Shown: positions 1-64,000 of the stretch, piece by piece
Layout of the letters: every line of letters starts with the position of its first letter
Numbering within the stretch: the first letter of the stretch is position 1
Assembly (NCBI GenBank): GCA_938041335.1
Contig: CALIAF010000026.1
Location: forward strand, 1-64,000
DNA: 64,000 bases
Source of the DNA: an uncultured Ulvibacter sp.
GTDB lineage: Bacteria > Bacteroidota > Bacteroidia > Flavobacteriales > Flavobacteriaceae
Reading direction: 5' to 3'
The notes under the pieces: model-generated
What the model was told of the DNA's origin: nothing
Seen by the model: only the letters and a program-made list of their open reading frames with translations
Databases searched by the model: none
Made by a program: the position numbers and the translations under genes

Positions 1-410
1 ATGATAGAAGGATGCTCTCCTTTTTTAAGGAAAGGTATTGCTGCTCTAGAAGCATAAAACACAGAATCTAAATTAAGTGCCATTACGTTTTTATAAAACT
101 CCGTAGTCATTACTTCGAATCTAGATCTTCCACCTAGTCCACCCGCATTATTTACTAGAGTATCAATTTTACCATATTTCTCACCAATCTTAACAATACT
201 TGCTGTTACTGCATCTTCATTGGTTACATCAAATCCAAAGTACTCCGCTTTGATACCTTGATCAGTAAGTTCTTTTACTCTTTCGGCTCCTAAGTCATCT
301 TGGAGGCCGTTAAGTATTACAGTGTATCCATCTTGACCTAATCTTTTGGCCACTTCAAAACCAATTCCACTTGTGGCTCCTGTTACTATTGCTACTTTAT
401 TATTACTCAT
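1..410 (-). CDS. SDR-family oxidoreductase, 3' part cut by window edge
   Basis: This is the N-terminal 136 codons of a short-chain dehydrogenase that runs off the left edge. The start is the ATG at 410. The Rossmann cofactor motif TGATSGIG sits at residues 10-17 and the NNAG motif follows at about residue 88; the catalytic Ser-Tyr-Lys lies outside the window. It is the last visible gene of the alginate locus, 63 bp downstream of the MFS transporter. In flavobacterial alginate loci an SDR at this place usually reduces 4-deoxy-L-erythro-5-hexoseulose uronate (DEH) to 2-keto-3-deoxygluconate, or acts on a related uronate. A second, full-length SDR lies at 8227-8991, so the two may differ in cofactor (NADH or NADPH). 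The substrate is inferred from context only. Confidence 0.8.
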   Translation of the reverse strand, partial: MSNNKVAIVTGATSGIGFEVAKRLGQDGYTVILNGLQDDLGAERVKELTDQGIKAEYFGFDVTNEDAVTASIVKIGEKYGKIDTLVNNAGGLGGRSRFEVMTTEFYKNVMALNLDSVFYASRAAIPFLKKGEHPSI

Positions 411-473
411 ATCTATATAAATTTATAATGTCGTTTATTCTTTAATAAAATCTAATTAATTTATTTCTAGACA

Positions 474-1817
474 CTACAGAGGCTTTACTTTTTCAACTTT
501 TGGAATCAATACCCACACAGCAAATAATGCTACAGCGGTAAGACCTGCCCCTACATAAAATGCTGGAGCATAATTTTCTCCTTTAGTAAGCCAAGGCACT
601 AAAATTGTGAATCCAAAGACGGCTAACTTAGCAGACATACCAGCAAAGCCTGACAACGTACCTACCGTTTTCTTACTAAACATATCACTAGGTAGGGTCT
701 GTACATTTCCTATGGATGTTTGGAATCCAAATAAAATAACTGCCATTATTATAACCGCTGCCGATGGAGAATCCATAGTTATATTCATCAAACCTAATAC
801 CAAATTACAAACGGAAGCGAAAGCAGCTGGATCAATTAGCAAAAAAAATGACGGAAACATAATAGCACATCCAAGTGTGATCACCCATTTACGAGTTTTA
901 TTTACACTCCATCCAATTTTGATTCTATTTTGTGCCAAAAGACCTCCGAACCACGCGCCTAACATAGCACCAAGATAAGGAACCCATCCATAAATACCGA
1001 TTGTCTTAACATCCATGCCATACACACCATTAAGGTATAGAGGAATCCATGCTACAAATAACCACCATATAGGGTCAATTGCTGCAGAAGCTACTATAAC
1101 TCCCCAACTTTCTCTATGTTTAAGTAACTGACCAGTAGTTGGAGTGTATTCGGATCCATCCACTGACTCGGCCTTTGTGATTTGTCCACTCAATATATAT
1201 TTTTTTTCTTCATCAGAAATATTTGGATGGTATTCTGGTGGTGCTTTTACTATTAAGAACCAAGGTATCAACCATAATAAACCAATAAGACCAACGATAA
1301 CAAATATCATTTGCCAGCTAAAATATACAGTCATAAAAGCAATCATTGGAATAGCAACAATACCTCCAATAGCTGCACCTGAGTTAAATAAACCTTGAGC
1401 AAATGCTCTCTCTTTTGCGGGAAACCATTCAGCACTTCCTTTTGCTGCTCCTGGCCAGTTGCCAGCTTCTGCTAAACCTAGTATAGATCTAAAAATAGCA
1501 AAAGTCCACGCTCCACCAGCAAAAGCATGTAAAGCAGTAGCTATAGACCATACTCCAATGGAGATTGCGAATCCTATTCTTGTTCCTATCCAGTCAAATA
1601 TTTTTCCGAAGAGAGCCTGACCTCCAGCATAAAAAAAAATAAAACTACCTGTAATCCATGCATAAATTTCTTTTCGACCATCTGCATCCAAATCAGGAAA
1701 CATTGATTCTGCAATATCTGGCCATAAGACTCCTAAAGCTTGTCTATCTATGTAATTTATAACAGCAGCTAAAGCAATTAAGCCAATTACCCACCATCTT
1801 AGTCCTTTTAATTTCAT
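474..1817 (-). CDS. MFS hexuronate transporter, ExuT-like
   Basis: The product is a 447-residue inner-membrane protein with about 12 hydrophobic segments, the usual size for the anion:cation symporter branch of the major facilitator superfamily. The early motif INYIDRQALGVLWPDI is typical of hexuronate/glucarate transporters such as ExuT. It probably takes uronates or unsaturated alginate monomers and dimers from the periplasm into the cytoplasm. It lies between the GntR regulator and the truncated SDR in the alginate locus and shares their strand. A perfect Bacteroidota -7 element (TAGATTTG on the minus strand, 1947-1954) lies 130 bp upstream, so it may have its own promoter. Substrate identity is inferred from family and neighbours. 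Confidence 0.88.
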   Translation of the reverse strand: MKLKGLRWWVIGLIALAAVINYIDRQALGVLWPDIAESMFPDLDADGRKEIYAWITGSFIFFYAGGQALFGKIFDWIGTRIGFAISIGVWSIATALHAFAGGAWTFAIFRSILGLAEAGNWPGAAKGSAEWFPAKERAFAQGLFNSGAAIGGIVAIPMIAFMTVYFSWQMIFVIVGLIGLLWLIPWFLIVKAPPEYHPNISDEEKKYILSGQITKAESVDGSEYTPTTGQLLKHRESWGVIVASAAIDPIWWLFVAWIPLYLNGVYGMDVKTIGIYGWVPYLGAMLGAWFGGLLAQNRIKIGWSVNKTRKWVITLGCAIMFPSFFLLIDPAAFASVCNLVLGLMNITMDSPSAAVIIMAVILFGFQTSIGNVQTLPSDMFSKKTVGTLSGFAGMSAKLAVFGFTILVPWLTKGENYAPAFYVGAGLTAVALFAVWVLIPKVEKVKPL

Positions 1818-1946
1818 TTTTCTTTGGTTGAATCATACCTCGTATTTTTTTTAAATATGACGTATAAATGTTAGAACGATCTACAATGGTAGCCTGATTA
1901 ATTTATAATTTAAATACTTAAGGTACTTTTAATCTTGTACAGAAAA

Positions 1947-1954
1947 CAAATCTA
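1947..1954 (-). promoter_or_regulatory. Putative -7 element upstream of the MFS gene
   Basis: The minus strand reads TAGATTTG, a perfect match to the Bacteroidota -7 consensus TAnnTTTG, in the 210-bp gap between the GntR gene and the MFS gene. No convincing TTG lies at the -33 distance, so this is a candidate only. Confidence 0.35.
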
Positions 1955-2027
1955 CCATGCGAAGTTTCCCTTATTTCTACATTTATTAAAACCATTAGAA
2001 GCAAGTGAGCATTATAGTTTCTAAGCT

Positions 2028-2735
2028 TTATATTTCTACATTATAGCAATACTTGTAAAGTTCTTTAAAATGTTTTTTCATTCTTTTTTTAGCCAATTGG
2101 GGATTTTGATCTTTAATTGCATCATAAATGAGTCGATGTTCTTCCACTCCTATATGGGCTAACGCCTTATCACAAACGTGATACTTTTCAAAATTGGTTA
2201 TTATTTCAGGAGTAATAATAAGCATAAACGTATTCATAGTACTGTTGCCACTAGCTTTAGCTATTGCTAGATGAAAAAGCAAATCTTCTTGTACCGCATC
2301 TTCTCCATCACTCACTTTTGTAGCATAGGCTTCAAGTGCCTCCTTTATAATTTGCAGATCTTGATCTGTTCTTCTTAATGCCGCTAGTCTTGCTGTTTTT
2401 AATTCTAATAAAATTCTTGTTTCTACTAATGATTTAAAATCTGGATCTTCAAGGCGTAAAATATCGTCTATCATTCCATTCATTGCAACCACTCCAATAT
2501 TAGCAACAAAAGTTCCACTTTGTGGTATGGACTTTAATAGGCCATAAAATTCTAATTTTTGAATAGCCTCTCGAATATTACTTCTAGTAACTTCAAATTT
2601 TTCTGAAAGCATTCTTTCAGAAGGTAGTTTGTCACCTGGTTCTAGATTTTTATTGTTGATTAGCAATCTAATCTCATCTATAACTCGTTTCTGAAGTGAA
2701 TAATTATCACTAGTTGTTAGAATTTCTACTTTCAT
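2028..2735 (-). CDS. FadR-subfamily GntR transcriptional regulator
   Basis: The 235-residue protein has an N-terminal winged helix (about residues 15-80, containing the GntR signature PGDKLPSERMLSEKFEVTRS) followed by an all-helical FCD effector domain (about 95-225) with the Asp/His residues that bind a metal and an acidic ligand in this family. FadR-type regulators of sugar acids, such as ExuR and UxuR, repress uronate genes until a uronate or its breakdown product binds. It lies within the alginate locus between susD and the MFS gene, and ExuR/UxuR-like decamers sit on the susC and gntK-gnd promoters, so it is the likely local regulator. A degenerate copy of the decamer in front of its own gene suggests autoregulation. 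The ligand is unknown; KDG or an unsaturated uronate is plausible. Confidence 0.9.
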   Translation of the reverse strand: MKVEILTTSDNYSLQKRVIDEIRLLINNKNLEPGDKLPSERMLSEKFEVTRSNIREAIQKLEFYGLLKSIPQSGTFVANIGVVAMNGMIDDILRLEDPDFKSLVETRILLELKTARLAALRRTDQDLQIIKEALEAYATKVSDGEDAVQEDLLFHLAIAKASGNSTMNTFMLIITPEIITNFEKYHVCDKALAHIGVEEHRLIYDAIKDQNPQLAKKRMKKHFKELYKYCYNVEI

Positions 2736-2756
2736 AAAATTAATATATTCAATAAT

Positions 2757-2772
2757 TGGTTATCCAAATAAA
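2757..2772 (-). promoter_or_regulatory. Possible autoregulatory operator and -7 element of the GntR gene
   Basis: TGGTTATCCA (2757-2766) differs at two positions from the decamer TGGTTTACCA found at the susC and gntK-gnd promoters. It overlaps TTTATTTG (minus strand, 2765-2772), one base off TAnnTTTG, by the same two bases as at the other two promoters. The shared geometry supports a real but weaker site; the sequence match alone would not. Confidence 0.4.
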
Positions 2773-2842
2773 AATTATTTAAAGTTATAAAAATACATAT
2801 AATATTAACGGTTCACTGATTCATATTTCTTATTGAAAAAAT

Positions 2843-2877
2843 AAGTTTTACTGGCCTTTTATAGGCCAGTAAAACTT
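2843..2877 (-). terminator. Intrinsic terminator after susD
   Basis: A perfect 15-bp stem (AAGTTTTACTGGCCT with its complement) closes a 5-nt loop, 75 bp after the susD stop. On the minus strand it is followed by a T-rich run (TTATTTTTT). It ends the susCD transcript and separates it from the regulator gene. Confidence 0.88.
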
Positions 2878-2951
2878 TTAACAAAATTTAATGGCTAATC
2901 AAATATCTGCTAAAGGCTAAAGTTTAGAAATAAACTTTAAAGCCAGTTTTT

Positions 2952-4298
2952 TTAGTATCCGGGATTTTGTGTAATCACCCCGTCGCTCGCAAGAATTTCC
3001 GAGATTGGAACAGGAAATACAAAGTAGTTAGGATTAACCGCTTCTCCCATTGCAGCATCAACAGTGCCTGTTCTAACTAAATCAAACCATCTATGTCCTT
3101 CAAAGGCCAATTCTAATCTTCTTTCGTCAGCGATTGCCTGTCTAACTAATTCTTGTGTATTAATAGTGCCAGGATCTAAAGCATTTAAACCTGCTCTCTC
3201 TCTAATATCATCTAATAAAGAAAGTACCGTTGTTGCATCCGTACCATTTTCATTCAAAGTTTCTGCATATAGTAAAATCATATCTGCTAATCTAATTTCT
3301 ATCCAGTCATGATCAGGACCCTCAGCTTGAGGAAATTTTGGTGATGCTAAAGCATCTACGTCTATAGTTACAGCTCTTCTTAAATCTCCAGCATCTACAT
3401 CAACTATTTCTCCAGCAACCGCATCAAAAGCAGCAATTAAAGATGCGTCTAATGGATTTAAAGACTTAGTTTCTAAACCACCAGACCATTCCCAAAATTC
3501 AGAAAATCCATATTCATCTGATACCGAGCTTGAAATTCTTGTTGCATATATAATTTCTGAATTTCCATTCTCATTTGCTTCACCAAAAATAGCAGCAAAA
3601 TCATCTACCAAACTAAATCCTGCACCAGCTGCTCCACTAACTGCAGCGGCTAATTGCGTCTCAGCATTTACAAAATCTCCTTGGGTAACATATACTTTAC
3701 CAAGTAAACATTGAGCTATATAAGAAGATGCTCTCCCGTCTGAACTTGTTGTACCTAAAGCCGCTATAGCATCTTGTAAATCTGGAATAATCACATTTGT
3801 ATAGATGTCAGAAACTGGTTGCCTTGAATAATCAAAATTTGGAATTTCTTCAATAGCTATTGGGCTCAGTACTACAGTAACCCCACCAAAGGCTTGAACT
3901 AGTTTGTAATAAGACATCCCTCTTAAAAACTTAGCTTCACCTACTTGAGTAGCGTCCTCCGAATTTGCAATTACAATATTTGCACTTGTTATAGACTTGT
4001 ATAAAGCAGTATAGAATGGGCCAAAAAATTGATCTTCCATATCCGTTAAATCTGTATTGAATCTATCAAATGCTGGGTAAGGCTCTTCTTCCATTACTGC
4101 ATTGTCTGATCTAAAGTCACCCATTACTGCCATCGGCGTAACGGAACCATGTTGGTAGAAGTATGCCGCGTTTAAAATCCCCGTATAATCTGATAATTCA
4201 TCTGCATTAGCAATATTATCAGGAGACTGGTCTAAATCTGTGGTACATGCTGTTATTAACAGCAACGATACCAATGATACATATATATATTTTTTCAT
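2952..4298 (-). CDS. susD: SusD/RagB-family glycan-binding lipoprotein
   Basis: The 448-residue protein begins with a lipoprotein signal peptide (lipobox LITAC, Cys at about 18) and has SusD features: TPR-like helices, RLADMILLYAETLNENG, and near the C-terminus ERRLELAFEGHRWFDLVRTG. SusD proteins sit on the outer face of the outer membrane, capture oligosaccharides and act as the lid of the SusC transporter. The start codon lies 10 bp after the susC stop, so the two are co-transcribed, and a strong terminator follows. Neighbouring PL6 and PL7 lyases make alginate oligosaccharides the likely ligand. It is slightly shorter than most SusD proteins, with no sign of truncation. Confidence 0.95.
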   Translation of the reverse strand: MKKYIYVSLVSLLLITACTTDLDQSPDNIANADELSDYTGILNAAYFYQHGSVTPMAVMGDFRSDNAVMEEEPYPAFDRFNTDLTDMEDQFFGPFYTALYKSITSANIVIANSEDATQVGEAKFLRGMSYYKLVQAFGGVTVVLSPIAIEEIPNFDYSRQPVSDIYTNVIIPDLQDAIAALGTTSSDGRASSYIAQCLLGKVYVTQGDFVNAETQLAAAVSGAAGAGFSLVDDFAAIFGEANENGNSEIIYATRISSSVSDEYGFSEFWEWSGGLETKSLNPLDASLIAAFDAVAGEIVDVDAGDLRRAVTIDVDALASPKFPQAEGPDHDWIEIRLADMILLYAETLNENGTDATTVLSLLDDIRERAGLNALDPGTINTQELVRQAIADERRLELAFEGHRWFDLVRTGTVDAAMGEAVNPNYFVFPVPISEILASDGVITQNPGY

Positions 4299-4308
4299 CT
4301 TTTTTTAT

Positions 4309-7300
4309 TTAAAAATTAACGTTTAATCCCATAGTAAAACTCTTTGCAATTGGACTAGCACCTACTTGTACTCCATAAGTTGTAGGTCCTGCATAACCGC
4401 TATTAGTTGTTTCTACACCCTCTGGATTATATGATGTATAATCATCAGACCATAAGTATAACAAGTTAGTTCCCGCTAGGTAGAATCTCACAGATGTGAA
4501 GCCTACTTTGCGTGTTAGGTTTGAATCTAAGGTATAACCTAATGTAAGGTTTCTTAATGCTACGTATGATGCATCTTGTATCATTGCGTCTGTTTGGTTT
4601 CTGTTACCAATATAATGCTCTCCATTATGATCGGCAATACCGTCATCATTAGCATCAAAACTATCTACTAATCTTCCGCTCCATTGAGATTCATAGTAAA
4701 GCGGGTCAATATTATAAACTTCTGCGCCTTGCGATCCTTGTAGCTGGAAAGAAAAATCAAAATCTTTATAACCCATATTACTATTTAAACCCCAATAAAA
4801 GTCTGGAGTAGCTTGTCCAATTTTCACAAGATCTCCTCCATCTTCTACGGTTTTTGTGCGGTCAATCACACCATCACCATTTTGATCTACAACATAACTT
4901 TCACCAGTGGCGTTGTTAGGATGTCTTGTTCCATCTTCTAAATAGATCATTTCAACATCTCCTATCGTTTCTAAGCCCCACATCTCACCAAGCTCTCCAC
5001 CTACGTAATTTCTAAATACTGGTCCTCTACCACTCTGTCCGTAAATTTGTTGCGGTAATTCATTTAATCCATTTAAGTCTGTGATCTCTGTATCCACTGT
5101 GGACAAGTTAGCGCCTAAGCTCCAAGTAAAGTTATCTGAATTTACCAAGTTTGCATTAAGTTCAAATTCTAAACCTGAGCTTCTTACATCACCAGCATTT
5201 AAAAGATAAGAAGTAGTACCTATTACTTCAGATGTGCTAAAATTAAGTAACATATCTTCTGTATCAGATGTGTAATAGTCTGTACTTAAAGTAACACGAT
5301 TATTTAAAAACCCGAAATCTACACCATAATTAGTCTCTGTGTTAGTTTGCCAAGTTAAATCTGGGTTTGCTAAATTATTTGGGATAAGAAATCCAGTACC
5401 TAATACTGTTGCTAAGGGGTTAGAAAGACTTAAAGCGTCATATGATCCTAAAAAAGAAGTTGTTCCTAAAGAACCAAAACTATATCTAAGCTTTAATTTA
5501 CTCAACGCATCACTATCTGCTAAAAAAGATTCATTGTGTACATTCCAACCTACAGAAAATGCTGGGAAAGTTGCAAATCTATTATTAGCCCCAAAACGAG
5601 AATCACCATCTCTTCTTATTGATGCTGATACTAAATAACGATTATCAAATGCGTAATTCACTCTTCCGAAAACACTTTTTCTCACTACCGTTTCATCTCT
5701 CTCAGATACTGAAATATCTGCAGGGTCTAAAAGGTTATAATTAATAATTTCACTAAACGGAACATTTGTACCAACTATAGAAGTACCTACTAAGTTAGTC
5801 GTTTGATATTCAACACCCGCAACAGCAGATACATCATGATCTCCAAACTCTTTAGTATAATTTAAAGTAGATTCACTTAGTACAGAAGTTACTTGTAAAT
5901 CTGTTTGATCTAAGTCCGTTTGATTTGTACGTGCTCTAGAATCTGCTTCAAGTCCTTGATAATAATAGCTTTTAGTATCTCTATAGTCACCACCTAAAAC
6001 AGTTTTTACATTTAAACCATCTAAGATTTCATATTGTAAATAAGAACTTGCATTTCCGAAGAACGTTTTTTCCCATTGATCTGCATTATCAAGCTTAGTA
6101 GCCGGTCCTGCATCTCCAGATCCTCCAATACCATTATTGTCTCTTCCGTAATGCCAGTCTTGAGCAGTATCACCTGGTTGTAAGGTATAAATACTATCAT
6201 TAAACCCAGCAGCAGTACCGCCAGAGCCACCTCTATATCCATCATCAAAAGGATCTAATCCTAAGCCTTGTGCTTCCTGATCCAAAGCCTGTACAAAAGC
6301 AATAGATTCTGCTGTATGGTAAATAGAATGAACTCCATAGGCTCTTAACAAATCTCTCATATCATGAGCTACTATATCTCTTTTAGATGTAAACCCATTA
6401 AAACTTAATCCTGTCTTAAACTTATCGCCTAATTTAGCGTCTACATTTAAACGTGCATTTAATCGCTCATAACCTTGAGTGATAACAATTCCGTCTGTGT
6501 CTTGGTAACCAATTGAAGTAAAGTAGTTCACATCTTCAGAACCTCCACTCACACTAAAATCATGACTAGATGTATGTCCATTTCTAAAAAGCCAGTCTTC
6601 TGGGCTTATTGCACCAGGTGAATTTTCATAAGCATTTAACCTATATTCAACAAAAGCCGGGTCAACCTGAGAAAGATCCCAATTACCTGCTGCAATTTGC
6701 TCTCTAGAAAATGCCGCCCATTCTGGACCTGATTTAAGTATATTGTCTTTCAAATACCTACTTGATAAACTAGAGTATGTATTGTAGCTAAATTGAGCTT
6801 TACCTTGTTTTCCTTTTTTAGTCGTCACCAATATAACTCCATTTGCACCTCTAGAACCATAAATGGCCGCAGAAGCAGCATCCTTTAATACCTCTAAACT
6901 TTGAATGTCATTAGGGTTAATACTTGCTAAACCTCCAGAAATTGGAAATCCATCCACAACAATTAGTGGGCTTGAGTCTCCTGAAAGAGACGAAGCTGCT
7001 CTTACTTGTATCTTAAGATCCGCTCCAGGCTCACCACTTTGATTTTGAATTAATACCCCAGCTAGTTTACCAGCTAGTGCCTCATCAACACGATTAGCTT
7101 GTATAGCTGCAATATCATCTCCACCTACTTTAGCAACTGCTCCAGTTATGTGGCTCTTTTTTCGAGTACCGTAACCAACAACTACAACCTCATCTAAAGA
7201 GTTAGCATCTTCTGCTAAGCTAATATTAAGCGTAGTTTGGTTAGTAATTGTAACGGATTGTGATACAAATCCTAAATAAGAAAATTGGACAACATCACCA

Positions 7301-7503
7301 CTTGTTACGTTAAGTTGAAAATTACCATCAAAATCTGTGTAAGCACCAGTATTTGTGCCTTCAACAAGAACATTTGCTCCAGGAATTCCCATTTGATCTA
7401 CTGCAGAAACTACAGTTCCTGTAAGCGTGTAGCTTTCTTGCGCTAAAATAATAGTACTACTAAAAAGCAGTATAATTAAGGTTAGCTTCTTTTTTAAATT
7501 CAT
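4309..7503 (-). CDS. susC: SusC/RagA-family TonB-dependent transporter
   Basis: The 1064-residue outer-membrane protein has a signal peptide (1-21), a carboxypeptidase-like regulatory domain (about 25-95), a TonB-box region around DEVVVVGYGTRKK, a plug domain with the SusC hallmark VLKDAASAAIYGSRGANG (about 205-222), and a long beta-barrel ending in an aromatic residue (LNVNF). It imports oligosaccharides with energy from TonB/ExbBD and pairs with the SusD encoded just downstream. Alginate oligomers are the probable substrate. The promoter upstream carries three operator-like decamers, so expression is probably induced by alginate breakdown products. Size and domain order are normal. Confidence 0.96.
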   Translation of the reverse strand: MNLKKKLTLIILLFSSTIILAQESYTLTGTVVSAVDQMGIPGANVLVEGTNTGAYTDFDGNFQLNVTSGDVVQFSYLGFVSQSVTITNQTTLNISLAEDANSLDEVVVVGYGTRKKSHITGAVAKVGGDDIAAIQANRVDEALAGKLAGVLIQNQSGEPGADLKIQVRAASSLSGDSSPLIVVDGFPISGGLASINPNDIQSLEVLKDAASAAIYGSRGANGVILVTTKKGKQGKAQFSYNTYSSLSSRYLKDNILKSGPEWAAFSREQIAAGNWDLSQVDPAFVEYRLNAYENSPGAISPEDWLFRNGHTSSHDFSVSGGSEDVNYFTSIGYQDTDGIVITQGYERLNARLNVDAKLGDKFKTGLSFNGFTSKRDIVAHDMRDLLRAYGVHSIYHTAESIAFVQALDQEAQGLGLDPFDDGYRGGSGGTAAGFNDSIYTLQPGDTAQDWHYGRDNNGIGGSGDAGPATKLDNADQWEKTFFGNASSYLQYEILDGLNVKTVLGGDYRDTKSYYYQGLEADSRARTNQTDLDQTDLQVTSVLSESTLNYTKEFGDHDVSAVAGVEYQTTNLVGTSIVGTNVPFSEIINYNLLDPADISVSERDETVVRKSVFGRVNYAFDNRYLVSASIRRDGDSRFGANNRFATFPAFSVGWNVHNESFLADSDALSKLKLRYSFGSLGTTSFLGSYDALSLSNPLATVLGTGFLIPNNLANPDLTWQTNTETNYGVDFGFLNNRVTLSTDYYTSDTEDMLLNFSTSEVIGTTSYLLNAGDVRSSGLEFELNANLVNSDNFTWSLGANLSTVDTEITDLNGLNELPQQIYGQSGRGPVFRNYVGGELGEMWGLETIGDVEMIYLEDGTRHPNNATGESYVVDQNGDGVIDRTKTVEDGGDLVKIGQATPDFYWGLNSNMGYKDFDFSFQLQGSQGAEVYNIDPLYYESQWSGRLVDSFDANDDGIADHNGEHYIGNRNQTDAMIQDASYVALRNLTLGYTLDSNLTRKVGFTSVRFYLAGTNLLYLWSDDYTSYNPEGVETTNSGYAGPTTYGVQVGASPIAKSFTMGLNVNF

Positions 7504-7560
7504 AATTTAGTTTTTAAGTTTAATAGATTAGTTAGTTGTTCGTAATATTTTTATTAGTTA

Positions 7561-7592
7561 AACACCTTTTAACCTATACCAAACAAGGTGTT
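7561..7592 (-). other. Stem-loop in the susC 5' leader
   Basis: AACACCTT (7561-7568) and AAGGTGTT (7585-7592) can pair over a 16-nt loop. The element lies between the predicted susC transcription start (about 7628) and its ATG (7503), so it would be in the 5' untranslated region. The loop strand also contains TGGTATAGG, which looks like half of the operator decamer. Function unknown. Confidence 0.4.
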
Positions 7593-7599
7593 TTTTTAG

Positions 7600-7662
7600 T
7601 GGTTTACCAAACTGGTAAACCACTTTGGTAAACCAAATATATTAAAATTATGTTAATGACAA
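7600..7662 (-). promoter_or_regulatory. susC promoter with three phased operator decamers
   Basis: The minus strand carries TTG (7662-7660), 18 bp, then TATATTTG (7641-7634), a full match to the Bacteroidota -33/-7 promoter. Three decamers lie over and downstream of the -7 element: TGGTTTACCA at 7600-7609, TGGTAAACCA at 7613-7622 and TGGTAAACCA at 7626-7635. They are phased at exactly 13 bp. The first two form an inverted repeat with a 3-bp spacer; the last overlaps the -7 element by two bases. A repressor here would cover the transcription start. The decamer resembles the ExuR/UxuR operator core TGGTATACCA, which fits the FadR-type GntR protein encoded at 2028-2735. Confidence 0.85.
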
Positions 7663-7727
7663 GGCTTTTAGGTAGTTATTTTAGGTTTATTCCATAAAAT
7701 CTTCATCAATAGTGTGATTTTATATGA

Positions 7728-8096
7728 TTATTTACCAAAATATGAAACTTTATCACCACTTAAAAAATCTTCTCTAACAGGACTAAATGTGTCAATTAAC
7801 ATTCCTTCTTCTAAGCAAACTGCACTATGTAATAAATTTGGTTCAATATATACACCATCACCTGCTTCAATAATTTTCTTCTCTCCATCAATTTCGAATT
7901 CAAATTTTCCGGAGACACAAAAAGTTGCTTGTGTGTGAAAATGCTGATGTGGAGATCCAATTGCGCCTTTATCAAACTTTACTTTAACCATCATTATTTG
8001 GTTATCATAACCTAAAAATTTTCTTGAAACTCCACCTCCAAGTACTTCCCATTGTTTTTCTTTTGTAATGATGTATTTTTCGCTAAATCTTTTCAT
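7728..8096 (-). CDS. kdgF: KdgF-like cupin, unsaturated uronate linearisation
   Basis: The 122-residue protein is a single small cupin. Metal ligands are visible in PHQHFHTQATF (residues about 45-56) and LLHSAV (about 91-96), and the KdgF signature DTFSPVRED lies near the C-terminus. KdgF converts the 4,5-unsaturated monouronate released by pectin or alginate lyases into the open-chain keto acid (DKI/DEH), a step once thought to be only spontaneous. It lies between the SDR reductase and susC in the alginate locus, exactly the expected pathway neighbour. It is a cytoplasmic protein of normal length. Confidence 0.88.
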   Translation of the reverse strand: MKRFSEKYIITKEKQWEVLGGGVSRKFLGYDNQIMMVKVKFDKGAIGSPHQHFHTQATFCVSGKFEFEIDGEKKIIEAGDGVYIEPNLLHSAVCLEEGMLIDTFSPVREDFLSGDKVSYFGK

Positions 8097-8115
8097 ATTC
8101 TATAGTTTATTGTTG

Positions 8116-8145
8116 TTTTTCTTTTTAGAGTTTTTCTTTTTAGAG
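8116..8145. repeat. Tandem 15-bp duplication upstream of kdgF
   Basis: TTTTTCTTTTTAGAG is present twice in direct tandem (8116-8130 and 8131-8145) in the 130-bp gap between the SDR gene and kdgF. It is probably a simple replication-slippage duplication; I see no regulatory role. Confidence 0.75.
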
Positions 8146-8226
8146 CTACTGGTATTTAAAAAATTTCAGCTTTGCTAAAAAAAATTTAATCTTGTCCATA
8201 ATTTAAACCCTACTCTATTTCAGTTT

Positions 8227-8991
8227 TTACATGTTATAAACCCCGCCATTAATGTCTAGTGAAGCACCAGTAATAAAACCATCATATTCTGAGGCCAGAT
8301 ATAAAACCGCGCGCGCTACGTCTGCCGCATTACCCGCTCTTTTAATAGGAATTCCTGCAGTTGTTGCAGCTGCAGATTCTTTTGTTGTGTGCGTATTGTG
8401 AAAAGATGTGCCCAGGATAAGTCCGGGAGCAACGGCGTTGACTCTAGTACCTTGAGGCCCCAACTCTGTTGATAAGGCTCTTGTAAAAGTTAAAATAGCG
8501 CCTTTACTTGTGGCATAAGCAAGTGAACCTGGGTGCCCTCCTTTACGTCCAGCAAGTGACGCCAAATTAACAATACTACTATTGTCATTTTTTGCCAAAT
8601 ACGGCGCCGCAGCTCGCGTCACAAACATCATTGAAGTCAGATTGATATCCATTACTTTGTGCCAAAATCCGGTCTCCATTTCGTTTAGCATTTTGCGCGC
8701 AACTAGTGAACCAGCATTATTGATAAGTATGTCTAGACCTCCAAGTTCTTCTACCGTTTTTTTCACCAAGGCATTCGCATCGGCTTCTTTAGTTAAGTCA
8801 CCAGATATTGCAATGGCTTTCTGTCCTTTACTCTTTGCGTATGCAATCAATTCGTTAGCCGTATCTGCGCTTGAAAAATAGTGTACCGCAACATGGGCTC
8901 CACTATCTATAAAATGTCTAGTAATAGATTCTCCTATTCCCTGCGCTCCAGCAGTTATTAACACATTTTTATTTGCTAGTTTTTTCATCAT
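8227..8991 (-). CDS. SDR-family reductase, probable DEH reductase
   Basis: The 254-residue protein is a complete classical SDR: cofactor motif TAGAQGIG near the N-terminus, NNAGS in the middle, catalytic Ser in NLASLAG and YATSK with the Tyr and Lys, and the usual C-terminal ASLDINGGV. The reading frame stays open far upstream inside the PL7 gene, but SDR homology begins at MKKLANKNVLITAG, so the start is ATG 8991 (or 8988), one base after the PL7 stop. It probably reduces DEH from alginate to 2-keto-3-deoxygluconate with NAD(P)H. It is translationally close-coupled to the lyase upstream and followed by kdgF. The substrate is inferred from context. Confidence 0.88.
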   Translation of the reverse strand: MMKKLANKNVLITAGAQGIGESITRHFIDSGAHVAVHYFSSADTANELIAYAKSKGQKAIAISGDLTKEADANALVKKTVEELGGLDILINNAGSLVARKMLNEMETGFWHKVMDINLTSMMFVTRAAAPYLAKNDNSSIVNLASLAGRKGGHPGSLAYATSKGAILTFTRALSTELGPQGTRVNAVAPGLILGTSFHNTHTTKESAAATTAGIPIKRAGNAADVARAVLYLASEYDGFITGASLDINGGVYNM

Positions 8992-8992
8992 A

Positions 8993-10093
8993 CTATTTTT
9001 GATAATCGTCATTTTTTGAAAAATACTCTTCATTAGAAACCGCCTCATCGCTAACAGAAATACTTGCTGTTTTAAACCATACCTCAGCATAATTACCATC
9101 TGCATATTGTTTTTTAATATCACCTCCATGTGTTTCTGCTCCAGCACACCAGACCATATTGCTTTCTGGAGACTTCCCGTTTGTTTGATTATAAGATCCC
9201 ATCTTAAAAAAGCAACCTTCGCCAGCATACCCATCTTCGCGCTCTAAACCATCTTGACCAATGGGCACAAATAATTTTTCTACTTGCGCTGGTCTATCTG
9301 CAGCTGTCGCATATTCAGATTCAACTAAGTTTTTTGTAAATGATTTTGATTCGTGGCCCTCGCTGGTAAATGAAACCGTCATAATGCCTTTTTTTACGTG
9401 TACCTCATAGCTAAATTCTTCTCCTAACTTAATTCCATTTTCAGGCTCTGCTGGTGCATTCTCTTTATCTGCCCCAACGACTGAAAAGTCATACCCCCAA
9501 ACAGGTAACGAATAATCCCATCTACCTGCATTATCATCTCCGGCAGTATTAATTTCATAATTCCAGAAAACAGAACCCTTTTCATGTCCTGGAAATTTCT
9601 TGTAAAATATTTTTAACGGCTCATTCTCGTGCCCATCTGCACTATGAATTTGTCCAACTACAACGGAGTATGAAGCTGCAACGCGGGCATCACCTGTAGC
9701 AGATACATTCATCACTTTGAGCGTCGCATTCATTTTGTCATTAGCTTTATTAGGAAAGAATTTTTTCTTTTGAGCTAGTTCTGTCCTTGTGTTATTAGAA
9801 GAACCGTGTGTACTACCGTTATTTGGCGTTTTATAAACTACCCAATCTGTTTTCTCTTCATTTGTTGTGTAAAAGAAATCATCATTCTCCATATTATTAG
9901 CGACTCCAGCATTAGAGCCGTCACCTAAAATCAAATTCCAATGATGGTAAAAGGGAATAACATCGCTCGGGTATGTTATTTTTTGAGTTTCGTTTTCGGT
10001 ATTTTCTTTAACGGTGTTGTTGCAGCTACTGAACGCCAGCAAGGCGCCAATAAATACCAATGTTGTTGCTATTGTGATAGTTTTTTTAGACAT
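8993..10093 (-). CDS. PL7 alginate lyase lipoprotein (second copy)
   Basis: The 366-residue protein has a lipoprotein signal peptide (FSSC, Cys about 24) and one alginate_lyase2 (PL7) jelly-roll domain from about residue 40 to the end. The three PL7 signature strands are present: NTRTELAQ, VVGQIHS and CFFKMGSYNQTNG, carrying the catalytic Arg, Gln, His and Tyr. PL7 enzymes cut alginate by beta-elimination, mostly endolytically; QIH in the second motif is usually linked to guluronate-containing blocks. It is probably anchored at the cell surface. It is a paralogue of the gene directly upstream (10120-11169), with near-identical stretches through the central strands. It has a short polar tail (SVSDEAVSNEEYFSKNDDYQK, cut here to its role) that the other copy lacks. 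Confidence 0.92.
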   Translation of the reverse strand: MSKKTITIATTLVFIGALLAFSSCNNTVKENTENETQKITYPSDVIPFYHHWNLILGDGSNAGVANNMENDDFFYTTNEEKTDWVVYKTPNNGSTHGSSNNTRTELAQKKKFFPNKANDKMNATLKVMNVSATGDARVAASYSVVVGQIHSADGHENEPLKIFYKKFPGHEKGSVFWNYEINTAGDDNAGRWDYSLPVWGYDFSVVGADKENAPAEPENGIKLGEEFSYEVHVKKGIMTVSFTSEGHESKSFTKNLVESEYATAADRPAQVEKLFVPIGQDGLEREDGYAGEGCFFKMGSYNQTNGKSPESNMVWCAGAETHGGDIKKQYADGNYAEVWFKTASISVSDEAVSNEEYFSKNDDYQK

Positions 10094-10119
10094 TTTTCTA
10101 TTGTTTTAATTAACTGTTT

Positions 10120-11169
10120 TTACTGATTTTTTGGTGCAGTTCCAGCTCCTACTGTAGCTTCTTTAAACCACACTTCTGTATAACTTCCGTTTTCATATTG
10201 TTTTGCAATATCTCCTCCATAGGTTTCAGCACCTGCACACCAGACCATATTAGTTGAAGGGTCTTTACCGTTAGTTTGATTATAGGCGCCTTGCTTAAAG
10301 TAATTTAATTCTCCTTTATATGCATCTGGGTTTTCTGTTCCATCCTGCCCTATTGGCACAAATAAATTTTTGGTTTGCTCGGGTATGTCGGCACGCGAAG
10401 TGTAATCTGATGCAATTAAATTTTTAGTAAATGTTTTTGTTTTATGACCTTCACTCATAAATGTGAGGTACATTATTCCTTTATAGACGTTTACTTCATA
10501 GCTAAATTCTTCTCCTAAGGCAATACCGTTTGTAGGCGCTGCAGGAAATTCATCAGGACTTGTCCCTATACCCGCCATGTCATAGCCCCAAACCGCCTCA
10601 GAGAAATCCCATCTGCCTGCATTATCATCACCGGCCGTATTAATTTCGTAATTCCAGAAAACAGAGCCTTTATCTTGACCGGGGAATTTTTTATAAAATA
10701 TTTTTAAGGGTTCATTTTCATGTCCTTCCCCACTATGAATCTGTCCCACTACCACTGAGTATGAAGCCGCAACTCTAGCATCACCTGAAGTAGATACGTG
10801 TTGTACTTTTAAAGTAGCTGTTAATTTACCACCAGTTTCTGGCACCCATTCTTCTTTCTGATGCAATTCTGTTCTTGTGTTGCTTGAGTTTTTTGAAGTA
10901 GTTCCAGAATTTGGCGTCTTATAAACAACCCAGTCTGTTTTGCCGTCATTTTTAGTATAGAAAAAATCTTCTTGAGAATAACCAACTAAATTTTCGATAT
11001 TAGTTCCGTCTCCTAATAATATTTTCCATTGGTCCATAAATGGCAATACATCACTTGGAGCTTTAACTACTTTTTCGGTTTGCGTATTCCCTTCGGAAAT
11101 ACCCTCTTTCTTGTTTTTACATGCTAAAAGGGCTAAAAGAGCGAGGATTGTAAAGGCTGTTTTTTTCAT
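10120..11169 (-). CDS. PL7 alginate lyase lipoprotein (first copy)
   Basis: The 349-residue protein starts with a short lipoprotein signal (LLAC, Cys 17) and carries a PL7 alginate lyase domain. Motifs NTRTELHQ, VVGQIHSGEGHENEP and NYFKQGAYNQTNG hold the catalytic residues. It is a close tandem paralogue of the following gene, 26 bp away; the middle of the proteins (RVAASYSVVVGQIHS and FYKKFPG to NTAGDDNAGRWD) is nearly identical, so the pair arose by duplication. The N-terminal linkers and surface loops differ more, which suggests diverging subsite preference rather than simple dosage. It lies 10 bp after the PL6 lyase gene and is surely in the same transcript. Confidence 0.93.
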   Translation of the reverse strand: MKKTAFTILALLALLACKNKKEGISEGNTQTEKVVKAPSDVLPFMDQWKILLGDGTNIENLVGYSQEDFFYTKNDGKTDWVVYKTPNSGTTSKNSSNTRTELHQKEEWVPETGGKLTATLKVQHVSTSGDARVAASYSVVVGQIHSGEGHENEPLKIFYKKFPGQDKGSVFWNYEINTAGDDNAGRWDFSEAVWGYDMAGIGTSPDEFPAAPTNGIALGEEFSYEVNVYKGIMYLTFMSEGHKTKTFTKNLIASDYTSRADIPEQTKNLFVPIGQDGTENPDAYKGELNYFKQGAYNQTNGKDPSTNMVWCAGAETYGGDIAKQYENGSYTEVWFKEATVGAGTAPKNQ

Positions 11170-11179
11170 TTTAATTGTT

Positions 11180-13507
11180 TTAATACATTAACTTCAGTTT
11201 CAAATTTTCTTCGGTTGCAATCTTTCCAGAATTAGAAATTTGATTGTCTGATGCTACATTGTTTTTTGCTCCCCATAGCATAGAAACAAATACAACCGAA
11301 TTGTTATTAAATGTACTTTTAGTAATATTTACATTTACAATCCCTCTATGGTTTAACAAGGTTTTGTTTTTCTCTTTTGCACCACAATTAGTAAATGTAG
11401 AATTTGTAACTAAAAGGTTCCCACCTATAGTAGATTCATCATAACCGCCCCTGTAATAATCTATCACATTCTGTTTTACGTTTATAAATGTGCAATTTTC
11501 AATGGTTAAATACTCTGTGTTATAATCGCCTCTATCATTAGTTTCTTCAGATAACTCGATCCCGTTTTCACAATCTGAGATGGAGGTGTTTTTAAAAGTA
11601 ATCTCTTCTGAGAACGATTGTTTGTAAACTTTTAGCGCGTACTTAAAATCACTTATTTCTGCATTAGAAACAAATAGCCCAAAATGATTAAACATATTCT
11701 CTTTTAAACTCGCAAAAGCAAATTGCGTGTTTGTTCCTTTTAGTTTTATGTTATTAACCGTTAGTTTTCCATAAGGATGTAGTTGAAACAATGGAGAATT
11801 TTCTGCTCCAGTATATTTTAAAACGGTATTTGTTTTATCTTCTGATGTTATATGAAGCTCCTTATTAATTTTTAAGGGCTTGTCTATCAAATAATTACCT
11901 TTTTTTAGCACTATTATCGCTCCGTTCCCAACCTCCTTAATCTTGGTAATTAACTCTTCAGAACTAGATACAGTGTCTGTTGTGGGTGGCAAATCCAATT
12001 TTTCGTTAGAAAACCAATCTGCTCCATATTTAGATTTGTCAAGCAATTCTAAATTTATATTTTCTGCATGTGCAATGGCACCTATCTTATTAGACTTATC
12101 TCTAGCATTTCCGAATAAATCATGAGTAATAGAGTCAAAATCGAAGCCCTTATACACTTCTACATCATCAAAACCGGTGGTAGGCACAGAAAGATTTGTA
12201 CCAATATCTGTAAGCGATAATTCTTTAGTGATTAAACCGTGATCATTTGCAATGGTTACCCCATTATTATAAATAACATTACTTTTAAAAGTGATACCAT
12301 CTGCTTTATCGTGCTCTATAATTGGGTTTGCGTCACCTTCAGAATTATAAATAATATTATTTACAACTTCTGTTCTTAAGGGTCTTGCAGAGCGTATTTC
12401 AGACTTAGGTAAAACGTCTGCTTGTGCAATATTTGTACCTACCCCAAGCTGCCAAGGCGAATCTGAATCTACAAAAGTATTGTACGCAACCACCACATCT
12501 GTAACTTGATTGTATCTATTTAATGGCGATTTTGGGATACCATTCATAATTGCTATTGGGCTTCTAAAATTCTTTCCTTTAATTTTATAAAAAAGGTTAT
12601 TCGTAACCCAATGACCTGTGTTAATAATTCTGATACCACCATATTGCTCATTAACACCATCGCCAATAAAGTAGTTTCCATCTATAGTAACATAGTTTCC
12701 GTGCCGGGTAACTACAGAACCTTCGCTTTTATAGAAAACGTTGTTTTTAATGATATTGGAGTTTGTTTTGCTAGAGATAATCTCCACTTCGCCATTACAT
12801 GCTTCAAATAAGTTATTTGCAATGGTTGTATTGCTTGGCGACATAGAAGTAAAGCTACTCCCAAGCTGTATTGTTTCTCCTCTAGCGCCTCCCTTTCTGG
12901 GTCTTGGTCCAAAATGGTTATTTACAATTTGGTGGTAGTTTCTAATACTTTGGTTTCCTTTTAAATCGACTCTTACTGTTGGTCCTCCATTGGTTTTTCC
13001 TGCAAGATAACAATGGTCCATTGTATTGCGCTTTCCATAGAATTGTACCCAAAGATTATCTTGATCACGCTCCATATTATTAAAATCTAAAATCACACAA
13101 TTAGATACACTGCTATGATTTGCAACCTCACTTTCGCTTGTTCTAAAGGCGATTACGTTTTCTGACGGCGCATGTCCGTGTCTAAAAAATAAGCCCTCAA
13201 CTTTTAGATAATTTCCGCTCAAGGCTAGATTAGAAATCCCTTCAATAAATACTTTCCCCGGAGTTTCTGCCTTTAAGGTGATTGGGCTATTTTCTGTACC
13301 TTCTGCAGTAAATTTAATTTCAACATCTTTCCAAACTCCATTTGTCATCACAATATCATCTCCTGCTTTACTTTTGGCAATAGCTGTGTTGAGCTCATCA
13401 ATAGTAGATACACCTATAGAATTTCCTGTTCCCTCACTACAAGACACGAACAATAGCAGCATACATAAGACGGTGATTACTTTTTTTATGGTTGTTATAT
13501 ATTTCAT
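11180..13507 (-). CDS. PL6 alginate lyase lipoprotein (chondroitinase B-like fold)
   Basis: The 775-residue protein has a lipoprotein signal peptide (LLFVSC) and two right-handed parallel beta-helix regions (about 40-480 and 500-770), the layout of two-domain PL6 enzymes. The N-terminal helix has PL6 features: PRPRKGGARGETIQLGSS, NGEVEIISSKTNSN (catalytic Lys) and VVTRHGN (catalytic Arg). PL6 lyases act on mannuronate-guluronate or polyguluronate blocks, and some release mainly di- and trimers. The frame opens earlier at a TTG (13531), but ATG 13507 directly precedes the signal peptide and is preferred. It complements the two PL7 lyases downstream. Confidence 0.92.
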   Translation of the reverse strand: MKYITTIKKVITVLCMLLLFVSCSEGTGNSIGVSTIDELNTAIAKSKAGDDIVMTNGVWKDVEIKFTAEGTENSPITLKAETPGKVFIEGISNLALSGNYLKVEGLFFRHGHAPSENVIAFRTSESEVANHSSVSNCVILDFNNMERDQDNLWVQFYGKRNTMDHCYLAGKTNGGPTVRVDLKGNQSIRNYHQIVNNHFGPRPRKGGARGETIQLGSSFTSMSPSNTTIANNLFEACNGEVEIISSKTNSNIIKNNVFYKSEGSVVTRHGNYVTIDGNYFIGDGVNEQYGGIRIINTGHWVTNNLFYKIKGKNFRSPIAIMNGIPKSPLNRYNQVTDVVVAYNTFVDSDSPWQLGVGTNIAQADVLPKSEIRSARPLRTEVVNNIIYNSEGDANPIIEHDKADGITFKSNVIYNNGVTIANDHGLITKELSLTDIGTNLSVPTTGFDDVEVYKGFDFDSITHDLFGNARDKSNKIGAIAHAENINLELLDKSKYGADWFSNEKLDLPPTTDTVSSSEELITKIKEVGNGAIIVLKKGNYLIDKPLKINKELHITSEDKTNTVLKYTGAENSPLFQLHPYGKLTVNNIKLKGTNTQFAFASLKENMFNHFGLFVSNAEISDFKYALKVYKQSFSEEITFKNTSISDCENGIELSEETNDRGDYNTEYLTIENCTFINVKQNVIDYYRGGYDESTIGGNLLVTNSTFTNCGAKEKNKTLLNHRGIVNVNITKSTFNNNSVVFVSMLWGAKNNVASDNQISNSGKIATEENLKLKLMY

Positions 13508-13566
13508 TCTTAAATTTAAAAACTGTTTCAAATTAATATTATTTCCGAAGAAAAAAAATGCTTCTA

Positions 13567-14841
13567 TTAAAAGTACTCCGTTAAGGCTATGATACCATTA
13601 TAAGAAATCACACAGGCAAAAAACAGCGCAGCAAACAATCCAATATTTATGGAAATCCCGGTTTTATAGCCTTTCATTACTTTTTTGTTATTGACTAATA
13701 ATATGATCCCGAGGATCACAAGAGGCAATACAAAGACATTAAAAACCTGCGACAAAATCTGCATCTGTATTGGGTTTGACCCAAAAATTGGAACGATTAA
13801 AGCAACCAAGCATGCTATAAAAGTGACAACTCTAAACTGCTTCGAGTTTGTGTCTAATTTTCCAGACTGATAATCTGCGAGTAATAAAGGAGCAATCAAT
13901 AAACAAGGAAAAATGGATGATAACCCTGCGCTTAATGTCCCGAAAAAGAAAATGGAAACCGCAAACCTACCAGCAACTGGTTCTAGCGTGTTTGCCATAT
14001 CTAATACTTTAGTCACAGGATTTCCTTGATGAAATAATGCACCACAGGCTACCGCCATTATCGCAGCACTTATAATAAAAACCAATGTTGCCGCGATTAT
14101 AGAATCATTTTTTTGTTGTTTTAGGTTCGCAATTGTCCATCCTTTACCTCTTACAAAAAGCGGACGTGATAAAAAGGTAGCTGCTGCCATAGTAGTTCCT
14201 ACAAAGGCTGCGACCATCATCTTACCGCCAGGGACATCTGGTATTGATGGGATTAACCCGCCGATAACATCTGTCGAGAGTGGGTATACAAAGAATAATG
14301 AGATGATAAAAGAAAGTCCCATTATGGCAACAAAAATGACTAATATCTTCTCAAAAAACGTGTATTTACCAACCAGCATTAAAGAGTAGAAAATGGCAAT
14401 AATTAAAATGGCTATTCCGAGTACAACCTCATATTTATTATCTGCAAGTTGTGGGTAACTTTGAGCGATTAATTCGTAAATTATATTTGAAGAAATGCCT
14501 AATATTCCCATTAAAGAGTTCCATTGTCCAAAGACAATCCCGACAATAATAAGAATTGCTAAAATCTTACCATATTTAAGGTGTTTTTTAAAGCCATAAA
14601 GCGCCGTTTCTCCAGTAATTAAAGCATAATTACCATAAGTAAACATTAAGACCCCAGAGAAAATACAGCTTAATAATAACACCCACAACAACTGCATCCC
14701 GTAGGTACTACCAGCAACAATCATTGAGGTTACACTTCCTGTTCCTATGGTATATCCTATGGCAAAAATACCCGGACCAAACCCTAGTATGAGTGCTAAA
14801 AATTTTTTGACCAATGATTTCTTAGGCTGTGTTGCTTCCAT
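13567..14841 (-). CDS. NRAMP-like membrane transporter lacking canonical metal-binding motifs
   Basis: The 424-residue protein has about 11 hydrophobic segments and aligns in outline with the NRAMP (SLC11) family, starting with LALILGFGPGIFAIGYTIGTGS. In true metal transporters the first helix carries Asp-Pro-Gly-Asn and the sixth Met-Pro-His. Here the first is GYTIGTGS and the region expected for the sixth reads GTTMAAATFLSRPLF, so the residues that coordinate Mn or Fe are absent. It lies between the gluconokinase/6PGDH fusion and the alginate lyases, 24 bp after the former, under the alginate-type operator. I therefore doubt a manganese role and suggest a sugar-acid or other organic substrate; this is inference. 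Motif positions were assigned by eye. Confidence 0.8.
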   Translation of the reverse strand: MEATQPKKSLVKKFLALILGFGPGIFAIGYTIGTGSVTSMIVAGSTYGMQLLWVLLLSCIFSGVLMFTYGNYALITGETALYGFKKHLKYGKILAILIIVGIVFGQWNSLMGILGISSNIIYELIAQSYPQLADNKYEVVLGIAILIIAIFYSLMLVGKYTFFEKILVIFVAIMGLSFIISLFFVYPLSTDVIGGLIPSIPDVPGGKMMVAAFVGTTMAAATFLSRPLFVRGKGWTIANLKQQKNDSIIAATLVFIISAAIMAVACGALFHQGNPVTKVLDMANTLEPVAGRFAVSIFFFGTLSAGLSSIFPCLLIAPLLLADYQSGKLDTNSKQFRVVTFIACLVALIVPIFGSNPIQMQILSQVFNVFVLPLVILGIILLVNNKKVMKGYKTGISINIGLFAALFFACVISYNGIIALTEYF

Positions 14842-14864
14842 AATATGGCTTTATTTTTAAATTG

Positions 14865-16796
14865 TTAGTTCCAGTTTGTGTGATAATTTTTTCCAGAATC
14901 ATCATCTATTCTTTTGTAGGTATGTGCTCCAAAATAATCTCTTTGTGCTTGAATAATATTTGCTGATGAGTTTGCTCTGGTAATTCCGTTGAAAAATTGA
15001 ACAGATTCACTTAAGCAAGGCACAGCTATTTCATTCGCTATACTTTGAGCAACTACTATTTTTATTGCTGGTTTATATTGATTAATCAACGCTCTAAAGT
15101 GTTGATTAATCAATATATTATTTGTGTTTGACAACACAGGCACCAGCTCTTCCATTAAAGTAGATTTGATAATGCACCCGTTTGTCCAGATTCTAGCAAT
15201 CTCGCTAAGGTTTAAATCCCAAGAAAACGAAATTGACGCTGCGTCCAAAAGCTTAAAACCTTGGTAATGATTGATGATTCTCGCAAATTGATAAGCATCA
15301 CGTATTTCATCAAGATCAATGTCCGTTATTATTTTTTTGGTCTTGCTGAAATTTTCACTATGAACTATTCGCTCTTCTTTATTAAACGATGTGTAGCGTG
15401 CAAATAGGGCAGCAGCGATTAGCGTGCTTGGCACACCTAATTGTGCAGATGCAATTGTTGTCCAATTTCCAGTTCCTTTATTACCCGCCTTATCCAAGAT
15501 CTTTTTGAGCAACCAATCTTCGCCTTCTTTCTTTCTAAAAATATTAATAGTGATTTCTAATAAATAGCTATTAGTCGTATCTTTCCATGACTCCAAAGTG
15601 TTGGCTATTTCATTTTGATTCTGGCCTTGTGCTGCTAAAATGCTGCCTATTTCTGCAAGCAATTGCATTTCTACATACTCAATGCCATTATGTACCATTT
15701 TAACAAAATGTCCACTACCTTCTGGACCAATATAAGTACAACAAGGCAAGTTGTTTTGATCTTTTGCTGCTACTGCCCCTAAAAATGATTCAATGTTTTT
15801 ATACCCTTCTTTTGAACCACTTGGCATTATTGAAGGGCCCGTTAAAGCACCGTTTTCTCCACCAGAAACGCCCGCCCCTATAAAATGAATGTTCTTAGTT
15901 TTTAAATATTCGACCCGCTCATTTGTTTTTACATAGTTAGAGTTCCCTCCATCGATTAGAATATCGTTTTTAGACAAATGCGGTAGTAAATTTTCAATAA
16001 CAAGATCTACTGTATTACCTGCATTGACCATAAGCATAATTTTTCTTGGTCTTTGTAATGAATCTACAAAAGCTGCAATATCATCAAAAGGAACTGCATG
16101 GGATAACTCAGGATGTCCGGCTTTAAAGTCTTGGGCAATATTTTCTTCTACGCCTTCTACATGTCTATTAAACATTGAAATTTTAAATCCATTTCTGGAT
16201 AAATTTCTACATAAACTCTTTCCCATTACCCCTAGACCAAAGAGCCCAAATTGAGATTTAATACCCATTTCACTCTTTATCGTTTGCACTATTTCTTCTG
16301 GTGTTAAATTCACGTTTATTTGTAATGCGTTTATAGGATCTTCTAGAATATCAAATTGTGATTGCAATAATTCTGAAGACATAAAATGATCTGATCTGCT
16401 ATTTATTCTTTCAAAAATTTGGTCAAATGAGCCGAATAAATGCACCCAATTTACATTACGTTCCATACCGGATTGCAAAATCTCGCGGTACTTCTGTTTT
16501 AAAGCCGAACACGCTATTATAAAACTATTATGTGCTAATTTTTTACTCGCAAATTTGTTTATGGCAATTAACCAACCTTCTCTATCTTCATCATTTAAAG
16601 GCTGTCCACTAGACATTTTAGCAATATTCTCTTCTGAATGAAAATCGTCTCCGTCGAAATATGGGATAGAAAGTTCATCTGACAGCAACTGTCCAACTGT
16701 AGATTTTCCTACTCCCGAAACGCCAATTATAAAGATTACTTGGTTCAATGGTTTCTTTTTTTGGTAATGAATAGCCTCTTTAAAATTGAGATTCAT
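14865..16796 (-). CDS. gntK-gnd: Bifunctional gluconokinase / 6-phosphogluconate dehydrogenase fusion
   Basis: The 643-residue protein joins two complete enzymes. Residues about 18-175 form a GntK-type gluconokinase: P-loop GVSGVGKST, then DGDDFHSEENIAKMSSGQPL and CSALKQKYR. Residues about 178-643 form a long-type decarboxylating 6-phosphogluconate dehydrogenase: GLGVMG cofactor loop, GAGVSGGENGALTGPSIMPS, GSGHFVKMVHNGIEY with the catalytic Lys, GNKGTGNWT, and the terminal RDYFGAHTYKRID and HTNW. All key residues are present in both halves, so gluconate could go straight to ribulose 5-phosphate with CO2 and NAD(P)H release. It is the first gene of the alginate operon and its promoter has the same operator decamers as susC. 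NADPH for the reductases is one possible reason for its presence. Confidence 0.93.
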   Translation of the reverse strand: MNLNFKEAIHYQKKKPLNQVIFIIGVSGVGKSTVGQLLSDELSIPYFDGDDFHSEENIAKMSSGQPLNDEDREGWLIAINKFASKKLAHNSFIIACSALKQKYREILQSGMERNVNWVHLFGSFDQIFERINSRSDHFMSSELLQSQFDILEDPINALQINVNLTPEEIVQTIKSEMGIKSQFGLFGLGVMGKSLCRNLSRNGFKISMFNRHVEGVEENIAQDFKAGHPELSHAVPFDDIAAFVDSLQRPRKIMLMVNAGNTVDLVIENLLPHLSKNDILIDGGNSNYVKTNERVEYLKTKNIHFIGAGVSGGENGALTGPSIMPSGSKEGYKNIESFLGAVAAKDQNNLPCCTYIGPEGSGHFVKMVHNGIEYVEMQLLAEIGSILAAQGQNQNEIANTLESWKDTTNSYLLEITINIFRKKEGEDWLLKKILDKAGNKGTGNWTTIASAQLGVPSTLIAAALFARYTSFNKEERIVHSENFSKTKKIITDIDLDEIRDAYQFARIINHYQGFKLLDAASISFSWDLNLSEIARIWTNGCIIKSTLMEELVPVLSNTNNILINQHFRALINQYKPAIKIVVAQSIANEIAVPCLSESVQFFNGITRANSSANIIQAQRDYFGAHTYKRIDDDSGKNYHTNWN

Positions 16797-16825
16797 CTTT
16801 AAACCATTTTGATGTTTTTATAAAT

Positions 16826-16876
16826 TGGTTTACCAGATTGGTTTACCAAATATATGTATATTAACCGAAGGCACAA
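16826..16876 (-). promoter_or_regulatory. gntK-gnd promoter with two phased operator decamers
   Basis: On the minus strand TTG (16876-16874), 19 bp, then TATATTTG (16854-16847) form a Bacteroidota promoter 50 bp before the ATG. TGGTTTACCA occurs at 16826-16835 and again at 16839-16848, 13 bp apart. The upstream copy overlaps the -7 element by two bases, exactly as at susC. The two promoters are 9 kb apart and share no other sequence, so the match in decamer, phase and position points to one regulator controlling both transcripts. Confidence 0.87.
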
Positions 16877-17200
16877 GCTTTTAAACAAATTCTTTGTTAG
16901 TCACTAGGTTTAAACCCTTAAAATAATGGTATTACTACTGGGTCGTCTTATTAATGAAAACAAGCTCTGTGAAGCTTGAAACGTTGTTCTTTTTGAAGTT
17001 AGGCTAAAGGGTTCCATACAATAAGAAACTCCTTTCAGTCTATGCTAAAAAGAGTAAGTTTCTATATGTCTTAAACAACCTGCAAAGATTAGCCCTGAGT
17101 AATAAAGCGTAAGTGATCAAATGATTTTCCACTACCGTAATTGGGACATCTGCAGTGTAAACAAACTCGAAAGACATAAAACGCTTTATAGGGTTCATGA
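16877..17200. other. Intergenic region with a degenerate second hairpin
   Basis: This is most of the 458-bp gap between the alginate operon and the CotH gene, the only gap over 300 bp. I find no supported gene; a 60-codon frame on the minus strand has no family features. AAACTCCTTTCAGT at 17026-17039 repeats at 17203-17216, each preceded by GGGTTC. On the minus strand the first copy (17028-17055) can also fold into an 11-bp stem with two G-U pairs, so it looks like a decayed duplicate of the terminator at 17205-17232. Confidence 0.5.
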
Positions 17201-17232
17201 AAAAACTCCTTTCAGTTTGCACTGAAAGGAGT
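17201..17232 (-). terminator. Intrinsic terminator of the CotH cluster
   Basis: ACTCCTTTCAGT and ACTGAAAGGAGT form a perfect 12-bp stem around the 4-nt loop TTGC, 22 bp after the CotH gene stop at 17255. On the minus strand it is followed by TTTTT. It closes the CotH1 transcript before the alginate operon. Confidence 0.9.
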
Positions 17233-17254
17233 CTGAATAAATTAAATACATCTG

Positions 17255-20236
17255 TTATTCCAGAATCAACTTCTTAGTTGCTTTTAGTGTACCTCCATCA
17301 GCAGAAATCTTTAACATATACACGCCGGCATTTAAGCTGCCTCTTTCTATAATGAGCGTATTTGAATTAGATGTTACTTTCTGCACTTCTCTTCCTAAAA
17401 CGTCATACATTTTCACTTCTAGACCAGCAATCGCATTACGCACGACAATGGTTGTCTGCGCGTCCATTGGATTTGGAAATATCGCGACATCTAATACGAC
17501 GCTTTCTTCTAATCCTAATATGCAATTTTGATTATTAATTGCACCTGGAGTTCCATGTTCAAATCCTGCGTTATTGCATGCTTGCCAGCTTTCAGGTAAG
17601 GTGTTATCTAAGTCTGGATCAATCAATTCTAGTGTTGGTCCATTTCCATCTGGTGCTTCAGGCCATGGGGCTTGATCATCATATGTTACATTATCTATTA
17701 AGTTTCCGTTTGCATCAAATATGCGGATCAATTCTCCTGAGCCACTAAGACTAAATCCTAAATTACCATATACATTAGTCACCCCTGGAAACAATGCTTG
17801 AAACCCAGCTTGGTCTTCTACAATAATTAAATAAGAGTTAGGTTGCATGATAACGCCAACTGGAAGCACAAACTCGTGCGTATCATCTTCATCTTTAAAA
17901 ACCCATCCTGACACATTTACCGCCGTATCAGAGTTGTTGTACAATTCTACCCAGTCTTTAACATCAAAATCTGGAGCGTCTTTATAATTAATTTCATTGA
18001 TAACAATATCTGCTCCGCCGGCACTCAATACAAATACTGCGGTTAGGTTCTCACTTTGATTTAATTCAAAAGATGACATCGCACTCATTGGGTCTGCCAG
18101 CGTATGGTTGTCTAATTCCCAATGATCAAAAACATAGTCAGAGTTAGACTGGACGGCTTCAATATTCATGTCTATTCCTCCATGGTACTCTCCATTCCAA
18201 GTATAGTCTCCGTAGTCAATGGTTAAAGAATTAAATTTTATTTGCCCTGCTCCTTCTGGTTCTACATTTAAAGATACGTCATACGGTCCGCTTAGGTCGT
18301 AGCATTCGTTTAAACCTCCTGGTAAGAAAGCAATTCTATCTAAAATAAAGTCTTTAACCTTTTGTACGTTTCCTTCCCATTCATTTACATTACCTCCCCA
18401 TCTACTAGTGTGTCTAGGCATTTCTCCAGCGATCGAGCTCTCAATACCTTCTAAAGTACCTAAAGCTTCTTCTTCGGTGAAAACCGTGTTATTTAGGTCC
18501 ATGTATCTTGTAATATAATATTGACGAAACTCATCATTCTCTAAAAGTTTATTCAACAAAACAATGTGCTGTTCTGGGTCTAAATTTATTTGTTCTGGAT
18601 AACAAGGGTCTGCATCTGGATCTTCATTTGGAACATTTGTATAATTAATATAGTGATTGAACGTAGCGTCTTCATCCCATAAAACGTAGCCCCATTTTTT
18701 ATGATCACCATTAGGATCTATACCGCGCCACCATGAGGTGTTCCAATTAATCCAGTCTGTACAGACCGCAAAAGAGTTAACTAAAATGTAATCAACTAGG
18801 CTCGTTACATCAATTTCTGCGGCAACTTGTTCATAGTTTGCTTGATTAGACATGTCATTATTGATAGCGAAACTATGTATCTCATCCCAATCTTGAAAAG
18901 CCTGGCTTCCTCCATATTGCGCCCAAGTACTCCCCCAATTCATTAAATATTGAATATTATACTTATCCTGACCGTAGTAAAATTTTGTATAATCTGCATC
19001 ACTTACTTTTTCTCTTATAGAATATACGCCCCAGTATTGGCCATTTACATATGCCACACAGCGTTCACCTCTTCGCATATCTACGTTCAGGTCGTTCTTA
19101 TTTGCTAACCGATGGATAAACATATCTCTCATATGCGCACTGGAGTCAATCGCCGGATAGTTATCATCTCCTGAGGCACGAATAATTACTTTTTGATAGC
19201 TTTCTCTATCAGACCACGTAAGTAATTTTTCATTAATAGCGTCATGATAACCCATTTCATCTCTTGCTATATAATCAAAACTACGCTGGTCCCATTGCCA
19301 AGAATCTTGCCCATGCTTATTGTATTCTCCATACCCTACATCTTTTCTTACGCCAGTAGCATCAAAGTATTCCATTGTTCCTTCTGGCCTTAGATTGATA
19401 TTACCATTCAATAAATCTTCCATCTGGTCTGCAGAAACTGAAATCACAGGAAGCGTATGGCTCTCATTTATGAAATACGAATTAAATGCCATAAAGCTAG
19501 GTAGCACCCCAGGCGTGTTTGGCTCTACAATAGCCCGAATAATTTGGGTTGAAGAAACTGAAATAGGAGTTGCGTATTCTGTAGCCCCAGAGGTTGGTAA
19601 ATATCCATTAATTGTATAATGAATGGTACTGTTTGCTTCTGTAGATGTAATGGTCACATTTTGTGTTCCATTGTAAAAACCTGCTTCTACATTCATTTCT
19701 GGAGTATCCGCGTATCTGTCAAATGACGCTCCCAAATTTGCTGCATTTAAGGTAGGTGAAGTAAATATCTTCCATGTAGGAGATCCATTTGGACTTCTTC
19801 CCATAGAGTGCTCTAATTGTGTTTTTTGCATTAAAACACTGTCTACAATATTCCCATCTGCATCAGACAATACAATGGTCTCTGTGTCTACTTTTGTTTG
19901 TTTTAACTTAAAATTTGTATGGTAGTGGTCATTAAACCCTGTAGAAGTTGCTTCATCCCTCCCAGAACACCAAAACCTAAGATATCCATTAGCAGGAATT
20001 ATAGTTCCTTCCGGAATTTCCCACTTTTCAATATTTGATGCGCTATCGCTTAAATAAAATCCTCCTAGATTAACCGCTGTTAATTCAGTGTTATACAGTT
20101 CTATCCAATCTTCTTGGCTCTGATAGTTGTCATTATACCCTACTAAATTAGACGCAGAATACTCGTTAATGACCACCTGGCTCATTAAGGGACTAAACAT
20201 CATTGTCAGCCCAAATAATAGTACTATTTTTTTCAT
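17255..20236 (-). CDS. Secreted CotH-kinase protein with lamin-tail, chitobiase-like and T9SS domains
   Basis: The 993-residue protein has, in order, a signal peptide (1-19), a lamin-tail domain (about 20-165), a chitobiase C-terminal-like beta domain (about 180-255), a CotH kinase domain (about 265-600, with WDEDATFNHY as the metal-binding motif), a beta repeat (about 660-730), a second lamin-tail domain (about 735-855) and a type IX secretion C-terminal tag (FPNPMDAQTTI through ATKKLILE). CotH proteins are atypical protein kinases first known from Bacillus spore coats. This one should be exported and fixed to the surface. It follows the TolC-like gene by 104 bp, across a likely terminator, and is the larger of two CotH genes bracketing the cluster. 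The targets are unknown. Confidence 0.88.
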   Translation of the reverse strand: MKKIVLLFGLTMMFSPLMSQVVINEYSASNLVGYNDNYQSQEDWIELYNTELTAVNLGGFYLSDSASNIEKWEIPEGTIIPANGYLRFWCSGRDEATSTGFNDHYHTNFKLKQTKVDTETIVLSDADGNIVDSVLMQKTQLEHSMGRSPNGSPTWKIFTSPTLNAANLGASFDRYADTPEMNVEAGFYNGTQNVTITSTEANSTIHYTINGYLPTSGATEYATPISVSSTQIIRAIVEPNTPGVLPSFMAFNSYFINESHTLPVISVSADQMEDLLNGNINLRPEGTMEYFDATGVRKDVGYGEYNKHGQDSWQWDQRSFDYIARDEMGYHDAINEKLLTWSDRESYQKVIIRASGDDNYPAIDSSAHMRDMFIHRLANKNDLNVDMRRGERCVAYVNGQYWGVYSIREKVSDADYTKFYYGQDKYNIQYLMNWGSTWAQYGGSQAFQDWDEIHSFAINNDMSNQANYEQVAAEIDVTSLVDYILVNSFAVCTDWINWNTSWWRGIDPNGDHKKWGYVLWDEDATFNHYINYTNVPNEDPDADPCYPEQINLDPEQHIVLLNKLLENDEFRQYYITRYMDLNNTVFTEEEALGTLEGIESSIAGEMPRHTSRWGGNVNEWEGNVQKVKDFILDRIAFLPGGLNECYDLSGPYDVSLNVEPEGAGQIKFNSLTIDYGDYTWNGEYHGGIDMNIEAVQSNSDYVFDHWELDNHTLADPMSAMSSFELNQSENLTAVFVLSAGGADIVINEINYKDAPDFDVKDWVELYNNSDTAVNVSGWVFKDEDDTHEFVLPVGVIMQPNSYLIIVEDQAGFQALFPGVTNVYGNLGFSLSGSGELIRIFDANGNLIDNVTYDDQAPWPEAPDGNGPTLELIDPDLDNTLPESWQACNNAGFEHGTPGAINNQNCILGLEESVVLDVAIFPNPMDAQTTIVVRNAIAGLEVKMYDVLGREVQKVTSNSNTLIIERGSLNAGVYMLKISADGGTLKATKKLILE

Positions 20237-20293
20237 AACTTTTTATTTTAAAACTTCTTTTTCTATTCTTTATAAATTTAACACAAATAATGA

Positions 20294-20317
20294 AAAACTC
20301 CCATCATTATGAGTTTT
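20294..20317 (-). terminator. Weak intrinsic terminator after the TolC-like gene
   Basis: AAAACTC (20294-20300) and GAGTTTT (20311-20317) form a 7-bp stem 24 bp after the stop of the TolC-like gene. The minus strand continues TTTCATTATTTG. The stem is short, so read-through into the CotH gene is likely. Confidence 0.55.
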
Positions 20318-20340
20318 ATGTTAGAACTAAGGTCGCAATA

Positions 20341-21600
20341 CTACTCTGTTAATGAACTATTTGCATTAAGAAAATTAACCCGTGGTGTTTGAAACAATAC
20401 ATTAGAAGCTGCTAACATCTTTATATACTTCTCATATAACACCCGTTCAATTTTAATTATATCAATAACTCTATTGTGTTCGCTAATCTTCAATTTTAAT
20501 AAAATCAATGGCGATACACCTTCCATTGTTTTGTACGTATTTAAGAGCGCTGTGACACTGCTATTAGCGGCTTGATCTTTAAACACCTGATACTTAGACG
20601 CCGTGCTTCTGAAATTTTCTACAGCATCCACTACCTCTTTTTCTTGCGCCTTTTTAAGGGCTAGGATTTCACTTTCTGTTCTTAATTTATTAAAATAATG
20701 TTCGCTTCTTTTTTCTCTTGCATTTCCGAAGAAAGGGATATTGATCCCTATGCCAATGGCAAAATTTTCATCAAACAATTCGCTGTTTTTGCCTCCATAC
20801 TTGGCTTGTACAAAATCAATTATTTTTTTAGATTTTGCCACATCCAAGCCCATCTCACCTTCTATGGTTTCTAGTTTTGATTGTCTTAATTGAATCTCTA
20901 AGTTGTCATTAGACACCTTCTCTCTGGCAGCGATTGCAAGTATTTGACCTGGTGTAACTAGGTCATTATTTTTTAAGTAGATGCTGTCCGCGGTTTCTTT
21001 TACCATAAGCTTTAATAAGGCATTTTGATGCCTGTGAACCTCTTGCAAGTTTTGTAAAACGACTTGTGTGTCAAATAGTGCTTCTTCTGCGTCCACAACA
21101 TCTCTTACCTCAAAATTAGCATCATACACGGTGTGTTTTAAGATCGTGAGTTTGTCTTCTAACTGCACTTTTTTCAATAAATAAGCTGCGGTTAGCTTTT
21201 CGTTATATAGATAATCTATTAATAAATTATAGCGGTCCTCCAGCTCATCATTTACGTGAATCTGACCCTGAATCTCCACTTCATTTATCATAGAGGAATA
21301 CACTTTTTTCTTGGCAAGAATGGCTCGCAGACTATTCGGTTTTACTCTAATAGCATACTCCTGTCTACTGAATAATAAATCTCTGGTTTCAGACCTAAAT
21401 TCTACATTATTAACTAAAGGTAAATTATGATTGTAGTCTTTTAAAAATGCCAGTTGAATAGAATCAAATTGCACCTGTTCTATGTTTTTAACACCTAATA
21501 GCACATCTGTTGTAGTAATTTCTTTTTGGGCATATCCCGAAAAGAAAAACAGACAGAAGAGAAGTAGCGTCCCTAGATATTTCGGAAATAAAAAATGCAT
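20341..21600 (-). CDS. TolC-like outer-membrane efflux/secretion protein
   Basis: The 419-residue protein has a signal peptide ending near FFSGYAQ and long amphipathic helices arranged in two similar halves, as in TolC-family outer-membrane channels. Motifs typical of the family include the strand-turn segment FAIGIGINIPFFGNAREK before the second helical hairpin. It probably forms the outer-membrane exit duct for the HlyD-like adaptor encoded immediately upstream (the HlyD stop and this ATG abut without a gap). No ABC or RND pump is encoded with them. Similarity to TolC is at the level of layout rather than strong motifs, so the duct role is moderately supported. Confidence 0.78.
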   Translation of the reverse strand: MHFLFPKYLGTLLLFCLFFFSGYAQKEITTTDVLLGVKNIEQVQFDSIQLAFLKDYNHNLPLVNNVEFRSETRDLLFSRQEYAIRVKPNSLRAILAKKKVYSSMINEVEIQGQIHVNDELEDRYNLLIDYLYNEKLTAAYLLKKVQLEDKLTILKHTVYDANFEVRDVVDAEEALFDTQVVLQNLQEVHRHQNALLKLMVKETADSIYLKNNDLVTPGQILAIAAREKVSNDNLEIQLRQSKLETIEGEMGLDVAKSKKIIDFVQAKYGGKNSELFDENFAIGIGINIPFFGNAREKRSEHYFNKLRTESEILALKKAQEKEVVDAVENFRSTASKYQVFKDQAANSSVTALLNTYKTMEGVSPLILLKLKISEHNRVIDIIKIERVLYEKYIKMLAASNVLFQTPRVNFLNANSSLTE

Positions 21601-22608
21601 TTATTGATTTAAGGTTAATGTCACTTTTTCTTTTTGCAAGAAAGGATTGTCTGGCGGTATTTCTATAATAACCTCTCTTCCAAAGGTTTTAAGTTCCTTG
21701 ATTTTTCTAATTCTAGGCGGGATTTCAACAATACGGGAACCTAATGTTTTGATAATTCCTATATTCTGGATGTCTGGCCTTGAGGTAGAAAAAACGGTTA
21801 CTTCATCTTGAAGGTTCACTTTTAGCAATAGGTCTTCATGAATAAAACCTACAACCAGTGTTGGGCTTTCTTCATAAAATGTGACGAGTGGAGAGAACGA
21901 TGCTATTTTTTCATCTTCTTTGCAATGAATATTTCCGATTAACCCATCTGTGGGCGCTAAAATAGTTTCATTTTCTTTTTTAATGCTGTAATAACTCAAC
22001 TCCTTTTCAAGAATTTTTATCCTTGAAAGCATTGGGTTATTGGACGCATAGCGCTCATTCTTTAAATTTTTTATCTGTGTTTCAAAACTTGCTTTTGAGT
22101 ATTGTAACTCTTCTTTAAGCGCTTCAATTTTAAGTAGAATGGGGCTTTTAATATCACTCTTTTCTGTAGTAGTTAGTGTTATGCTTTTTAAGTTGCTGGC
22201 TAGTTTCTTGTTTTTATCTAGCTGGGCATATTGCTGTTCTATTTGTGCTTCAATTTCACTAGTTCTTTCCTTTAAAAGAATTGTTTTTTCTGAAATGCGC
22301 CCGTCTATGTCTAATTTCCACAAATCATATCGGGTCTTTAATTCTTCAATACTAAAGACAGCATCATTTATTTTAACGGGTAATATAGAAGAAGAAACGT
22401 CTAGCAAAACGGCTCCTTTTTTTACTTTTTGTCCTGTAGTCACATAGATACGGTTTACCTCAACGGGGTTCTCCATGTTAATTTGAGTTTCCTTGTTTTC
22501 TGCAAAACCATAAAAAGTAACGGTGGTGTTCATTTTAAATGAAAACGAAATCACCAAGATCACACCCACCAACAAGGCTACAATATGTATTAAGCTAAAT
22601 TTTTTCAT
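21601..22608 (-). CDS. HlyD-like periplasmic adaptor / membrane fusion protein
   Basis: The 335-residue protein has one N-terminal membrane helix (about 6-25), a lipoyl-like half motif (VNRIYVTTGQKVKKGAVLL, about 50-68), a long coiled-coil hairpin (about 85-215) and the returning half motif with ILAPTDGLIGNIHCKEDEKI, then a beta-barrel region. This is the layout of HlyD-family adaptors that join an inner-membrane pump to a TolC channel. Its start overlaps the end of the DUF4956 gene by 14 bp, so translation is coupled. The partner that would normally be a pump is here the DUF4956 membrane protein, which is not a known transporter. Confidence 0.85.
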   Translation of the reverse strand: MKKFSLIHIVALLVGVILVISFSFKMNTTVTFYGFAENKETQINMENPVEVNRIYVTTGQKVKKGAVLLDVSSSILPVKINDAVFSIEELKTRYDLWKLDIDGRISEKTILLKERTSEIEAQIEQQYAQLDKNKKLASNLKSITLTTTEKSDIKSPILLKIEALKEELQYSKASFETQIKNLKNERYASNNPMLSRIKILEKELSYYSIKKENETILAPTDGLIGNIHCKEDEKIASFSPLVTFYEESPTLVVGFIHEDLLLKVNLQDEVTVFSTSRPDIQNIGIIKTLGSRIVEIPPRIRKIKELKTFGREVIIEIPPDNPFLQKEKVTLTLNQ

Positions 22609-23308
22609 CTATGTCTCTAAAATTAATTCTTACATTATAAACACCTTCCATATTTGAGAACTCGTTGACAAGGTCTCTAGCTCTTTTTTCATGGATTACT
22701 TTTATTTTAAAAGCAAAACTAATTCTCTTTATGCCTTTTTCGTTATTTCCTTTTCCATTTACGCTATACTTGGTTAAAGAGTAACGAGCACAATTTTCTT
22801 CTAAAAGTGCTTCAATCTTCTCTCTTGTATTCTCCGTTTCAAGAATGACATTTGGAATTTCAAACTGGAGATTTCCTACGACATGATTTGTTTTACTAAT
22901 CGGTGAATAATAAATTAAAAACACAACCAAGCAGAAAGCTATAGTGCCTATTAAGGCGATTGCAATACCATATACTCCTGCCGCGATACCCACCGCGATA
23001 GAAGTAAACATAAACACCATGTTTCTCGGGTTTCTTAGGGTTGTTCTAAATCTAATAATGGCTAGCGCCCCTAACATCCCTAGCCCACGTGCTAAGCTAT
23101 CACCTATGGCCTGCATTACAGTTGCTACAGGAATTGAAATCAATATAAGAGATTGAATAAAATACTTGGGGCTTTCTATTTCTCTAGAAGTTCTTTGATA
23201 GGTAAGCGCTATCAAAGAAGATAGCACAAACGACACTAAAGCAATGATGATCACATTTGCTAATGAGGCGCCTTCTAGGTTGTTATTTAGGTTTGAAAAA
23301 TCAAACAT
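22595..23308 (-). CDS. DUF4956 membrane protein
   Basis: The 237-residue protein has about four membrane helices in its first 145 residues and a soluble ferredoxin-like tail (about 150-237). The DUF4956 hallmark GALAIIRFRTTLRNPRNMVF is at about residues 79-98. The family has no established biochemical function. In many bacteria it is encoded beside CotH proteins and VTC-domain polyphosphate polymerases. Here it lies 14 bp after the CotH2 gene and overlaps the HlyD gene, but no VTC gene is in the window. It may form the inner-membrane part of an export or signalling complex with the HlyD and TolC proteins; this is inference. Confidence 0.88.
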   Translation of the reverse strand: MFDFSNLNNNLEGASLANVIIIALVSFVLSSLIALTYQRTSREIESPKYFIQSLILISIPVATVMQAIGDSLARGLGMLGALAIIRFRTTLRNPRNMVFMFTSIAVGIAAGVYGIAIALIGTIAFCLVVFLIYYSPISKTNHVVGNLQFEIPNVILETENTREKIEALLEENCARYSLTKYSVNGKGNNEKGIKRISFAFKIKVIHEKRARDLVNEFSNMEGVYNVRINFRDIDEKI

Positions 23309-23322
23309 ATGTTATTGTAGAG

Positions 23323-25269
23323 TTAGTTAATTATAATTCTTTTAGTAATTTGATAATTGTTACTTTTAAGCGCAATGCTATACATCCCCGTTTGCCAATT
23401 TGAAACATCAATACTCAATATGTTTTCTTCATTGTTGGTTTTATATACTTGTCTGCCTATCATATCATACACAATAACGCTAGAAGCAATCTCATTATTA
23501 AACGCAATGCTAATATACTCATTTGCTGGATTAGGATATACTACTATTCCAAAATCAAAAGTAATGGAATCAACTCCAAGTTCAACACCATTTTCAGCGT
23601 TGAATGTTACATCTGTTACAACAAAGTCTCCTGTGCCATTTGGGATTCTTGCTAAAGTAGTGTTTTCTATTATCTCCTCACTCCAGTCAATCTCATCAAT
23701 AATGGTTCTATCTAGGTAAGATAGAAACAACTCATCACCATCCTTATCAATATCAAATTTAGCATGAATGCCTTCTTGTTGTGGGTCTTTATCTGCCCAA
23801 ATAATCAAATACCCATTAGCAGGGATGCTCACATCTGGTAATTCCCACTTGTGCAAAAAGCTTCTCGAATCACTTAAAAAGTAATTGTTTAAATCAATCG
23901 CTGCGTCAGTATTGTTATATAGCTCTATCCAATCATCATGCTCGTTATCTTGATCTTCCCAGATACTACCCTCCCCATTAGATGCCATAAATTCATTAAT
24001 CACAACGTCCTGGTTGTTTATTGGGGCAGCTAGAGGTGTGCAAGTAAATCCTTCATTGACAAGCCTTTGTTGCATATTTATTTTTCTATCGGCTATAAAT
24101 TTTTTAAATCCTTTGCTCAAACCAGTAAAATCTCCAAACCAAGTATCGCTATTGATCGCGTTTTCTACATCAACTCCATTATAAATGTTGTTGGTTGCTG
24201 TATCCCAGTCGGTTTCAATCAATCCTAGCTGTGCATCTAACAATGGATCCATTCTTAAGTTTTCAAAATTTACAGCCAAAATTTCACACATGTAGACTAG
24301 GTACTGCTCTTTAAATTCTGGAACATTCAAAATACGGTCAATTAATACTTTTCCTGAAAAGTTAAATAACGGGAAATCCTGAGACCCATTAGGGTGGCTA
24401 TCAAAAGCAAAGTTATAATCCCAGGGCAACCAATGTATTTTATTCGTGTTGGGTTCATGATATAAATACCAATTTCTTCCATGTTCTATATAGGAATCCC
24501 AATTATTTATTAAGAGGTCTATAGCGAGTATCCGCAGGTATTCATCTACATCAAATACAGCTTCAAGATCCTCTTTAAATGTTATGCTGTTCGTATTATT
24601 TATAACATCTATAAATTCTATAAACTTTGACCAATCATTCTCTGTTTCATTGGTTTGTAGCTCAAATGTATAACTGTTAGGGTTAGTCCCAGCCCATGTT
24701 AGCTCTGAGTTGCCTTTATTTTTCCATAGATTTCCGTCATTGTCAGAGAAGTTTCTTTTCAGGTAATTTTTGTCTATCTGTTCTATCATGGAATAGATTC
24801 CCCAATACGTATCGTTGATATATAGCTTTGTATGTGCCACTCTTGGAGAGGGAATTCCATGCATCCTAAACATATCATAGGCCATTTTATCTTTTATCAT
24901 CGCGGGGTCTCCAAAACCATTCATAAGATTTAGTCTTTTAACACCATCATACTCTTGGCCGACTACAAATTTTCCGAAGTTTAATTTGAGCGGTTTTTTA
25001 TTTGTCATTGGGAAGAAATTTGAAGAAAACCCTTTTTGCCTTACTCCTACTTCATCGAGGATCGTACCGTCCATCTCAACGGTAACATTAGTATAGGGCA
25101 CATCTGGGTAGAACATATTATAGTCGTTCTGCAAGTTGTTCCACAAATTCGTGTCTGTAGATGTTATTCTTATTTCGTGAACAAAAGAATCGTCAAAAAT
25201 AGGAGTTTGAGCGTATGTCCAGAAGGTGTTTAGAAGACAAATGCTAATTAATAAGTGAAATTTTTTCAT
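23323..25269 (-). CDS. Secreted CotH-kinase protein with lamin-tail domain and T9SS tag
   Basis: The 648-residue protein has a signal peptide (1-20), a CotH kinase domain (about 25-400), a lamin-tail domain (about 420-530) and a type IX secretion tag (YPNPANEYISI through ITKRIIIN, about 575-648). CotH motifs include NNWDSYIEHGRNWYLYHEP and the metal-binding WDYNFAFDSHPNG. It is simpler than the 993-residue CotH protein at the other end of the cluster. It is the first gene of a tight unit with DUF4956, HlyD and TolC (gap to DUF4956 14 bp), so the kinase and the envelope proteins are probably made together. Phosphorylation of surface proteins is plausible but not shown. Confidence 0.9.
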   Translation of the reverse strand: MKKFHLLISICLLNTFWTYAQTPIFDDSFVHEIRITSTDTNLWNNLQNDYNMFYPDVPYTNVTVEMDGTILDEVGVRQKGFSSNFFPMTNKKPLKLNFGKFVVGQEYDGVKRLNLMNGFGDPAMIKDKMAYDMFRMHGIPSPRVAHTKLYINDTYWGIYSMIEQIDKNYLKRNFSDNDGNLWKNKGNSELTWAGTNPNSYTFELQTNETENDWSKFIEFIDVINNTNSITFKEDLEAVFDVDEYLRILAIDLLINNWDSYIEHGRNWYLYHEPNTNKIHWLPWDYNFAFDSHPNGSQDFPLFNFSGKVLIDRILNVPEFKEQYLVYMCEILAVNFENLRMDPLLDAQLGLIETDWDTATNNIYNGVDVENAINSDTWFGDFTGLSKGFKKFIADRKINMQQRLVNEGFTCTPLAAPINNQDVVINEFMASNGEGSIWEDQDNEHDDWIELYNNTDAAIDLNNYFLSDSRSFLHKWELPDVSIPANGYLIIWADKDPQQEGIHAKFDIDKDGDELFLSYLDRTIIDEIDWSEEIIENTTLARIPNGTGDFVVTDVTFNAENGVELGVDSITFDFGIVVYPNPANEYISIAFNNEIASSVIVYDMIGRQVYKTNNEENILSIDVSNWQTGMYSIALKSNNYQITKRIIIN

Positions 25270-25457
25270 AGGTTTTTTTCTTTTCCAACAATTGCTAAAA
25301 ACAGGCTTTAGTTTTATTGATACAATAATATGAATTTCAATTTAGACATATAAATTTAATATTGTTTGTTCATATTAGGTAGTTGTGAGAAAAAACTATG
25401 TTGAAAAAAGGAACGCAAGACTAGATCACGTGTCATCTTTCACCTATAAAAATGAAA

Positions 25458-25489
25458 AAGCTGAATATTGATAAATCAATATTCAGCTT
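25458..25489 (-). terminator. Intrinsic terminator after the S74 protein gene
   Basis: AAGCTGAATATTGAT pairs perfectly with ATCAATATTCAGCTT around a minimal AA centre (in practice a loop of four). On the minus strand a T-rich stretch (TTTTTCATTTTTAT) follows. It lies 62 bp after the stop of the S74 gene and isolates it from the CotH cluster. Confidence 0.9.
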
Positions 25490-25550
25490 GGGTAGGTTTT
25501 GTAGCTTAACAATGTCAAAAACTAGGCTACGGGTATTTAGGGCAAAAAAA

Positions 25551-27518
25551 TTATTTTTCTATTAGTTTTCTTAGTAGCTCATTCTGTTTTTTTAATTCTT
25601 CTGCTGCTAGTTTTAATTCTTCTATTTGAACTTGTTGCTCTTGAATTGCTTTGACAGTTAAAGGAACTAAATCTGAATACATAACACCGTATCTATCTGC
25701 TTCCAAATATTGATGAATTCCAGTTTCTTCGTTTGTTACTTTCCAATCATGTGTTTTTACCACTTCTGGTACAACCTCAAGTAATTCTTGAGCTATAAAA
25801 CCAAGTTTTGTAACTTTTAGGTTTTCAGGAATCCTCGTTTTTCCCATATGTGTTCTCTTCCATTTGTAGGAAACAGGCTTAAGTTGCATCACCTCAGCTA
25901 GGCCATAGTTTAGTTCTTCTATTTGCTCCTTTGCACGTCTATCTGAAACCGTAACATGGTTATAAGCATTTACATCATCCCATGCTCTAGCAATACCTGA
26001 AAAGGGTTGTGTTCCTAAATCTGCACAGCCATCGCACATTGGGCTAAAAGCACTTCCTTCATAAAATAATTCGTCTGTACCGTCAACAAAATATTCAATG
26101 GACCCCATTTGTATTCCTGAACCTCCAGATGAGCTATTATGATACCCAACAATAAATTTTTTTGTATAAGCAGTACCAAAAGTGTCTGAAAAACTTTGCC
26201 CTTCATCACTATCTATAAAAGCTCCAGCTCTTCCAAAACCAACAAATTCATCACCAGTATCAGCCTCCATTAATACTTGACCCGTAGAATTTTCTAAAAT
26301 AAAATCTCCACCAGCACTCTCAAAGTATAAGTCATAGGTGTCTAAATCTAAATAAGTGGTTTGTAATAAAGTACCTCCCAGTCTTGCGGTTCCAAAAGAT
26401 TCGCTCAAGCCATTTTCAAAATCATAGGTCCCACCGCCACCGCCTGAAGGTATTGTAATTGTGTTTCCATTTTCAATAGATAATTGATCTCCAGCAATAC
26501 TTAACATTTGATCATCCGTTCCGCCTCCACCGCCTCCTGCTGGGGCCCAAGTCGCATTTCCATTTGTATCACTTGTAAGCACATAACCATCTTGCTGCTG
26601 TCCATCTTCAAGTCTAAAAGCATACGATCCAGCAACCGCAACTCCCGTTTCTTCTATCAAAACATTGTCTATCGTTGCTCCATAATCAAAATTACCCATA
26701 TACTCGAACCTAAGAGAATAACTTGCTCCAGCGCTAACAGTGACTGATGCATTAGAATAGCTTGTGTCTGCACCTGTATTTGTAAGTGGAATTAAATCTG
26801 TTTGAGTAGCTCCTGTTTGGATATACACCCTAAAAGAATCATCTGGCAGCGTTCCAAAATCTCTATATCTATAATCAAAACTAATTGAAACGTTTGTTGA
26901 TGTTGGAGTAAAATTCATTATTGCAGTAGCATCCTGAACACAACCTGAATCATCAGAAAGTATGTATAACATCTCTCCTACACACGCAGCACATTCTACC
27001 GTTCCCTCTGGAGCAGCAGAAACAATCCAACCATCTGTTGTCGTGCAATCTGGATCACTTGTGTGGCTTTGGTTTACAGAATACCCAGTAAAATCTTCAT
27101 CAATTAATTGCGTTGTCCCTCCAGGAGTACCGGGAGATGTAATTCCAGTGATGTGAATTTTTGCAGAAGGGTTTGTATTACCAATACCTACATTACCCGT
27201 ATTTGCACTGTACATATCATTACCAGATATAGTCCAATCTAAATCTCCTCCAGAAAATGGAGACCAAGCAAGCCCGGTATAATAATAAAATCCAGAGGTG
27301 CCATCCGTTTGGTAAATTAATAACCCATCTGCTGGACTAGCAATTAAATCTCTTTCAGCCTGACTCATTCTTGGGACCAGCAAACCAGAATCAGTAGACG
27401 TGATGTCTAAGGCCGCACTCGCATCTGGATTAGTAGTGTTAATACCTACTTGACCAAAAGCATTAGCGCTAAAACTGAAAATTACAAGCGCTGTAAAAAA
27501 CTTAATAAACGTATTCAT
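25551..27518 (-). CDS. Large surface protein with C-terminal S74 self-chaperone domain
   Basis: The 655-residue protein begins with a signal peptide (MNTFIKFFTALVIFSFSANA) and the common flavobacterial repeat QVGINTTNPDASAALDI. A jelly-roll-like region (about 125-290) and two glycine-rich linkers follow. The C-terminal 120 residues are an intramolecular chaperone of the S74 type: SDRRAKEQIEELNYGL, KLGFIAQELLEVVPE, then a coiled coil. In phage tail spikes this domain drives trimer folding and then cleaves itself off. The frame is open 40 codons further up, but ATG 27518 directly precedes the signal peptide. A -7-like TAGATTTA lies at 27555-27548. It may be a trimeric surface fibre; its ligand is unknown. 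Confidence 0.82.
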   Translation of the reverse strand: MNTFIKFFTALVIFSFSANAFGQVGINTTNPDASAALDITSTDSGLLVPRMSQAERDLIASPADGLLIYQTDGTSGFYYYTGLAWSPFSGGDLDWTISGNDMYSANTGNVGIGNTNPSAKIHITGITSPGTPGGTTQLIDEDFTGYSVNQSHTSDPDCTTTDGWIVSAAPEGTVECAACVGEMLYILSDDSGCVQDATAIMNFTPTSTNVSISFDYRYRDFGTLPDDSFRVYIQTGATQTDLIPLTNTGADTSYSNASVTVSAGASYSLRFEYMGNFDYGATIDNVLIEETGVAVAGSYAFRLEDGQQQDGYVLTSDTNGNATWAPAGGGGGGTDDQMLSIAGDQLSIENGNTITIPSGGGGGTYDFENGLSESFGTARLGGTLLQTTYLDLDTYDLYFESAGGDFILENSTGQVLMEADTGDEFVGFGRAGAFIDSDEGQSFSDTFGTAYTKKFIVGYHNSSSGGSGIQMGSIEYFVDGTDELFYEGSAFSPMCDGCADLGTQPFSGIARAWDDVNAYNHVTVSDRRAKEQIEELNYGLAEVMQLKPVSYKWKRTHMGKTRIPENLKVTKLGFIAQELLEVVPEVVKTHDWKVTNEETGIHQYLEADRYGVMYSDLVPLTVKAIQEQQVQIEELKLAAEELKKQNELLRKLIEK

Positions 27519-27701
27519 AATGTGAGGAATGTGAGGATTAAAGACTGTAAATCTAACGCAGACAGGCACATAGTAGCAACAGAAACAGCCTAGACATGTA
27601 CTAATTCCTTGAATCAGTACAAAAAAAAGGAGCACAAGTGCTTGGTGTTTTACAAAAATTATAGGTTATTGTAGTAATTACAGTTTTACTTCTGCTTGCC
27701 T

Positions 27702-28841
27702 ATGTTTTCATTTTTAATTTCACTGCCTTGTATTGTTGCGCTTTTTTTTGCTGTTTCATTTTTCATTAAAGCGCGTAAAGGAGAGGGGCGATTTTTATTT
27801 TTGGCAATTTTTAATCTTCTTTTTCTAGTTATTCTGGCAGCAATGTATTTGGTTTCTAATACTGAGATTCCTGAAACTATTAGCCCTATTGTAAATTTAT
27901 TCTCATTGCTTTTTTATGTAGCTATTCTTGGTGTTCCAGCTACATTTTATTTATATACGATCTCCTTGTCAGATTTAGAGTCTAATGAGTCCCTCCAAGG
28001 AAAATTGTTAAAGCACTATTCTATTCCCTTGTTATTACTAATCATAAATATTTTCTCATACATATATCTATCAAGTTCAAAAGAGGAAGATGATTTTGTG
28101 TTTCAAGTTTCTGAAAATGTAATGAACTATTCAAACTTTATTGCTTTGTTGTTTGTATTCCCTATTTTAAACTGTTTCTATATTTATAAAACAATAAAGA
28201 AATTTAGAGCCCATAAGAAAAGAGTTGGTCAGGTTTTTTCATTTCAAGAAGGAGTAGACTTAAAATGGATGTCGTATTACATTGTTGGGTATTGTCTTTT
28301 TATCGTTTCTGTGTATTTGCTTCAGGGCTATAACAATCTACAAGCAGTTTTTATACCAACTTCAGTGTTTTTGTTAGTTTATTTACTATTTGTTGGTGTC
28401 TCAGGAAAATTACAGAAAAAGGTTCTTTTTAAAAAACCCATACACCAAGAAGAAACTTTAGAATTAAGTATCGATGATAACGGAGAGGAAAGATTGGAGG
28501 CTTTAAAAGAACGTATTAATGAAGTCATGAAAAAGGAGCCATATTTAAATAAATCATTGACTTTACATGAGTTCTCAAAAATTGTGGGATCTAACAGTAA
28601 GTATATTTCGACACTTCTAAATAATGAGTTCCAACAGAACTTTTCTACATTTATTAATACGTATAGGGTAGATAAAGCTAAAAAAATGTTGGATTCAGAA
28701 ATATCCACAAAATTCACGATTGAGGCAATAAGCGAGCGTGTTGGGTTTCGTTCAAAATCAGCATTTAATGGTGCCTTCAAAAACATTTCGGGCTTGACTC
28801 CGTCTCAATACAGAAAGAAACAATTAACACAGCATTCTTGA
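27702..28841 (+). CDS. Membrane-anchored AraC-type transcriptional regulator (first of pair)
   Basis: The 379-residue protein has seven or so membrane helices in its first 235 residues and a cytoplasmic AraC-type DNA-binding domain at about 280-375, with the two helix-turn-helix units (LTLHEFSKIVGSNSKYISTLL and IEAISERVGFRSKSAFNGAF). Such proteins sense a signal in the membrane and regulate genes directly. A TTG six bases upstream is in frame, but ATG 27702 is preferred. It is transcribed away from the S74 surface-protein gene, with 183 bp between the two starts, so that gene is a likely target. The next gene overlaps it and encodes a paralogue. Confidence 0.9.
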   Translation: MFSFLISLPCIVALFFAVSFFIKARKGEGRFLFLAIFNLLFLVILAAMYLVSNTEIPETISPIVNLFSLLFYVAILGVPATFYLYTISLSDLESNESLQGKLLKHYSIPLLLLIINIFSYIYLSSSKEEDDFVFQVSENVMNYSNFIALLFVFPILNCFYIYKTIKKFRAHKKRVGQVFSFQEGVDLKWMSYYIVGYCLFIVSVYLLQGYNNLQAVFIPTSVFLLVYLLFVGVSGKLQKKVLFKKPIHQEETLELSIDDNGEERLEALKERINEVMKKEPYLNKSLTLHEFSKIVGSNSKYISTLLNNEFQQNFSTFINTYRVDKAKKMLDSEISTKFTIEAISERVGFRSKSAFNGAFKNISGLTPSQYRKKQLTQHS

Positions 28842-29977
28842 AAATACTATTTTTGTCTTTACCTATCTTCATAACATTGCTTTGCAGTGTTATGCTCTTG
28901 GTATTTTCTAAACGACAATCATTCTCTTTAAAAATTATAGGGCTATTTTTCTTCTTCTTTAGTGCAGCATTGTTTGCCATACTATTTCAATACTTACAGG
29001 AGTTTTATCCAAGGATTCAAAACATCTTTCCTTATTTTGAGATTGGCTTCTACGCATCAATGATGATGTTACCGGTACTAGTATACTTTTATGTTATCTC
29101 ATTGACAGATTATATAAAAACGTACAATTCTATAGATAAATACATCCCACATTTATGGATCCCTATGCTCTCCCTTATTTTTAATATATATGTGTTTGTT
29201 CAAAAAAGCCCGAACAGTATGACCATACCAAATGCAGCAGACTTTTTTAATTTCTTTAGCCTTAAGGTCATCTTTATTCTTCTCAATCTATACTATTTGA
29301 TCAGGGTAATTATGGTCTATAAAAGACACAGGTCTCGTTTAAAAGATGTCTTGTCATATGACTACGGTATTAGTTTTAGATGGATATTTCTTTTCTTATT
29401 GGGCTATCTGCTATTTGTTCTTTGCTTCTTTATACTAAATCCAGATTCATCGCCATTTGTAGTATACCTTCCACTCGTATTAATTCTTACCTACTTATAC
29501 TTCAAGAGAAATAATCAAATAAATATTTCTCTAGATAATAAACTGGATGTTACTACTTATGATATAACACAAATAGAAGTTCAGGACCCATTAATAATTA
29601 TGGAGAACACGTCTAAATTTTTGGATAAAGAAAAACGAGAGATGTTGGTAAGGCATATAGCTAAGGTAATGGAAACCAAACAGCCCTATTTAAAAAAAGA
29701 TCTTACCGTTTATGATCTTTCAAAAATGGTAGGAACCAATAATTCTTATCTCTCCTATGTTTTAAACAACGATTTTAATTCAAATTTTTCCTCTTTTATA
29801 AATGCATATAGGGTAGATAAAGCAAAAGAGCTACTAGCATCAAGTAAGGCTGCAAAATATACTATTGAGTCCATCGCAGAAAATGCAGGTTTTCATTCTA
29901 AATCTGCTTTCAACGCTGCTTTTAAGAAAAGAGTTGGAATGCCTCCATCTGTGTTTAGAAAAAAGAATGCTGTTTAA
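28838..29977 (+). CDS. Membrane-anchored AraC-type transcriptional regulator (second of pair)
   Basis: The 379-residue protein has the same layout as its neighbour: about seven membrane helices (1-225) and a C-terminal AraC domain (about 280-375) with LTVYDLSKMVGTNNSYLSYVL and IESIAENAGFHSKSAFNAAF. The DNA-binding halves are clearly related (VDKAK, TIE.I.E..GF.SKSAFN.AFK, shared at the same places), the membrane halves much less so. The start is a TTG at 28838 that overlaps the previous stop by four bases; the first in-frame ATG (28892) would cut into the first helix. Overlap suggests translational coupling and perhaps a heterodimer. Confidence 0.88.
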   Translation: MKILFLSLPIFITLLCSVMLLVFSKRQSFSLKIIGLFFFFFSAALFAILFQYLQEFYPRIQNIFPYFEIGFYASMMMLPVLVYFYVISLTDYIKTYNSIDKYIPHLWIPMLSLIFNIYVFVQKSPNSMTIPNAADFFNFFSLKVIFILLNLYYLIRVIMVYKRHRSRLKDVLSYDYGISFRWIFLFLLGYLLFVLCFFILNPDSSPFVVYLPLVLILTYLYFKRNNQINISLDNKLDVTTYDITQIEVQDPLIIMENTSKFLDKEKREMLVRHIAKVMETKQPYLKKDLTVYDLSKMVGTNNSYLSYVLNNDFNSNFSSFINAYRVDKAKELLASSKAAKYTIESIAENAGFHSKSAFNAAFKKRVGMPPSVFRKKNAV

Positions 29978-29996
29978 GCTTAGTATCATACCTAGC

Positions 29997-30947
29997 TTAC
30001 TCATACTCCCCTTTCAAATTTTCAATCATCACCTTAGTCATCTCATCAAGATCAACCTTATGGCTCCAGCCCCAATCTTTACGGGCATTACTGTCATCTA
30101 TAGATTGTGGCCAAGAATCTGCAATGTCCTGACGGAAATCAGGCTCATATTCAACCTCAAAATCTGGAATGTGTTTTTGAATGGTTTTAGCAATTTTCTT
30201 AGGGTTAAAACTCATAGCAGACAGATTATATGCATTCCTAATTTTCACGTCTTCTGGAGCGGCCAACATAATATTTACGGTGGCTCTAATCGCATCATCC
30301 ATAAACATCATAGGCAAGGTGGTTTCTTCGTTTAAAAAGCAAATGTATTTTTTATGTTTTAATGCTTTATGATAAATATCAATAGCATAATCTGTAGTAC
30401 CTCCGCCAGGTAGTGTCTTGTAGCTTATCAATCCTGGATAGCGAATGCTTCTCACATCTACACCATATTTATTGTGATAATATTCACACCAGCGCTCACC
30501 TGTTTGTTTACTAATTCCATAGACCGTAGAGGGTTCCATAATGGTTTTTTGAGGTGTGTCTTGTTTAGGTGTTGTGGGGCCAAAAACAGCGATACTCGAT
30601 GGCCAGAATATTTTATCAATTTTACCGTCCTTAGCTAAATTTAAAACATTAAATAATGAATTCATATTCAAGTTCCAAGCTTTCATCGGGAACTTTTCTC
30701 CTGTGGCAGATAGCATGGCGGCCATTAAATATACATCTGTAATCTCATAATTTATAACCACATCTTGTATCGCATCATAGTCCATCGCATCCAGAATTTC
30801 AAAAGGTCCACTTTCCATAATTTCTTCAGCGGCTTCATTGATATCACTCGCAATGACTTTATGATTGCCATAAATACCACGCAAGTACATGGTGAGTTCT
30901 GTTCCTATCTGCCCAGAGGCGCCAATAATGAGGATTCTTTTTTTCAT
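29997..30947 (-). CDS. tdh: SDR-type L-threonine 3-dehydrogenase
   Basis: The 316-residue protein is an extended SDR of the UDP-galactose epimerase type: GASGQIG at residues 8-14 and YGISKQTGE with the catalytic Tyr-Lys at about 142-150. The segments GLISYKTLPGGGTTDYA and SIAVFGP, and the length, match the short-chain threonine dehydrogenases described from Flavobacterium and related bacteria. These oxidise L-threonine to 2-amino-3-ketobutyrate with NAD, feeding glycine and acetyl-CoA formation. The gene converges on the AraC pair with a 19-bp gap. TATCTTTA at 30977-30970 is a near-consensus -7 element upstream. Confidence 0.9.
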   Translation of the reverse strand: MKKRILIIGASGQIGTELTMYLRGIYGNHKVIASDINEAAEEIMESGPFEILDAMDYDAIQDVVINYEITDVYLMAAMLSATGEKFPMKAWNLNMNSLFNVLNLAKDGKIDKIFWPSSIAVFGPTTPKQDTPQKTIMEPSTVYGISKQTGERWCEYYHNKYGVDVRSIRYPGLISYKTLPGGGTTDYAIDIYHKALKHKKYICFLNEETTLPMMFMDDAIRATVNIMLAAPEDVKIRNAYNLSAMSFNPKKIAKTIQKHIPDFEVEYEPDFRQDIADSWPQSIDDSNARKDWGWSHKVDLDEMTKVMIENLKGEYE

Positions 30948-31035
30948 TCTTCACATTTGTTTTATGGTATAAAGATACTAATAACTTCTTACGTTAAAAT
31001 TGCATTAAATTACAATCAATTTTCACACAAGCCCT

Positions 31036-31043
31036 TATATTTG
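31036..31043 (+). promoter_or_regulatory. -7 element of the lipoprotein/M13 promoter
   Basis: TATATTTG at 31036-31043 is a perfect TAnnTTTG match, 18 bp before the ATG at 31062. No clear TTG lies at the -33 distance. It is divergent from the threonine dehydrogenase promoter, whose -7-like element is at 30970-30977. Confidence 0.55.
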
Positions 31044-31061
31044 TAACGCAAATGTGCACCT

Positions 31062-31649
31062 ATGCAACGACTTCATTCTCAGATACTACTCGTGAGTTTA
31101 CTTATTTTCTCTTCCTGCGGAAACGATAATAACAAGACTCCAAAGGCTTCCCAAGATACGCAACTGGCAGAAACGATCTACGGCAAAAACAACCACAGAG
31201 CAGCAATTGCAGCGCCCACAGTATCAGAAATAACAGAGCAATGGGGTGCTTATAACGACTTTTCAGATGATATCCCCAAAGTAAACCGAAACACCATAGA
31301 AGGTCTCAAAGTAGTTTCTGATAGACTCGTAATATCTGTAGACTCTCTATCTCGTTTTATGCCAGACACCTTAAACACACGCCCCATAACATCGCGTCTT
31401 ATGGTATTACAAACAAGACTTAAGCTTTTGCAACAGCAGTTAAGCTTTGATCGTTTAGACTCGCTCATGGTTGAAGAGCACATTTCAGAAATAAATAATG
31501 CCCACACTATTTTTATTACACAAATGAACGAGAAGTTTATTAAGGATGGTATCAATCAAGAACAGAAAGATGTAGAAGATCGGGAAATTGAAAAGCGAAA
31601 GCAAGACTCCATTTTTAGGTTAGAATTAAAAGATAATAATTTAAACTAA
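31062..31649 (+). CDS. Small lipoprotein of unknown function
   Basis: The 195-residue protein has a lipoprotein signal peptide (MQRLHSQILLVSLLIFSSC, Cys 19) and then a mostly helical, charged body with a likely coiled coil at the C-terminus (NQEQKDVEDREIEKRKQD). I recognise no catalytic motif. Similar short lipoproteins are found beside threonine dehydrogenase genes in Flavobacteriaceae, sometimes under misleading names taken from coiled-coil similarity. It is divergent from tdh and 57 bp upstream of the M13 peptidase gene on the same strand, so it may be co-transcribed with the peptidase. Confidence 0.75.
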   Translation: MQRLHSQILLVSLLIFSSCGNDNNKTPKASQDTQLAETIYGKNNHRAAIAAPTVSEITEQWGAYNDFSDDIPKVNRNTIEGLKVVSDRLVISVDSLSRFMPDTLNTRPITSRLMVLQTRLKLLQQQLSFDRLDSLMVEEHISEINNAHTIFITQMNEKFIKDGINQEQKDVEDREIEKRKQDSIFRLELKDNNLN

Positions 31650-31706
31650 ATTACTTTTAACAGGTCATAACAACTAACAACCAGACACAAATAAAAACTC
31701 AACATC

Positions 31707-33761
31707 ATGAAAAATAAATTACTAATAACAGTTTCTGTAACTGCTCTCATTCTTGCAGCTTGCGCTGTAAAGCAAAATGTTACTATTCAAAAAGAGGAGC
31801 GCGGGATTATTCTTTCTAATATGGATACTACGGTAAGCCCTAAGGCAGATTTTTACAACTATGTAAATGGTAGTTGGATGAAAAATACGGAGATTCCAGA
31901 CGATCAAGTGCGTTGGGGAGGTTTTGGTGTGCTAAGAAAAAGTACCGATAAAGATGTTCTTTCTATACTAGATAAAGCAGATAAGAGCGGAAAATATAAA
32001 GCCGGAACTGATCAAGCAAAAGCCATTGCTATTTTTAATACGAAGTTAGATACTTTAGCACGCAATAAAGCAGGTATTGCTCCTTTACAACCTACATTAG
32101 ATAAGATTGCGGCTGTTACAACTGCGGACGAATTTATTAAATTAATGACGGTAAACGCAACGTCAGTATCACAACCATTTATTGGCATTGCAGCATTTTC
32201 TAATCCTAGTAACAGTGCCATCAACTCCGCCTACTTAACACCAGGTGGACTAGGCTTACCAGACAGAGATTTTTACACAAATACAGATGCTAAAAGTGTT
32301 GAGATTAGAGGGCAGTATGTAGATCACATTGCGCGTATGTTACAATTTTTGGGAGATGAAGAATTATCTGCAAGAAGCCAAGCGGAAGCTATTTTAGCTT
32401 TCGAAACAACACTTGCAACTCCTAGATTAGATAAAGTAGCGAGTCGTGATTTCAGAAATTTTAATAATCCAAGAGCGATTAGTCAAATTCAAGAAATGGT
32501 TCCTTCTATCAACTGGAAAACTGCCATTAAAGATATTGGGGTTGAAAAAGACCTAGATACCTTAATCGTGATGCAACCGAAGTATATGGAGGTTGTTAAA
32601 GAGGTAATGGCAGCTGGAGATGTTGACACATGGAAAACAGTAGCGCGATGGGCTACCTTTAATGGGGCAACAGGAGCATTAACCACAGAAATTGAAAAAG
32701 CGAATTGGGACTTTTATAGCAAAACCTTAAGTGGTGCTAAAAAACAACGCCCAGCAGATGAGCGTGCATTAGGTACTGTAAATGGTACTGTAGGAGAAGC
32801 GTTAGGTAAACTGTATGTTGACGAAATGTTCCCACCTGAAGCAAAAGAAAAAGCTGAGACTATGATTGCTAATGTGATTGCTGCCTACCAAGAACGTATT
32901 CAAAATCTAGATTGGATGAGCGAAGACACAAAGGTAAAAGCAGTAGAGAAGCTTGATAAGTTTACAGTAAAAATAGGATACCCTGATTCTTGGGAAGATT
33001 ATAGTACGATGGATGTTAGCGCAGATAAAAGTTATTATGACAATATTACAGCAGTAGGTGAATGGGGTTTTAAAAAGAACCTTTCAGAAATAAACGAACC
33101 TGTAGATAGAACAGAATGGGGAATGTCACCTCAAACGGTAAACGCCTATTTTAATCCATTTAACAACGAGATTGTATTCCCGGCAGCTATTTTACAACCC
33201 CCTTTCTACGATTATAAAGCAGATGATGCTGTAAATTATGGTGGAATTGGCGCTGTAATTGGACACGAAATCTCGCATGCTTTTGATGATAGTGGTGCTC
33301 GATTTGACGGTGATGGAAACTTGGTAAACTGGTGGACAGAAGAAGATTTAAAGCAGTTTGGTGAAAGAGGAACAGCCTTAGCAGAACAATATGACGCTAT
33401 TGAAGTTATCGATGGCGTGTTTGTAAATGGAAAATTTACTTTAGGAGAAAACATTGGTGATCTTGGTGGTGTACTTGCCGCTTATGACGGGTTACAACGT
33501 CATTTTAAGGAAAATGGACGTCCAGAAGATGTAGATGGCTTTACCGCAGAACAACGTTTCTTTATGAGTTGGGCGACCGTGTGGAGAACAAAACAACGTG
33601 ATGAGAGTTTAGAAAATCAAGTAAAAACAGATCCTCATACTCCAGGAAGGTGGAGAGCAACAGAGCCATTAAAAAACGTAGATGCATTTTATACGGCGTT
33701 TGATATTAAAGAAGGAGACCCAATGTATGTAGCGCCAGAAGATCGCGTACGTATTTGGTAA
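31707..33761 (+). CDS. pepO: M13-family zinc metallopeptidase (neprilysin/PepO-like) lipoprotein
   Basis: The 684-residue protein has a lipoprotein signal (LILAAC, Cys 19), the M13 N-terminal helical domain (about 45-420) and the C-terminal catalytic domain with zinc motif GHEISHAFDD (HExxH) and ENIGDLGGVLAAYD (third zinc ligand Glu and the Asp). NAYFNPFNNEIVFPAAILQPPFYD is the conserved substrate-binding strand. The enzyme cleaves short peptides, probably in the periplasm or at the surface. Length and motifs are normal for bacterial members. A good intrinsic terminator follows the stop. Confidence 0.95.
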   Translation: MKNKLLITVSVTALILAACAVKQNVTIQKEERGIILSNMDTTVSPKADFYNYVNGSWMKNTEIPDDQVRWGGFGVLRKSTDKDVLSILDKADKSGKYKAGTDQAKAIAIFNTKLDTLARNKAGIAPLQPTLDKIAAVTTADEFIKLMTVNATSVSQPFIGIAAFSNPSNSAINSAYLTPGGLGLPDRDFYTNTDAKSVEIRGQYVDHIARMLQFLGDEELSARSQAEAILAFETTLATPRLDKVASRDFRNFNNPRAISQIQEMVPSINWKTAIKDIGVEKDLDTLIVMQPKYMEVVKEVMAAGDVDTWKTVARWATFNGATGALTTEIEKANWDFYSKTLSGAKKQRPADERALGTVNGTVGEALGKLYVDEMFPPEAKEKAETMIANVIAAYQERIQNLDWMSEDTKVKAVEKLDKFTVKIGYPDSWEDYSTMDVSADKSYYDNITAVGEWGFKKNLSEINEPVDRTEWGMSPQTVNAYFNPFNNEIVFPAAILQPPFYDYKADDAVNYGGIGAVIGHEISHAFDDSGARFDGDGNLVNWWTEEDLKQFGERGTALAEQYDAIEVIDGVFVNGKFTLGENIGDLGGVLAAYDGLQRHFKENGRPEDVDGFTAEQRFFMSWATVWRTKQRDESLENQVKTDPHTPGRWRATEPLKNVDAFYTAFDIKEGDPMYVAPEDRVRIW

Positions 33762-33786
33762 TTCATGGTATCAACTAAAAATTCTT

Positions 33787-33818
33787 AAACCGTCTCACTT
33801 TTGTTGGGCGGTTTTTTT
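33787..33818 (+). terminator. Intrinsic terminator after the M13 peptidase gene
   Basis: AAACCGTC and GGCGGTTT pair over a 12-nt loop with one G-U pair, and the stem runs into TTTTTTT. It is 25 bp after the peptidase stop. Confidence 0.85.
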
Positions 33819-33852
33819 ATGTTTAGGCTAAGTGATAAAATATTTATTGCAG

Positions 33853-33860
33853 TAACTTTG
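33853..33860 (+). promoter_or_regulatory. -7 element of trpS
   Basis: TAACTTTG at 33853-33860 is a perfect match to TAnnTTTG, 48 bp before the trpS ATG and after the M13 terminator. No clear -33 TTG is visible. Confidence 0.55.
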
Positions 33861-33908
33861 TAGGCTGAATGAAATCGAAGTTGAAGTTGAATCACAAAAT
33901 TTAATCCC

Positions 33909-34874
33909 ATGAGAATCCTCACAGGAATTCAAAGTACAGGAACCCCGCATTTAGGAAATATACTAGGCGCATTATTGCCGGCTATCGCTATGGCAAATGA
34001 TCCTAAAAACGACTCATTTCTCTTCATTGCAGATATGCATTCGCTTACCCAAATTAAAGATGGAGAAACGTTACGTGAGAACACGTACAGTACAGCTGCT
34101 ACATGGTTGGCTTTTGGTTTAGACATAGAGAAGACAGTGTTTTATCGCCAGAGTGATATCCCACAAGTAACAGAGTTATCTTGGTACTTAAGTTGTTTCT
34201 TTCCTTATAAGCGCTTGATGCTCGCACATAGTTTTAAGGACAAAGCAGATAGACTTGATGATGTCAACGCAGGTTTGTTTACATACCCTATGTTAATGGC
34301 GGCAGACATTCTATTGTATGATGCAGAGATCATCCCTGTTGGTAAAGACCAAATGCAACATATAGAAATGACTAGAGATGTTGCTTCTCGATTTCACGCG
34401 CAATTAGGAGAGACTTTTGTTTTACCAGAAGGAAAAGTACAAGAAGACACCATGCTTATTCCTGGTACCGATGGTGCAAAAATGAGCAAGTCTAAGGGCA
34501 ACACGATAAATATATTCTTGCCAGAAAAGAAACTCCGCAAACAGATAATGGGCATCCAGACAGACAGCACGCCATTAGAAGAGCCTAAAGATTGGAGCAC
34601 TTGCAACTGTTTTACGCTCTATAAGCTTTTAGCCTCAGAAACTGAAATCGAGCAAATGAAGGCAAACTACGAAGGCGGAAACTATGGCTATGGTCATGCG
34701 AAGCAAGCACTTTTTGAACTCATCATCGCCAAGTTTGAAACTCCTCGTGAGCGTTATAATCACTTTATGGAAAATAAGGGTGAGATAGATAGTGCCTTAA
34801 AAATAGGAGCAGAAAAAGCAACTACTGTAGCAAATGAAGTGCTAAAAAGAGTGCGAACTAAGGTTGGGTATTAA
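33909..34874 (+). CDS. trpS: Tryptophanyl-tRNA synthetase
   Basis: The 321-residue protein is a class I aminoacyl-tRNA synthetase. The HIGH-type motif appears as GTPHLGNILGAL (residues 11-22) and the KMSKS motif as AKMSKSKGN (about 193-201). The Trp-specific region with VGKDQMQHIEMTRD lies between. It attaches tryptophan to its tRNA. The length is normal for bacterial TrpS. It is a single-gene unit with its own promoter, converging on the exopolysaccharide locus, and a long inverted repeat lies after its stop. Confidence 0.97.
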   Translation: MRILTGIQSTGTPHLGNILGALLPAIAMANDPKNDSFLFIADMHSLTQIKDGETLRENTYSTAATWLAFGLDIEKTVFYRQSDIPQVTELSWYLSCFFPYKRLMLAHSFKDKADRLDDVNAGLFTYPMLMAADILLYDAEIIPVGKDQMQHIEMTRDVASRFHAQLGETFVLPEGKVQEDTMLIPGTDGAKMSKSKGNTINIFLPEKKLRKQIMGIQTDSTPLEEPKDWSTCNCFTLYKLLASETEIEQMKANYEGGNYGYGHAKQALFELIIAKFETPRERYNHFMENKGEIDSALKIGAEKATTVANEVLKRVRTKVGY

Positions 34875-34890
34875 GGAGTGATAAGATTAC

Positions 34891-35052
34891 TTTGGCTGTC
34901 TTTGGACGGTTTGAACCACGAACGCACCTGCGGTGCTGCAAGACTCACGACTTGTATGCGTTTTTTAAACCAAGTTTATTGTATAATTCATCTTGTTTCG
35001 TGCAGAGAGCGAAGCGAACGGTCGTGGCTCAAAACGTCCTAGCCTAGCCTAA
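34891..35052. repeat. Imperfect long inverted repeat between trpS and the CapK-like gene
   Basis: GGACGGTTTGAACCACGA (34904-34921) and TCGTGGCTCAAAACGTCC (35022-35039) are complementary at 16 of 18 positions. The match continues outward more weakly (TTTGGCTG against TAGCCTAA). The centre is 100 bp, is more GC-rich than its surroundings and holds a small hairpin (GCACC-TGC-GGTGC). It lies between convergent genes. It could be a remnant of a small non-autonomous element or a bidirectional terminator; no T-run flanks the outer stem. Confidence 0.7.
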
Positions 35053-35069
35053 TTTATAATCAAAAAGAG

Positions 35070-36380
35070 CTACAAGACTTTAGAAGTAAACTGCTTTAGC
35101 TTCCCTCGATTTGCTCTATCCAATACAGCGACTTTCTTAAAAGTAACCGTCAATCCTTCTTCAAGATAGGTAACCACCGCTTCTTTTATTTTTTGTTTTT
35201 CAGCATCTGTAAGGACAGTATCTGCCGCGTAAGTGATTTCAAAATGGTCCAGAGCGGTCTGTTCAATAATAAACTCCTTGACATTGCCATCATCTTCAAT
35301 GACGCTTTTAGTAACATAATAAAACGTCAATCCAGGCACTTGTTTTCCGCTTGGTAATTTTGCAACATCGTTTGTTCTACCCACTAATTTTTCTAGTATT
35401 GGTTTTTTTGCTGTGCTTGATTTTGCAATAATCCCATTATCTCCTATGTCGTATCTAATCATTGGATGTGCTTTGTTATAAAGCGTTGTAATAATGATAC
35501 GCCCGGGCATTCCGTTAAGAACTGGCAGGTTCTTATCATCTAAAATTTCTACAAATAGCGTTTCACTGTTTAAGACAAATTCGCCTTTTTGGTTTTCAAA
35601 AGCGATGAGGTCGAGCTCACTGGCGCCATACTCGTTGTAGACGGGAATCCCAAAGGTGGTTTCCATTAATTGTTTGTCTGTATCATAAAGCATTTCGCTA
35701 GTCACAATGCAGCAAGTTAGTGTAGGGCAGACTTGTTTTAAGTTGATCCCTTTCTTTTTGAGATACTTGGCAAATAGTACTATTGAACTCGTATATCCGT
35801 TGATATACTCAAAGGGTTTTTGCTCAAATACGGTTAAAAAAGCAGCTAACTTTTCATCAGACAAGTCAAAAATAGGAAAGCGATATCTGTTGCTCAATTT
35901 GTCTTTTAGTCGTTCTTTTTGATAGCCCATTGTATCCAATGGAATCCCATAAAATCGAGCCTGCAGCGAGGTGTTAAAATCAATCCCGTGCCAAGCAAAG
36001 CGATTCATTATTTGTGCCCAAGTACATGCGTGACACATTTTATCTTTAGCAAAAACAAAAGGGTGACCACTACTTCCAGAGGTTTTATTTACGTATACGT
36101 TTTTTGTAGAAAAGCCCTGTGATAATCTTTCTGCTAATGGTTTTTGAAGGTCCGCCTTGGTCATTACAGGTACTTCATTCCAGCTTCTGAAATGTGAAAG
36201 GCCTGTAAAATTCTTATAAAAAGTTGAATTCTTAAGATGGTGCTCAACTATTTCTTTCTGCCGTTTTGAGATAAAATCTGGGTAATCAGTATCACTAATT
36301 GCTTGAATTGCTTGTAGCCGCTTTTTAGCCTCCGCTATAGGAAAGCCTTTTAGTTTTAGCGTGGTTTCAAAGAGGTTCAA
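35070..36380 (-). CDS. CapK/PaaK-like adenylate-forming enzyme
   Basis: The 436-residue protein belongs to the phenylacetate-CoA ligase-like branch of adenylate-forming enzymes. The phosphate loop is TSGSSGHPF (about 106-114), and YNEYGASELD and MIRYDIGDNG follow. In capsule and exopolysaccharide loci such CapK proteins are common, perhaps activating an acyl group that decorates the polymer; the true reaction is not established. It is the last gene of the polysaccharide locus, 150 bp after the GT2 gene. No in-frame ATG precedes the conserved start, so TTG 36380 is used. TATCTTTA lies upstream and could drive it separately. Confidence 0.82.
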   Translation of the reverse strand: MNLFETTLKLKGFPIAEAKKRLQAIQAISDTDYPDFISKRQKEIVEHHLKNSTFYKNFTGLSHFRSWNEVPVMTKADLQKPLAERLSQGFSTKNVYVNKTSGSSGHPFVFAKDKMCHACTWAQIMNRFAWHGIDFNTSLQARFYGIPLDTMGYQKERLKDKLSNRYRFPIFDLSDEKLAAFLTVFEQKPFEYINGYTSSIVLFAKYLKKKGINLKQVCPTLTCCIVTSEMLYDTDKQLMETTFGIPVYNEYGASELDLIAFENQKGEFVLNSETLFVEILDDKNLPVLNGMPGRIIITTLYNKAHPMIRYDIGDNGIIAKSSTAKKPILEKLVGRTNDVAKLPSGKQVPGLTFYYVTKSVIEDDGNVKEFIIEQTALDHFEITYAADTVLTDAEKQKIKEAVVTYLEEGLTVTFKKVAVLDRANRGKLKQFTSKVL

Positions 36381-36462
36381 GATGGTATTCGTTTTAATGG
36401 CAAGGTATAAAGATATGGAGATTAGTGCAGAGTGAGTAGTTTTGTTCTAGACTATTGAATGT

Positions 36463-36536
36463 CTGAGCCTCTCGAAGGCAATGCGCTTAAGAAGGATTAA
36501 AAGTAGGCTACAAATGCATTTCGACTGCGCTCAATG
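36463..36536. repeat. Two REP-like fragments after the GT2 gene
   Basis: CTGAGCCTCTCGAAGG (36463-36478) and CATTTCGACTGCGCTCAATG (36517-36536) resemble the short GC-rich palindromic repeats (CTGAGC-x-TCGAAG type) scattered between genes in many Bacteroidota genomes. The second one contains the TGA stop codon of the glycosyltransferase gene that ends at 36531. Confidence 0.6.
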
Positions 36537-37349
36537 TGACCTTATACTTTTTATATGCCTTGGCCGCACCATAAAATACTCCCAAAAAAATTGGGCCATA
36601 CAGCAAACAGATTTTAACCAAGAATAGCCCAAATAGGTGTTATAAAAAGCAAAGTTATACTTTATTAGCTTTCCTTTGTTTGCGCTTATAGAGTCTGCTC
36701 TCACTCTATAGAACGCAAGATCTTCTTGAAGCCCTAAAGCTGGTTTATTGCTTTTTTTAATAGCCTCTAACCATACCGCCCAGTCCTGACGTTTACGAAT
36801 GTTAGGTGCAATTATTTTTCCGAGGGTTTTTGCGTTATACATTCCAGTAAGATTCCCTATATAGTTATTTTTATGTTGTTTTCTATAAGGAAGTTTAGGC
36901 AATGCCTCCACTCTTTTATGTAACAAATTTCCACTCGTATCCATATGGAGGTAGCTTGTATAACTCACATCACAAGCAGACGCTTGCATAAATGTAAGTT
37001 GTTTTTCTAGCTTTTCACTGTGCCACAGGTCATCTGCGTCCAGAAAAGCAATATAGTCGCCTGTAGCTTCTCTAGTGGCTTGATTGCGGCAATACGCAGC
37101 GCCATTGTTTTTTGAGTTTGGGAAAAATTTAATGCGCGGCTCATTTTCGACGTAGTCTAAAACAATAGCAGGACCCTTATCTGTTGAAGCGTCGTCTACA
37201 ATTAATAATTGCCAGTTTTGATAGGTTTGATCGAGTACTGACTGAATAGTTTTTGCAATAAAAGGAGCGGCATTATACAACGGCGTGATTATAGAAATCA
37301 AGGGCTGTGATGCAGTATTAATATGCTTTTTCTTCTCCTCTAATGGCAT
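36531..37349 (-). CDS. Glycosyltransferase family 2
   Basis: The 272-residue protein has a GT-A fold: ISIITPLYNAAPFIAKTIQS at about 19-38, VDDASTD, and the metal-binding DADDLWH (about 104-110). A hydrophobic C-terminal segment (about 235-260) may touch the membrane. It should add one sugar to the lipid-linked repeat unit at the cytoplasmic face. The start (ATG 37349) overlaps the end of the sugar transferase gene by 32 bp, so coupling is likely. The stop codon is supplied by a REP-like repeat, so the last few residues (about IRSH) may have been changed by its insertion. Confidence 0.88.
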   Translation of the reverse strand: MPLEEKKKHINTASQPLISIITPLYNAAPFIAKTIQSVLDQTYQNWQLLIVDDASTDKGPAIVLDYVENEPRIKFFPNSKNNGAAYCRNQATREATGDYIAFLDADDLWHSEKLEKQLTFMQASACDVSYTSYLHMDTSGNLLHKRVEALPKLPYRKQHKNNYIGNLTGMYNAKTLGKIIAPNIRKRQDWAVWLEAIKKSNKPALGLQEDLAFYRVRADSISANKGKLIKYNFAFYNTYLGYSWLKSVCCMAQFFWEYFMVRPRHIKSIRSH

Positions 37350-38673
37350 TAAAAATGGTTTTAAAAACTACTTTAAGGTCTAAAAATAAAGACCAGTTTT
37401 CTAAATAAAAGATGTCATACTTTACGCGATTAATGATGTCATTATCGGTTTCTACTTCACCACGATACCCACTCACTTGTGCAAGACCAGTAATACCAGG
37501 CTTAATAAAATGACGCACCATAAATTTATCTATGCGCTCTGCATACATATGCGTATGACTTACCATATGAGGGCGAGGTCCCACAACAGACATATCCCCT
37601 TTAAGTACGTTAATAAATTGTGGCAACTCATCCATACTTGTTTTGCGAATTATCCTTCCTACTCTAGTAACTCGCTCATCCTCTTTGGTTGCTTGATATA
37701 AATGCGCATCTGGACTAGGTGTCATACTCCTAAATTTGTAGCAATAAAACTCCTTATAATCTAGGCCATTACGACGCTGTTTAAAAAACACAGGCCCTTT
37801 AGATTCTAGCTTAATTATAATCCCCAAAAGTGGTGTAAGCCACGATAGCACAAACACAATTACGCCAAGGGACATAACAATATCAAATGTGCGTTTTATA
37901 AACTTATTAAGCGCTTCATCCATTGGTATTTTACGCATAGATAAAATAGGCAAGAACCCGTAGTAAGTGAAGTCTAATTTTTTAGTGTAGATCTCTTTAT
38001 TATCGGGCAAAAACTTAAGCACCTTAAGGTTGTTGTCTGCAAAGTCAATAATTTTATCTAAGTTTTGGTTAGAGGTCTCCCCTATAGAAACATAAATCTC
38101 ATCTATATTATTTTCTAAAATAAATGAAAATGTGTCTTCTAAAGTTTCCTTTTGATCCCCTTTAAGGTTAAAGGTTTTATGCAGTTCATACCCATATTCT
38201 GGGTTTGTTGTAAAAAATTTTCGGAGTTGTTCTGTCTTACTATTTAGCCCAAAAATCACAACCCTTCTTTGGTTACCGTTTAGAACCTTTCTATACTTTT
38301 TTAACAGAAAGAAAATGGCAAATTTAGCAATACTTATGCCTAAGATTACCCAAAGCACATAGATGACAATTTTCCAAGGGTCTTTAGTAATCTGATTGTA
38401 AAAGCCAAAAAAGGCAAAGACGATTAAAAAGAAAATAACGCCTTGTTTTGCTAATGAAGATAGTATTTTCTGTACGTGTGTAAAGCGATATACTTCGTAA
38501 AAATTCATTTTAATAGATAATACAATCCAGGCTAACGAAACAAAAATGATATAGTTTAAGAAGATAAATTTATCTTCAAAAAACGGCGAAGCAAGCACAT
38601 GAATGATGCTAAGATCAATCGCATAATTGATAGGAGTGATGAATCCAGAATATCGCCCTGTTTTAAATATCAT
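37318..38673 (-). CDS. Polyprenyl glycosylphosphotransferase (initiating sugar transferase)
   Basis: The 451-residue protein has about four N-terminal membrane helices (10-115), a Rossmann-like middle domain (about 135-250) and a C-terminal bacterial sugar transferase domain (from about 255) with FKQRRNGLDYKEFYCYKFRSM, the TSMDELPQFINVLKGDMSVVG core and GPRPH, then PGITGLAQVSGYRG. WcaJ-like enzymes of this kind move a sugar-1-phosphate (often glucose) from a UDP-sugar to undecaprenyl phosphate, starting each repeat unit. It is late in the operon but indispensable for it. It lies 2 bp after the UDP-glucuronate decarboxylase gene. Confidence 0.93.
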   Translation of the reverse strand: MIFKTGRYSGFITPINYAIDLSIIHVLASPFFEDKFIFLNYIIFVSLAWIVLSIKMNFYEVYRFTHVQKILSSLAKQGVIFFLIVFAFFGFYNQITKDPWKIVIYVLWVILGISIAKFAIFFLLKKYRKVLNGNQRRVVIFGLNSKTEQLRKFFTTNPEYGYELHKTFNLKGDQKETLEDTFSFILENNIDEIYVSIGETSNQNLDKIIDFADNNLKVLKFLPDNKEIYTKKLDFTYYGFLPILSMRKIPMDEALNKFIKRTFDIVMSLGVIVFVLSWLTPLLGIIIKLESKGPVFFKQRRNGLDYKEFYCYKFRSMTPSPDAHLYQATKEDERVTRVGRIIRKTSMDELPQFINVLKGDMSVVGPRPHMVSHTHMYAERIDKFMVRHFIKPGITGLAQVSGYRGEVETDNDIINRVKYDIFYLENWSLFLDLKVVFKTIFNAIRGEEKAY

Positions 38674-38675
38674 AC

Positions 38676-39662
38676 CTAGTTAATGTGCTTTGAAAAATCT
38701 TTGTGTTCACTTCTATTTAATTCTTCTTGAGAAAGACTTTTAAAATACTCGTAGGTCTTTTGCATACCTACAGCCCTACTTGTTTGTGGTTGCCACCCCA
38801 GAATTTCTTTTGCCTTGCTTATGTCTGGACGACGCTGCATTGGGTCGTCTTTAGGCAAAGGTTTATATATTATTTTTTGATCCGTTCCGGTGAGCTTTAT
38901 AATCTCTTCTGCAAAGTCTTTAATGGTTATCTCGTCTGGATTTCCAATATTCACTGGATAGTTATAATCACTCATAAGCAAACGATACAATCCATCTACC
39001 TCATCATCAACATAACAAAAAGAGCGCGTTTGCATCCCGTCTCCAAACACAGTAAGGTCTTCACCCCTCAAGGCTTGACCAATAAAAGCAGGAATCACAC
39101 GACCGTCATTGAGTCTCATTCTTGGGCCATAGGTGTTAAAAATTCTAGCGATTCTAGTATCAATGCCATGAAAACGGTGATAGGCCATGGTGATAGATTC
39201 TTGAAAGCGCTTTGCCTCATCATATACGCCTCTGGGCCCTATGGTGTTTACGTGCCCGTAATACTCTTCTGTTTGTGGGTGTTCTTTAGGGTCTCCATAC
39301 ACTTCTGAGGTAGAAGCAATCATAAACCTGGCTTCTTTTACTCGGGCTAAACCAAGTAAATTATGCGTTCCCAATGACCCTACCTTTAGTGTTTGAATAG
39401 GGATCTTTAGATAATCAATAGGACTTGCTGGTGATGCAAAATGTAAAATGTAATCAAGTTTACCGGGAACATGCACAAACTTCGTGACGTCATGATGATA
39501 AAAATCAAAATCTGGAAGTTTAAACAAGTGTTCAATGTTTTTAAGATCTCCCGTGATTAAATTATCCATGCCGATAACGGCAAACCCTTCTGCGATAAAC
39601 TTATCACATAAATGAGATCCTAAAAATCCTGCGGCTCCGGTTATGAGTACTCTTTTTTTCAT
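38676..39662 (-). CDS. uxs: UDP-glucuronate decarboxylase (UDP-xylose synthase)
   Basis: The 328-residue protein is an extended [15 protein letters not shown] at residues 9-20, [10 protein letters not shown] with the Ser, and YDEAKRFQE with the catalytic Tyr-Lys (about 147-155). [19 protein letters not shown] and [11 protein letters not shown] are typical of UXS enzymes. It converts UDP-glucuronate to UDP-xylose with bound NAD. The gene directly upstream encodes UDP-glucose dehydrogenase, which makes its substrate (gap 18 bp). Together they imply xylose, and possibly glucuronate, in the exopolysaccharide. Confidence 0.94.
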
Positions 39663-39680
39663 TGAAAATGTTTTATCGCT

Positions 39681-40979
39681 TTATCTCCCTATACTGATAT
39701 AAGTAAACCCTTCGTTTTTCATATCTTTTGTATCGTATAAATTACGTCCATCAAAAATTACAGGGTTTTTAAGGCTTGCTTTTAGTTTTTCTACATCTGG
39801 TGTTCTAAAAATACTCCACTCTGTACAAATAACAAGTGCATCTGTTCCCTCTACTGCATCATACATGGAACTTGCATACTCCAGCGTGTCACCAAATTGT
39901 TTTTTAATATTCCCCATTGCTTCTGGGTCAAAAACGCGTAATGACGCTCCTGCCGCAAGCAATCCTTTCATCATATAAATTGCCGGTGCTTCTCTAATAT
40001 CATCTGTTTCTGGCTTAAAGGCTAAACCCCAGATGGCAAACTTCATCCCCTTAATATTTCCGCCGAAATGATTTTTAATACGCGGTAATAAAATTGTTTT
40101 TTGACGCTCATTTACATCAATAACGGCATCAAGAATCTTAAAGTCATAATCCATGTCACTCCCTGCTTTCTGTAAAGCTTTTACATCTTTAGGAAAGCAA
40201 GAACCTCCATACCCAATACCCGGAAATAGAAACCGTTTTCCTATGCGCGAGTCTGTTCCCATCCCTACACGCACTTTATCAACGTCTGCCCCTACCTTTT
40301 CGCAGTAGTTAGCAATCTCGTTCATAAAGGTGATTTTAGTAGCTAAAAAGGCGTTCGCTGCGTATTTAGTAAGCTCTGCAGATTTCTCATCCATTACAAT
40401 CACAGGGTTTCCTGATCGCACAAATGGAGCGTATAATTTTTGCATAAGCGCCGTAGCTCTATCACTAGAAGAACCAATAACAATGCGTTCTGGTTTTAAA
40501 AAATCATCTACCGCAAAGCCTTCTCTTAAAAATTCTGGATTCGACACCACGTCAAAATCAGCGTTTGCATTTTGCGCAATTGTGGCCTGCACTTTTTCTG
40601 CTGTACCTACGGGCACCGTACTTTTGTCTACGATAACCTTATAGCTTTTAATCAATTTTCCTATTTCTTCTGAAACGCCAAGAACATAACTTAAATCTGC
40701 TGAGCCATCTTCATCCTCTGGTGTGGGTAAAGCCAGAAACACTATTTCGCCAAAATCTAAACCTTCTTCCAATGAAGTGGTAAATTTTAAACGATCTGCT
40801 TTTATGTTACGGTCAAACAATACATCTAGGTGCGGCTCATAAATAGGCACTTCTCCTGCGCGCATTTTTGCTACTTTGTTCTCATCAATATCTACACAAA
40901 GCACCTCGTTACCGGTCTCCGCTAAACACGTTCCGGTCACGAGCCCTACATAACCTGTTCCTACTACTGCTATTTTCAT
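39681..40979 (-). CDS. ugd: UDP-glucose 6-dehydrogenase
   Basis: The 432-residue protein has the N-terminal NAD-binding motif GTGYVGLVTGTCLAETGNEV, the linker helix, and the catalytic Cys in FPGIGYGGSCFPKDVKAL (about 250-267), followed by the C-terminal UDP-binding domain (WGLAFKPETDDIREAPA). It oxidises UDP-glucose twice to UDP-glucuronate using NAD. The product feeds UDP-xylose synthase encoded next and may also be polymerised. The start codon abuts the stop of the GT4 gene (one base shared). Length and motifs are normal. Confidence 0.96.
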   Translation of the reverse strand: MKIAVVGTGYVGLVTGTCLAETGNEVLCVDIDENKVAKMRAGEVPIYEPHLDVLFDRNIKADRLKFTTSLEEGLDFGEIVFLALPTPEDEDGSADLSYVLGVSEEIGKLIKSYKVIVDKSTVPVGTAEKVQATIAQNANADFDVVSNPEFLREGFAVDDFLKPERIVIGSSSDRATALMQKLYAPFVRSGNPVIVMDEKSAELTKYAANAFLATKITFMNEIANYCEKVGADVDKVRVGMGTDSRIGKRFLFPGIGYGGSCFPKDVKALQKAGSDMDYDFKILDAVIDVNERQKTILLPRIKNHFGGNIKGMKFAIWGLAFKPETDDIREAPAIYMMKGLLAAGASLRVFDPEAMGNIKKQFGDTLEYASSMYDAVEGTDALVICTEWSIFRTPDVEKLKASLKNPVIFDGRNLYDTKDMKNEGFTYISIGR

Positions 40980-42070
40980 TACTTATATTTCTTTTTCATT
41001 TTCTGCGCCACAAAGTTACTCATTTGAGATTCAAATTGAGCAATACTAAATCTTTCTGCATTTTCTCTAATAAGATTCGGATTAAACAAAAGAGTTTCAA
41101 ATTTTTGAATACTTTCTTCTAAGCTTTCTGGAGACAGTTCTGAGAAGAAAATACCCGTTTTATTTTCTACTATAGTCTCTAAAACACCTCCATACCCATA
41201 GGCGATGACTGGAGTACCACAAGCCTGTGCTTCTATTGGTGCGATACCAAAATCTTCTATGCCGGCATGTACAAATCCTCTGGCGCTACTTATTTGCTTA
41301 TAAACTTCTGCTGCTTCAACAAAGCCTGTAAATGAGATGTTTGATTTGGCTATTTTTTTAAGCTCGGTCAATTGACTTCCATCGCCCACTATCACTAATT
41401 TTTTACCCGTTGCGTTAAATGCTTTTACAACAACATCAAAGCGTTTGTAGGGTTCAATTCTACCAACCGCCACATAATAGTCCTCTTTGTCAATTGTTAG
41501 ATCAAAATTAGCTAAATCTACTGGAGGGTAAATAACTTCCGAATCTCTGCCGTAAGTGTTTTTTACCCAAGATTGTACAAATTTTGAATTGCTAATAATA
41601 TAATCTGGTCTTTGAGCTGCATTCACATCTGCCTTTCTCATTTGCTTTAATAGCGGAGAGACCAATGAGTGGGCTTTTCCGAAGTAAAGCGCCGCATCAT
41701 CCCATATATATTTTAAGTTTCTCGCCTGAAAATAAGAAATATGCACTTGGTGCTCAGAAGATTTTTGCACTCCTTTTGCAACTGCGTGTGATGATGAAAT
41801 AATTAAGTCTGTTTCTGGATTTACCTTGAGCCCCTTGATTAATCCCTGAAAAACAGGTAAGAGTGCACGAAACTTAGCGCCAAAATATCGCGCTGAGGTA
41901 TCATGTACCGGTATTATCTTGTTTGGGAAAATCTTTTTTAGGTCATTTTCCTGCATCACATTTGTGAGTGTGTAGCAATCGTCAAATTGAAAGGCATTCT
42001 GGAGCGATGAGATAACACGTTCTGCGCCTCCATATTTATCTAACCAGTCTACAACGAGGGCTTTTTTCAT
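40979..42070 (-). CDS. Glycosyltransferase family 4
   Basis: The 363-residue protein has the two Rossmann domains of GT-B enzymes. The N-terminal acceptor part has KYGGAERV, and the C-terminal donor part has YVAVGRIEPYKRFD and the EX7E motif in EDFGIAPIEAQACGTPVIAY. It is a retaining transferase that probably adds a hexose or similar residue to the lipid-linked repeat. It is cytoplasmic or peripheral. It lies 3 bp after the hydrolase lipoprotein gene. The donor sugar cannot be told from sequence. Confidence 0.93.
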   Translation of the reverse strand: MKKALVVDWLDKYGGAERVISSLQNAFQFDDCYTLTNVMQENDLKKIFPNKIIPVHDTSARYFGAKFRALLPVFQGLIKGLKVNPETDLIISSSHAVAKGVQKSSEHQVHISYFQARNLKYIWDDAALYFGKAHSLVSPLLKQMRKADVNAAQRPDYIISNSKFVQSWVKNTYGRDSEVIYPPVDLANFDLTIDKEDYYVAVGRIEPYKRFDVVVKAFNATGKKLVIVGDGSQLTELKKIAKSNISFTGFVEAAEVYKQISSARGFVHAGIEDFGIAPIEAQACGTPVIAYGYGGVLETIVENKTGIFFSELSPESLEESIQKFETLLFNPNLIRENAERFSIAQFESQMSNFVAQKMKKKYK

Positions 42071-42073
42071 TAT

Positions 42074-43492
42074 TTAATCATTGTAAAATGAAAAGCCAGT
42101 ACGTTGCTCATAACCATCTATAATTGCCTGTTGGTAAATGGCTAAAGAGTTTACTAATGTGTCATACATAGAAGTAATGGTGGCGTTTTTTCGGATCTGT
42201 TTTTTCCAATACTTTAATTCTCGCGGAGTAGGTTTTCTATTTAATACTTCATCGTAGTTTGAGGTAATACCCTCATTTAACGTGACATCTTCTAAAGAAG
42301 TGCCACTGGGTTCTATACTCACATTAGCTAATTTTGCAGAAAGATCTTCTCTACCGTACTTTATTTCTTCAACTAAATATTTATAGGTTTTGGCATATTC
42401 TCGATACGTAAATGTTTTCTGATTGCCCTTTTTATAGACCATTCCATATTTACATTCTGTTACTGCTTCCCATCCTTTTCCATCACATAGATGGGGTTGA
42501 TCTATTAATTCATAGACAAAGAAGGCCTTTACATAAGGTCTATTCTTTATATTACTAATAAATTTCTCTAGCCAATGGGCCTGTTCTTCTTCAGAATATA
42601 TTCTAGCTCCGTCTTTTTGATTAATTTCAGTAATCCAAATGGGCTTTTTGAAACGCTCATATAGCACATTTAACACATCCTCTCCACCTGGGTTATCATG
42701 AAACGGCTGATTAATAGTACCCGACTTTGAGTACCAATGAAAGCCCAAAATGTCGTATTCAATACCTGCTTCTTCAATTAATTGAAAGTAGCCGTATTTT
42801 GTTCTTCCTGCACTATTAATAATAGATTTTGAGGTAGGGTCTGCTTCTTTAACACCAACAGACATCCCTTTTAGGTAGGACGCCCAAACCGCAAACCGTT
42901 CTTTATTATAGTGATTTACTTTAGCCCCGGAGCTATCCTTTAGCACCATCAATTTATCTTGTTCGTTTCCTAATTCATAATACTCAAAATGACTCCCATA
43001 TTTCGTTGCAAAGCCTACTGCTAGGTTTTTACCATATTGATACGCCTGCGCAACAGTCATTTCATCAAAATTATTTTTTAACTGAAATACAGGTAGAATT
43101 TTTATGTTGGCTTTTTTTGCTTTATCTAAAAGTTCTAACCAGCGTTTCTCATCGTTTTTATACAACGTTACACTACCGTCCTCAACGGTTCTCATATTAA
43201 CCCTATAAAATGTAGATTGAAATTCTTTTAATAGATCAAGTTGTTTATCAATACTCCCTTCTCCTTTATAAGCAAGGCTTGTCATGGTGTGACCATTAAT
43301 CCCCCATATCATATCATTATCTAATGAAGGAGCTTCCGCGACTTCTGTGGTTGAACGGTTGAGTTTTGAGCGATCATCTTCCAATTTTTCAAATATAAAT
43401 TTGTCCTTGTTTACAAGGGTCCCATTAAGGTAAGAAGCATTACAACTAATAAACAAGTTTGCAAGTATTAATAATAGAAAAATCTGTTTCAT
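42074..43492 (-). CDS. Clan GH-A glycoside hydrolase-like lipoprotein with DUF4214-like tail
   Basis: The 472-residue protein has a lipoprotein signal (FISC, Cys 17), a TIM-barrel domain (about 60-355) and a helical C-terminal part (about 405-470). The barrel carries the clan GH-A pair: acid/base Glu177 in YYELGNEQDK after strand 4 and nucleophile Glu289 in PIWITEINQKDG after strand 7. The tail with YDEVLNRKPTPRELKYWKKQI resembles DUF4214 domains of surface glycan proteins. It lies inside the polysaccharide operon, overlapping the Wzy-type gene by four bases. By analogy with PslG it may trim the polymer at the surface or in the periplasm. It differs enough that I cannot assign the GH family. 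Confidence 0.75.
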   Translation of the reverse strand: MKQIFLLLILANLFISCNASYLNGTLVNKDKFIFEKLEDDRSKLNRSTTEVAEAPSLDNDMIWGINGHTMTSLAYKGEGSIDKQLDLLKEFQSTFYRVNMRTVEDGSVTLYKNDEKRWLELLDKAKKANIKILPVFQLKNNFDEMTVAQAYQYGKNLAVGFATKYGSHFEYYELGNEQDKLMVLKDSSGAKVNHYNKERFAVWASYLKGMSVGVKEADPTSKSIINSAGRTKYGYFQLIEEAGIEYDILGFHWYSKSGTINQPFHDNPGGEDVLNVLYERFKKPIWITEINQKDGARIYSEEEQAHWLEKFISNIKNRPYVKAFFVYELIDQPHLCDGKGWEAVTECKYGMVYKKGNQKTFTYREYAKTYKYLVEEIKYGREDLSAKLANVSIEPSGTSLEDVTLNEGITSNYDEVLNRKPTPRELKYWKKQIRKNATITSMYDTLVNSLAIYQQAIIDGYEQRTGFSFYND

Positions 43493-44697
43493 GAGGTGAT
43501 TTTTTTTGTGCGAAAATTGAGAAGTATAATCATTACTACAGCAAAATAATAGGCGCCAAACTGTCTATGAAATATATTTTCTATTAATAAAAATGAAAGC
43601 AATGTTACAATGTATGCCATTGCAGTATAGTTTCTAATGTTTTTAACAATTAAGATTACAAAAAGCCCGATAAGCAAGAGCAGTGGCAGTATACCATTAC
43701 CTAAAAGTACATCTATAAACTGATTGTGTGTATTAAATCGAGTGGTTACAAAATAGTTGCGGCGGCGTTCTGGAAAAACAATGTCATCATAGCAAGCTAC
43801 CAATAGATTTTTCGTTTCTCTAAAGCCCAGTCCAGCTAATACAATGTCATTATTTTCTGCAATATTTGCACTACATTCCCAAATGACAACTCTAGGCTCT
43901 TTTTCTATAAAAAGTTCTACATAATTCTTATCTGTATACTTCTGATAAGAATAGAAAAAGCGATCATTCAGGTTGCTATTAAATGTAAAAGCCGCGACCA
44001 GTAAAAGCACTAAACCTCCAAAGAAAAACCAATATGATTTTCTCTTTTGTGCATAAAATATTCTTAAAAAGAAAAGAACTATCAAGAGTAAAATAGCAAG
44101 TCTAGAAGAGATTAAAAGTAAAAATATTGCGGTAATCACGATGCTCCCAAGGTAATACCTATTGTAGACGTTATACTTCTTTCCTATTAACGATATACTT
44201 GATACAATACTTAAAACACATAATAAACCAAGATACAATCTATCAATAACCAGCACTTCATTTATTGCCGCTCCATTTGCAAATACAAATTCTCCTTGCT
44301 CCATATAAAAAAAGTATAGATGATAAAGCGATACAATGATGCACACCATTGTAGAAGCAACAATCGCTTTCTTTAGCTTCTCTTTGTCTTCTAATGGTAA
44401 GAAAAGGATAAATAACAAAAATGATCCTGCTATCTTTTTTAAAACAAAAAGTTCTTCTGAAATATTATAAAAAACGGCACTCGTGACAAATAACACAAGG
44501 GTAAAAGCTGCAAATAGTAAAGTAAGCGGGTGGGTAAATCTATTTTTTAGTTTTCCCCAATCAAATACAAAAGGGAATGCCACTAAAAGAGCAATTAGCA
44601 TAATGTTTGGAGCGGCTGTAGCATATTTATCTAAGGGCAAGATAAAGCAGAAAAACGCGCACAAGAACGGGTAAATACTTTGTAAGAGAGGTCTCAT
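43489..44697 (-). CDS. O-antigen polymerase/ligase-like membrane protein (Wzy candidate)
   Basis: The 402-residue protein has about 10-12 membrane helices and one large periplasmic loop (about 255-320). This loop and the helix after it have the Wzy/WaaL pattern: an Arg-rich stretch, then TTRFNTHNQFIDVLLGNGI with the conserved His. It would join repeat units on the periplasmic side or transfer polymer to an acceptor. It overlaps the GT2 gene upstream and the hydrolase gene downstream by four bases each. A second protein of this type is encoded at 46806-48236; which is polymerase and which is ligase cannot be told here. Confidence 0.85.
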   Translation of the reverse strand: MRPLLQSIYPFLCAFFCFILPLDKYATAAPNIMLIALLVAFPFVFDWGKLKNRFTHPLTLLFAAFTLVLFVTSAVFYNISEELFVLKKIAGSFLLFILFLPLEDKEKLKKAIVASTMVCIIVSLYHLYFFYMEQGEFVFANGAAINEVLVIDRLYLGLLCVLSIVSSISLIGKKYNVYNRYYLGSIVITAIFLLLISSRLAILLLIVLFFLRIFYAQKRKSYWFFFGGLVLLLVAAFTFNSNLNDRFFYSYQKYTDKNYVELFIEKEPRVVIWECSANIAENNDIVLAGLGFRETKNLLVACYDDIVFPERRRNYFVTTRFNTHNQFIDVLLGNGILPLLLLIGLFVILIVKNIRNYTAMAYIVTLLSFLLIENIFHRQFGAYYFAVVMIILLNFRTKKITS

Positions 44698-45509
44698 GAT
44701 TTATGCTTTTGGTTATACACTACTTTCTTGACTTGTGTCAATAGATTTCGAGGTAATAAATACAATAAACAGCTTCTAAGTATTCCATAAGTTGCATAGA
44801 AACTTAGATTGTAATGTGCCTTCATAATTTTAATTCTATTCTTTACTTGAGTTCTTCGTTTTTGTGCAGAGATGGAATTAGGATCATTTACATAGTCGAG
44901 TAATAATTCTGGTAAATTTTCTGCTTTAAACTTTTCAATTATTTTAAAATAAAACGCGTAATCTTCTGCCGCGCTATATTGTGTGGGGTATAAACCCACC
45001 TGATTAACAATCGTAGCTCGAATAACAACAGTAGGGTGAACAAAGGTACTGTTTAATCGCATCCCTCTTTTTATCTCTTTATACGATGTTGGGTGCTTTA
45101 AATCATAAAGGTAATTATGCGATTCGTCCAAGATTCTAACCCAAGTACCTAAAAGCATTACCTCTGGATTATCCTCAAGATACTTTAATTGTTTTCTGTA
45201 TTTATTTGGATGATTTAGATCCCCACAATCTAATCTACCAATAAATTCATATCCTTGGTTTATTATGATTTTAAGCCCTGTATTTAAAGCGTGCTCTATG
45301 CCTTGATTTTCAGCAAGTACTTCAAGCTTCATATTTCCGAAGTTATAAATAGAATCAAGATAAGCCTCATCTGGCGCCACCCTACTCCCATCATCTATTA
45401 CTAAAACATCTACCTGAATATCCTCCTTAATACTTTTTAGGGAGGTGTAAAGATCTTCTAGACCGTTATAGTGCGGTATTAGCACACAAATGGTTGCCTT
45501 TGTATTCAT
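44694..45509 (-). CDS. Glycosyltransferase family 2
   Basis: The 271-residue protein has a GT-A fold with IPHYNGLEDLYTSLKS near the N-terminus, VIDDGSR, and the metal-binding region GRLDCGDLNHPNKY (about 92-105), where DCGD takes the place of the more common DxDD. YSAAEDYAFYFKI gives the usual acidic ED catalytic base. It should extend the lipid-linked repeat unit in the cytoplasm. Both ends overlap the neighbouring genes by four bases (ATGA type), showing tight coupling with Wzx and the Wzy-like protein. Confidence 0.9.
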   Translation of the reverse strand: MNTKATICVLIPHYNGLEDLYTSLKSIKEDIQVDVLVIDDGSRVAPDEAYLDSIYNFGNMKLEVLAENQGIEHALNTGLKIIINQGYEFIGRLDCGDLNHPNKYRKQLKYLEDNPEVMLLGTWVRILDESHNYLYDLKHPTSYKEIKRGMRLNSTFVHPTVVIRATIVNQVGLYPTQYSAAEDYAFYFKIIEKFKAENLPELLLDYVNDPNSISAQKRRTQVKNRIKIMKAHYNLSFYATYGILRSCLLYLLPRNLLTQVKKVVYNQKHKS

Positions 45510-46822
45510 CGTTTGGTAAAATTAGGCATTACTATATTGTCTTTCTTGTAAACGTACAAAACGGCGATGACATTCCAAACCAGCATGCTAATCGCAGTTG
45601 CCAAGGCCGCGCCATTCATGCCATAGCGCGGTATTAAAACAACATTCAACACGATATTGAGTAAAAGACCAAAAAATATAATCTTATTGAGTACTTGTTG
45701 CCTTCCGGTCATGTTCAAATAAATAGGTGCCGGGCCACAAAAGCTAACTAGCAATTGCGCCAAAAGTAAAATAGTCAATGCAGTCGACGCAATGTCATAA
45801 GAAGCGCCAAATATATTTAAGAAAAACCCAGGGAATAAAAGTAAAATCACGATCCCTGGGAAACTCAATAATACAATTATTTTTGTTCCAGTTGCAAGCA
45901 TTTTTCTCAATGCTATACGTGCTCCTTTTTCATATAGTTCTGAAATTTTAGGCCCAAGCAGAATTGTCACAGATGCCAAAACTAATGAGGAGGCTATTGA
46001 TATTTTTACCGCAACGCCATAATAGGCAACAACGTCATAAGACTCATATTTACTAAGTAGAATTATATCTACACTTTGCATTAAAAAAAACGAAATAGCG
46101 CTTAACGCCATTGGAGTAGAAACTTTTAAAATTTTTTTAAAACTATATTTTTCAACAATCGTTCTATGGCCTAATTTGCTAAATAAAAAATAAACATACA
46201 CCGTAGAAAGTATTGCTACTAGAATAAACCCTAGCAGAAAAGTCATTACAAGCCAAGAATGATCGTTCATAAAACTGATATATATAGTCCCTATTAAAAA
46301 TGGCGTATAACGCAATATATTTCTAAAAACTTCTGAGGAATTGGTTCTTTTGAGTGCTCTTATTGTGTCAAAATTAAGGAGCATTAGTGCAAATGGAAAA
46401 ACACAGAGAATAACTTGTTGTAGCAAGATATAAGCATCATCCTTTTCAAAAAATTGATTTATTACTTTTGGAGAAATTACTTCAATACAGACTAGAAACA
46501 ATACACTTACCAATAGTATAACTAGAAGCATTTTGTGGTAAATGTTTTTAAGATTAAAAATGTCATTTCTGACGATCAAAACACCAGAATAATAGATAAT
46601 TGCCTGATTAGTCCCCAACAAACAAATACCTCCAATTATTAATAAGGATGATCGAGTAAAATCATACCTTCCTACAAGTTTTGGGTCAAAATTATTGGTG
46701 ATAAATAAAGTTAGGCCGAAAAACAGAAGTAAGCCAAAAATACGCAACAAAAGAACCAGCAAGCTTTTGCCTAAAAGCTTGTCAAGCAAAAATGTTTTTA
46801 CTTTTTTATTTCCGCTCATCAT
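45506..46822 (-). CDS. wzx: Wzx-type flippase, MOP superfamily
   Basis: The 438-residue protein has 12-14 hydrophobic segments and the layout of polysaccharide flippases of the MATE/MOP superfamily (RIFGLLLFFGLTLFITNNF near the start; YGMNGAALATAISMLVWN near the end). It moves undecaprenyl-linked repeat units to the periplasmic face for polymerisation. The first codons (ATG ATG AGC) overlap the end of the O-antigen ligase-like gene by 17 bp. Its place among GT, Wzy and Wzz genes supports the call. Confidence 0.92.
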   Translation of the reverse strand: MMSGNKKVKTFLLDKLLGKSLLVLLLRIFGLLLFFGLTLFITNNFDPKLVGRYDFTRSSLLIIGGICLLGTNQAIIYYSGVLIVRNDIFNLKNIYHKMLLVILLVSVLFLVCIEVISPKVINQFFEKDDAYILLQQVILCVFPFALMLLNFDTIRALKRTNSSEVFRNILRYTPFLIGTIYISFMNDHSWLVMTFLLGFILVAILSTVYVYFLFSKLGHRTIVEKYSFKKILKVSTPMALSAISFFLMQSVDIILLSKYESYDVVAYYGVAVKISIASSLVLASVTILLGPKISELYEKGARIALRKMLATGTKIIVLLSFPGIVILLLFPGFFLNIFGASYDIASTALTILLLAQLLVSFCGPAPIYLNMTGRQQVLNKIIFFGLLLNIVLNVVLIPRYGMNGAALATAISMLVWNVIAVLYVYKKDNIVMPNFTKR

Positions 46823-48236
46823 TCTTAATTATGATTAAGCTTCGATTGCTAATGACTATCAATATTGCAAAGTGAATCCAGAAAGAAAACGACCTAAACG
46901 TATCTGTTTTTAGCCAGTTCATATACACTCCAATCATGCTCAATAGTATAATTAAACATAGTAAATAGCGATCATCGTTTTTGCGCAGAATCTCAAAGCA
47001 AACATATAAAATCGCAAATAAAAACACTAAAAATAATAAGACACCTATTATCCCTGTTTCTGCTAATAGACGAGTAAAAATATTATACCCTGGTGGAAAG
47101 CTAGACTCCCTAGGATTTAAATATAGCACTCTAAACTCCCAGTTATTTGTAGTTGCCCACCTCGGGTAATGTTGCTTTGCCTCATAGGACTGTTGTCCAT
47201 ACCCTACACCAGTCCATGGATAATCCTTAAACACTAAAAAATTAGCGTATTGCAACCCAAATCGAGATTTATTAGAAATACTATGGTCTTCATCATTTGT
47301 GTCAAAAGAGGTCGCTTTTTCTATGACATACTCGGTAATTTCTTTTCCTTTAACCACACCAATTAATACAACGCCTATAATACCAACTGCGGCTATTTTT
47401 ATTAATAACTTGTGGTGCTTTCTTTTTCTAATAAGTAGTAGTAAGAAAATAAAGAACTGTAGAAAAATGATTGCTAATCCCGCCCTAGAATCAGAGAACA
47501 TAGCAAGCAGAATAACAAGAAATCCTGGTATAAATTTATACCATTTTTTCTCTGTGATCATGTAACTAAACATCCACCCTGCCACCATAAAAAGATAAGT
47601 CGCCAGTGCAGGGGTCTCAAAGGTAACAGATGATATTCTTTTAGATCCATGTTCTAAATACACACTTGTAAACGGGAAGTAATCAAAGAGGTCTAAGTAT
47701 TTGGTTAATTGTCCTATTCCAAATTTTAGAATCGCTATCTCAAGTAAACCATAAACTGAAACTACAATAAATGAAAACAAGAAGACCTTCCGTAATTTAT
47801 AAAATATCTGGAGCGGTGAATATCTTCGTAAAACATTATAATACAATAAGAAAAAGAAAATTCCAGAGATTAAAAGCGCAATAAACTGTCTAAGAAAACG
47901 CTCTCTCCCGCCTATTCCTTTAAAATAATAATGAGATACCTGATCATAGTTAATTGCTGTCGCTACAACCATCCATAACAAAACTAATAGCCAAAGTTTA
48001 AATAGTAAATTATTAAATGGGATGTAAAACTTCTTTGTAAACAGCACCTGTATTGCTAAAAAGACAAAGGCAATGGGAAGAATATATGCTGGCGCCTCAT
48101 TCTTAAACTCACCCAAGAACGAGAGACCTGTAAATGAATTAAAGGGTATGAAAAAAATACCTATGAAAAACACAAATGAAATGATGTGCCATAAAGTAAT
48201 CTTCTTCTCTTTTATGTCAATTACTTGTTCGTCCAA
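46806..48236 (-). CDS. O-antigen ligase/polymerase-like membrane protein
   Basis: The 476-residue protein has about 12 membrane helices and a large periplasmic loop (about 310-385) including SRFGLQYANFLVFKDYPWTG and a downstream GYNIFTRLLAETGIIGVL, as in the WaaL/Wzy_C group. It is the second such protein in the locus. It might be the Wzy polymerase, with the other acting as ligase, or the reverse. The start is TTG 48236, directly after the TAA of the sulfotransferase gene; no ATG is available before the conserved N-terminus. Confidence 0.85.
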   Translation of the reverse strand: MDEQVIDIKEKKITLWHIISFVFFIGIFFIPFNSFTGLSFLGEFKNEAPAYILPIAFVFLAIQVLFTKKFYIPFNNLLFKLWLLVLLWMVVATAINYDQVSHYYFKGIGGRERFLRQFIALLISGIFFFLLYYNVLRRYSPLQIFYKLRKVFLFSFIVVSVYGLLEIAILKFGIGQLTKYLDLFDYFPFTSVYLEHGSKRISSVTFETPALATYLFMVAGWMFSYMITEKKWYKFIPGFLVILLAMFSDSRAGLAIIFLQFFIFLLLLIRKRKHHKLLIKIAAVGIIGVVLIGVVKGKEITEYVIEKATSFDTNDEDHSISNKSRFGLQYANFLVFKDYPWTGVGYGQQSYEAKQHYPRWATTNNWEFRVLYLNPRESSFPPGYNIFTRLLAETGIIGVLLFLVFLFAILYVCFEILRKNDDRYLLCLIILLSMIGVYMNWLKTDTFRSFSFWIHFAILIVISNRSLIIIKNDERK

Positions 48237-49148
48237 TTATTTTATTAATGTATGGTTCCAGCTAGAAACATCTATTGCTAATTCTTTGTTTAACCTTGAC
48301 ACATCCTCCTTTAACTTTGAAATTAAAAATGCCTCTGCATCCTGATCTATCTCTGGCGTCGGTTTTTTATACTTAGTAATAATTGCTATTTTGATTTTCT
48401 TTAAAAATGTTGGGATAGGAATTGCTTTTTTCAACCCATTTTTTAAAGCACTTTGTCCAAAAATAAAACTGGTCAAGACATTTTTCTCAAAAACGCCACC
48501 CACGTTAAATGTCGTTTCTATGTTATCCACAACAAAATCATCGGCGACACCTAGAAACTTATAAATATCTTTTATTCCTGCAGAAGGGTCTTTAATAAAC
48601 TCTTCAAAAATGACCACCTTCACCTCTTTAAAAGACGCTTTATATGCAACTATCTTATCTACATATTCTGAGTTAAATCTATAATACCAAAAGTCTGAAT
48701 ACCCGGCTTTACGCCTTTGATCTTCTGCTTGCAACGCATCATAAAAAGTTAAGTTCTCTCTCCCCTCACGTACTAAATGTAAATAATTAGAATACGCTCT
48801 TTTTATAGGATCTCGCAACATAAAAATCACTTTAGTGTCTTCCCCTAGAGTTTGCTTAATTGAAGGAATAATACTAGGATAATTAGCATATGATGGCGAA
48901 AAATCTCCACGCGCCGTTTCTCCGGCTGAGGCTTGATATAATTTATCATAATCTTCCTTTGTGCGTATTAAAAAATCCATCAAGGCATTGTCATCTTTAC
49001 CAGAAGTATCGGTAGATAAAATTTCAGAAGTAAAATAATGTAGCTCTTTTTGTTCTGGCACAAATATCTCAGGATGTTCCATGAGATAATAGTACAGTGA
49101 CGTAGTCCCGCATTTAGGAAATCCAGCAACAATAAAGTTAGGAAGCAT
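48237..49148 (-). CDS. PAPS-dependent carbohydrate sulfotransferase
   Basis: The 303-residue protein starts with the 5'-phosphosulfate loop, GFPKCGTTSLYYYLMEHPEI (residues 8-27), and has the 3'-phosphate motif VIFMLRDPIKRAYSNYLHLV (about 103-122), so both PAPS-binding elements of the heparan sulfotransferase-like family are present. It would transfer sulfate to a sugar hydroxyl of the repeat unit or of the lipid-linked intermediate in the cytoplasm. Sulfated exopolysaccharides are common in marine bacteria. No PAPS synthesis genes are in the window. It follows the Wzz-like gene by 11 bp. Confidence 0.9.
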   Translation of the reverse strand: MLPNFIVAGFPKCGTTSLYYYLMEHPEIFVPEQKELHYFTSEILSTDTSGKDDNALMDFLIRTKEDYDKLYQASAGETARGDFSPSYANYPSIIPSIKQTLGEDTKVIFMLRDPIKRAYSNYLHLVREGRENLTFYDALQAEDQRRKAGYSDFWYYRFNSEYVDKIVAYKASFKEVKVVIFEEFIKDPSAGIKDIYKFLGVADDFVVDNIETTFNVGGVFEKNVLTSFIFGQSALKNGLKKAIPIPTFLKKIKIAIITKYKKPTPEIDQDAEAFLISKLKEDVSRLNKELAIDVSSWNHTLIK

Positions 49149-49159
49149 ATACCGTTAAT

Positions 49160-50125
49160 TTATGCTTGTTTAGCACTCATTCTCTTATAGAAACTAAAAA
49201 ACCAAGAGATAAGAACAAATAAGACAACCAACACAATAGGTAACAACACAGACTTCATGTCTAATATGCTAAAAGCATAGTACATCTTAGGTGTGTTAAT
49301 AAGTGAAACAGGTTTATCCATATTGATGAGGTCAATTTTTAATTCCTCTACATCGTTCATTATATTTCTTTTTTCTCCAAGCAATAAATGCAGATTCGAA
49401 GACTGGCTGCTATTAAATACGTATTGAGGACCATCCTTATCTGTCTTTGCATTGTTTTCATAACTGTTCATCACAGCATCAATTCCCGCTATACTTTTTA
49501 TATGATTACTAATCTGTGCTTGTATCTCCGCCTTACCAATAACTTGTGCTTTTTTATAAAAGTCATTATCATTTAAATAAGTCATTATTGACTGAATAAT
49601 CGTGTTTGGCGCATCTCCACTTGTCGTTAGTTCTAGCTCGTGATACTTATACTTGTCAATAAAAACACTCGATGTTAAAAGCTCATCTTCAAAATCTGCT
49701 GAGGCCATAAACTCCTCAAAAACACGATCTTGATCTCTAACTAGGCTTGTTAATTTTATAATGTCTACAAAAGGGGAGATCTCTAATTCTTTTAAAACTC
49801 TATTTTCAGAATCAAATCCATACGTCTTACCGCGATGCGGATCTTTTTCGACCTTTTTAAGTACATCAATAGCGTCATACACATAATGCGCACTACCAAA
49901 GTTTGTCTGTAAAATCATAATAGTTTTCTTCTCGCCTACACTATTTGCTTCCCACAAATACCCTAAGCCAATTCCTCCTGCAATAAGCAAAAGCAATACA
50001 ATCCAGTTTCTTAAGACAAACTGAATGCAATTAAAAATCCACACTAAAAAACTACGCCATAAGTCACCTATTTTCTTAAAAACAAGCCCTAAATCTATTT
50101 CGTCATTGGTATGTTGCTGTTCCAT
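49160..50125 (-). CDS. Wzz-like chain-length/co-polymerase protein
   Basis: The 321-residue protein has one membrane helix near the N-terminus (about 38-58) and another near the C-terminus (about 293-312), enclosing a helical periplasmic region of about 230 residues. This is the layout of Wzz/PCP proteins, which set polymer length. The proline-rich stretch usually before the second helix is weak here (PKMYYAFSILDM), and no tyrosine kinase domain is fused. It lies between rfbD and the sulfotransferase gene. The function is inferred from layout and position. Confidence 0.78.
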   Translation of the reverse strand: MEQQHTNDEIDLGLVFKKIGDLWRSFLVWIFNCIQFVLRNWIVLLLLIAGGIGLGYLWEANSVGEKKTIMILQTNFGSAHYVYDAIDVLKKVEKDPHRGKTYGFDSENRVLKELEISPFVDIIKLTSLVRDQDRVFEEFMASADFEDELLTSSVFIDKYKYHELELTTSGDAPNTIIQSIMTYLNDNDFYKKAQVIGKAEIQAQISNHIKSIAGIDAVMNSYENNAKTDKDGPQYVFNSSQSSNLHLLLGEKRNIMNDVEELKIDLINMDKPVSLINTPKMYYAFSILDMKSVLLPIVLVVLFVLISWFFSFYKRMSAKQA

Positions 50126-50132
50126 ATATTTA

Positions 50133-50987
50133 TTATACTATATTGGTTATTAGTTGTTGTAAGCTTTCTTTCCAGTCTGGAGCTTTCACTCCTAACAATA
50201 CTTCAATTTTATGAGACGAAAGCACACTATACGCTGGTCTTTTGGCAAAAGTAGGATAATGCTTGGTTTTAGCAAGTTTTGTGGTCTGTAATTGATTTGA
50301 ATTCTTTAAAATTTCCGAAGCAAAATCATACCAAGTCCCTTCACCACTATTGCTATAATGATACAGGCCGTATTTTTTTGTTTTAGAAATGATAATACTC
50401 CAGATGCATTTTGCTAAATCGTTTGCATTTGTAGGCGTACCTATTTGTTCTGTGGTAATCGTTAACAGTTTACCGGCTGCCGAATTCTTTAAAATGGTAT
50501 TCAAAAAATTATGTCCGTATTGCGAGTACAACCACGAGGTCCGCAAAATAAAATAGCGCTCCATTGTTTGTGCAAGTACCTCTTCCCCTTTTAATTTTGA
50601 CGCGCCATATACGTTAATTGGGTTCGTTTTATCTGTTTCTAAATAGGGGGTTTTCTTAGTCCCATCAAACACATAATCTGTAGAGATTTGAATAAATACC
50701 CCTTCTTGTTTTTTACAGGCCTCAGCCAAGTGTTGTACACTCGATGCATTAATCAAATAGGCTTGTTCTTGGTCACTCTCTGCTTGTTCCACATTAGTGT
50801 ATGCTGCAGTATTGATACAATAATCATAGGTGTTTCTGCCGAAATGTGCTCCAATTGCTCCCGCATCTGTTATGTCAAGATTCGCTCTAGTTAAATAATG
50901 AATCTCGAAATTATCACCTTTGGGCGCGGCATCTTTTATGCATTGCGCTAATTGTCCTTTTGCTCCGGTAACTAAAATCTTTTTCAT
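50133..50987 (-). CDS. rfbD: dTDP-4-dehydrorhamnose reductase
   Basis: The 284-residue SDR has GAKGQLAQCI at the N-terminus, ISTDYVFDGTKKTPYLETD with the catalytic region, and YGASKLKGE carrying the Tyr-Lys pair. It makes dTDP-L-rhamnose by NAD(P)H reduction of dTDP-4-keto-L-rhamnose, the last step of the pathway. All four rhamnose genes lie together (rfbB, rfbA, rfbC, rfbD in order of transcription). Unlike the other three, it starts with ATG. Confidence 0.95.
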   Translation of the reverse strand: MKKILVTGAKGQLAQCIKDAAPKGDNFEIHYLTRANLDITDAGAIGAHFGRNTYDYCINTAAYTNVEQAESDQEQAYLINASSVQHLAEACKKQEGVFIQISTDYVFDGTKKTPYLETDKTNPINVYGASKLKGEEVLAQTMERYFILRTSWLYSQYGHNFLNTILKNSAAGKLLTITTEQIGTPTNANDLAKCIWSIIISKTKKYGLYHYSNSGEGTWYDFASEILKNSNQLQTTKLAKTKHYPTFAKRPAYSVLSSHKIEVLLGVKAPDWKESLQQLITNIV

Positions 50988-51020
50988 TTCTAATACCCGA
51001 GAAGTCGGGTAACTGTTTAA

Positions 51021-51569
51021 TCAATCTTTAGTCGCTTCCTCAAAACTAGGAAGCGCTGCATCCTTTGCAGAAACTATTAATTGCTCGTGAGGAAGATGCC
51101 AATCTAGCTGCAAGGTTGCGTCGTTAAAGAGGATCCCGCCCTCTGCTTCTTTGTGGTATAAATTGTCACATTTATAGGCAAATATGGAGGTTTCTGATAA
51201 GGTGATAAAACCATGGGCAAAACCTCGAGGCACAAAAAGCTGTTTATGATCTACATCATCAAGAATAATAGAAAAATGCTGCCCAAAAGTTTTTGAATCG
51301 CTTCTAATATCAACCACTATATCTAATACGCGACCCTTAGCTGCTCTTACCAATTTAGCCTGGGCAAATTCACCGGTCTGATAGTGCATCCCTCTTAAAA
51401 CTCCTTTGGTGCTCTTAGACTGATTGTCCTGCACAAAGTTTGTAGACAATCCTGTTACCTTTTTAAAGGTATCTTCATTAAATGTTTCAATAAAGACCCC
51501 TCGTTCATCCTTAAATACGGAAGGTTCAAGAATAAAACAGTCTATTAATGGGGTTTGCGTAATTTTCAA
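51021..51569 (-). CDS. rfbC: dTDP-4-dehydrorhamnose 3,5-epimerase
   Basis: The 182-residue protein is a cupin-fold epimerase: FVQDNQSKSTKGVLRGMHYQ with the catalytic His, and VPRGFAHGFITLSE with the usual barrel motif. It epimerises C3 and C5 of dTDP-4-keto-6-deoxyglucose. The start must be TTG 51569, since TAA is the codon immediately before it and the protein begins MKITQTPL as in homologues. A REP-like repeat separates it from rfbA. Confidence 0.95.
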   Translation of the reverse strand: MKITQTPLIDCFILEPSVFKDERGVFIETFNEDTFKKVTGLSTNFVQDNQSKSTKGVLRGMHYQTGEFAQAKLVRAAKGRVLDIVVDIRSDSKTFGQHFSIILDDVDHKQLFVPRGFAHGFITLSETSIFAYKCDNLYHKEAEGGILFNDATLQLDWHLPHEQLIVSAKDAALPSFEEATKD

Positions 51570-51608
51570 TTATGATCGGTTTTTATTAGATAATGTAACC
51601 TAGCTTTG

Positions 51609-51634
51609 TGACCTTCGACAAGCTCAGGGTGACA
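51609..51634. repeat. REP-like repeat between rfbA and rfbC
   Basis: TGACCTTCGACAAGCTCAGG followed by GTGACA matches a short palindromic intergenic repeat (CTTCGACAAGCTCAGGGTGAC type) frequent in Bacteroidota and other bacteria. It lies within the polysaccharide operon in a 73-bp gap. Confidence 0.65.
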
Positions 51635-51642
51635 ATTACCTG

Positions 51643-52500
51643 TTATTCTAATTGCATTAAATGCTTGCCATAACCACTTTTAAGTAAAGGTTCTGCTAAG
51701 GCATGCAACTGTTCTTTTGTTATAAACCCTTGCTCATAGGCGGCTTCTTCAATTGCACCTATTTTAAGCCCTTGTCGCTCCTCAATTACTTCTACAAATT
51801 TTGAAGCTTGCATCAATGAAGTAAATGTCCCAGTATCAAGCCATGCAGTTCCTTTATCTAGAATGCTTACGCTTAGCTTTCCTTGTTTTAGATATTCATT
51901 ATTAACATCTGTGATTTCAAGTTCGCCACGATGACTCGGTTTTATTTGAGCGGCAATTTCAACAACACTATTATCATAAAAGTAAATTCCTGGAACCGCA
52001 AAATTTGACTTTGGTTTCTCTGGTTTCTCTTCAATTGAAAGTGCTTTACCGTCACTGTCAAAATCCACCACACCATAACGTTCTGGATCGTGCACATGAT
52101 AGGCATAAATAATACCGCCATCTGGATCATTATTAGCCTGTAACAATTCTTTAAGCCCAGAACCATAAAAAATGTTATCCCCTAGCACGAGGGCAACTTT
52201 ATCTTGTCCAATAAAATCTTTACCAATAATAAATGCCTCTGCAAGCCCATTTGGGTGTTCTTGAACCGCATAATTAAAAACACACCCTAATCGTGAACCA
52301 TCACCCAATAGTTTTTCAAATAAAGGCAGATCTTGTGGTGTAGAAATAATTAAAATCTCGCGGATACCCGCAGATATTAGAGTAGACAAAGGGTAATAAA
52401 TCATCGGTTTGTCATAAATAGGCATCAACTGCTTACTCACCGCCAATGTTAATGGATGCAATCGTGTCCCTGATCCTCCTGCTAATACGATTCCTTTCAA
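51643..52500 (-). CDS. rfbA: Glucose-1-phosphate thymidylyltransferase
   Basis: The 285-residue protein has the nucleotidyltransferase signature [20 protein letters not shown] followed by [11 protein letters not shown], then LGDNIFYG and [15 protein letters not shown]. It couples dTTP and glucose 1-phosphate to dTDP-glucose, the first step to rhamnose. The start is TTG 52500 right before KGIVLAGG; the codons upstream contain no ATG back to the end of rfbB, 11 bp away. Length and motifs are normal. Confidence 0.96.
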
Positions 52501-52511
52501 TTTGTTTGGTT

Positions 52512-53531
52512 TTATATTAATCGATCTTCATTATCCAAATACCACTCGACGGTTTTTCTAATTCCGCTTTCAAAATTCTCTTTTGCCTTCCAGCCTAATT
52601 CGCCCTCGAGTTTTGTTGCGTCTATTGCGTATCTAAAATCATGTCCAGGTCTGTCAGTAACATATGTAATTTGTTCTCTATACGACTCTTGTGCTGGCTT
52701 AATAACATCAAGAATGTCGCAAATAGTATGTGCAATATAAATATTTTCTCGTTCGTTACGGCCGCCTATGTTATAGGTTTCTCCAAGATCCCCGTTCTTA
52801 ACAGCAAGCATAATTCCGATACAGTGATCTTCTACGTATAACCAGTCACGAACATTTTTGCCGTCTCCATAAATAGGAATAGGCTCCCCAGAGATGGCTT
52901 TTCGAATAATAGTAGGAATCAATTTTTCTTTATGTTGATGTGGACCATAATTGTTAGAACAATTGGTCGTTACTACCGGCATCGCATAAGTATGGAAATA
53001 ACTTCGTACTAAGAAATCACTAGACGCTTTACTCGCGCTGTAAGGACTATTTGGTGCGTATGGGGTTTCTTCTGTGAAAAGTCCCGTTTTCCCTAAAGTC
53101 CCATAAACCTCATCAGTGGATACGTGTAAAAAACGTGCGTTTTTAAACGAGTCTTTTAACTGATTTGGGCCCTCCATCCAGGTCGTATAAGCCGCATGTA
53201 GAAGGTTAAAAGTTCCTACAATATTTGTAGTGATAAATGCACCAGGATTTGTAATAGAATTATCCACGTGTGACTCTGCAGCAAAATGAATTACTCGGCT
53301 AAATTTATGAGTCTCAAAAAGAGAATTAACTAGAGACTGATCACAAATATCTCCCTTTATAAAACTAAAATTTTTTGCTTCTGAAATAGCCGCAAGATTG
53401 TCCATATTTGCCGCATATGTAAGGTTGTCTAGAACATAAACTTCATCTGTAGTTTGCTCAATAGCCATAACGGCATAATTTGAGCCAATGAAGCCCGCGC
53501 CGCCTGTAATTAACACTTTATTGTCTGCCAA
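52512..53531 (-). CDS. rfbB: dTDP-glucose 4,6-dehydratase
   Basis: The 339-residue extended SDR has [11 protein letters not shown] near the N-terminus, HVSTDEVYG with the active Thr-Asp-Glu, and YSASKASSD with Tyr-Lys. [18 protein letters not shown] is specific for this enzyme. It forms dTDP-4-keto-6-deoxyglucose. The start is TTG 53531 because an in-frame TAA lies four codons upstream and no ATG lies between. It appears to be the first gene of the polysaccharide operon, 14 bp after the DUF6909-type gene. Confidence 0.96.
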
Positions 53532-53545
53532 AATATATTTTTAGT

Positions 53546-55228
53546 TTAGTCTAATATTGTTTTTAACATTTTCTCAGTGATTAGGTATGTGGGTTTTACT
53601 CCTGTTGTCCCCAATCCACCAGAAGCTAAAGTGCTTCCTGTTTCTAATGGGTTATCACTAGCATAATAGGCATATAAAACCTTGACCTTTTTCTTAATGC
53701 TATTCCTTATTTTTGATGCTGCCTGAATTGCTTTTTGATAATGCGCCCCTTCCATTTCAAGACCAATTACATCCCACGTGGATGTATTGAAAAACTTCAA
53801 AATATCTCTGTTTTGTAAGGAAGTTCCCATCACAGAAATCATAGCTCCTGAACAAACATTTACATCATCATCAGCAAACATAGATTTCTTTAACTTATTT
53901 TTAAAGGGATAATTGTCTGCCGTACCCTCAAAGATATGTGCATTAGGGATCATTATATCTCCTTTACCTCCTTCTAAGATTCCTGCTTTTCCCATAATGC
54001 ATATAGAATCTACATTCATATAATGTGCTTTTTTACCATCCATAAATGGTTTGAGCAACTCATCCATAGTTTCATAAGCTTGTTCTCCAAAAGCATAATC
54101 CATAACCACTATTACTGGTTTTTCTTCCTTGGCTATTTCAGAAACAGATACATAACTTTCTGGCGGCAATAAGGCGGTATCAAAAATTTGCACATTAATA
54201 TTTGTTCCACTTTCGTCTTCAAGGTAGGTCATACCGTTTGCAACCGCTGCTTTTATTACTTTCTTTCTTAAAGGTCCATTGGTATTGTCGCTTAAAATCT
54301 CATACACCTCCATAGCCGTTTTCTTTTTAAGCTCGGTTTTTAGGGCTACTGGCGTAAATAGGGTGTTCATGACACTGTGCATGTTTGCGCTAATAATATG
54401 TAAAGGGCGCTCTAATAGACCTTTACTTTTTAAGGTCTCTTTAATTCTAATTGCCCAACGTTCTCCATGTATGTGATGTCCTAGTCGTTCTCGGAGCACC
54501 GGACTAAAAGTAATGACACGTTTGTTATCATTAAGCATCTCGTCTATAGCCAGTTTTCCTAGATAATAAATGATGTTTAAAAATCGGTTGCTGTCATTAG
54601 GCAGCGCAAAACTGCTATATACAGCAGATACCTCTTTAAAAGTTCTACCTAAAAAATTTGCTGTATGTGTGAGTGCAACCTCGCGTTCTTCTTGTGTAAG
54701 TTCTTCTTTTTTAAGTGCGGCTTGTTCTAGCTTTTTCCAGTCTCTCTTTAAAGTGCCTTTTTCGTTGACCACCACTCGCTTCATAATTTTATGCGACTCG
54801 ATGTATAAAAAAGTAAGATGGGTAAGAATGTCATAGATTTCTGATCGCCCTCTAGTGATCTCAATATTCATTTGCTCTTCATCTATACGATAGCAATTAC
54901 GTCGTCTTTTGGGTGGTACTATAGAAGTAAAGTGGCTGTTACCATACCCTTCATCACTAGTCAGGTTGATGTAGCGGCACTCTTCAATACCAAAGGGCAA
55001 GCGTTCAATCACGTATAGCAAACCTTGCAACTCTATCTTCTCCTCTGCGATAGAGCCGTAAATTTCAGGGCGCAAGGTTAAAAGAGATTCTCTTAATGAT
55101 TCTCCACTAACTCCCATGGGCTTATAAAAACCTCTATTAAAGAGGTGTCTCATGGTAATATAAAGGCGCTCAATGGCGCCGCTGCTCTCTTGAGCTCTTG
55201 TTCTATTGTGTGATTTTCCTTCTGTCAT
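53546..55228 (-). CDS. DUF6909-type protein with a nucleoside phosphorylase-like C-terminal part
   Basis: The 560-residue cytoplasmic protein has no signal or membrane segment. It matches, from memory, a conserved Bacteroidota family of unknown function (DUF6909). The first 290 residues are helical and charged. The C-terminal part (about 330-560) has features like AMP nucleosidase and other nucleoside phosphorylases: PNAHIFEGTADNYPF, GAMISVMGTSLQNRDI and GLEMEGAHY, the last resembling the ribose-binding Met-Glu. This link is my own reading. The start is ATG 55228; a TTG at 55237 is also open but lies within a perfect -7 element. It is followed closely by rfbB, with no evident functional link. 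Confidence 0.65.
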   Translation of the reverse strand: MTEGKSHNRTRAQESSGAIERLYITMRHLFNRGFYKPMGVSGESLRESLLTLRPEIYGSIAEEKIELQGLLYVIERLPFGIEECRYINLTSDEGYGNSHFTSIVPPKRRRNCYRIDEEQMNIEITRGRSEIYDILTHLTFLYIESHKIMKRVVVNEKGTLKRDWKKLEQAALKKEELTQEEREVALTHTANFLGRTFKEVSAVYSSFALPNDSNRFLNIIYYLGKLAIDEMLNDNKRVITFSPVLRERLGHHIHGERWAIRIKETLKSKGLLERPLHIISANMHSVMNTLFTPVALKTELKKKTAMEVYEILSDNTNGPLRKKVIKAAVANGMTYLEDESGTNINVQIFDTALLPPESYVSVSEIAKEEKPVIVVMDYAFGEQAYETMDELLKPFMDGKKAHYMNVDSICIMGKAGILEGGKGDIMIPNAHIFEGTADNYPFKNKLKKSMFADDDVNVCSGAMISVMGTSLQNRDILKFFNTSTWDVIGLEMEGAHYQKAIQAASKIRNSIKKKVKVLYAYYASDNPLETGSTLASGGLGTTGVKPTYLITEKMLKTILD

Positions 55229-55234
55229 ATACTG

Positions 55235-55242
55235 CAAAGATA
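55235..55242 (-). promoter_or_regulatory. -7 element directly before the DUF6909-type gene
   Basis: The minus strand reads TATCTTTG, a perfect TAnnTTTG, ending 6 bases before ATG 55228. Transcription would begin at or very near the start codon, so the message would be leaderless or nearly so. It may also be the promoter of the whole rhamnose/polysaccharide operon. Confidence 0.6.
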
Positions 55243-55317
55243 CAATTATTGCATTTTAAGTGCTAAAATGTTTGGTGCAGTGAAAAACAAATGTGCCATT
55301 ATATGACAACAATATTA

Positions 55318-56796
55318 TTACAGTTGATTCGCAATCTTACGATCATTAGACAAACGCGGCACCTTATTTTGCCCGCCTAATTTACCTTGTGATTTCATGT
55401 ATTGCTGAAATGCGCCACGCGCTAAGCTTGTTATTTTTAATGGCTGTAGCACCTTCCCTTTTATTAAATCATAATAATAGCTATTTTGAGTTTGCATAGA
55501 TTGATCCATAAAATCTGTGACGGCCTTCAGGTCTTTTGGGGTCTCTTCAAACTCAATAAGCCATTCATGATAAGGGAGCTGGTCATTCACTTCTAGCTGC
55601 GGTGCCACCGTAAATTCTGAAATGCTAAAACTAAAAGCATCCATGGCTGCTGCCATCGCTTGCTCCACTTCTTTGCCAATCACGTGCTCACCAAAGGCCG
55701 AAATAAAATGCTTTATCCTTCCTGAAACCACTAGTCTGTATGGCTTCAATGAGGTAAACATCACGGTATCGCCTATATTATAACACCACAATCCAGCATT
55801 TGAAGTAATAAGCAACACATAATTTACGCCTACTTCTACTTCACCTATGGTTACTCGTTTTGGCGTTTCAGTAAAAAAATCATCTGCTTTTACAAACTCA
55901 TAAAACATCCCACTGTCTAACTGCAGCAACAGTCCTTTTTCTTTCTGCGTATCTTGAAAAGCAAAAAACCCTTCACTTGCAGGAAACAACTCAATACTAT
56001 CTACTTTACGACCTATAAGCGCCTCAAATTTTGCGCGATAAGGCTCATAATTTACTCCGCCATAAATAAATAGCTCAAAGCCTTTAAAAAGGTCCCCTAC
56101 TTTTTTATCTGTTGCAGTATTTAATCGCTCAAAATACATCTGTACCCAAGAAGGAATCCCGCTAATCACGGTCATATCTTCTGTCTTGGTTTCTTCTACA
56201 ATCGCATCTACTTTGGTCTCCCAGTCGTCAATACAATTGGTTTCCCAAGTTGGCATTCTGTTTTTCATGAGGTAGCTAGGTACATAATGCGCTACAATGC
56301 CCGAAAGTCTTCCTAATCCAATCCCGTTTTTTTCGGTCATCTCTGGGCTGCCTTGCAAGAAAATCATCTTTCCATTTACAAAATCTGCTTTACCTGTTTC
56401 GTGAATGTAGCAAAGAATGGCGTTTCGTGCTGCTTTAATATGCGTAGGCATCGACTCCTTTGTGAGCGGAATATACTTTGCACCACTTGTTGTGCCACTT
56501 GTCTTTGCAAAATATAGCGGTTTTCCGGGCCATAAAACATCTTCTTTGCCGGCAACCACTTGATCCACGTAAGGGCGCAGCTGCTCATAATCACGAATAG
56601 GGACTTGCTTCACAAAATCTGCGTGCGTTTTAATTTGAGAAAAGTGATGGTCTTGCCCAAATTGTGTGTCTTCGGCAGATTTCAGTAATGATAAAAAAAC
56701 TTTGTGCTGGGTCGCCACAGGATTGTCCATCCATTTTTTCATTTTACGGACTACCACGCGAGCAAATATTTTTGCGCCAAAAGATTTTAAGGACAT
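55318..56796 (-). CDS. GH3 auxin-responsive-family adenylate-forming protein
   Basis: The 492-residue protein belongs to the GH3 family, named after plant auxin-amino acid synthetases. Motifs are KTSGTTSGAKYIPLTKES (ATP loop, about 109-126), ELFPASEGFFAFQ (about 270-282) and VSGRIKHFISAFGEHV. Bacterial GH3 proteins are adenylate-forming enzymes that probably join an acyl acid to an amine; their substrates are unknown. The gene sits beside M23, tatA, DUF4837, mltD and pgk, an order I recall as common in Flavobacteriaceae. It is cytoplasmic. It has nothing to do with glycoside hydrolase family 3 despite the name. Confidence 0.9.
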   Translation of the reverse strand: MSLKSFGAKIFARVVVRKMKKWMDNPVATQHKVFLSLLKSAEDTQFGQDHHFSQIKTHADFVKQVPIRDYEQLRPYVDQVVAGKEDVLWPGKPLYFAKTSGTTSGAKYIPLTKESMPTHIKAARNAILCYIHETGKADFVNGKMIFLQGSPEMTEKNGIGLGRLSGIVAHYVPSYLMKNRMPTWETNCIDDWETKVDAIVEETKTEDMTVISGIPSWVQMYFERLNTATDKKVGDLFKGFELFIYGGVNYEPYRAKFEALIGRKVDSIELFPASEGFFAFQDTQKEKGLLLQLDSGMFYEFVKADDFFTETPKRVTIGEVEVGVNYVLLITSNAGLWCYNIGDTVMFTSLKPYRLVVSGRIKHFISAFGEHVIGKEVEQAMAAAMDAFSFSISEFTVAPQLEVNDQLPYHEWLIEFEETPKDLKAVTDFMDQSMQTQNSYYYDLIKGKVLQPLKITSLARGAFQQYMKSQGKLGGQNKVPRLSNDRKIANQL

Positions 56797-56830
56797 TTAA
56801 TGTTGTTGTTTATGTATTTAATACCTCAAT

Positions 56831-56849
56831 CTGAGCGCAACCGAAACGC
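56831..56849. repeat. Degenerate REP-like fragment at the M23 gene end
   Basis: CTGAGCGCAACCGAAACGC resembles the CTGAGCGCAGTCGAAG palindromic repeat type. It touches the stop codon of the M23 peptidase gene (TAG, 56851-56849). This is a second case in the window of such a repeat at the very end of a gene. Confidence 0.4.
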
Positions 56850-57715
56850 TACTCAAAATCAATAAAATTAGTAGGATCCATCGGTACACCATCCATCCAT
56901 AGCTCAAAATGCAAGTGAGGCCCTGTACTTAATTCTCCCGTGTTTCCGGCAATGGCAATCACTTCTCCAGCCTTCACTAAATCGCCTTGAGTTTTTAATA
57001 ACGATGCATTATGTTTATACGCGCTAATAAAATTATTGGAGTGTTTTAAAATGATCACATAGCCAGTGTCTGCCGTCCATTCTGCAAATATAACGGTACC
57101 GTCTGCTGCAGCCTTAATGGGTGCATCTTTTATAGTCACGACATCTACGGCATAATGTTTTTCTTCTGGTTTAAACCCGTCAGATATAGTTCCTTTTACG
57201 GGTGTCGAGAAGGCAAAATTTGCCACCGAAACGTCAGTTAGTGGGTTATACTTATCTTCTTGGTCAACGCGATCTCTTAACGCTAAATCTCGCTGCGAGG
57301 CATTTAAATCTACATCGCTTGCTTCTAGTTTTGCCGCTTCTACAATGCTGTCTTTATTAAACTGTACCGTTTTTACATCGCCAGACAGCACTTTTCTTAT
57401 GGACGAAATGTATTGCTGATTGACCTTAATTTGCTGTCGTAAAGAATCTGCGGTAAATTGAAGCGAGGTCGCTTGCTTTTTTAACGAGGTAGAGGAGTAC
57501 CCAGGAATGTATTCTCTTAAGGGTGTAAATGCAATAAAAAGTGTCGTAATACCAATTAAAAATAGTGCGGCCAGAATACTGAAAACAAAAACATTAAGCC
57601 TATTGAGTTTAAACGAAAAACGTTCCTCAAAGGTGTTTTCATTGAGCACCACCAGTCTATAGGTGTGGAGCAATTTCTTTTTAAAGTTTTTTCGTCTTTT
57701 TTCTTTGTCTGCCAT
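56849..57715 (-). CDS. M23-family (LytM) metallopeptidase, membrane-anchored
   Basis: The 288-residue protein has a short cytoplasmic tail, one membrane helix (about 40-62), a coiled coil (about 75-105) and a C-terminal LytM domain with HYAVDVVTIKDAPIKAAADG and GPHLHFELWMDG. The zinc ligands appear as H-x-x-x-D (in KHYAVD) and HLHFE, so it is probably an active cell wall endopeptidase or its regulator. A reading frame opens 12 codons earlier, but ATG 57715 fits homologues (MADKEKRRKNF). CAAATATA upstream gives a perfect -7 (57756-57749). It is divergent from tatA. Confidence 0.92.
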   Translation of the reverse strand: MADKEKRRKNFKKKLLHTYRLVVLNENTFEERFSFKLNRLNVFVFSILAALFLIGITTLFIAFTPLREYIPGYSSTSLKKQATSLQFTADSLRQQIKVNQQYISSIRKVLSGDVKTVQFNKDSIVEAAKLEASDVDLNASQRDLALRDRVDQEDKYNPLTDVSVANFAFSTPVKGTISDGFKPEEKHYAVDVVTIKDAPIKAAADGTVIFAEWTADTGYVIILKHSNNFISAYKHNASLLKTQGDLVKAGEVIAIAGNTGELSTGPHLHFELWMDGVPMDPTNFIDFE

Positions 57716-57796
57716 ATTTACACGGAGATGCTTGCCAACATTAATAAACAAATATAATGCAAATGCTGCTGCGTTGCTAAACTCCTTCTTAAAACG

Positions 57797-57825
57797 TTGT
57801 ATCTGCTAATTTCTTGTTACCTTTG
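57797..57825 (+). promoter_or_regulatory. tatA promoter
   Basis: TTG (57797-57799), an 18-bp spacer and TACCTTTG (57818-57825) form a full consensus Bacteroidota promoter. The tatA ATG follows 18 bp later. Confidence 0.8.
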
Positions 57826-57843
57826 TCATATAATTCTATTACT

Positions 57844-58023
57844 ATGACAGCATTATTTATTCCCTTAGCAATAGGGCCTTGGCAGATCGCCTTAATCGTA
57901 TTAGCCGTATTACTTCTTTTTGGAGGTAAAAAAATACCAGAATTGATGCGCGGCCTTGGTAGCGGAATCAAAGAATTTAAAGATGCCTCAAAAGAGGAGG
58001 AAGAGGAGAAGAAGATAGATTAA
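57844..58023 (+). CDS. tatA: Sec-independent protein translocase TatA/TatE
   Basis: The 59-residue protein has one membrane helix (about 11-27, [15 protein letters not shown]), the [20 protein letters not shown] hinge and amphipathic helix, and a highly charged tail. TatA forms the pore of the twin-arginine pathway for folded proteins. The frame is open ten codons upstream, but ATG 57844 follows a full promoter and matches known TatA ends. It is a single-gene unit followed by a strong terminator. Confidence 0.94.
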
Positions 58024-58052
58024 GTTTTTCTTTTACTTCGGAAACGTTATTT

Positions 58053-58094
58053 AAAAAAGACCCAATAGGCAATGTTGCTTATTGGGTCTTTTTT
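58053..58094. terminator. Bidirectional intrinsic terminator between tatA and the DUF4837 gene
   Basis: AAAAAAGACCCAATA pairs perfectly with TATTGGGTCTTTTTT (15 bp), and the inner part continues with GCAA/TTGC. Six T residues end the stem on both strands, so it serves both convergent genes. Confidence 0.93.
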
Positions 58095-58125
58095 GCGTTA
58101 ATTATTACATACGAATTACTGCTTT

Positions 58126-59115
58126 TTACTTTTCCTCCATATGCTTCAGCTTTGCAGATTTCAAAATAGAAATCAGCTCAAACTGTAAGTCTCTTTTCTC
58201 TTCTGAGGGCGCATAAACAAAACCTTCTAGTATTAGCCATCTCTTGTTTGCCTCATCCAATACAGCATAATTTACAAAAGGCCCAGCCATATATTGATCT
58301 TTTACTTCCCAGATTCCCTTAGTCACAAACATAAATTTACCGTCCAATTCTTTCTCAAAAAGGTAAGGAGCATAAGCACCTTCTGTAATGTACATGCCGC
58401 CTTCTTCTACGGGCATCAACTGTGCTCCAGTAGTGTCTCGCATTTTAATAATATCTGCAACAGCACTGTCTTTTCTAATGGTGTTTAACGGTACTTCATA
58501 TACAATGATGTTAGTACTACCAGACTTCAGATTTTTACGAAGCCAGAAAAAATCATCATTCTCTCTCACAAAACGATACGCTGAAGGTATTTTCATAGAT
58601 ACACCCATTTTTTTAACCAAGCTTTCTACTGGTAACGATTGAATTCTAGTTCGCCTTTGGCGCTCCTTAATTTCTGTTTCTTTAAAACTTTCAATGATAG
58701 ACTCACTATTTTCATCTAATATTTTTACAAGCCCTTCTTCTGTTAAAGCCTCTACAACAGCACCCATTTGAGGGCGTGCATACGCATCCTTATTTAGACC
58801 TGCTTTTTCTTCATCACCAATACTCACGTGTAAGAATAAGCGAGAGGAGCGCGCAAAACCTGTAAAGGCTTCTGGCGTCATCTGCCGCATACTAAACAAG
58901 GGCTCATCTTGCGGCAAACCATCTGTAGGCGCAGCAAAACGTTCTCTTATAATTTCGCCTACAGGGCCATTCCAAAGCTCGTTGTCTATAACTAACTGTA
59001 AGTTATTAATGTTCCCAACAGAATCTTTGAGAATTCTTTTTGTTTTTTTATCCCCGTCACAAGATGTGAGAGTAAGAACGAAAAGCGTAATGCAGGCGAG
59101 AAATATGTTTTTCAT
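58126..59115 (-). CDS. DUF4837-family lipoprotein
   Basis: The 329-residue protein has a lipoprotein signal (MKNIFLACITLFVLTLTSC, Cys 19) and a soluble body that matches, from memory, the DUF4837 family of Bacteroidota. Its function is not known. Segments such as GNINNLQLVIDNELWNGPVG and WLILEGFVYAPSEEKRD are typical of the family. Frame opens 16 codons earlier, but ATG 59115 fits the signal peptide. It lies 77 bp after the lytic transglycosylase gene and converges with tatA. The conserved neighbours hint at a role in the cell envelope. Confidence 0.8.
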   Translation of the reverse strand: MKNIFLACITLFVLTLTSCDGDKKTKRILKDSVGNINNLQLVIDNELWNGPVGEIIRERFAAPTDGLPQDEPLFSMRQMTPEAFTGFARSSRLFLHVSIGDEEKAGLNKDAYARPQMGAVVEALTEEGLVKILDENSESIIESFKETEIKERQRRTRIQSLPVESLVKKMGVSMKIPSAYRFVRENDDFFWLRKNLKSGSTNIIVYEVPLNTIRKDSAVADIIKMRDTTGAQLMPVEEGGMYITEGAYAPYLFEKELDGKFMFVTKGIWEVKDQYMAGPFVNYAVLDEANKRWLILEGFVYAPSEEKRDLQFELISILKSAKLKHMEEK

Positions 59116-59192
59116 AATGATGGTGTTTTGATATTTGGTCTGTTTTTGTGCTTTGACTCCCAATGCTCAGGGACAGAAAGACAGGGTTGATT

Positions 59193-60800
59193 TTAATCTG
59201 ATACAACTAACTTCATCCCAATTTTCAAATTATTGTTACTAATATCGTTCCACTTTTTAATTTTATCAACCGTTACTCCGTCATATTTTTGAGCGATCGT
59301 CCATAAAGAATCTCCACTGGCCACGGTATACACCTTTTTACCGGTCATGTCAATTATTTTTTTTGACTTTGAAGAGCCCCCTCCGCTAGATGCTGGTAAT
59401 TTTCTTGGGTGTACCGTGAGTCTTTGCCCTATTTTTAGATTATTACTTCTTAGGTTATTCCATCTCTTTAGGTTTCTTACTGAAACGCCATACTTATCTG
59501 CAATTTTACCTAAATAATCCCCACTCTTAACACGATAACGTACTTGAGAACTTTGTTCTAATAACTCTGGAAGTGGCTTTTCTTTTTTGTCAAATTCTGC
59601 CTGAGCAAACGCATAAACTGCTGCCTCATTATTCACAAAAACTCCTGCTTGATCTATAGGTAATCTCAAGTAATACTGCTCGTCTTTTACATAAGGAATC
59701 ACACCTAATTTATACGACGGGTTTAAGAATTCTATCTCTTCAATGGGCAGGTTTGTGACTGTTGCAATCTGATCAAAGCTAACTTGTTTTTTTATGTGAA
59801 TCGTATCTGTGGCTATAAACGGATATCGCGGTCCATTGCTTTTAAAACCGTGTTCCTCTGCGTATTCAAAAATGTACATGGTGGCTAAAAAAGCAGGCAC
59901 ATAACCTGCTGTTTCACGTGGAAGATGTGGCCTAATATTCCAGTAATTTTTGCGCCCTCCAGAACGACGTATCGCTTTAGACACATTACCTGGGCCAGAG
60001 TTATAAGCTGCTAGTGCTAAATCCCAATCGCCAAGTCGTGCGTATAGACTATTTAAATATTTGCTCGCTGCTTCTGTAGCAAGTAAGGGGTCGCTACGCT
60101 CGTCTACATAACTATTTACATCAAGATCGAACATTTTACCAGTTGCAAACATAAATTGCCATAGCCCTGTGGCGCCCACTCTTGATTGCGCTCTAGGGTC
60201 CAGTGCCGACTCTACAATAGCAAGATATTTCATCTCTAAAGGGAGATTATAGCGGTCTAATGTTTCTTCAAACATGGGAAAGTAGTAATCGCTAAGTGCC
60301 ATTAATCGACCCATAGCGGTTCTTCTATTTTTTAAATAATTTTTAATAACACTTTCTAGCTGCGGATTGTACTCTACAGTAAAGGGGGTTCTTGCGTCTA
60401 GATCTTTTAATCGTTGTTTTAATATTTCCGTAGGTAACTCCTCATAGGCAACAGGCACATAGGTTTGTAGCTCGATGGCCCCATACATTTCTTCAAAACG
60501 GTTGCTACTATAGAGTTCTGCCAGCCACATGCTATCTATCTTACGAGCCATAGCCATATCTGCAAGTGTGAATTCTGGAGTGCCTAACCCAATAGTAGTT
60601 GGCACAATAACTTGTGTGTCTGGTGTTGACAATAAAATTGTGTCATTAATAACAGTGGTACCTCTCTCTACCTTTAAGATGGTGCCTGCTTTAATCGTGT
60701 CTAAAGCAGATTGACTATACGTGCTATCTATGGAAATAGGTGTTTGCGCGACACTAGCTAGCGACACTAAACAACAATAAAAAAAGAATGTGTTTTTCAA
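59193..60800 (-). CDS. mltD: LysM-containing lytic transglycosylase (MltD-like)
   Basis: The 535-residue protein has a signal peptide (1-19), an SLT transglycosylase domain (about 180-335: catalytic Glu in YLAIVESALDP, then SRVGATGLWQFM and AAYNSGPGNV) and two LysM peptidoglycan-binding repeats (about 425-468 and 490-534). It cleaves glycan strands to 1,6-anhydromuropeptides. Start is TTG 60800, four bases after the pgk stop; no ATG precedes the signal. It is co-transcribed with pgk. Confidence 0.93.
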   Translation of the reverse strand: MKNTFFFYCCLVSLASVAQTPISIDSTYSQSALDTIKAGTILKVERGTTVINDTILLSTPDTQVIVPTTIGLGTPEFTLADMAMARKIDSMWLAELYSSNRFEEMYGAIELQTYVPVAYEELPTEILKQRLKDLDARTPFTVEYNPQLESVIKNYLKNRRTAMGRLMALSDYYFPMFEETLDRYNLPLEMKYLAIVESALDPRAQSRVGATGLWQFMFATGKMFDLDVNSYVDERSDPLLATEAASKYLNSLYARLGDWDLALAAYNSGPGNVSKAIRRSGGRKNYWNIRPHLPRETAGYVPAFLATMYIFEYAEEHGFKSNGPRYPFIATDTIHIKKQVSFDQIATVTNLPIEEIEFLNPSYKLGVIPYVKDEQYYLRLPIDQAGVFVNNEAAVYAFAQAEFDKKEKPLPELLEQSSQVRYRVKSGDYLGKIADKYGVSVRNLKRWNNLRSNNLKIGQRLTVHPRKLPASSGGGSSKSKKIIDMTGKKVYTVASGDSLWTIAQKYDGVTVDKIKKWNDISNNNLKIGMKLVVSD

Positions 60801-60804
60801 AAAA

Positions 60805-62001
60805 TCAAATGTTTAAGTCTTGCATTGCTTTAATTCCTGGGAGCACTTTTCCTTCAAGCATTTCTAGCATAGCACCGCCTCCGGTAGATACATAGCTTAC
60901 TTTTTTACTCAGGTTAAATTGCTTTACGGCTGCCACAGAATCTCCTCCTCCTACTAGAGAGAACGCGCCATTTTTAGTAGCTTCTGCTATAGCATTACCT
61001 AAATGTATGGTGCCTTTTGCAAATGGTTCCATCTCAAAAACACCTACGGGTCCATTCCATAGAATAGTCTTAGACTTTAAGATAACTTCTTTAAAGTTAT
61101 CGTTTGTAAAGTCGCCGGTATCAAGGCCCATCCATCCCTCTGGTATTTCGGCAGAATTCGCCATTTCTGTTGAGGCAAACTCAGAAAAACTATTTGCAAT
61201 CACAGCGTCTACGGGTAAATGAACTTCAACCCCTTTTTCTTTTGCCTTTTCAAGGATTTCTAATGCTAATTCTTGCTTGTCGTCTTCTACTAAAGAGCTT
61301 CCTATCTCGCCACCCTGTGCTTTGATAAATGTAAATGCCATCCCTCCGCCTATTATTAAGTGGTCTATTTTATCAAGGATACTCTCTAAAACTGTAATTT
61401 TTGAAGACACTTTTGCTCCTCCAATAATGGCCGTAACGGGTCTCTCGCTATCTGTCAATACTTTTTTTACGTTTTCAATTTCTGATGCCAATAACAACCC
61501 AAGGCATTTGGTATCTGGGAAAAATTCGGCAATAATAGCGGTAGAAGCATGTGCTCTATGGGCAGTGCCAAATGCATCATTTACATAAATATCTCCAAGA
61601 TTTGCTAAGGCCGCTGCAAAATCTCTGTTACCGGCTGTTTCTTCTTGATGATAACGCAGGTTTTCTAGTAATAAGATTTCGCCTACTCCTAAGGCTGAAA
61701 CCGCTTCTTCTGCTTTGGTCCCAATACAATCTTCTGAGAACTTAATGTGAACACCTAACATTTCCGAAGCCTTTTTTATAATGTGCTTTAATGAAAATTC
61801 AGGTTCATTATTTTTAGGCCGACCCAGGTGGGACATTAGCACACAACTACCTCCATCTTCTAGTATTTTATAAATGGTAGGTTTTGCTGCTTCAATACGA
61901 GTCGCGTCTGTTACCTCCATATCATCATTTAGCGGGACATTAAAGTCCACCCGAATGATCGCTTTTTTGCCATTGAAATTAAAGTCGTTTACCGTTTTCA
62001 T
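60805..62001 (-). CDS. pgk: Phosphoglycerate kinase
   Basis: The 398-residue protein has RVDFNVPLNDDMEVTDATRIEA (split here around the substrate Arg and Asp), SHLGRPKN, and GGGDSVAAVKQF for ATP binding near the C-terminus. It converts 1,3-bisphosphoglycerate and ADP to 3-phosphoglycerate and ATP in glycolysis. Size is normal. Upstream, TAGATTTG (62049-62042) and TATCTTTA (62028-62021) are candidate -7 elements on the minus strand; the gene is divergent from holB with a 90-bp gap. Confidence 0.97.
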   Translation of the reverse strand: MKTVNDFNFNGKKAIIRVDFNVPLNDDMEVTDATRIEAAKPTIYKILEDGGSCVLMSHLGRPKNNEPEFSLKHIIKKASEMLGVHIKFSEDCIGTKAEEAVSALGVGEILLLENLRYHQEETAGNRDFAAALANLGDIYVNDAFGTAHRAHASTAIIAEFFPDTKCLGLLLASEIENVKKVLTDSERPVTAIIGGAKVSSKITVLESILDKIDHLIIGGGMAFTFIKAQGGEIGSSLVEDDKQELALEILEKAKEKGVEVHLPVDAVIANSFSEFASTEMANSAEIPEGWMGLDTGDFTNDNFKEVILKSKTILWNGPVGVFEMEPFAKGTIHLGNAIAEATKNGAFSLVGGGDSVAAVKQFNLSKKVSYVSTGGGAMLEMLEGKVLPGIKAMQDLNI

Positions 62002-62091
62002 GTTCGTTTTTATTGAGTGCTAAAGATACATTTTTTGCCATCAAATCTACAAACGAGTTTCGCTGCTTATTTTGTTATGAATTGATTAGTT

Positions 62092-63246
62092 TTGCTCGTG
62101 GATTTTAAGCAAGTAATAGGGCAGGAGCACCTTAAGGCTCATTTACAAACTTCTGTGACAAACGGAAGAGTAGCCCACGCTCAACTTTTTGTGGGTAAGG
62201 TAGGAACTGGCCTTTTGCCTATGGCAATTGCGTACGCTAGCGCATTGCTCTGCAGGCCTCACCAAAAAGGGTCTCCAGAATATTTGTTAACCAAAGAACG
62301 CGTAAGGAAATTAGCGCATCCAGATTTAAACTTCGTATTTCCTGTAAATACAAATGACAAAATAAAAAAGCATCCAGTCTCAGATCTGTTTCTCGAAGAG
62401 TGGCGCGATTTTGTTGCGACAAATCCATATGGCTCACAATTTGAATGGTTATCCTCTTTAGGAATAGCAAAAAAACAAGGGAACATTAATGTAGATGAAG
62501 CGCTAGAGATGGTTAAAAAACTCTCGCTCAAGTCATATGAAGGTGGCTATAAAATTATAATTATTTGGATGGCAGACGCTATGAACACAGCCTGCTCAAA
62601 TAAGATATTAAAACTTGTAGAAGAGCCTCCAAAAAATACGGTCTTGCTTTTATTAACAGAAAAAGAAGAGCGGTTAATTAACACGATTAGGTCTAGGTGT
62701 CAAAAACTTGATTTTCCATTACTATCTGAAAGTCAAATATCCACTCATCTTATTGATAATCAACAGGTTGAAGCGGTTAAGGCACAAAGTGCAAGTCGCT
62801 TAGCTCAAGGTGATTACAACAAAGCCATACAAATTCTTGATGATCATAGTGACGATTCTGTTTTTGAAAAATGGTTTTTAATCTGGGTGCGTAATGCATT
62901 TTTGGCAAAGGGAAATAAGAAGGCCATACAGGCGCTATTAAAATGGAGTGAAGATCTCGCCGGGCAAGGAAGAGAAACACAAAAGAAATTTCTGTCTTAT
63001 TGTATGGAATTTTTTAGACAAGCACTCCTAAAAAATTATGGAGCCGAACCCTTAGTCTTTTTTACACCACACGATGATCAATTTGATTTAAACAAATTTG
63101 CTCCTTTTGTTCACCAAAACAATATTTTTGAAATTACAGAACAATTACAAGATGCCTCTTACCACATTGAAAGAAATGGAAATGCAAAAATCATTTTTGC
63201 TGACCTCTCTATTAAACTTACAAGACTGATACATAGAAAACCTTAG
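62092..63246 (+). CDS. holB: DNA polymerase III delta' subunit
   Basis: The 384-residue protein has the AAA+ fold of clamp-loader subunits: DFKQVIGQEHLKAHLQ, GRVAHAQLFVGKVGTG (a P-loop variant), and IIIWMADAMNTACSNKILKLVEEPP, VLLLLTEKEERLINTIRSRCQ with the sensor residues. The Cys cluster of zinc-binding members is absent, as in most Bacteroidota delta' proteins. It helps load the sliding clamp during replication. An in-frame TGA lies at 62083-62085 and no ATG follows it, so the start is TTG 62092 or GTG 62098. Confidence 0.93.
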   Translation: MLVDFKQVIGQEHLKAHLQTSVTNGRVAHAQLFVGKVGTGLLPMAIAYASALLCRPHQKGSPEYLLTKERVRKLAHPDLNFVFPVNTNDKIKKHPVSDLFLEEWRDFVATNPYGSQFEWLSSLGIAKKQGNINVDEALEMVKKLSLKSYEGGYKIIIIWMADAMNTACSNKILKLVEEPPKNTVLLLLTEKEERLINTIRSRCQKLDFPLLSESQISTHLIDNQQVEAVKAQSASRLAQGDYNKAIQILDDHSDDSVFEKWFLIWVRNAFLAKGNKKAIQALLKWSEDLAGQGRETQKKFLSYCMEFFRQALLKNYGAEPLVFFTPHDDQFDLNKFAPFVHQNNIFEITEQLQDASYHIERNGNAKIIFADLSIKLTRLIHRKP

Positions 63247-63394
63247 TATTAGATATTTCTATTGTTTAGGCGCTTTATATTTATATTTCTTATGAACACC
63301 GCCTAAATACCACGCAACAAGAGCTTAGAACGCAACTTTTCTGACACGCAACACATTAAACACGCAAAGCGCTCTTAAAACGCTTTAAAGTAGC
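63247..63394. other. Convergent intergenic region with ACGCAAC repeats
   Basis: TTTAGGCG (63265-63272) and CGCCTAAA (63300-63307) could form an 8-bp stem over 27 nt. After that ACGCAAC occurs at 63312, 63330 and 63346, and ACGCAA again at 63362, at steps of 18, 16 and 16 bp. No gene fits. The repeats may be chance in a short region. Confidence 0.4.
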
Positions 63395-64000
63395 CTAAGC
63401 TTCTTTTTTGAAGCAATAAATGAGTGAAGAATATTCAGTGGTTCGCTTTGCCTTAAGATTAGACTTAAAACCAATCCATAATGCCTTTATGGAGAATTTC
63501 TTTTTAGTCTTATATTTTTCTGAAAGCAGGCTCACGTAAAACGAATCAAAAATCATTGGTTTTGTTTTGACTAGTTTTAAGTTTGACGAAAACATTTTTT
63601 TCATTGCACCTTGCGAGAAATGCCATAGATGTCTTGGCACATCATAAGCCGCCCAAAATTGTTTGTAATGCGTTGCGTCATATGACTTATAATTAGGAAC
63701 CGCAATAAGAAGCGTTCCGTTTATTGTTAAAAGTGATTCTAGTTTTTTACACGTTTCCTCTAGATTAGGAATGTGTTCTAAGACATGCCATAACGTAATT
63801 ACATCAAACTTTTCATCCTTAAGATCTGTTATTTGATTATTTAAGTAAATCCCTTTTTCTTCTGCCAGGGCTTTTGCTTTTTCGTTTACTTCAACACCTG
63901 ATACTTTCCAATTTTTGTCTTTTGCCGCTTTTAAAAAATCTCCGGTTCCAGCACCAACATCTAATAATACCCCTTGGCCATTATTTAATTCTGAAATGAG
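63395..64000 (-). CDS. Class I SAM-dependent methyltransferase, 5' part cut by window edge
   Basis: The C-terminal 201 residues are visible; the N-terminus is beyond the right edge. The frame is open to the last base. It shows the Rossmann SAM loop LLDVGAGTGDFLKAA (motif I), VEVNEKAKALAEEKG, and DVITLWHVLEHIPNLEE followed by LLIAVPNYKSYDATHYK, as in Methyltransf_11/23-type enzymes of lipid, quinone or glycan metabolism. VPRHLWHFSQGAM is typical of a group often found in polysaccharide or lipid loci. The substrate cannot be told. Confidence 0.85.
   Translation of the reverse strand, partial: LISELNNGQGVLLDVGAGTGDFLKAAKDKNWKVSGVEVNEKAKALAEEKGIYLNNQITDLKDEKFDVITLWHVLEHIPNLEETCKKLESLLTINGTLLIAVPNYKSYDATHYKQFWAAYDVPRHLWHFSQGAMKKMFSSNLKLVKTKPMIFDSFYVSLLSEKYKTKKKFSIKALWIGFKSNLKAKRTTEYSSLIYCFKKEA

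Follow-up and report, generated by a model that had tools for sequence, protein, structure and literature searches.

The same ten-base word, repeated at a constant pitch, stands at two promoters in a stretch of DNA from an uncultured Ulvibacter sp. This raises the question of whether the repeats are operators and, if so, which protein would bind them and which genes would be controlled. The stretch analysed, referred to here as the window, is 64,000 nucleotides long (contig CALIAF010000026.1, positions 1 to 64,000).

The region in which the two promoters lie is an alginate utilisation locus. The array of three copies is followed by susC-susD-gntR-MFS-SDR, that is, by the genes for a SusC-type TonB-dependent transporter (4309-7503), a SusD-type lipoprotein (2952-4298), a regulator (2028-2735) and an MFS transporter (474-1817), and by the start of an SDR gene that is cut by the contig end (1-422). 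The array of two copies is followed by gntKgnd-Nramp-PL6-PL7-PL7-SDR-kdgF, which comprises the genes for a GntK-Gnd fusion protein of 643 amino acids (14865-16796), an Nramp-type metal transporter (13567-14841), a PL6-type lyase with a Chondroitinas_B domain (11180-13531), two PL7 alginate lyases (10120-11169 and 8993-10093), an SDR that is a probable DEH reductase (8227-8985), and a cupin protein, taken to be KdgF by its context (7728-8096). All of these genes are on the minus strand. The assignments are based on Pfam (Cupin_2 for the cupin protein), with two exceptions. The fusion protein exceeds the cut-offs of TIGR01313 (156.7 bits against 113.75) and TIGR00873, and the truncated SDR is 73% identical over 140 amino acids to the gene that follows the MFS gene in a related locus (L031), where that gene is an SDR by Pfam. 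For the SDR at 8227-8985, the Pfam domain begins at residue 89 of a longer frame, and the start given is set by the domain limits. The PL7 protein encoded at 10120-11169 is near PDB 4be3, an alginate lyase (E = 2.5e-153). Judging from direction and close packing, each of the two gene sets probably forms one operon. Relatives of the Nramp gene are also seen within 20 kb around the regulator gene in several of the named loci described below and in three stretches that are probably from Zobellia.

The regulator, of 235 amino acids, carries GntR and FCD domains (PF00392 and PF07729, with 66.6 and 87.2 bits against cut-offs of 27 and 24.3, respectively). Its gene sits between susD and the MFS gene, with PL6, PL7, SDR and cupin genes alongside. 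An earlier note on this DNA had placed a FadR-type GntR gene between the two promoters; its actual position is outside that interval.

TGGTTTACCA or its complement occurs at 7600, 7613, 7626, 16826 and 16839, and there is no further exact copy in the window. The mean number expected is 0.21, and none of 100 shuffles reaches five. Because the genes assigned between 474 and 16796 lie on the minus strand, both arrays are read leftwards. At the susC promoter, the first predicted operator copy (7626-7635, minus strand) is followed by the second (7613-7622, minus) and the third (7600-7609, plus); at the promoter of the gntKgnd-lyase operon, the first copy (16839-16848) is followed by the second (16826-16835), both on the minus strand. 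In either array, successive copies are 13 bases apart. Each array opens with TATATTTGG, in which the first two bases of the decamer are the last two of a -7 element, TATATTTG, so called after the -7 promoter consensus of the phylum Bacteroidota. The elements are at 7634-7641 for susC and 16847-16854 for gntKgnd, both on the minus strand, where the complete motifs read TATATTTGGTTTACCA (7641-7626) and TATATTTGGTAAACCA (16854-16839). A TTG is found 18 and 19 bases further upstream, respectively (7662-7660 and 16876-16874), and the -7 element ends 130 bases before the start of susC and 50 bases before that of gntK-gnd. The five exact decamers, their 13-base phasing and the identical two-base overlap in both promoter-proximal copies had been described in the earlier note and are all confirmed. 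The same geometry had also been ascribed to a degenerate single predicted operator before the regulator gene (2757-2766, minus strand; one mismatch to TGGTWWACCA), which is not borne out: this site, 31 bases before the gntR start, is preceded by TTTATTTG and not by TANNTTTG.

The expectation by chance in the whole assembly (3.25 Mb) was obtained from a first-order model of the window composition. About 14 occurrences of TGGTWWACCA and about 6e-5 phased pairs are expected under this model. The assembly contains three overlapping phased pairs, and the reversed-pattern control none. All three pairs are at the two window promoters, so that the genome scan for 13-base phasing proposed in the earlier note returns the alginate locus only. 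The single decamer TGGTTTACCA has 18 exact copies in the assembly, and the reversed control has 14. Outside the locus there are 13 decamers, 12 within open frames and one in a hairpin-like stretch between convergent frames (C24:25844-25853, in L013); the latter is probably a terminator that matches by coincidence. A lone decamer is thus unremarkable; what counts is that the copies form an array in phase and overlap the promoter. A search of the assembly for a wider regulon with TANNTTTGGWWWWCCA gave six places, two being the locus promoters and the other four lying inside open frames.

It is highly probable that the decamers are operators to which the GntR/FCD regulator encoded in the same locus binds, and that this regulator is a repressor of the AusR type that would close both alginate operons. 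Without alginate, one regulator dimer would occupy each near-palindrome TGGTWWACCA, and two or three dimers side by side, every 13 bases, would span the DNA from the end of the -7 element through the expected start point into the bases transcribed first. The polymerase would be blocked at promoters covered in this way, and both operons would be shut. A product of alginate breakdown would release the dimers, and the weaker single site before the regulator gene would serve as feedback. The sequences themselves show the sites with their register, their overlap with the promoters, their place in the assembly, their conservation and their occurrence together with the regulator; binding, repression, cooperativity and the effector are what we infer for this regulator. 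The sign of control is not given by sequence comparison, and the same regulator might act at the same sites as an activator, or as both activator and repressor; this is very unlikely, considering that the arrays start at the -7 end and run downstream, where a bound protein would block the polymerase, and that the AusR precedent is a repressor as described in the parts of the sources cited below.

For comparison, 80 named flavobacterial loci, the best 80 of 323 found via the regulator, were analysed (1.58 Mb; L069 and L073 are from one contig, and some loci are short). TGGTWWACCA occurs 246 times, in 78 of these best 80 loci. All 107 distances of up to 60 bases between sites in this set are 13 (85 cases), 26 (20) or 39 bases (2), while for six control palindromes similar in composition the counts range from 1 to 16 and no pair is formed. 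The exact phased pair is present in 56 of the 80 loci and absent from 24. With a relaxed core, two to four phased copies are found upstream of 67 of 75 susC frames, one copy upstream of one, and none upstream of seven. With target genes assigned by simple open-frame calls, the susC arrays overlap TANNTTTG directly in 62 of 73 cases and via a degenerate copy 13 bases upstream in ten, with one case lacking the overlap; among 12 decamer groups inside genes, the overlap is found in none. In the regulator class of the same analysis (42 rows), the overlap at the -7 element is direct in four, shifted in 20, such shifted cases being prone to chance, and missing in 18, and in the class of other genes (40 rows), some of which face the back of an array, it is direct in 19, shifted in five and missing in 16. 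Among ten further proteins encoded behind arrays, a domain of alginate or polysaccharide lyases is present in five, and the other five have only a Por secretion tail or an LTD domain. Many relatives have, by the same open-frame calls, a single full site before the regulator gene, mostly 21-40 bases from the start, and the degenerate site of the window is in the same place; in 37 of the 80 loci the 420 bases that precede the regulator gene contain no site.

These loci also bear on a reading in which the repeats act as RNA, the inverted copies folding up in the susC leader into a hairpin by which expression is attenuated. In the susC array of the window, copies 2 and 3 are indeed inverted, and the predicted leader opens with a 12-pair hairpin there (leader fold -28.5 kcal/mol). 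The gntK-gnd array, however, is not inverted, and an RNA device would need no overlap with the -7 element. Moreover, adjacent pairs in the 80 loci are inverted (AA/TT) in 12 of 102 cases, which is rarer than by chance (18.8 in shuffles, range 13-24), and have the same orientation in 47 (35.9 in shuffles, range 30-42). On these orientation counts the RNA reading was rejected, although the susC leader of the window folds such a hairpin, and we give it hardly any credence.

The association of operator and regulator proposed here was further surveyed in 397 genomes of the family, with the regulator counted at E of at most 1e-40. The exact pair is found in 85 genomes and the regulator in 103, and all 85 carry the regulator; the pair is found in none of the 294 regulator-negative genomes (Fisher test, 3e-69, a value inflated by shared ancestry). 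In 16 of the 18 regulator-positive genomes lacking the exact pair, a relaxed phased pair is present when up to one mismatch is allowed. The remaining two (G251 and G305) have no relaxed pair, and their regulators are 48% and 53% identical. In 18 hand-picked regulator-negative genomes, the relaxed pair was not found. Within the genus, the pair is present in four of 11 genomes, and the seven genomes without it are 1.7-2.1 Mb in size and 59-90% complete. Two genomes (G245 and G396; L156 and L157) have tandem copies of the regulator gene, and in each of them arrays precede susC as well as the second copy. The co-occurrence could stem from inheritance of the whole locus, with the GntR/FCD gene a mere neighbour and the arrays bound by a different regulator encoded elsewhere, but this is scarcely plausible, in that the predicted site has the boxes of the FadR subfamily as given in part of PMC4494728, the genes assigned between 474 and 16796 yielded no other regulator, and AusR, as partly described in PMC7874173, is a precedent for a GntR-family regulator on such operators.

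The order of genes differs in related genomes. Two sister genomes (L114 and L115) have a double array at the head of PL6-PL7-GntKGnd-Nramp-PL7-SDR, another before a lyase gene and KdgF (the domains of this lyase gene were checked in L031 only), and a triple array at the head of susC. The GntK-Gnd fusion is absent from the 20 kb taken from a third sister genome (L116). Since the fusion lies inside the operon in the former two and is absent from the stretch of the latter, the operator goes with the lyase operon and not with gntK-gnd in particular. The earlier note had proposed one regulator for transporter, lyases and gntK-gnd. That one FadR-type GntR regulator would act on all of these together is strongly supported by the comparison (85 of 85 against 0 of 294 genomes, and arrays before the alginate genes of named relatives), but the gntK-gnd promoter is to be regarded as the head of the lyase operon.

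Three further genomes carrying the same phased decamers (G011, G396 and G245) form one genus, probably Zobellia, because the PL7 protein of G011 is 96% identical to 4be3, whose source organism we take to be Zobellia. In G011 and G396, a stand-alone GntK-type kinase gene is directly behind the double array; its product is 29-31% identical to the GntK domain of the window, and scores 77.7 and 55 bits in the two genomes, below the TIGR01313 cut-off of 113.75. No such kinase gene is present in the 20 kb taken from G245. Two features are less familiar: the strict 13-base pitch, and the presence behind the operator, in the window and in two probable Zobellia genomes, of GntK-type kinase genes. A pitch of 13 bases is about 1.24 helical turns, which would turn each dimer roughly 85 degrees from the previous one. 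It may be speculated, although we consider it rather doubtful, that the pitch stems from FCD-type dimers stacking in a spiral, driven by contacts and with no need of a NanR-like N-terminal extension, the copy number setting how firmly each promoter is closed, and that the GntK-type kinase is the sign of an aldonate branch in alginate catabolism that has gone unrecognised.

For the route through KDG, searches in the assembly for the PF01081 aldolase and with a KdgK protein, the latter a search lacking a positive control, gave no match. The aldolase is found in three of the 11 genomes of the genus, about 4 kb behind the regulator gene, and seven others without it are 59-90% complete. In L031, the regulator gene is followed by genes for an MFS transporter, an SDR, a PfkB kinase, and then the aldolase. 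Loss of the KDG route was considered and set aside, for in the sister species kdgK and kdgA follow the SDR gene, which is where the contig of the window begins. Most simply, the missing kdgK and kdgA reflect an assembly gap, because the aldolase is behind the regulator gene in the sister genomes and the contig starts inside the SDR gene. In G011, a relative of PPi-type phosphofructokinases is encoded directly after the KDG kinase (L154, 2934-4160).

The arrays would provide an operator code for the alginate regulons of marine Flavobacteriaceae. The members of such a regulon may be listed from the sequence, because among the 397 genomes the exact phased pair occurs only with the regulator. With its strict pitch, the system lends itself to testing how repressor dimers stack, and the kinase gene that follows the operator points towards a step in the use of alginate that is unexplained.

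The earlier note had compared the decamer with TGGTATACCA, given there as the operator core of UxuR and ExuR of E. coli. Both are FadR-subfamily repressors of uronate genes, and, according to the portion of PMC4494728 available here, the likeness holds for UxuR, whose sites have a two-base GT/AC centre as in the window, but not for ExuR, whose sites have three bases there. The equivalog models of UxuR and ExuR give the protein encoded at 2028-2735 only 63.6 of 442 and 61.5 of 396 bits, far below their cut-offs. At the level of the subfamily, the same portion describes sites with TKGT and ACMA boxes and two or three bases between GT and AC (PMC4494728). The regulator has the GntR winged helix and the FCD domain of this subfamily, and the predicted site, TGGT-WW-ACCA, fits the boxes. 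Weaker half-sites, 7-12 bases from the site centres, are described there for 23 GntR-family groups, with the suggestion that they recruit further subunits (PMC4494728); such recruitment would fit a 13-base array.

NanR of E. coli, as described in part of PMC8012715, has FadR-type dimers bound in tandem on one promoter operator (three dimers on three repeats) and released by a metabolite, as is predicted here. In contrast, the NanR repeats are direct GGTATA repeats less than half a helical turn apart, while those of the window are near-palindromic decamers every 13 bases, and the N-terminal extension to which the cooperativity of NanR is attributed (PMC8012715) is shorter in the window regulator. 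The aligned part begins at residue 14 in the window regulator and at residue 32 in NanR, with 13 and 31 residues before it, respectively. The NanR model NF003011 gives the window regulator 114.7 of 260 bits, below the cut-off.

The closest likeness is to AusR of Zobellia galactanivorans, the study of which (Dudek et al. 2020) is known here through parts of PMC8286568, PMC8073546 and PMC7874173. A search of literature text for the decamer in six spellings gave no relevant title among the matches listed. In these accounts, AusR is a GntR-family repressor of alginate genes (PMC8286568, PMC8073546); the operators it binds are single, double or triple, and intermediates bring about its release (PMC7874173). 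In both systems the regulator gene lies inside an alginate locus, here with PL6, PL7, SDR and cupin genes; the single, double and triple operators have their counterparts in the degenerate single site at the regulator gene, the double array at the lyase operon and the triple array at susC; and the susC, lyase and own promoters are the targets, predicted ones in the window, a likeness drawn from secondary description. The gene order differs from that of the Z. galactanivorans locus, the lyase operon being headed here by the GntK-Gnd fusion. By all the comparative tests made, the arrays behave as an operator system, ordinary in kind, and the system very probably belongs to the AusR alginate regulon as a further member.
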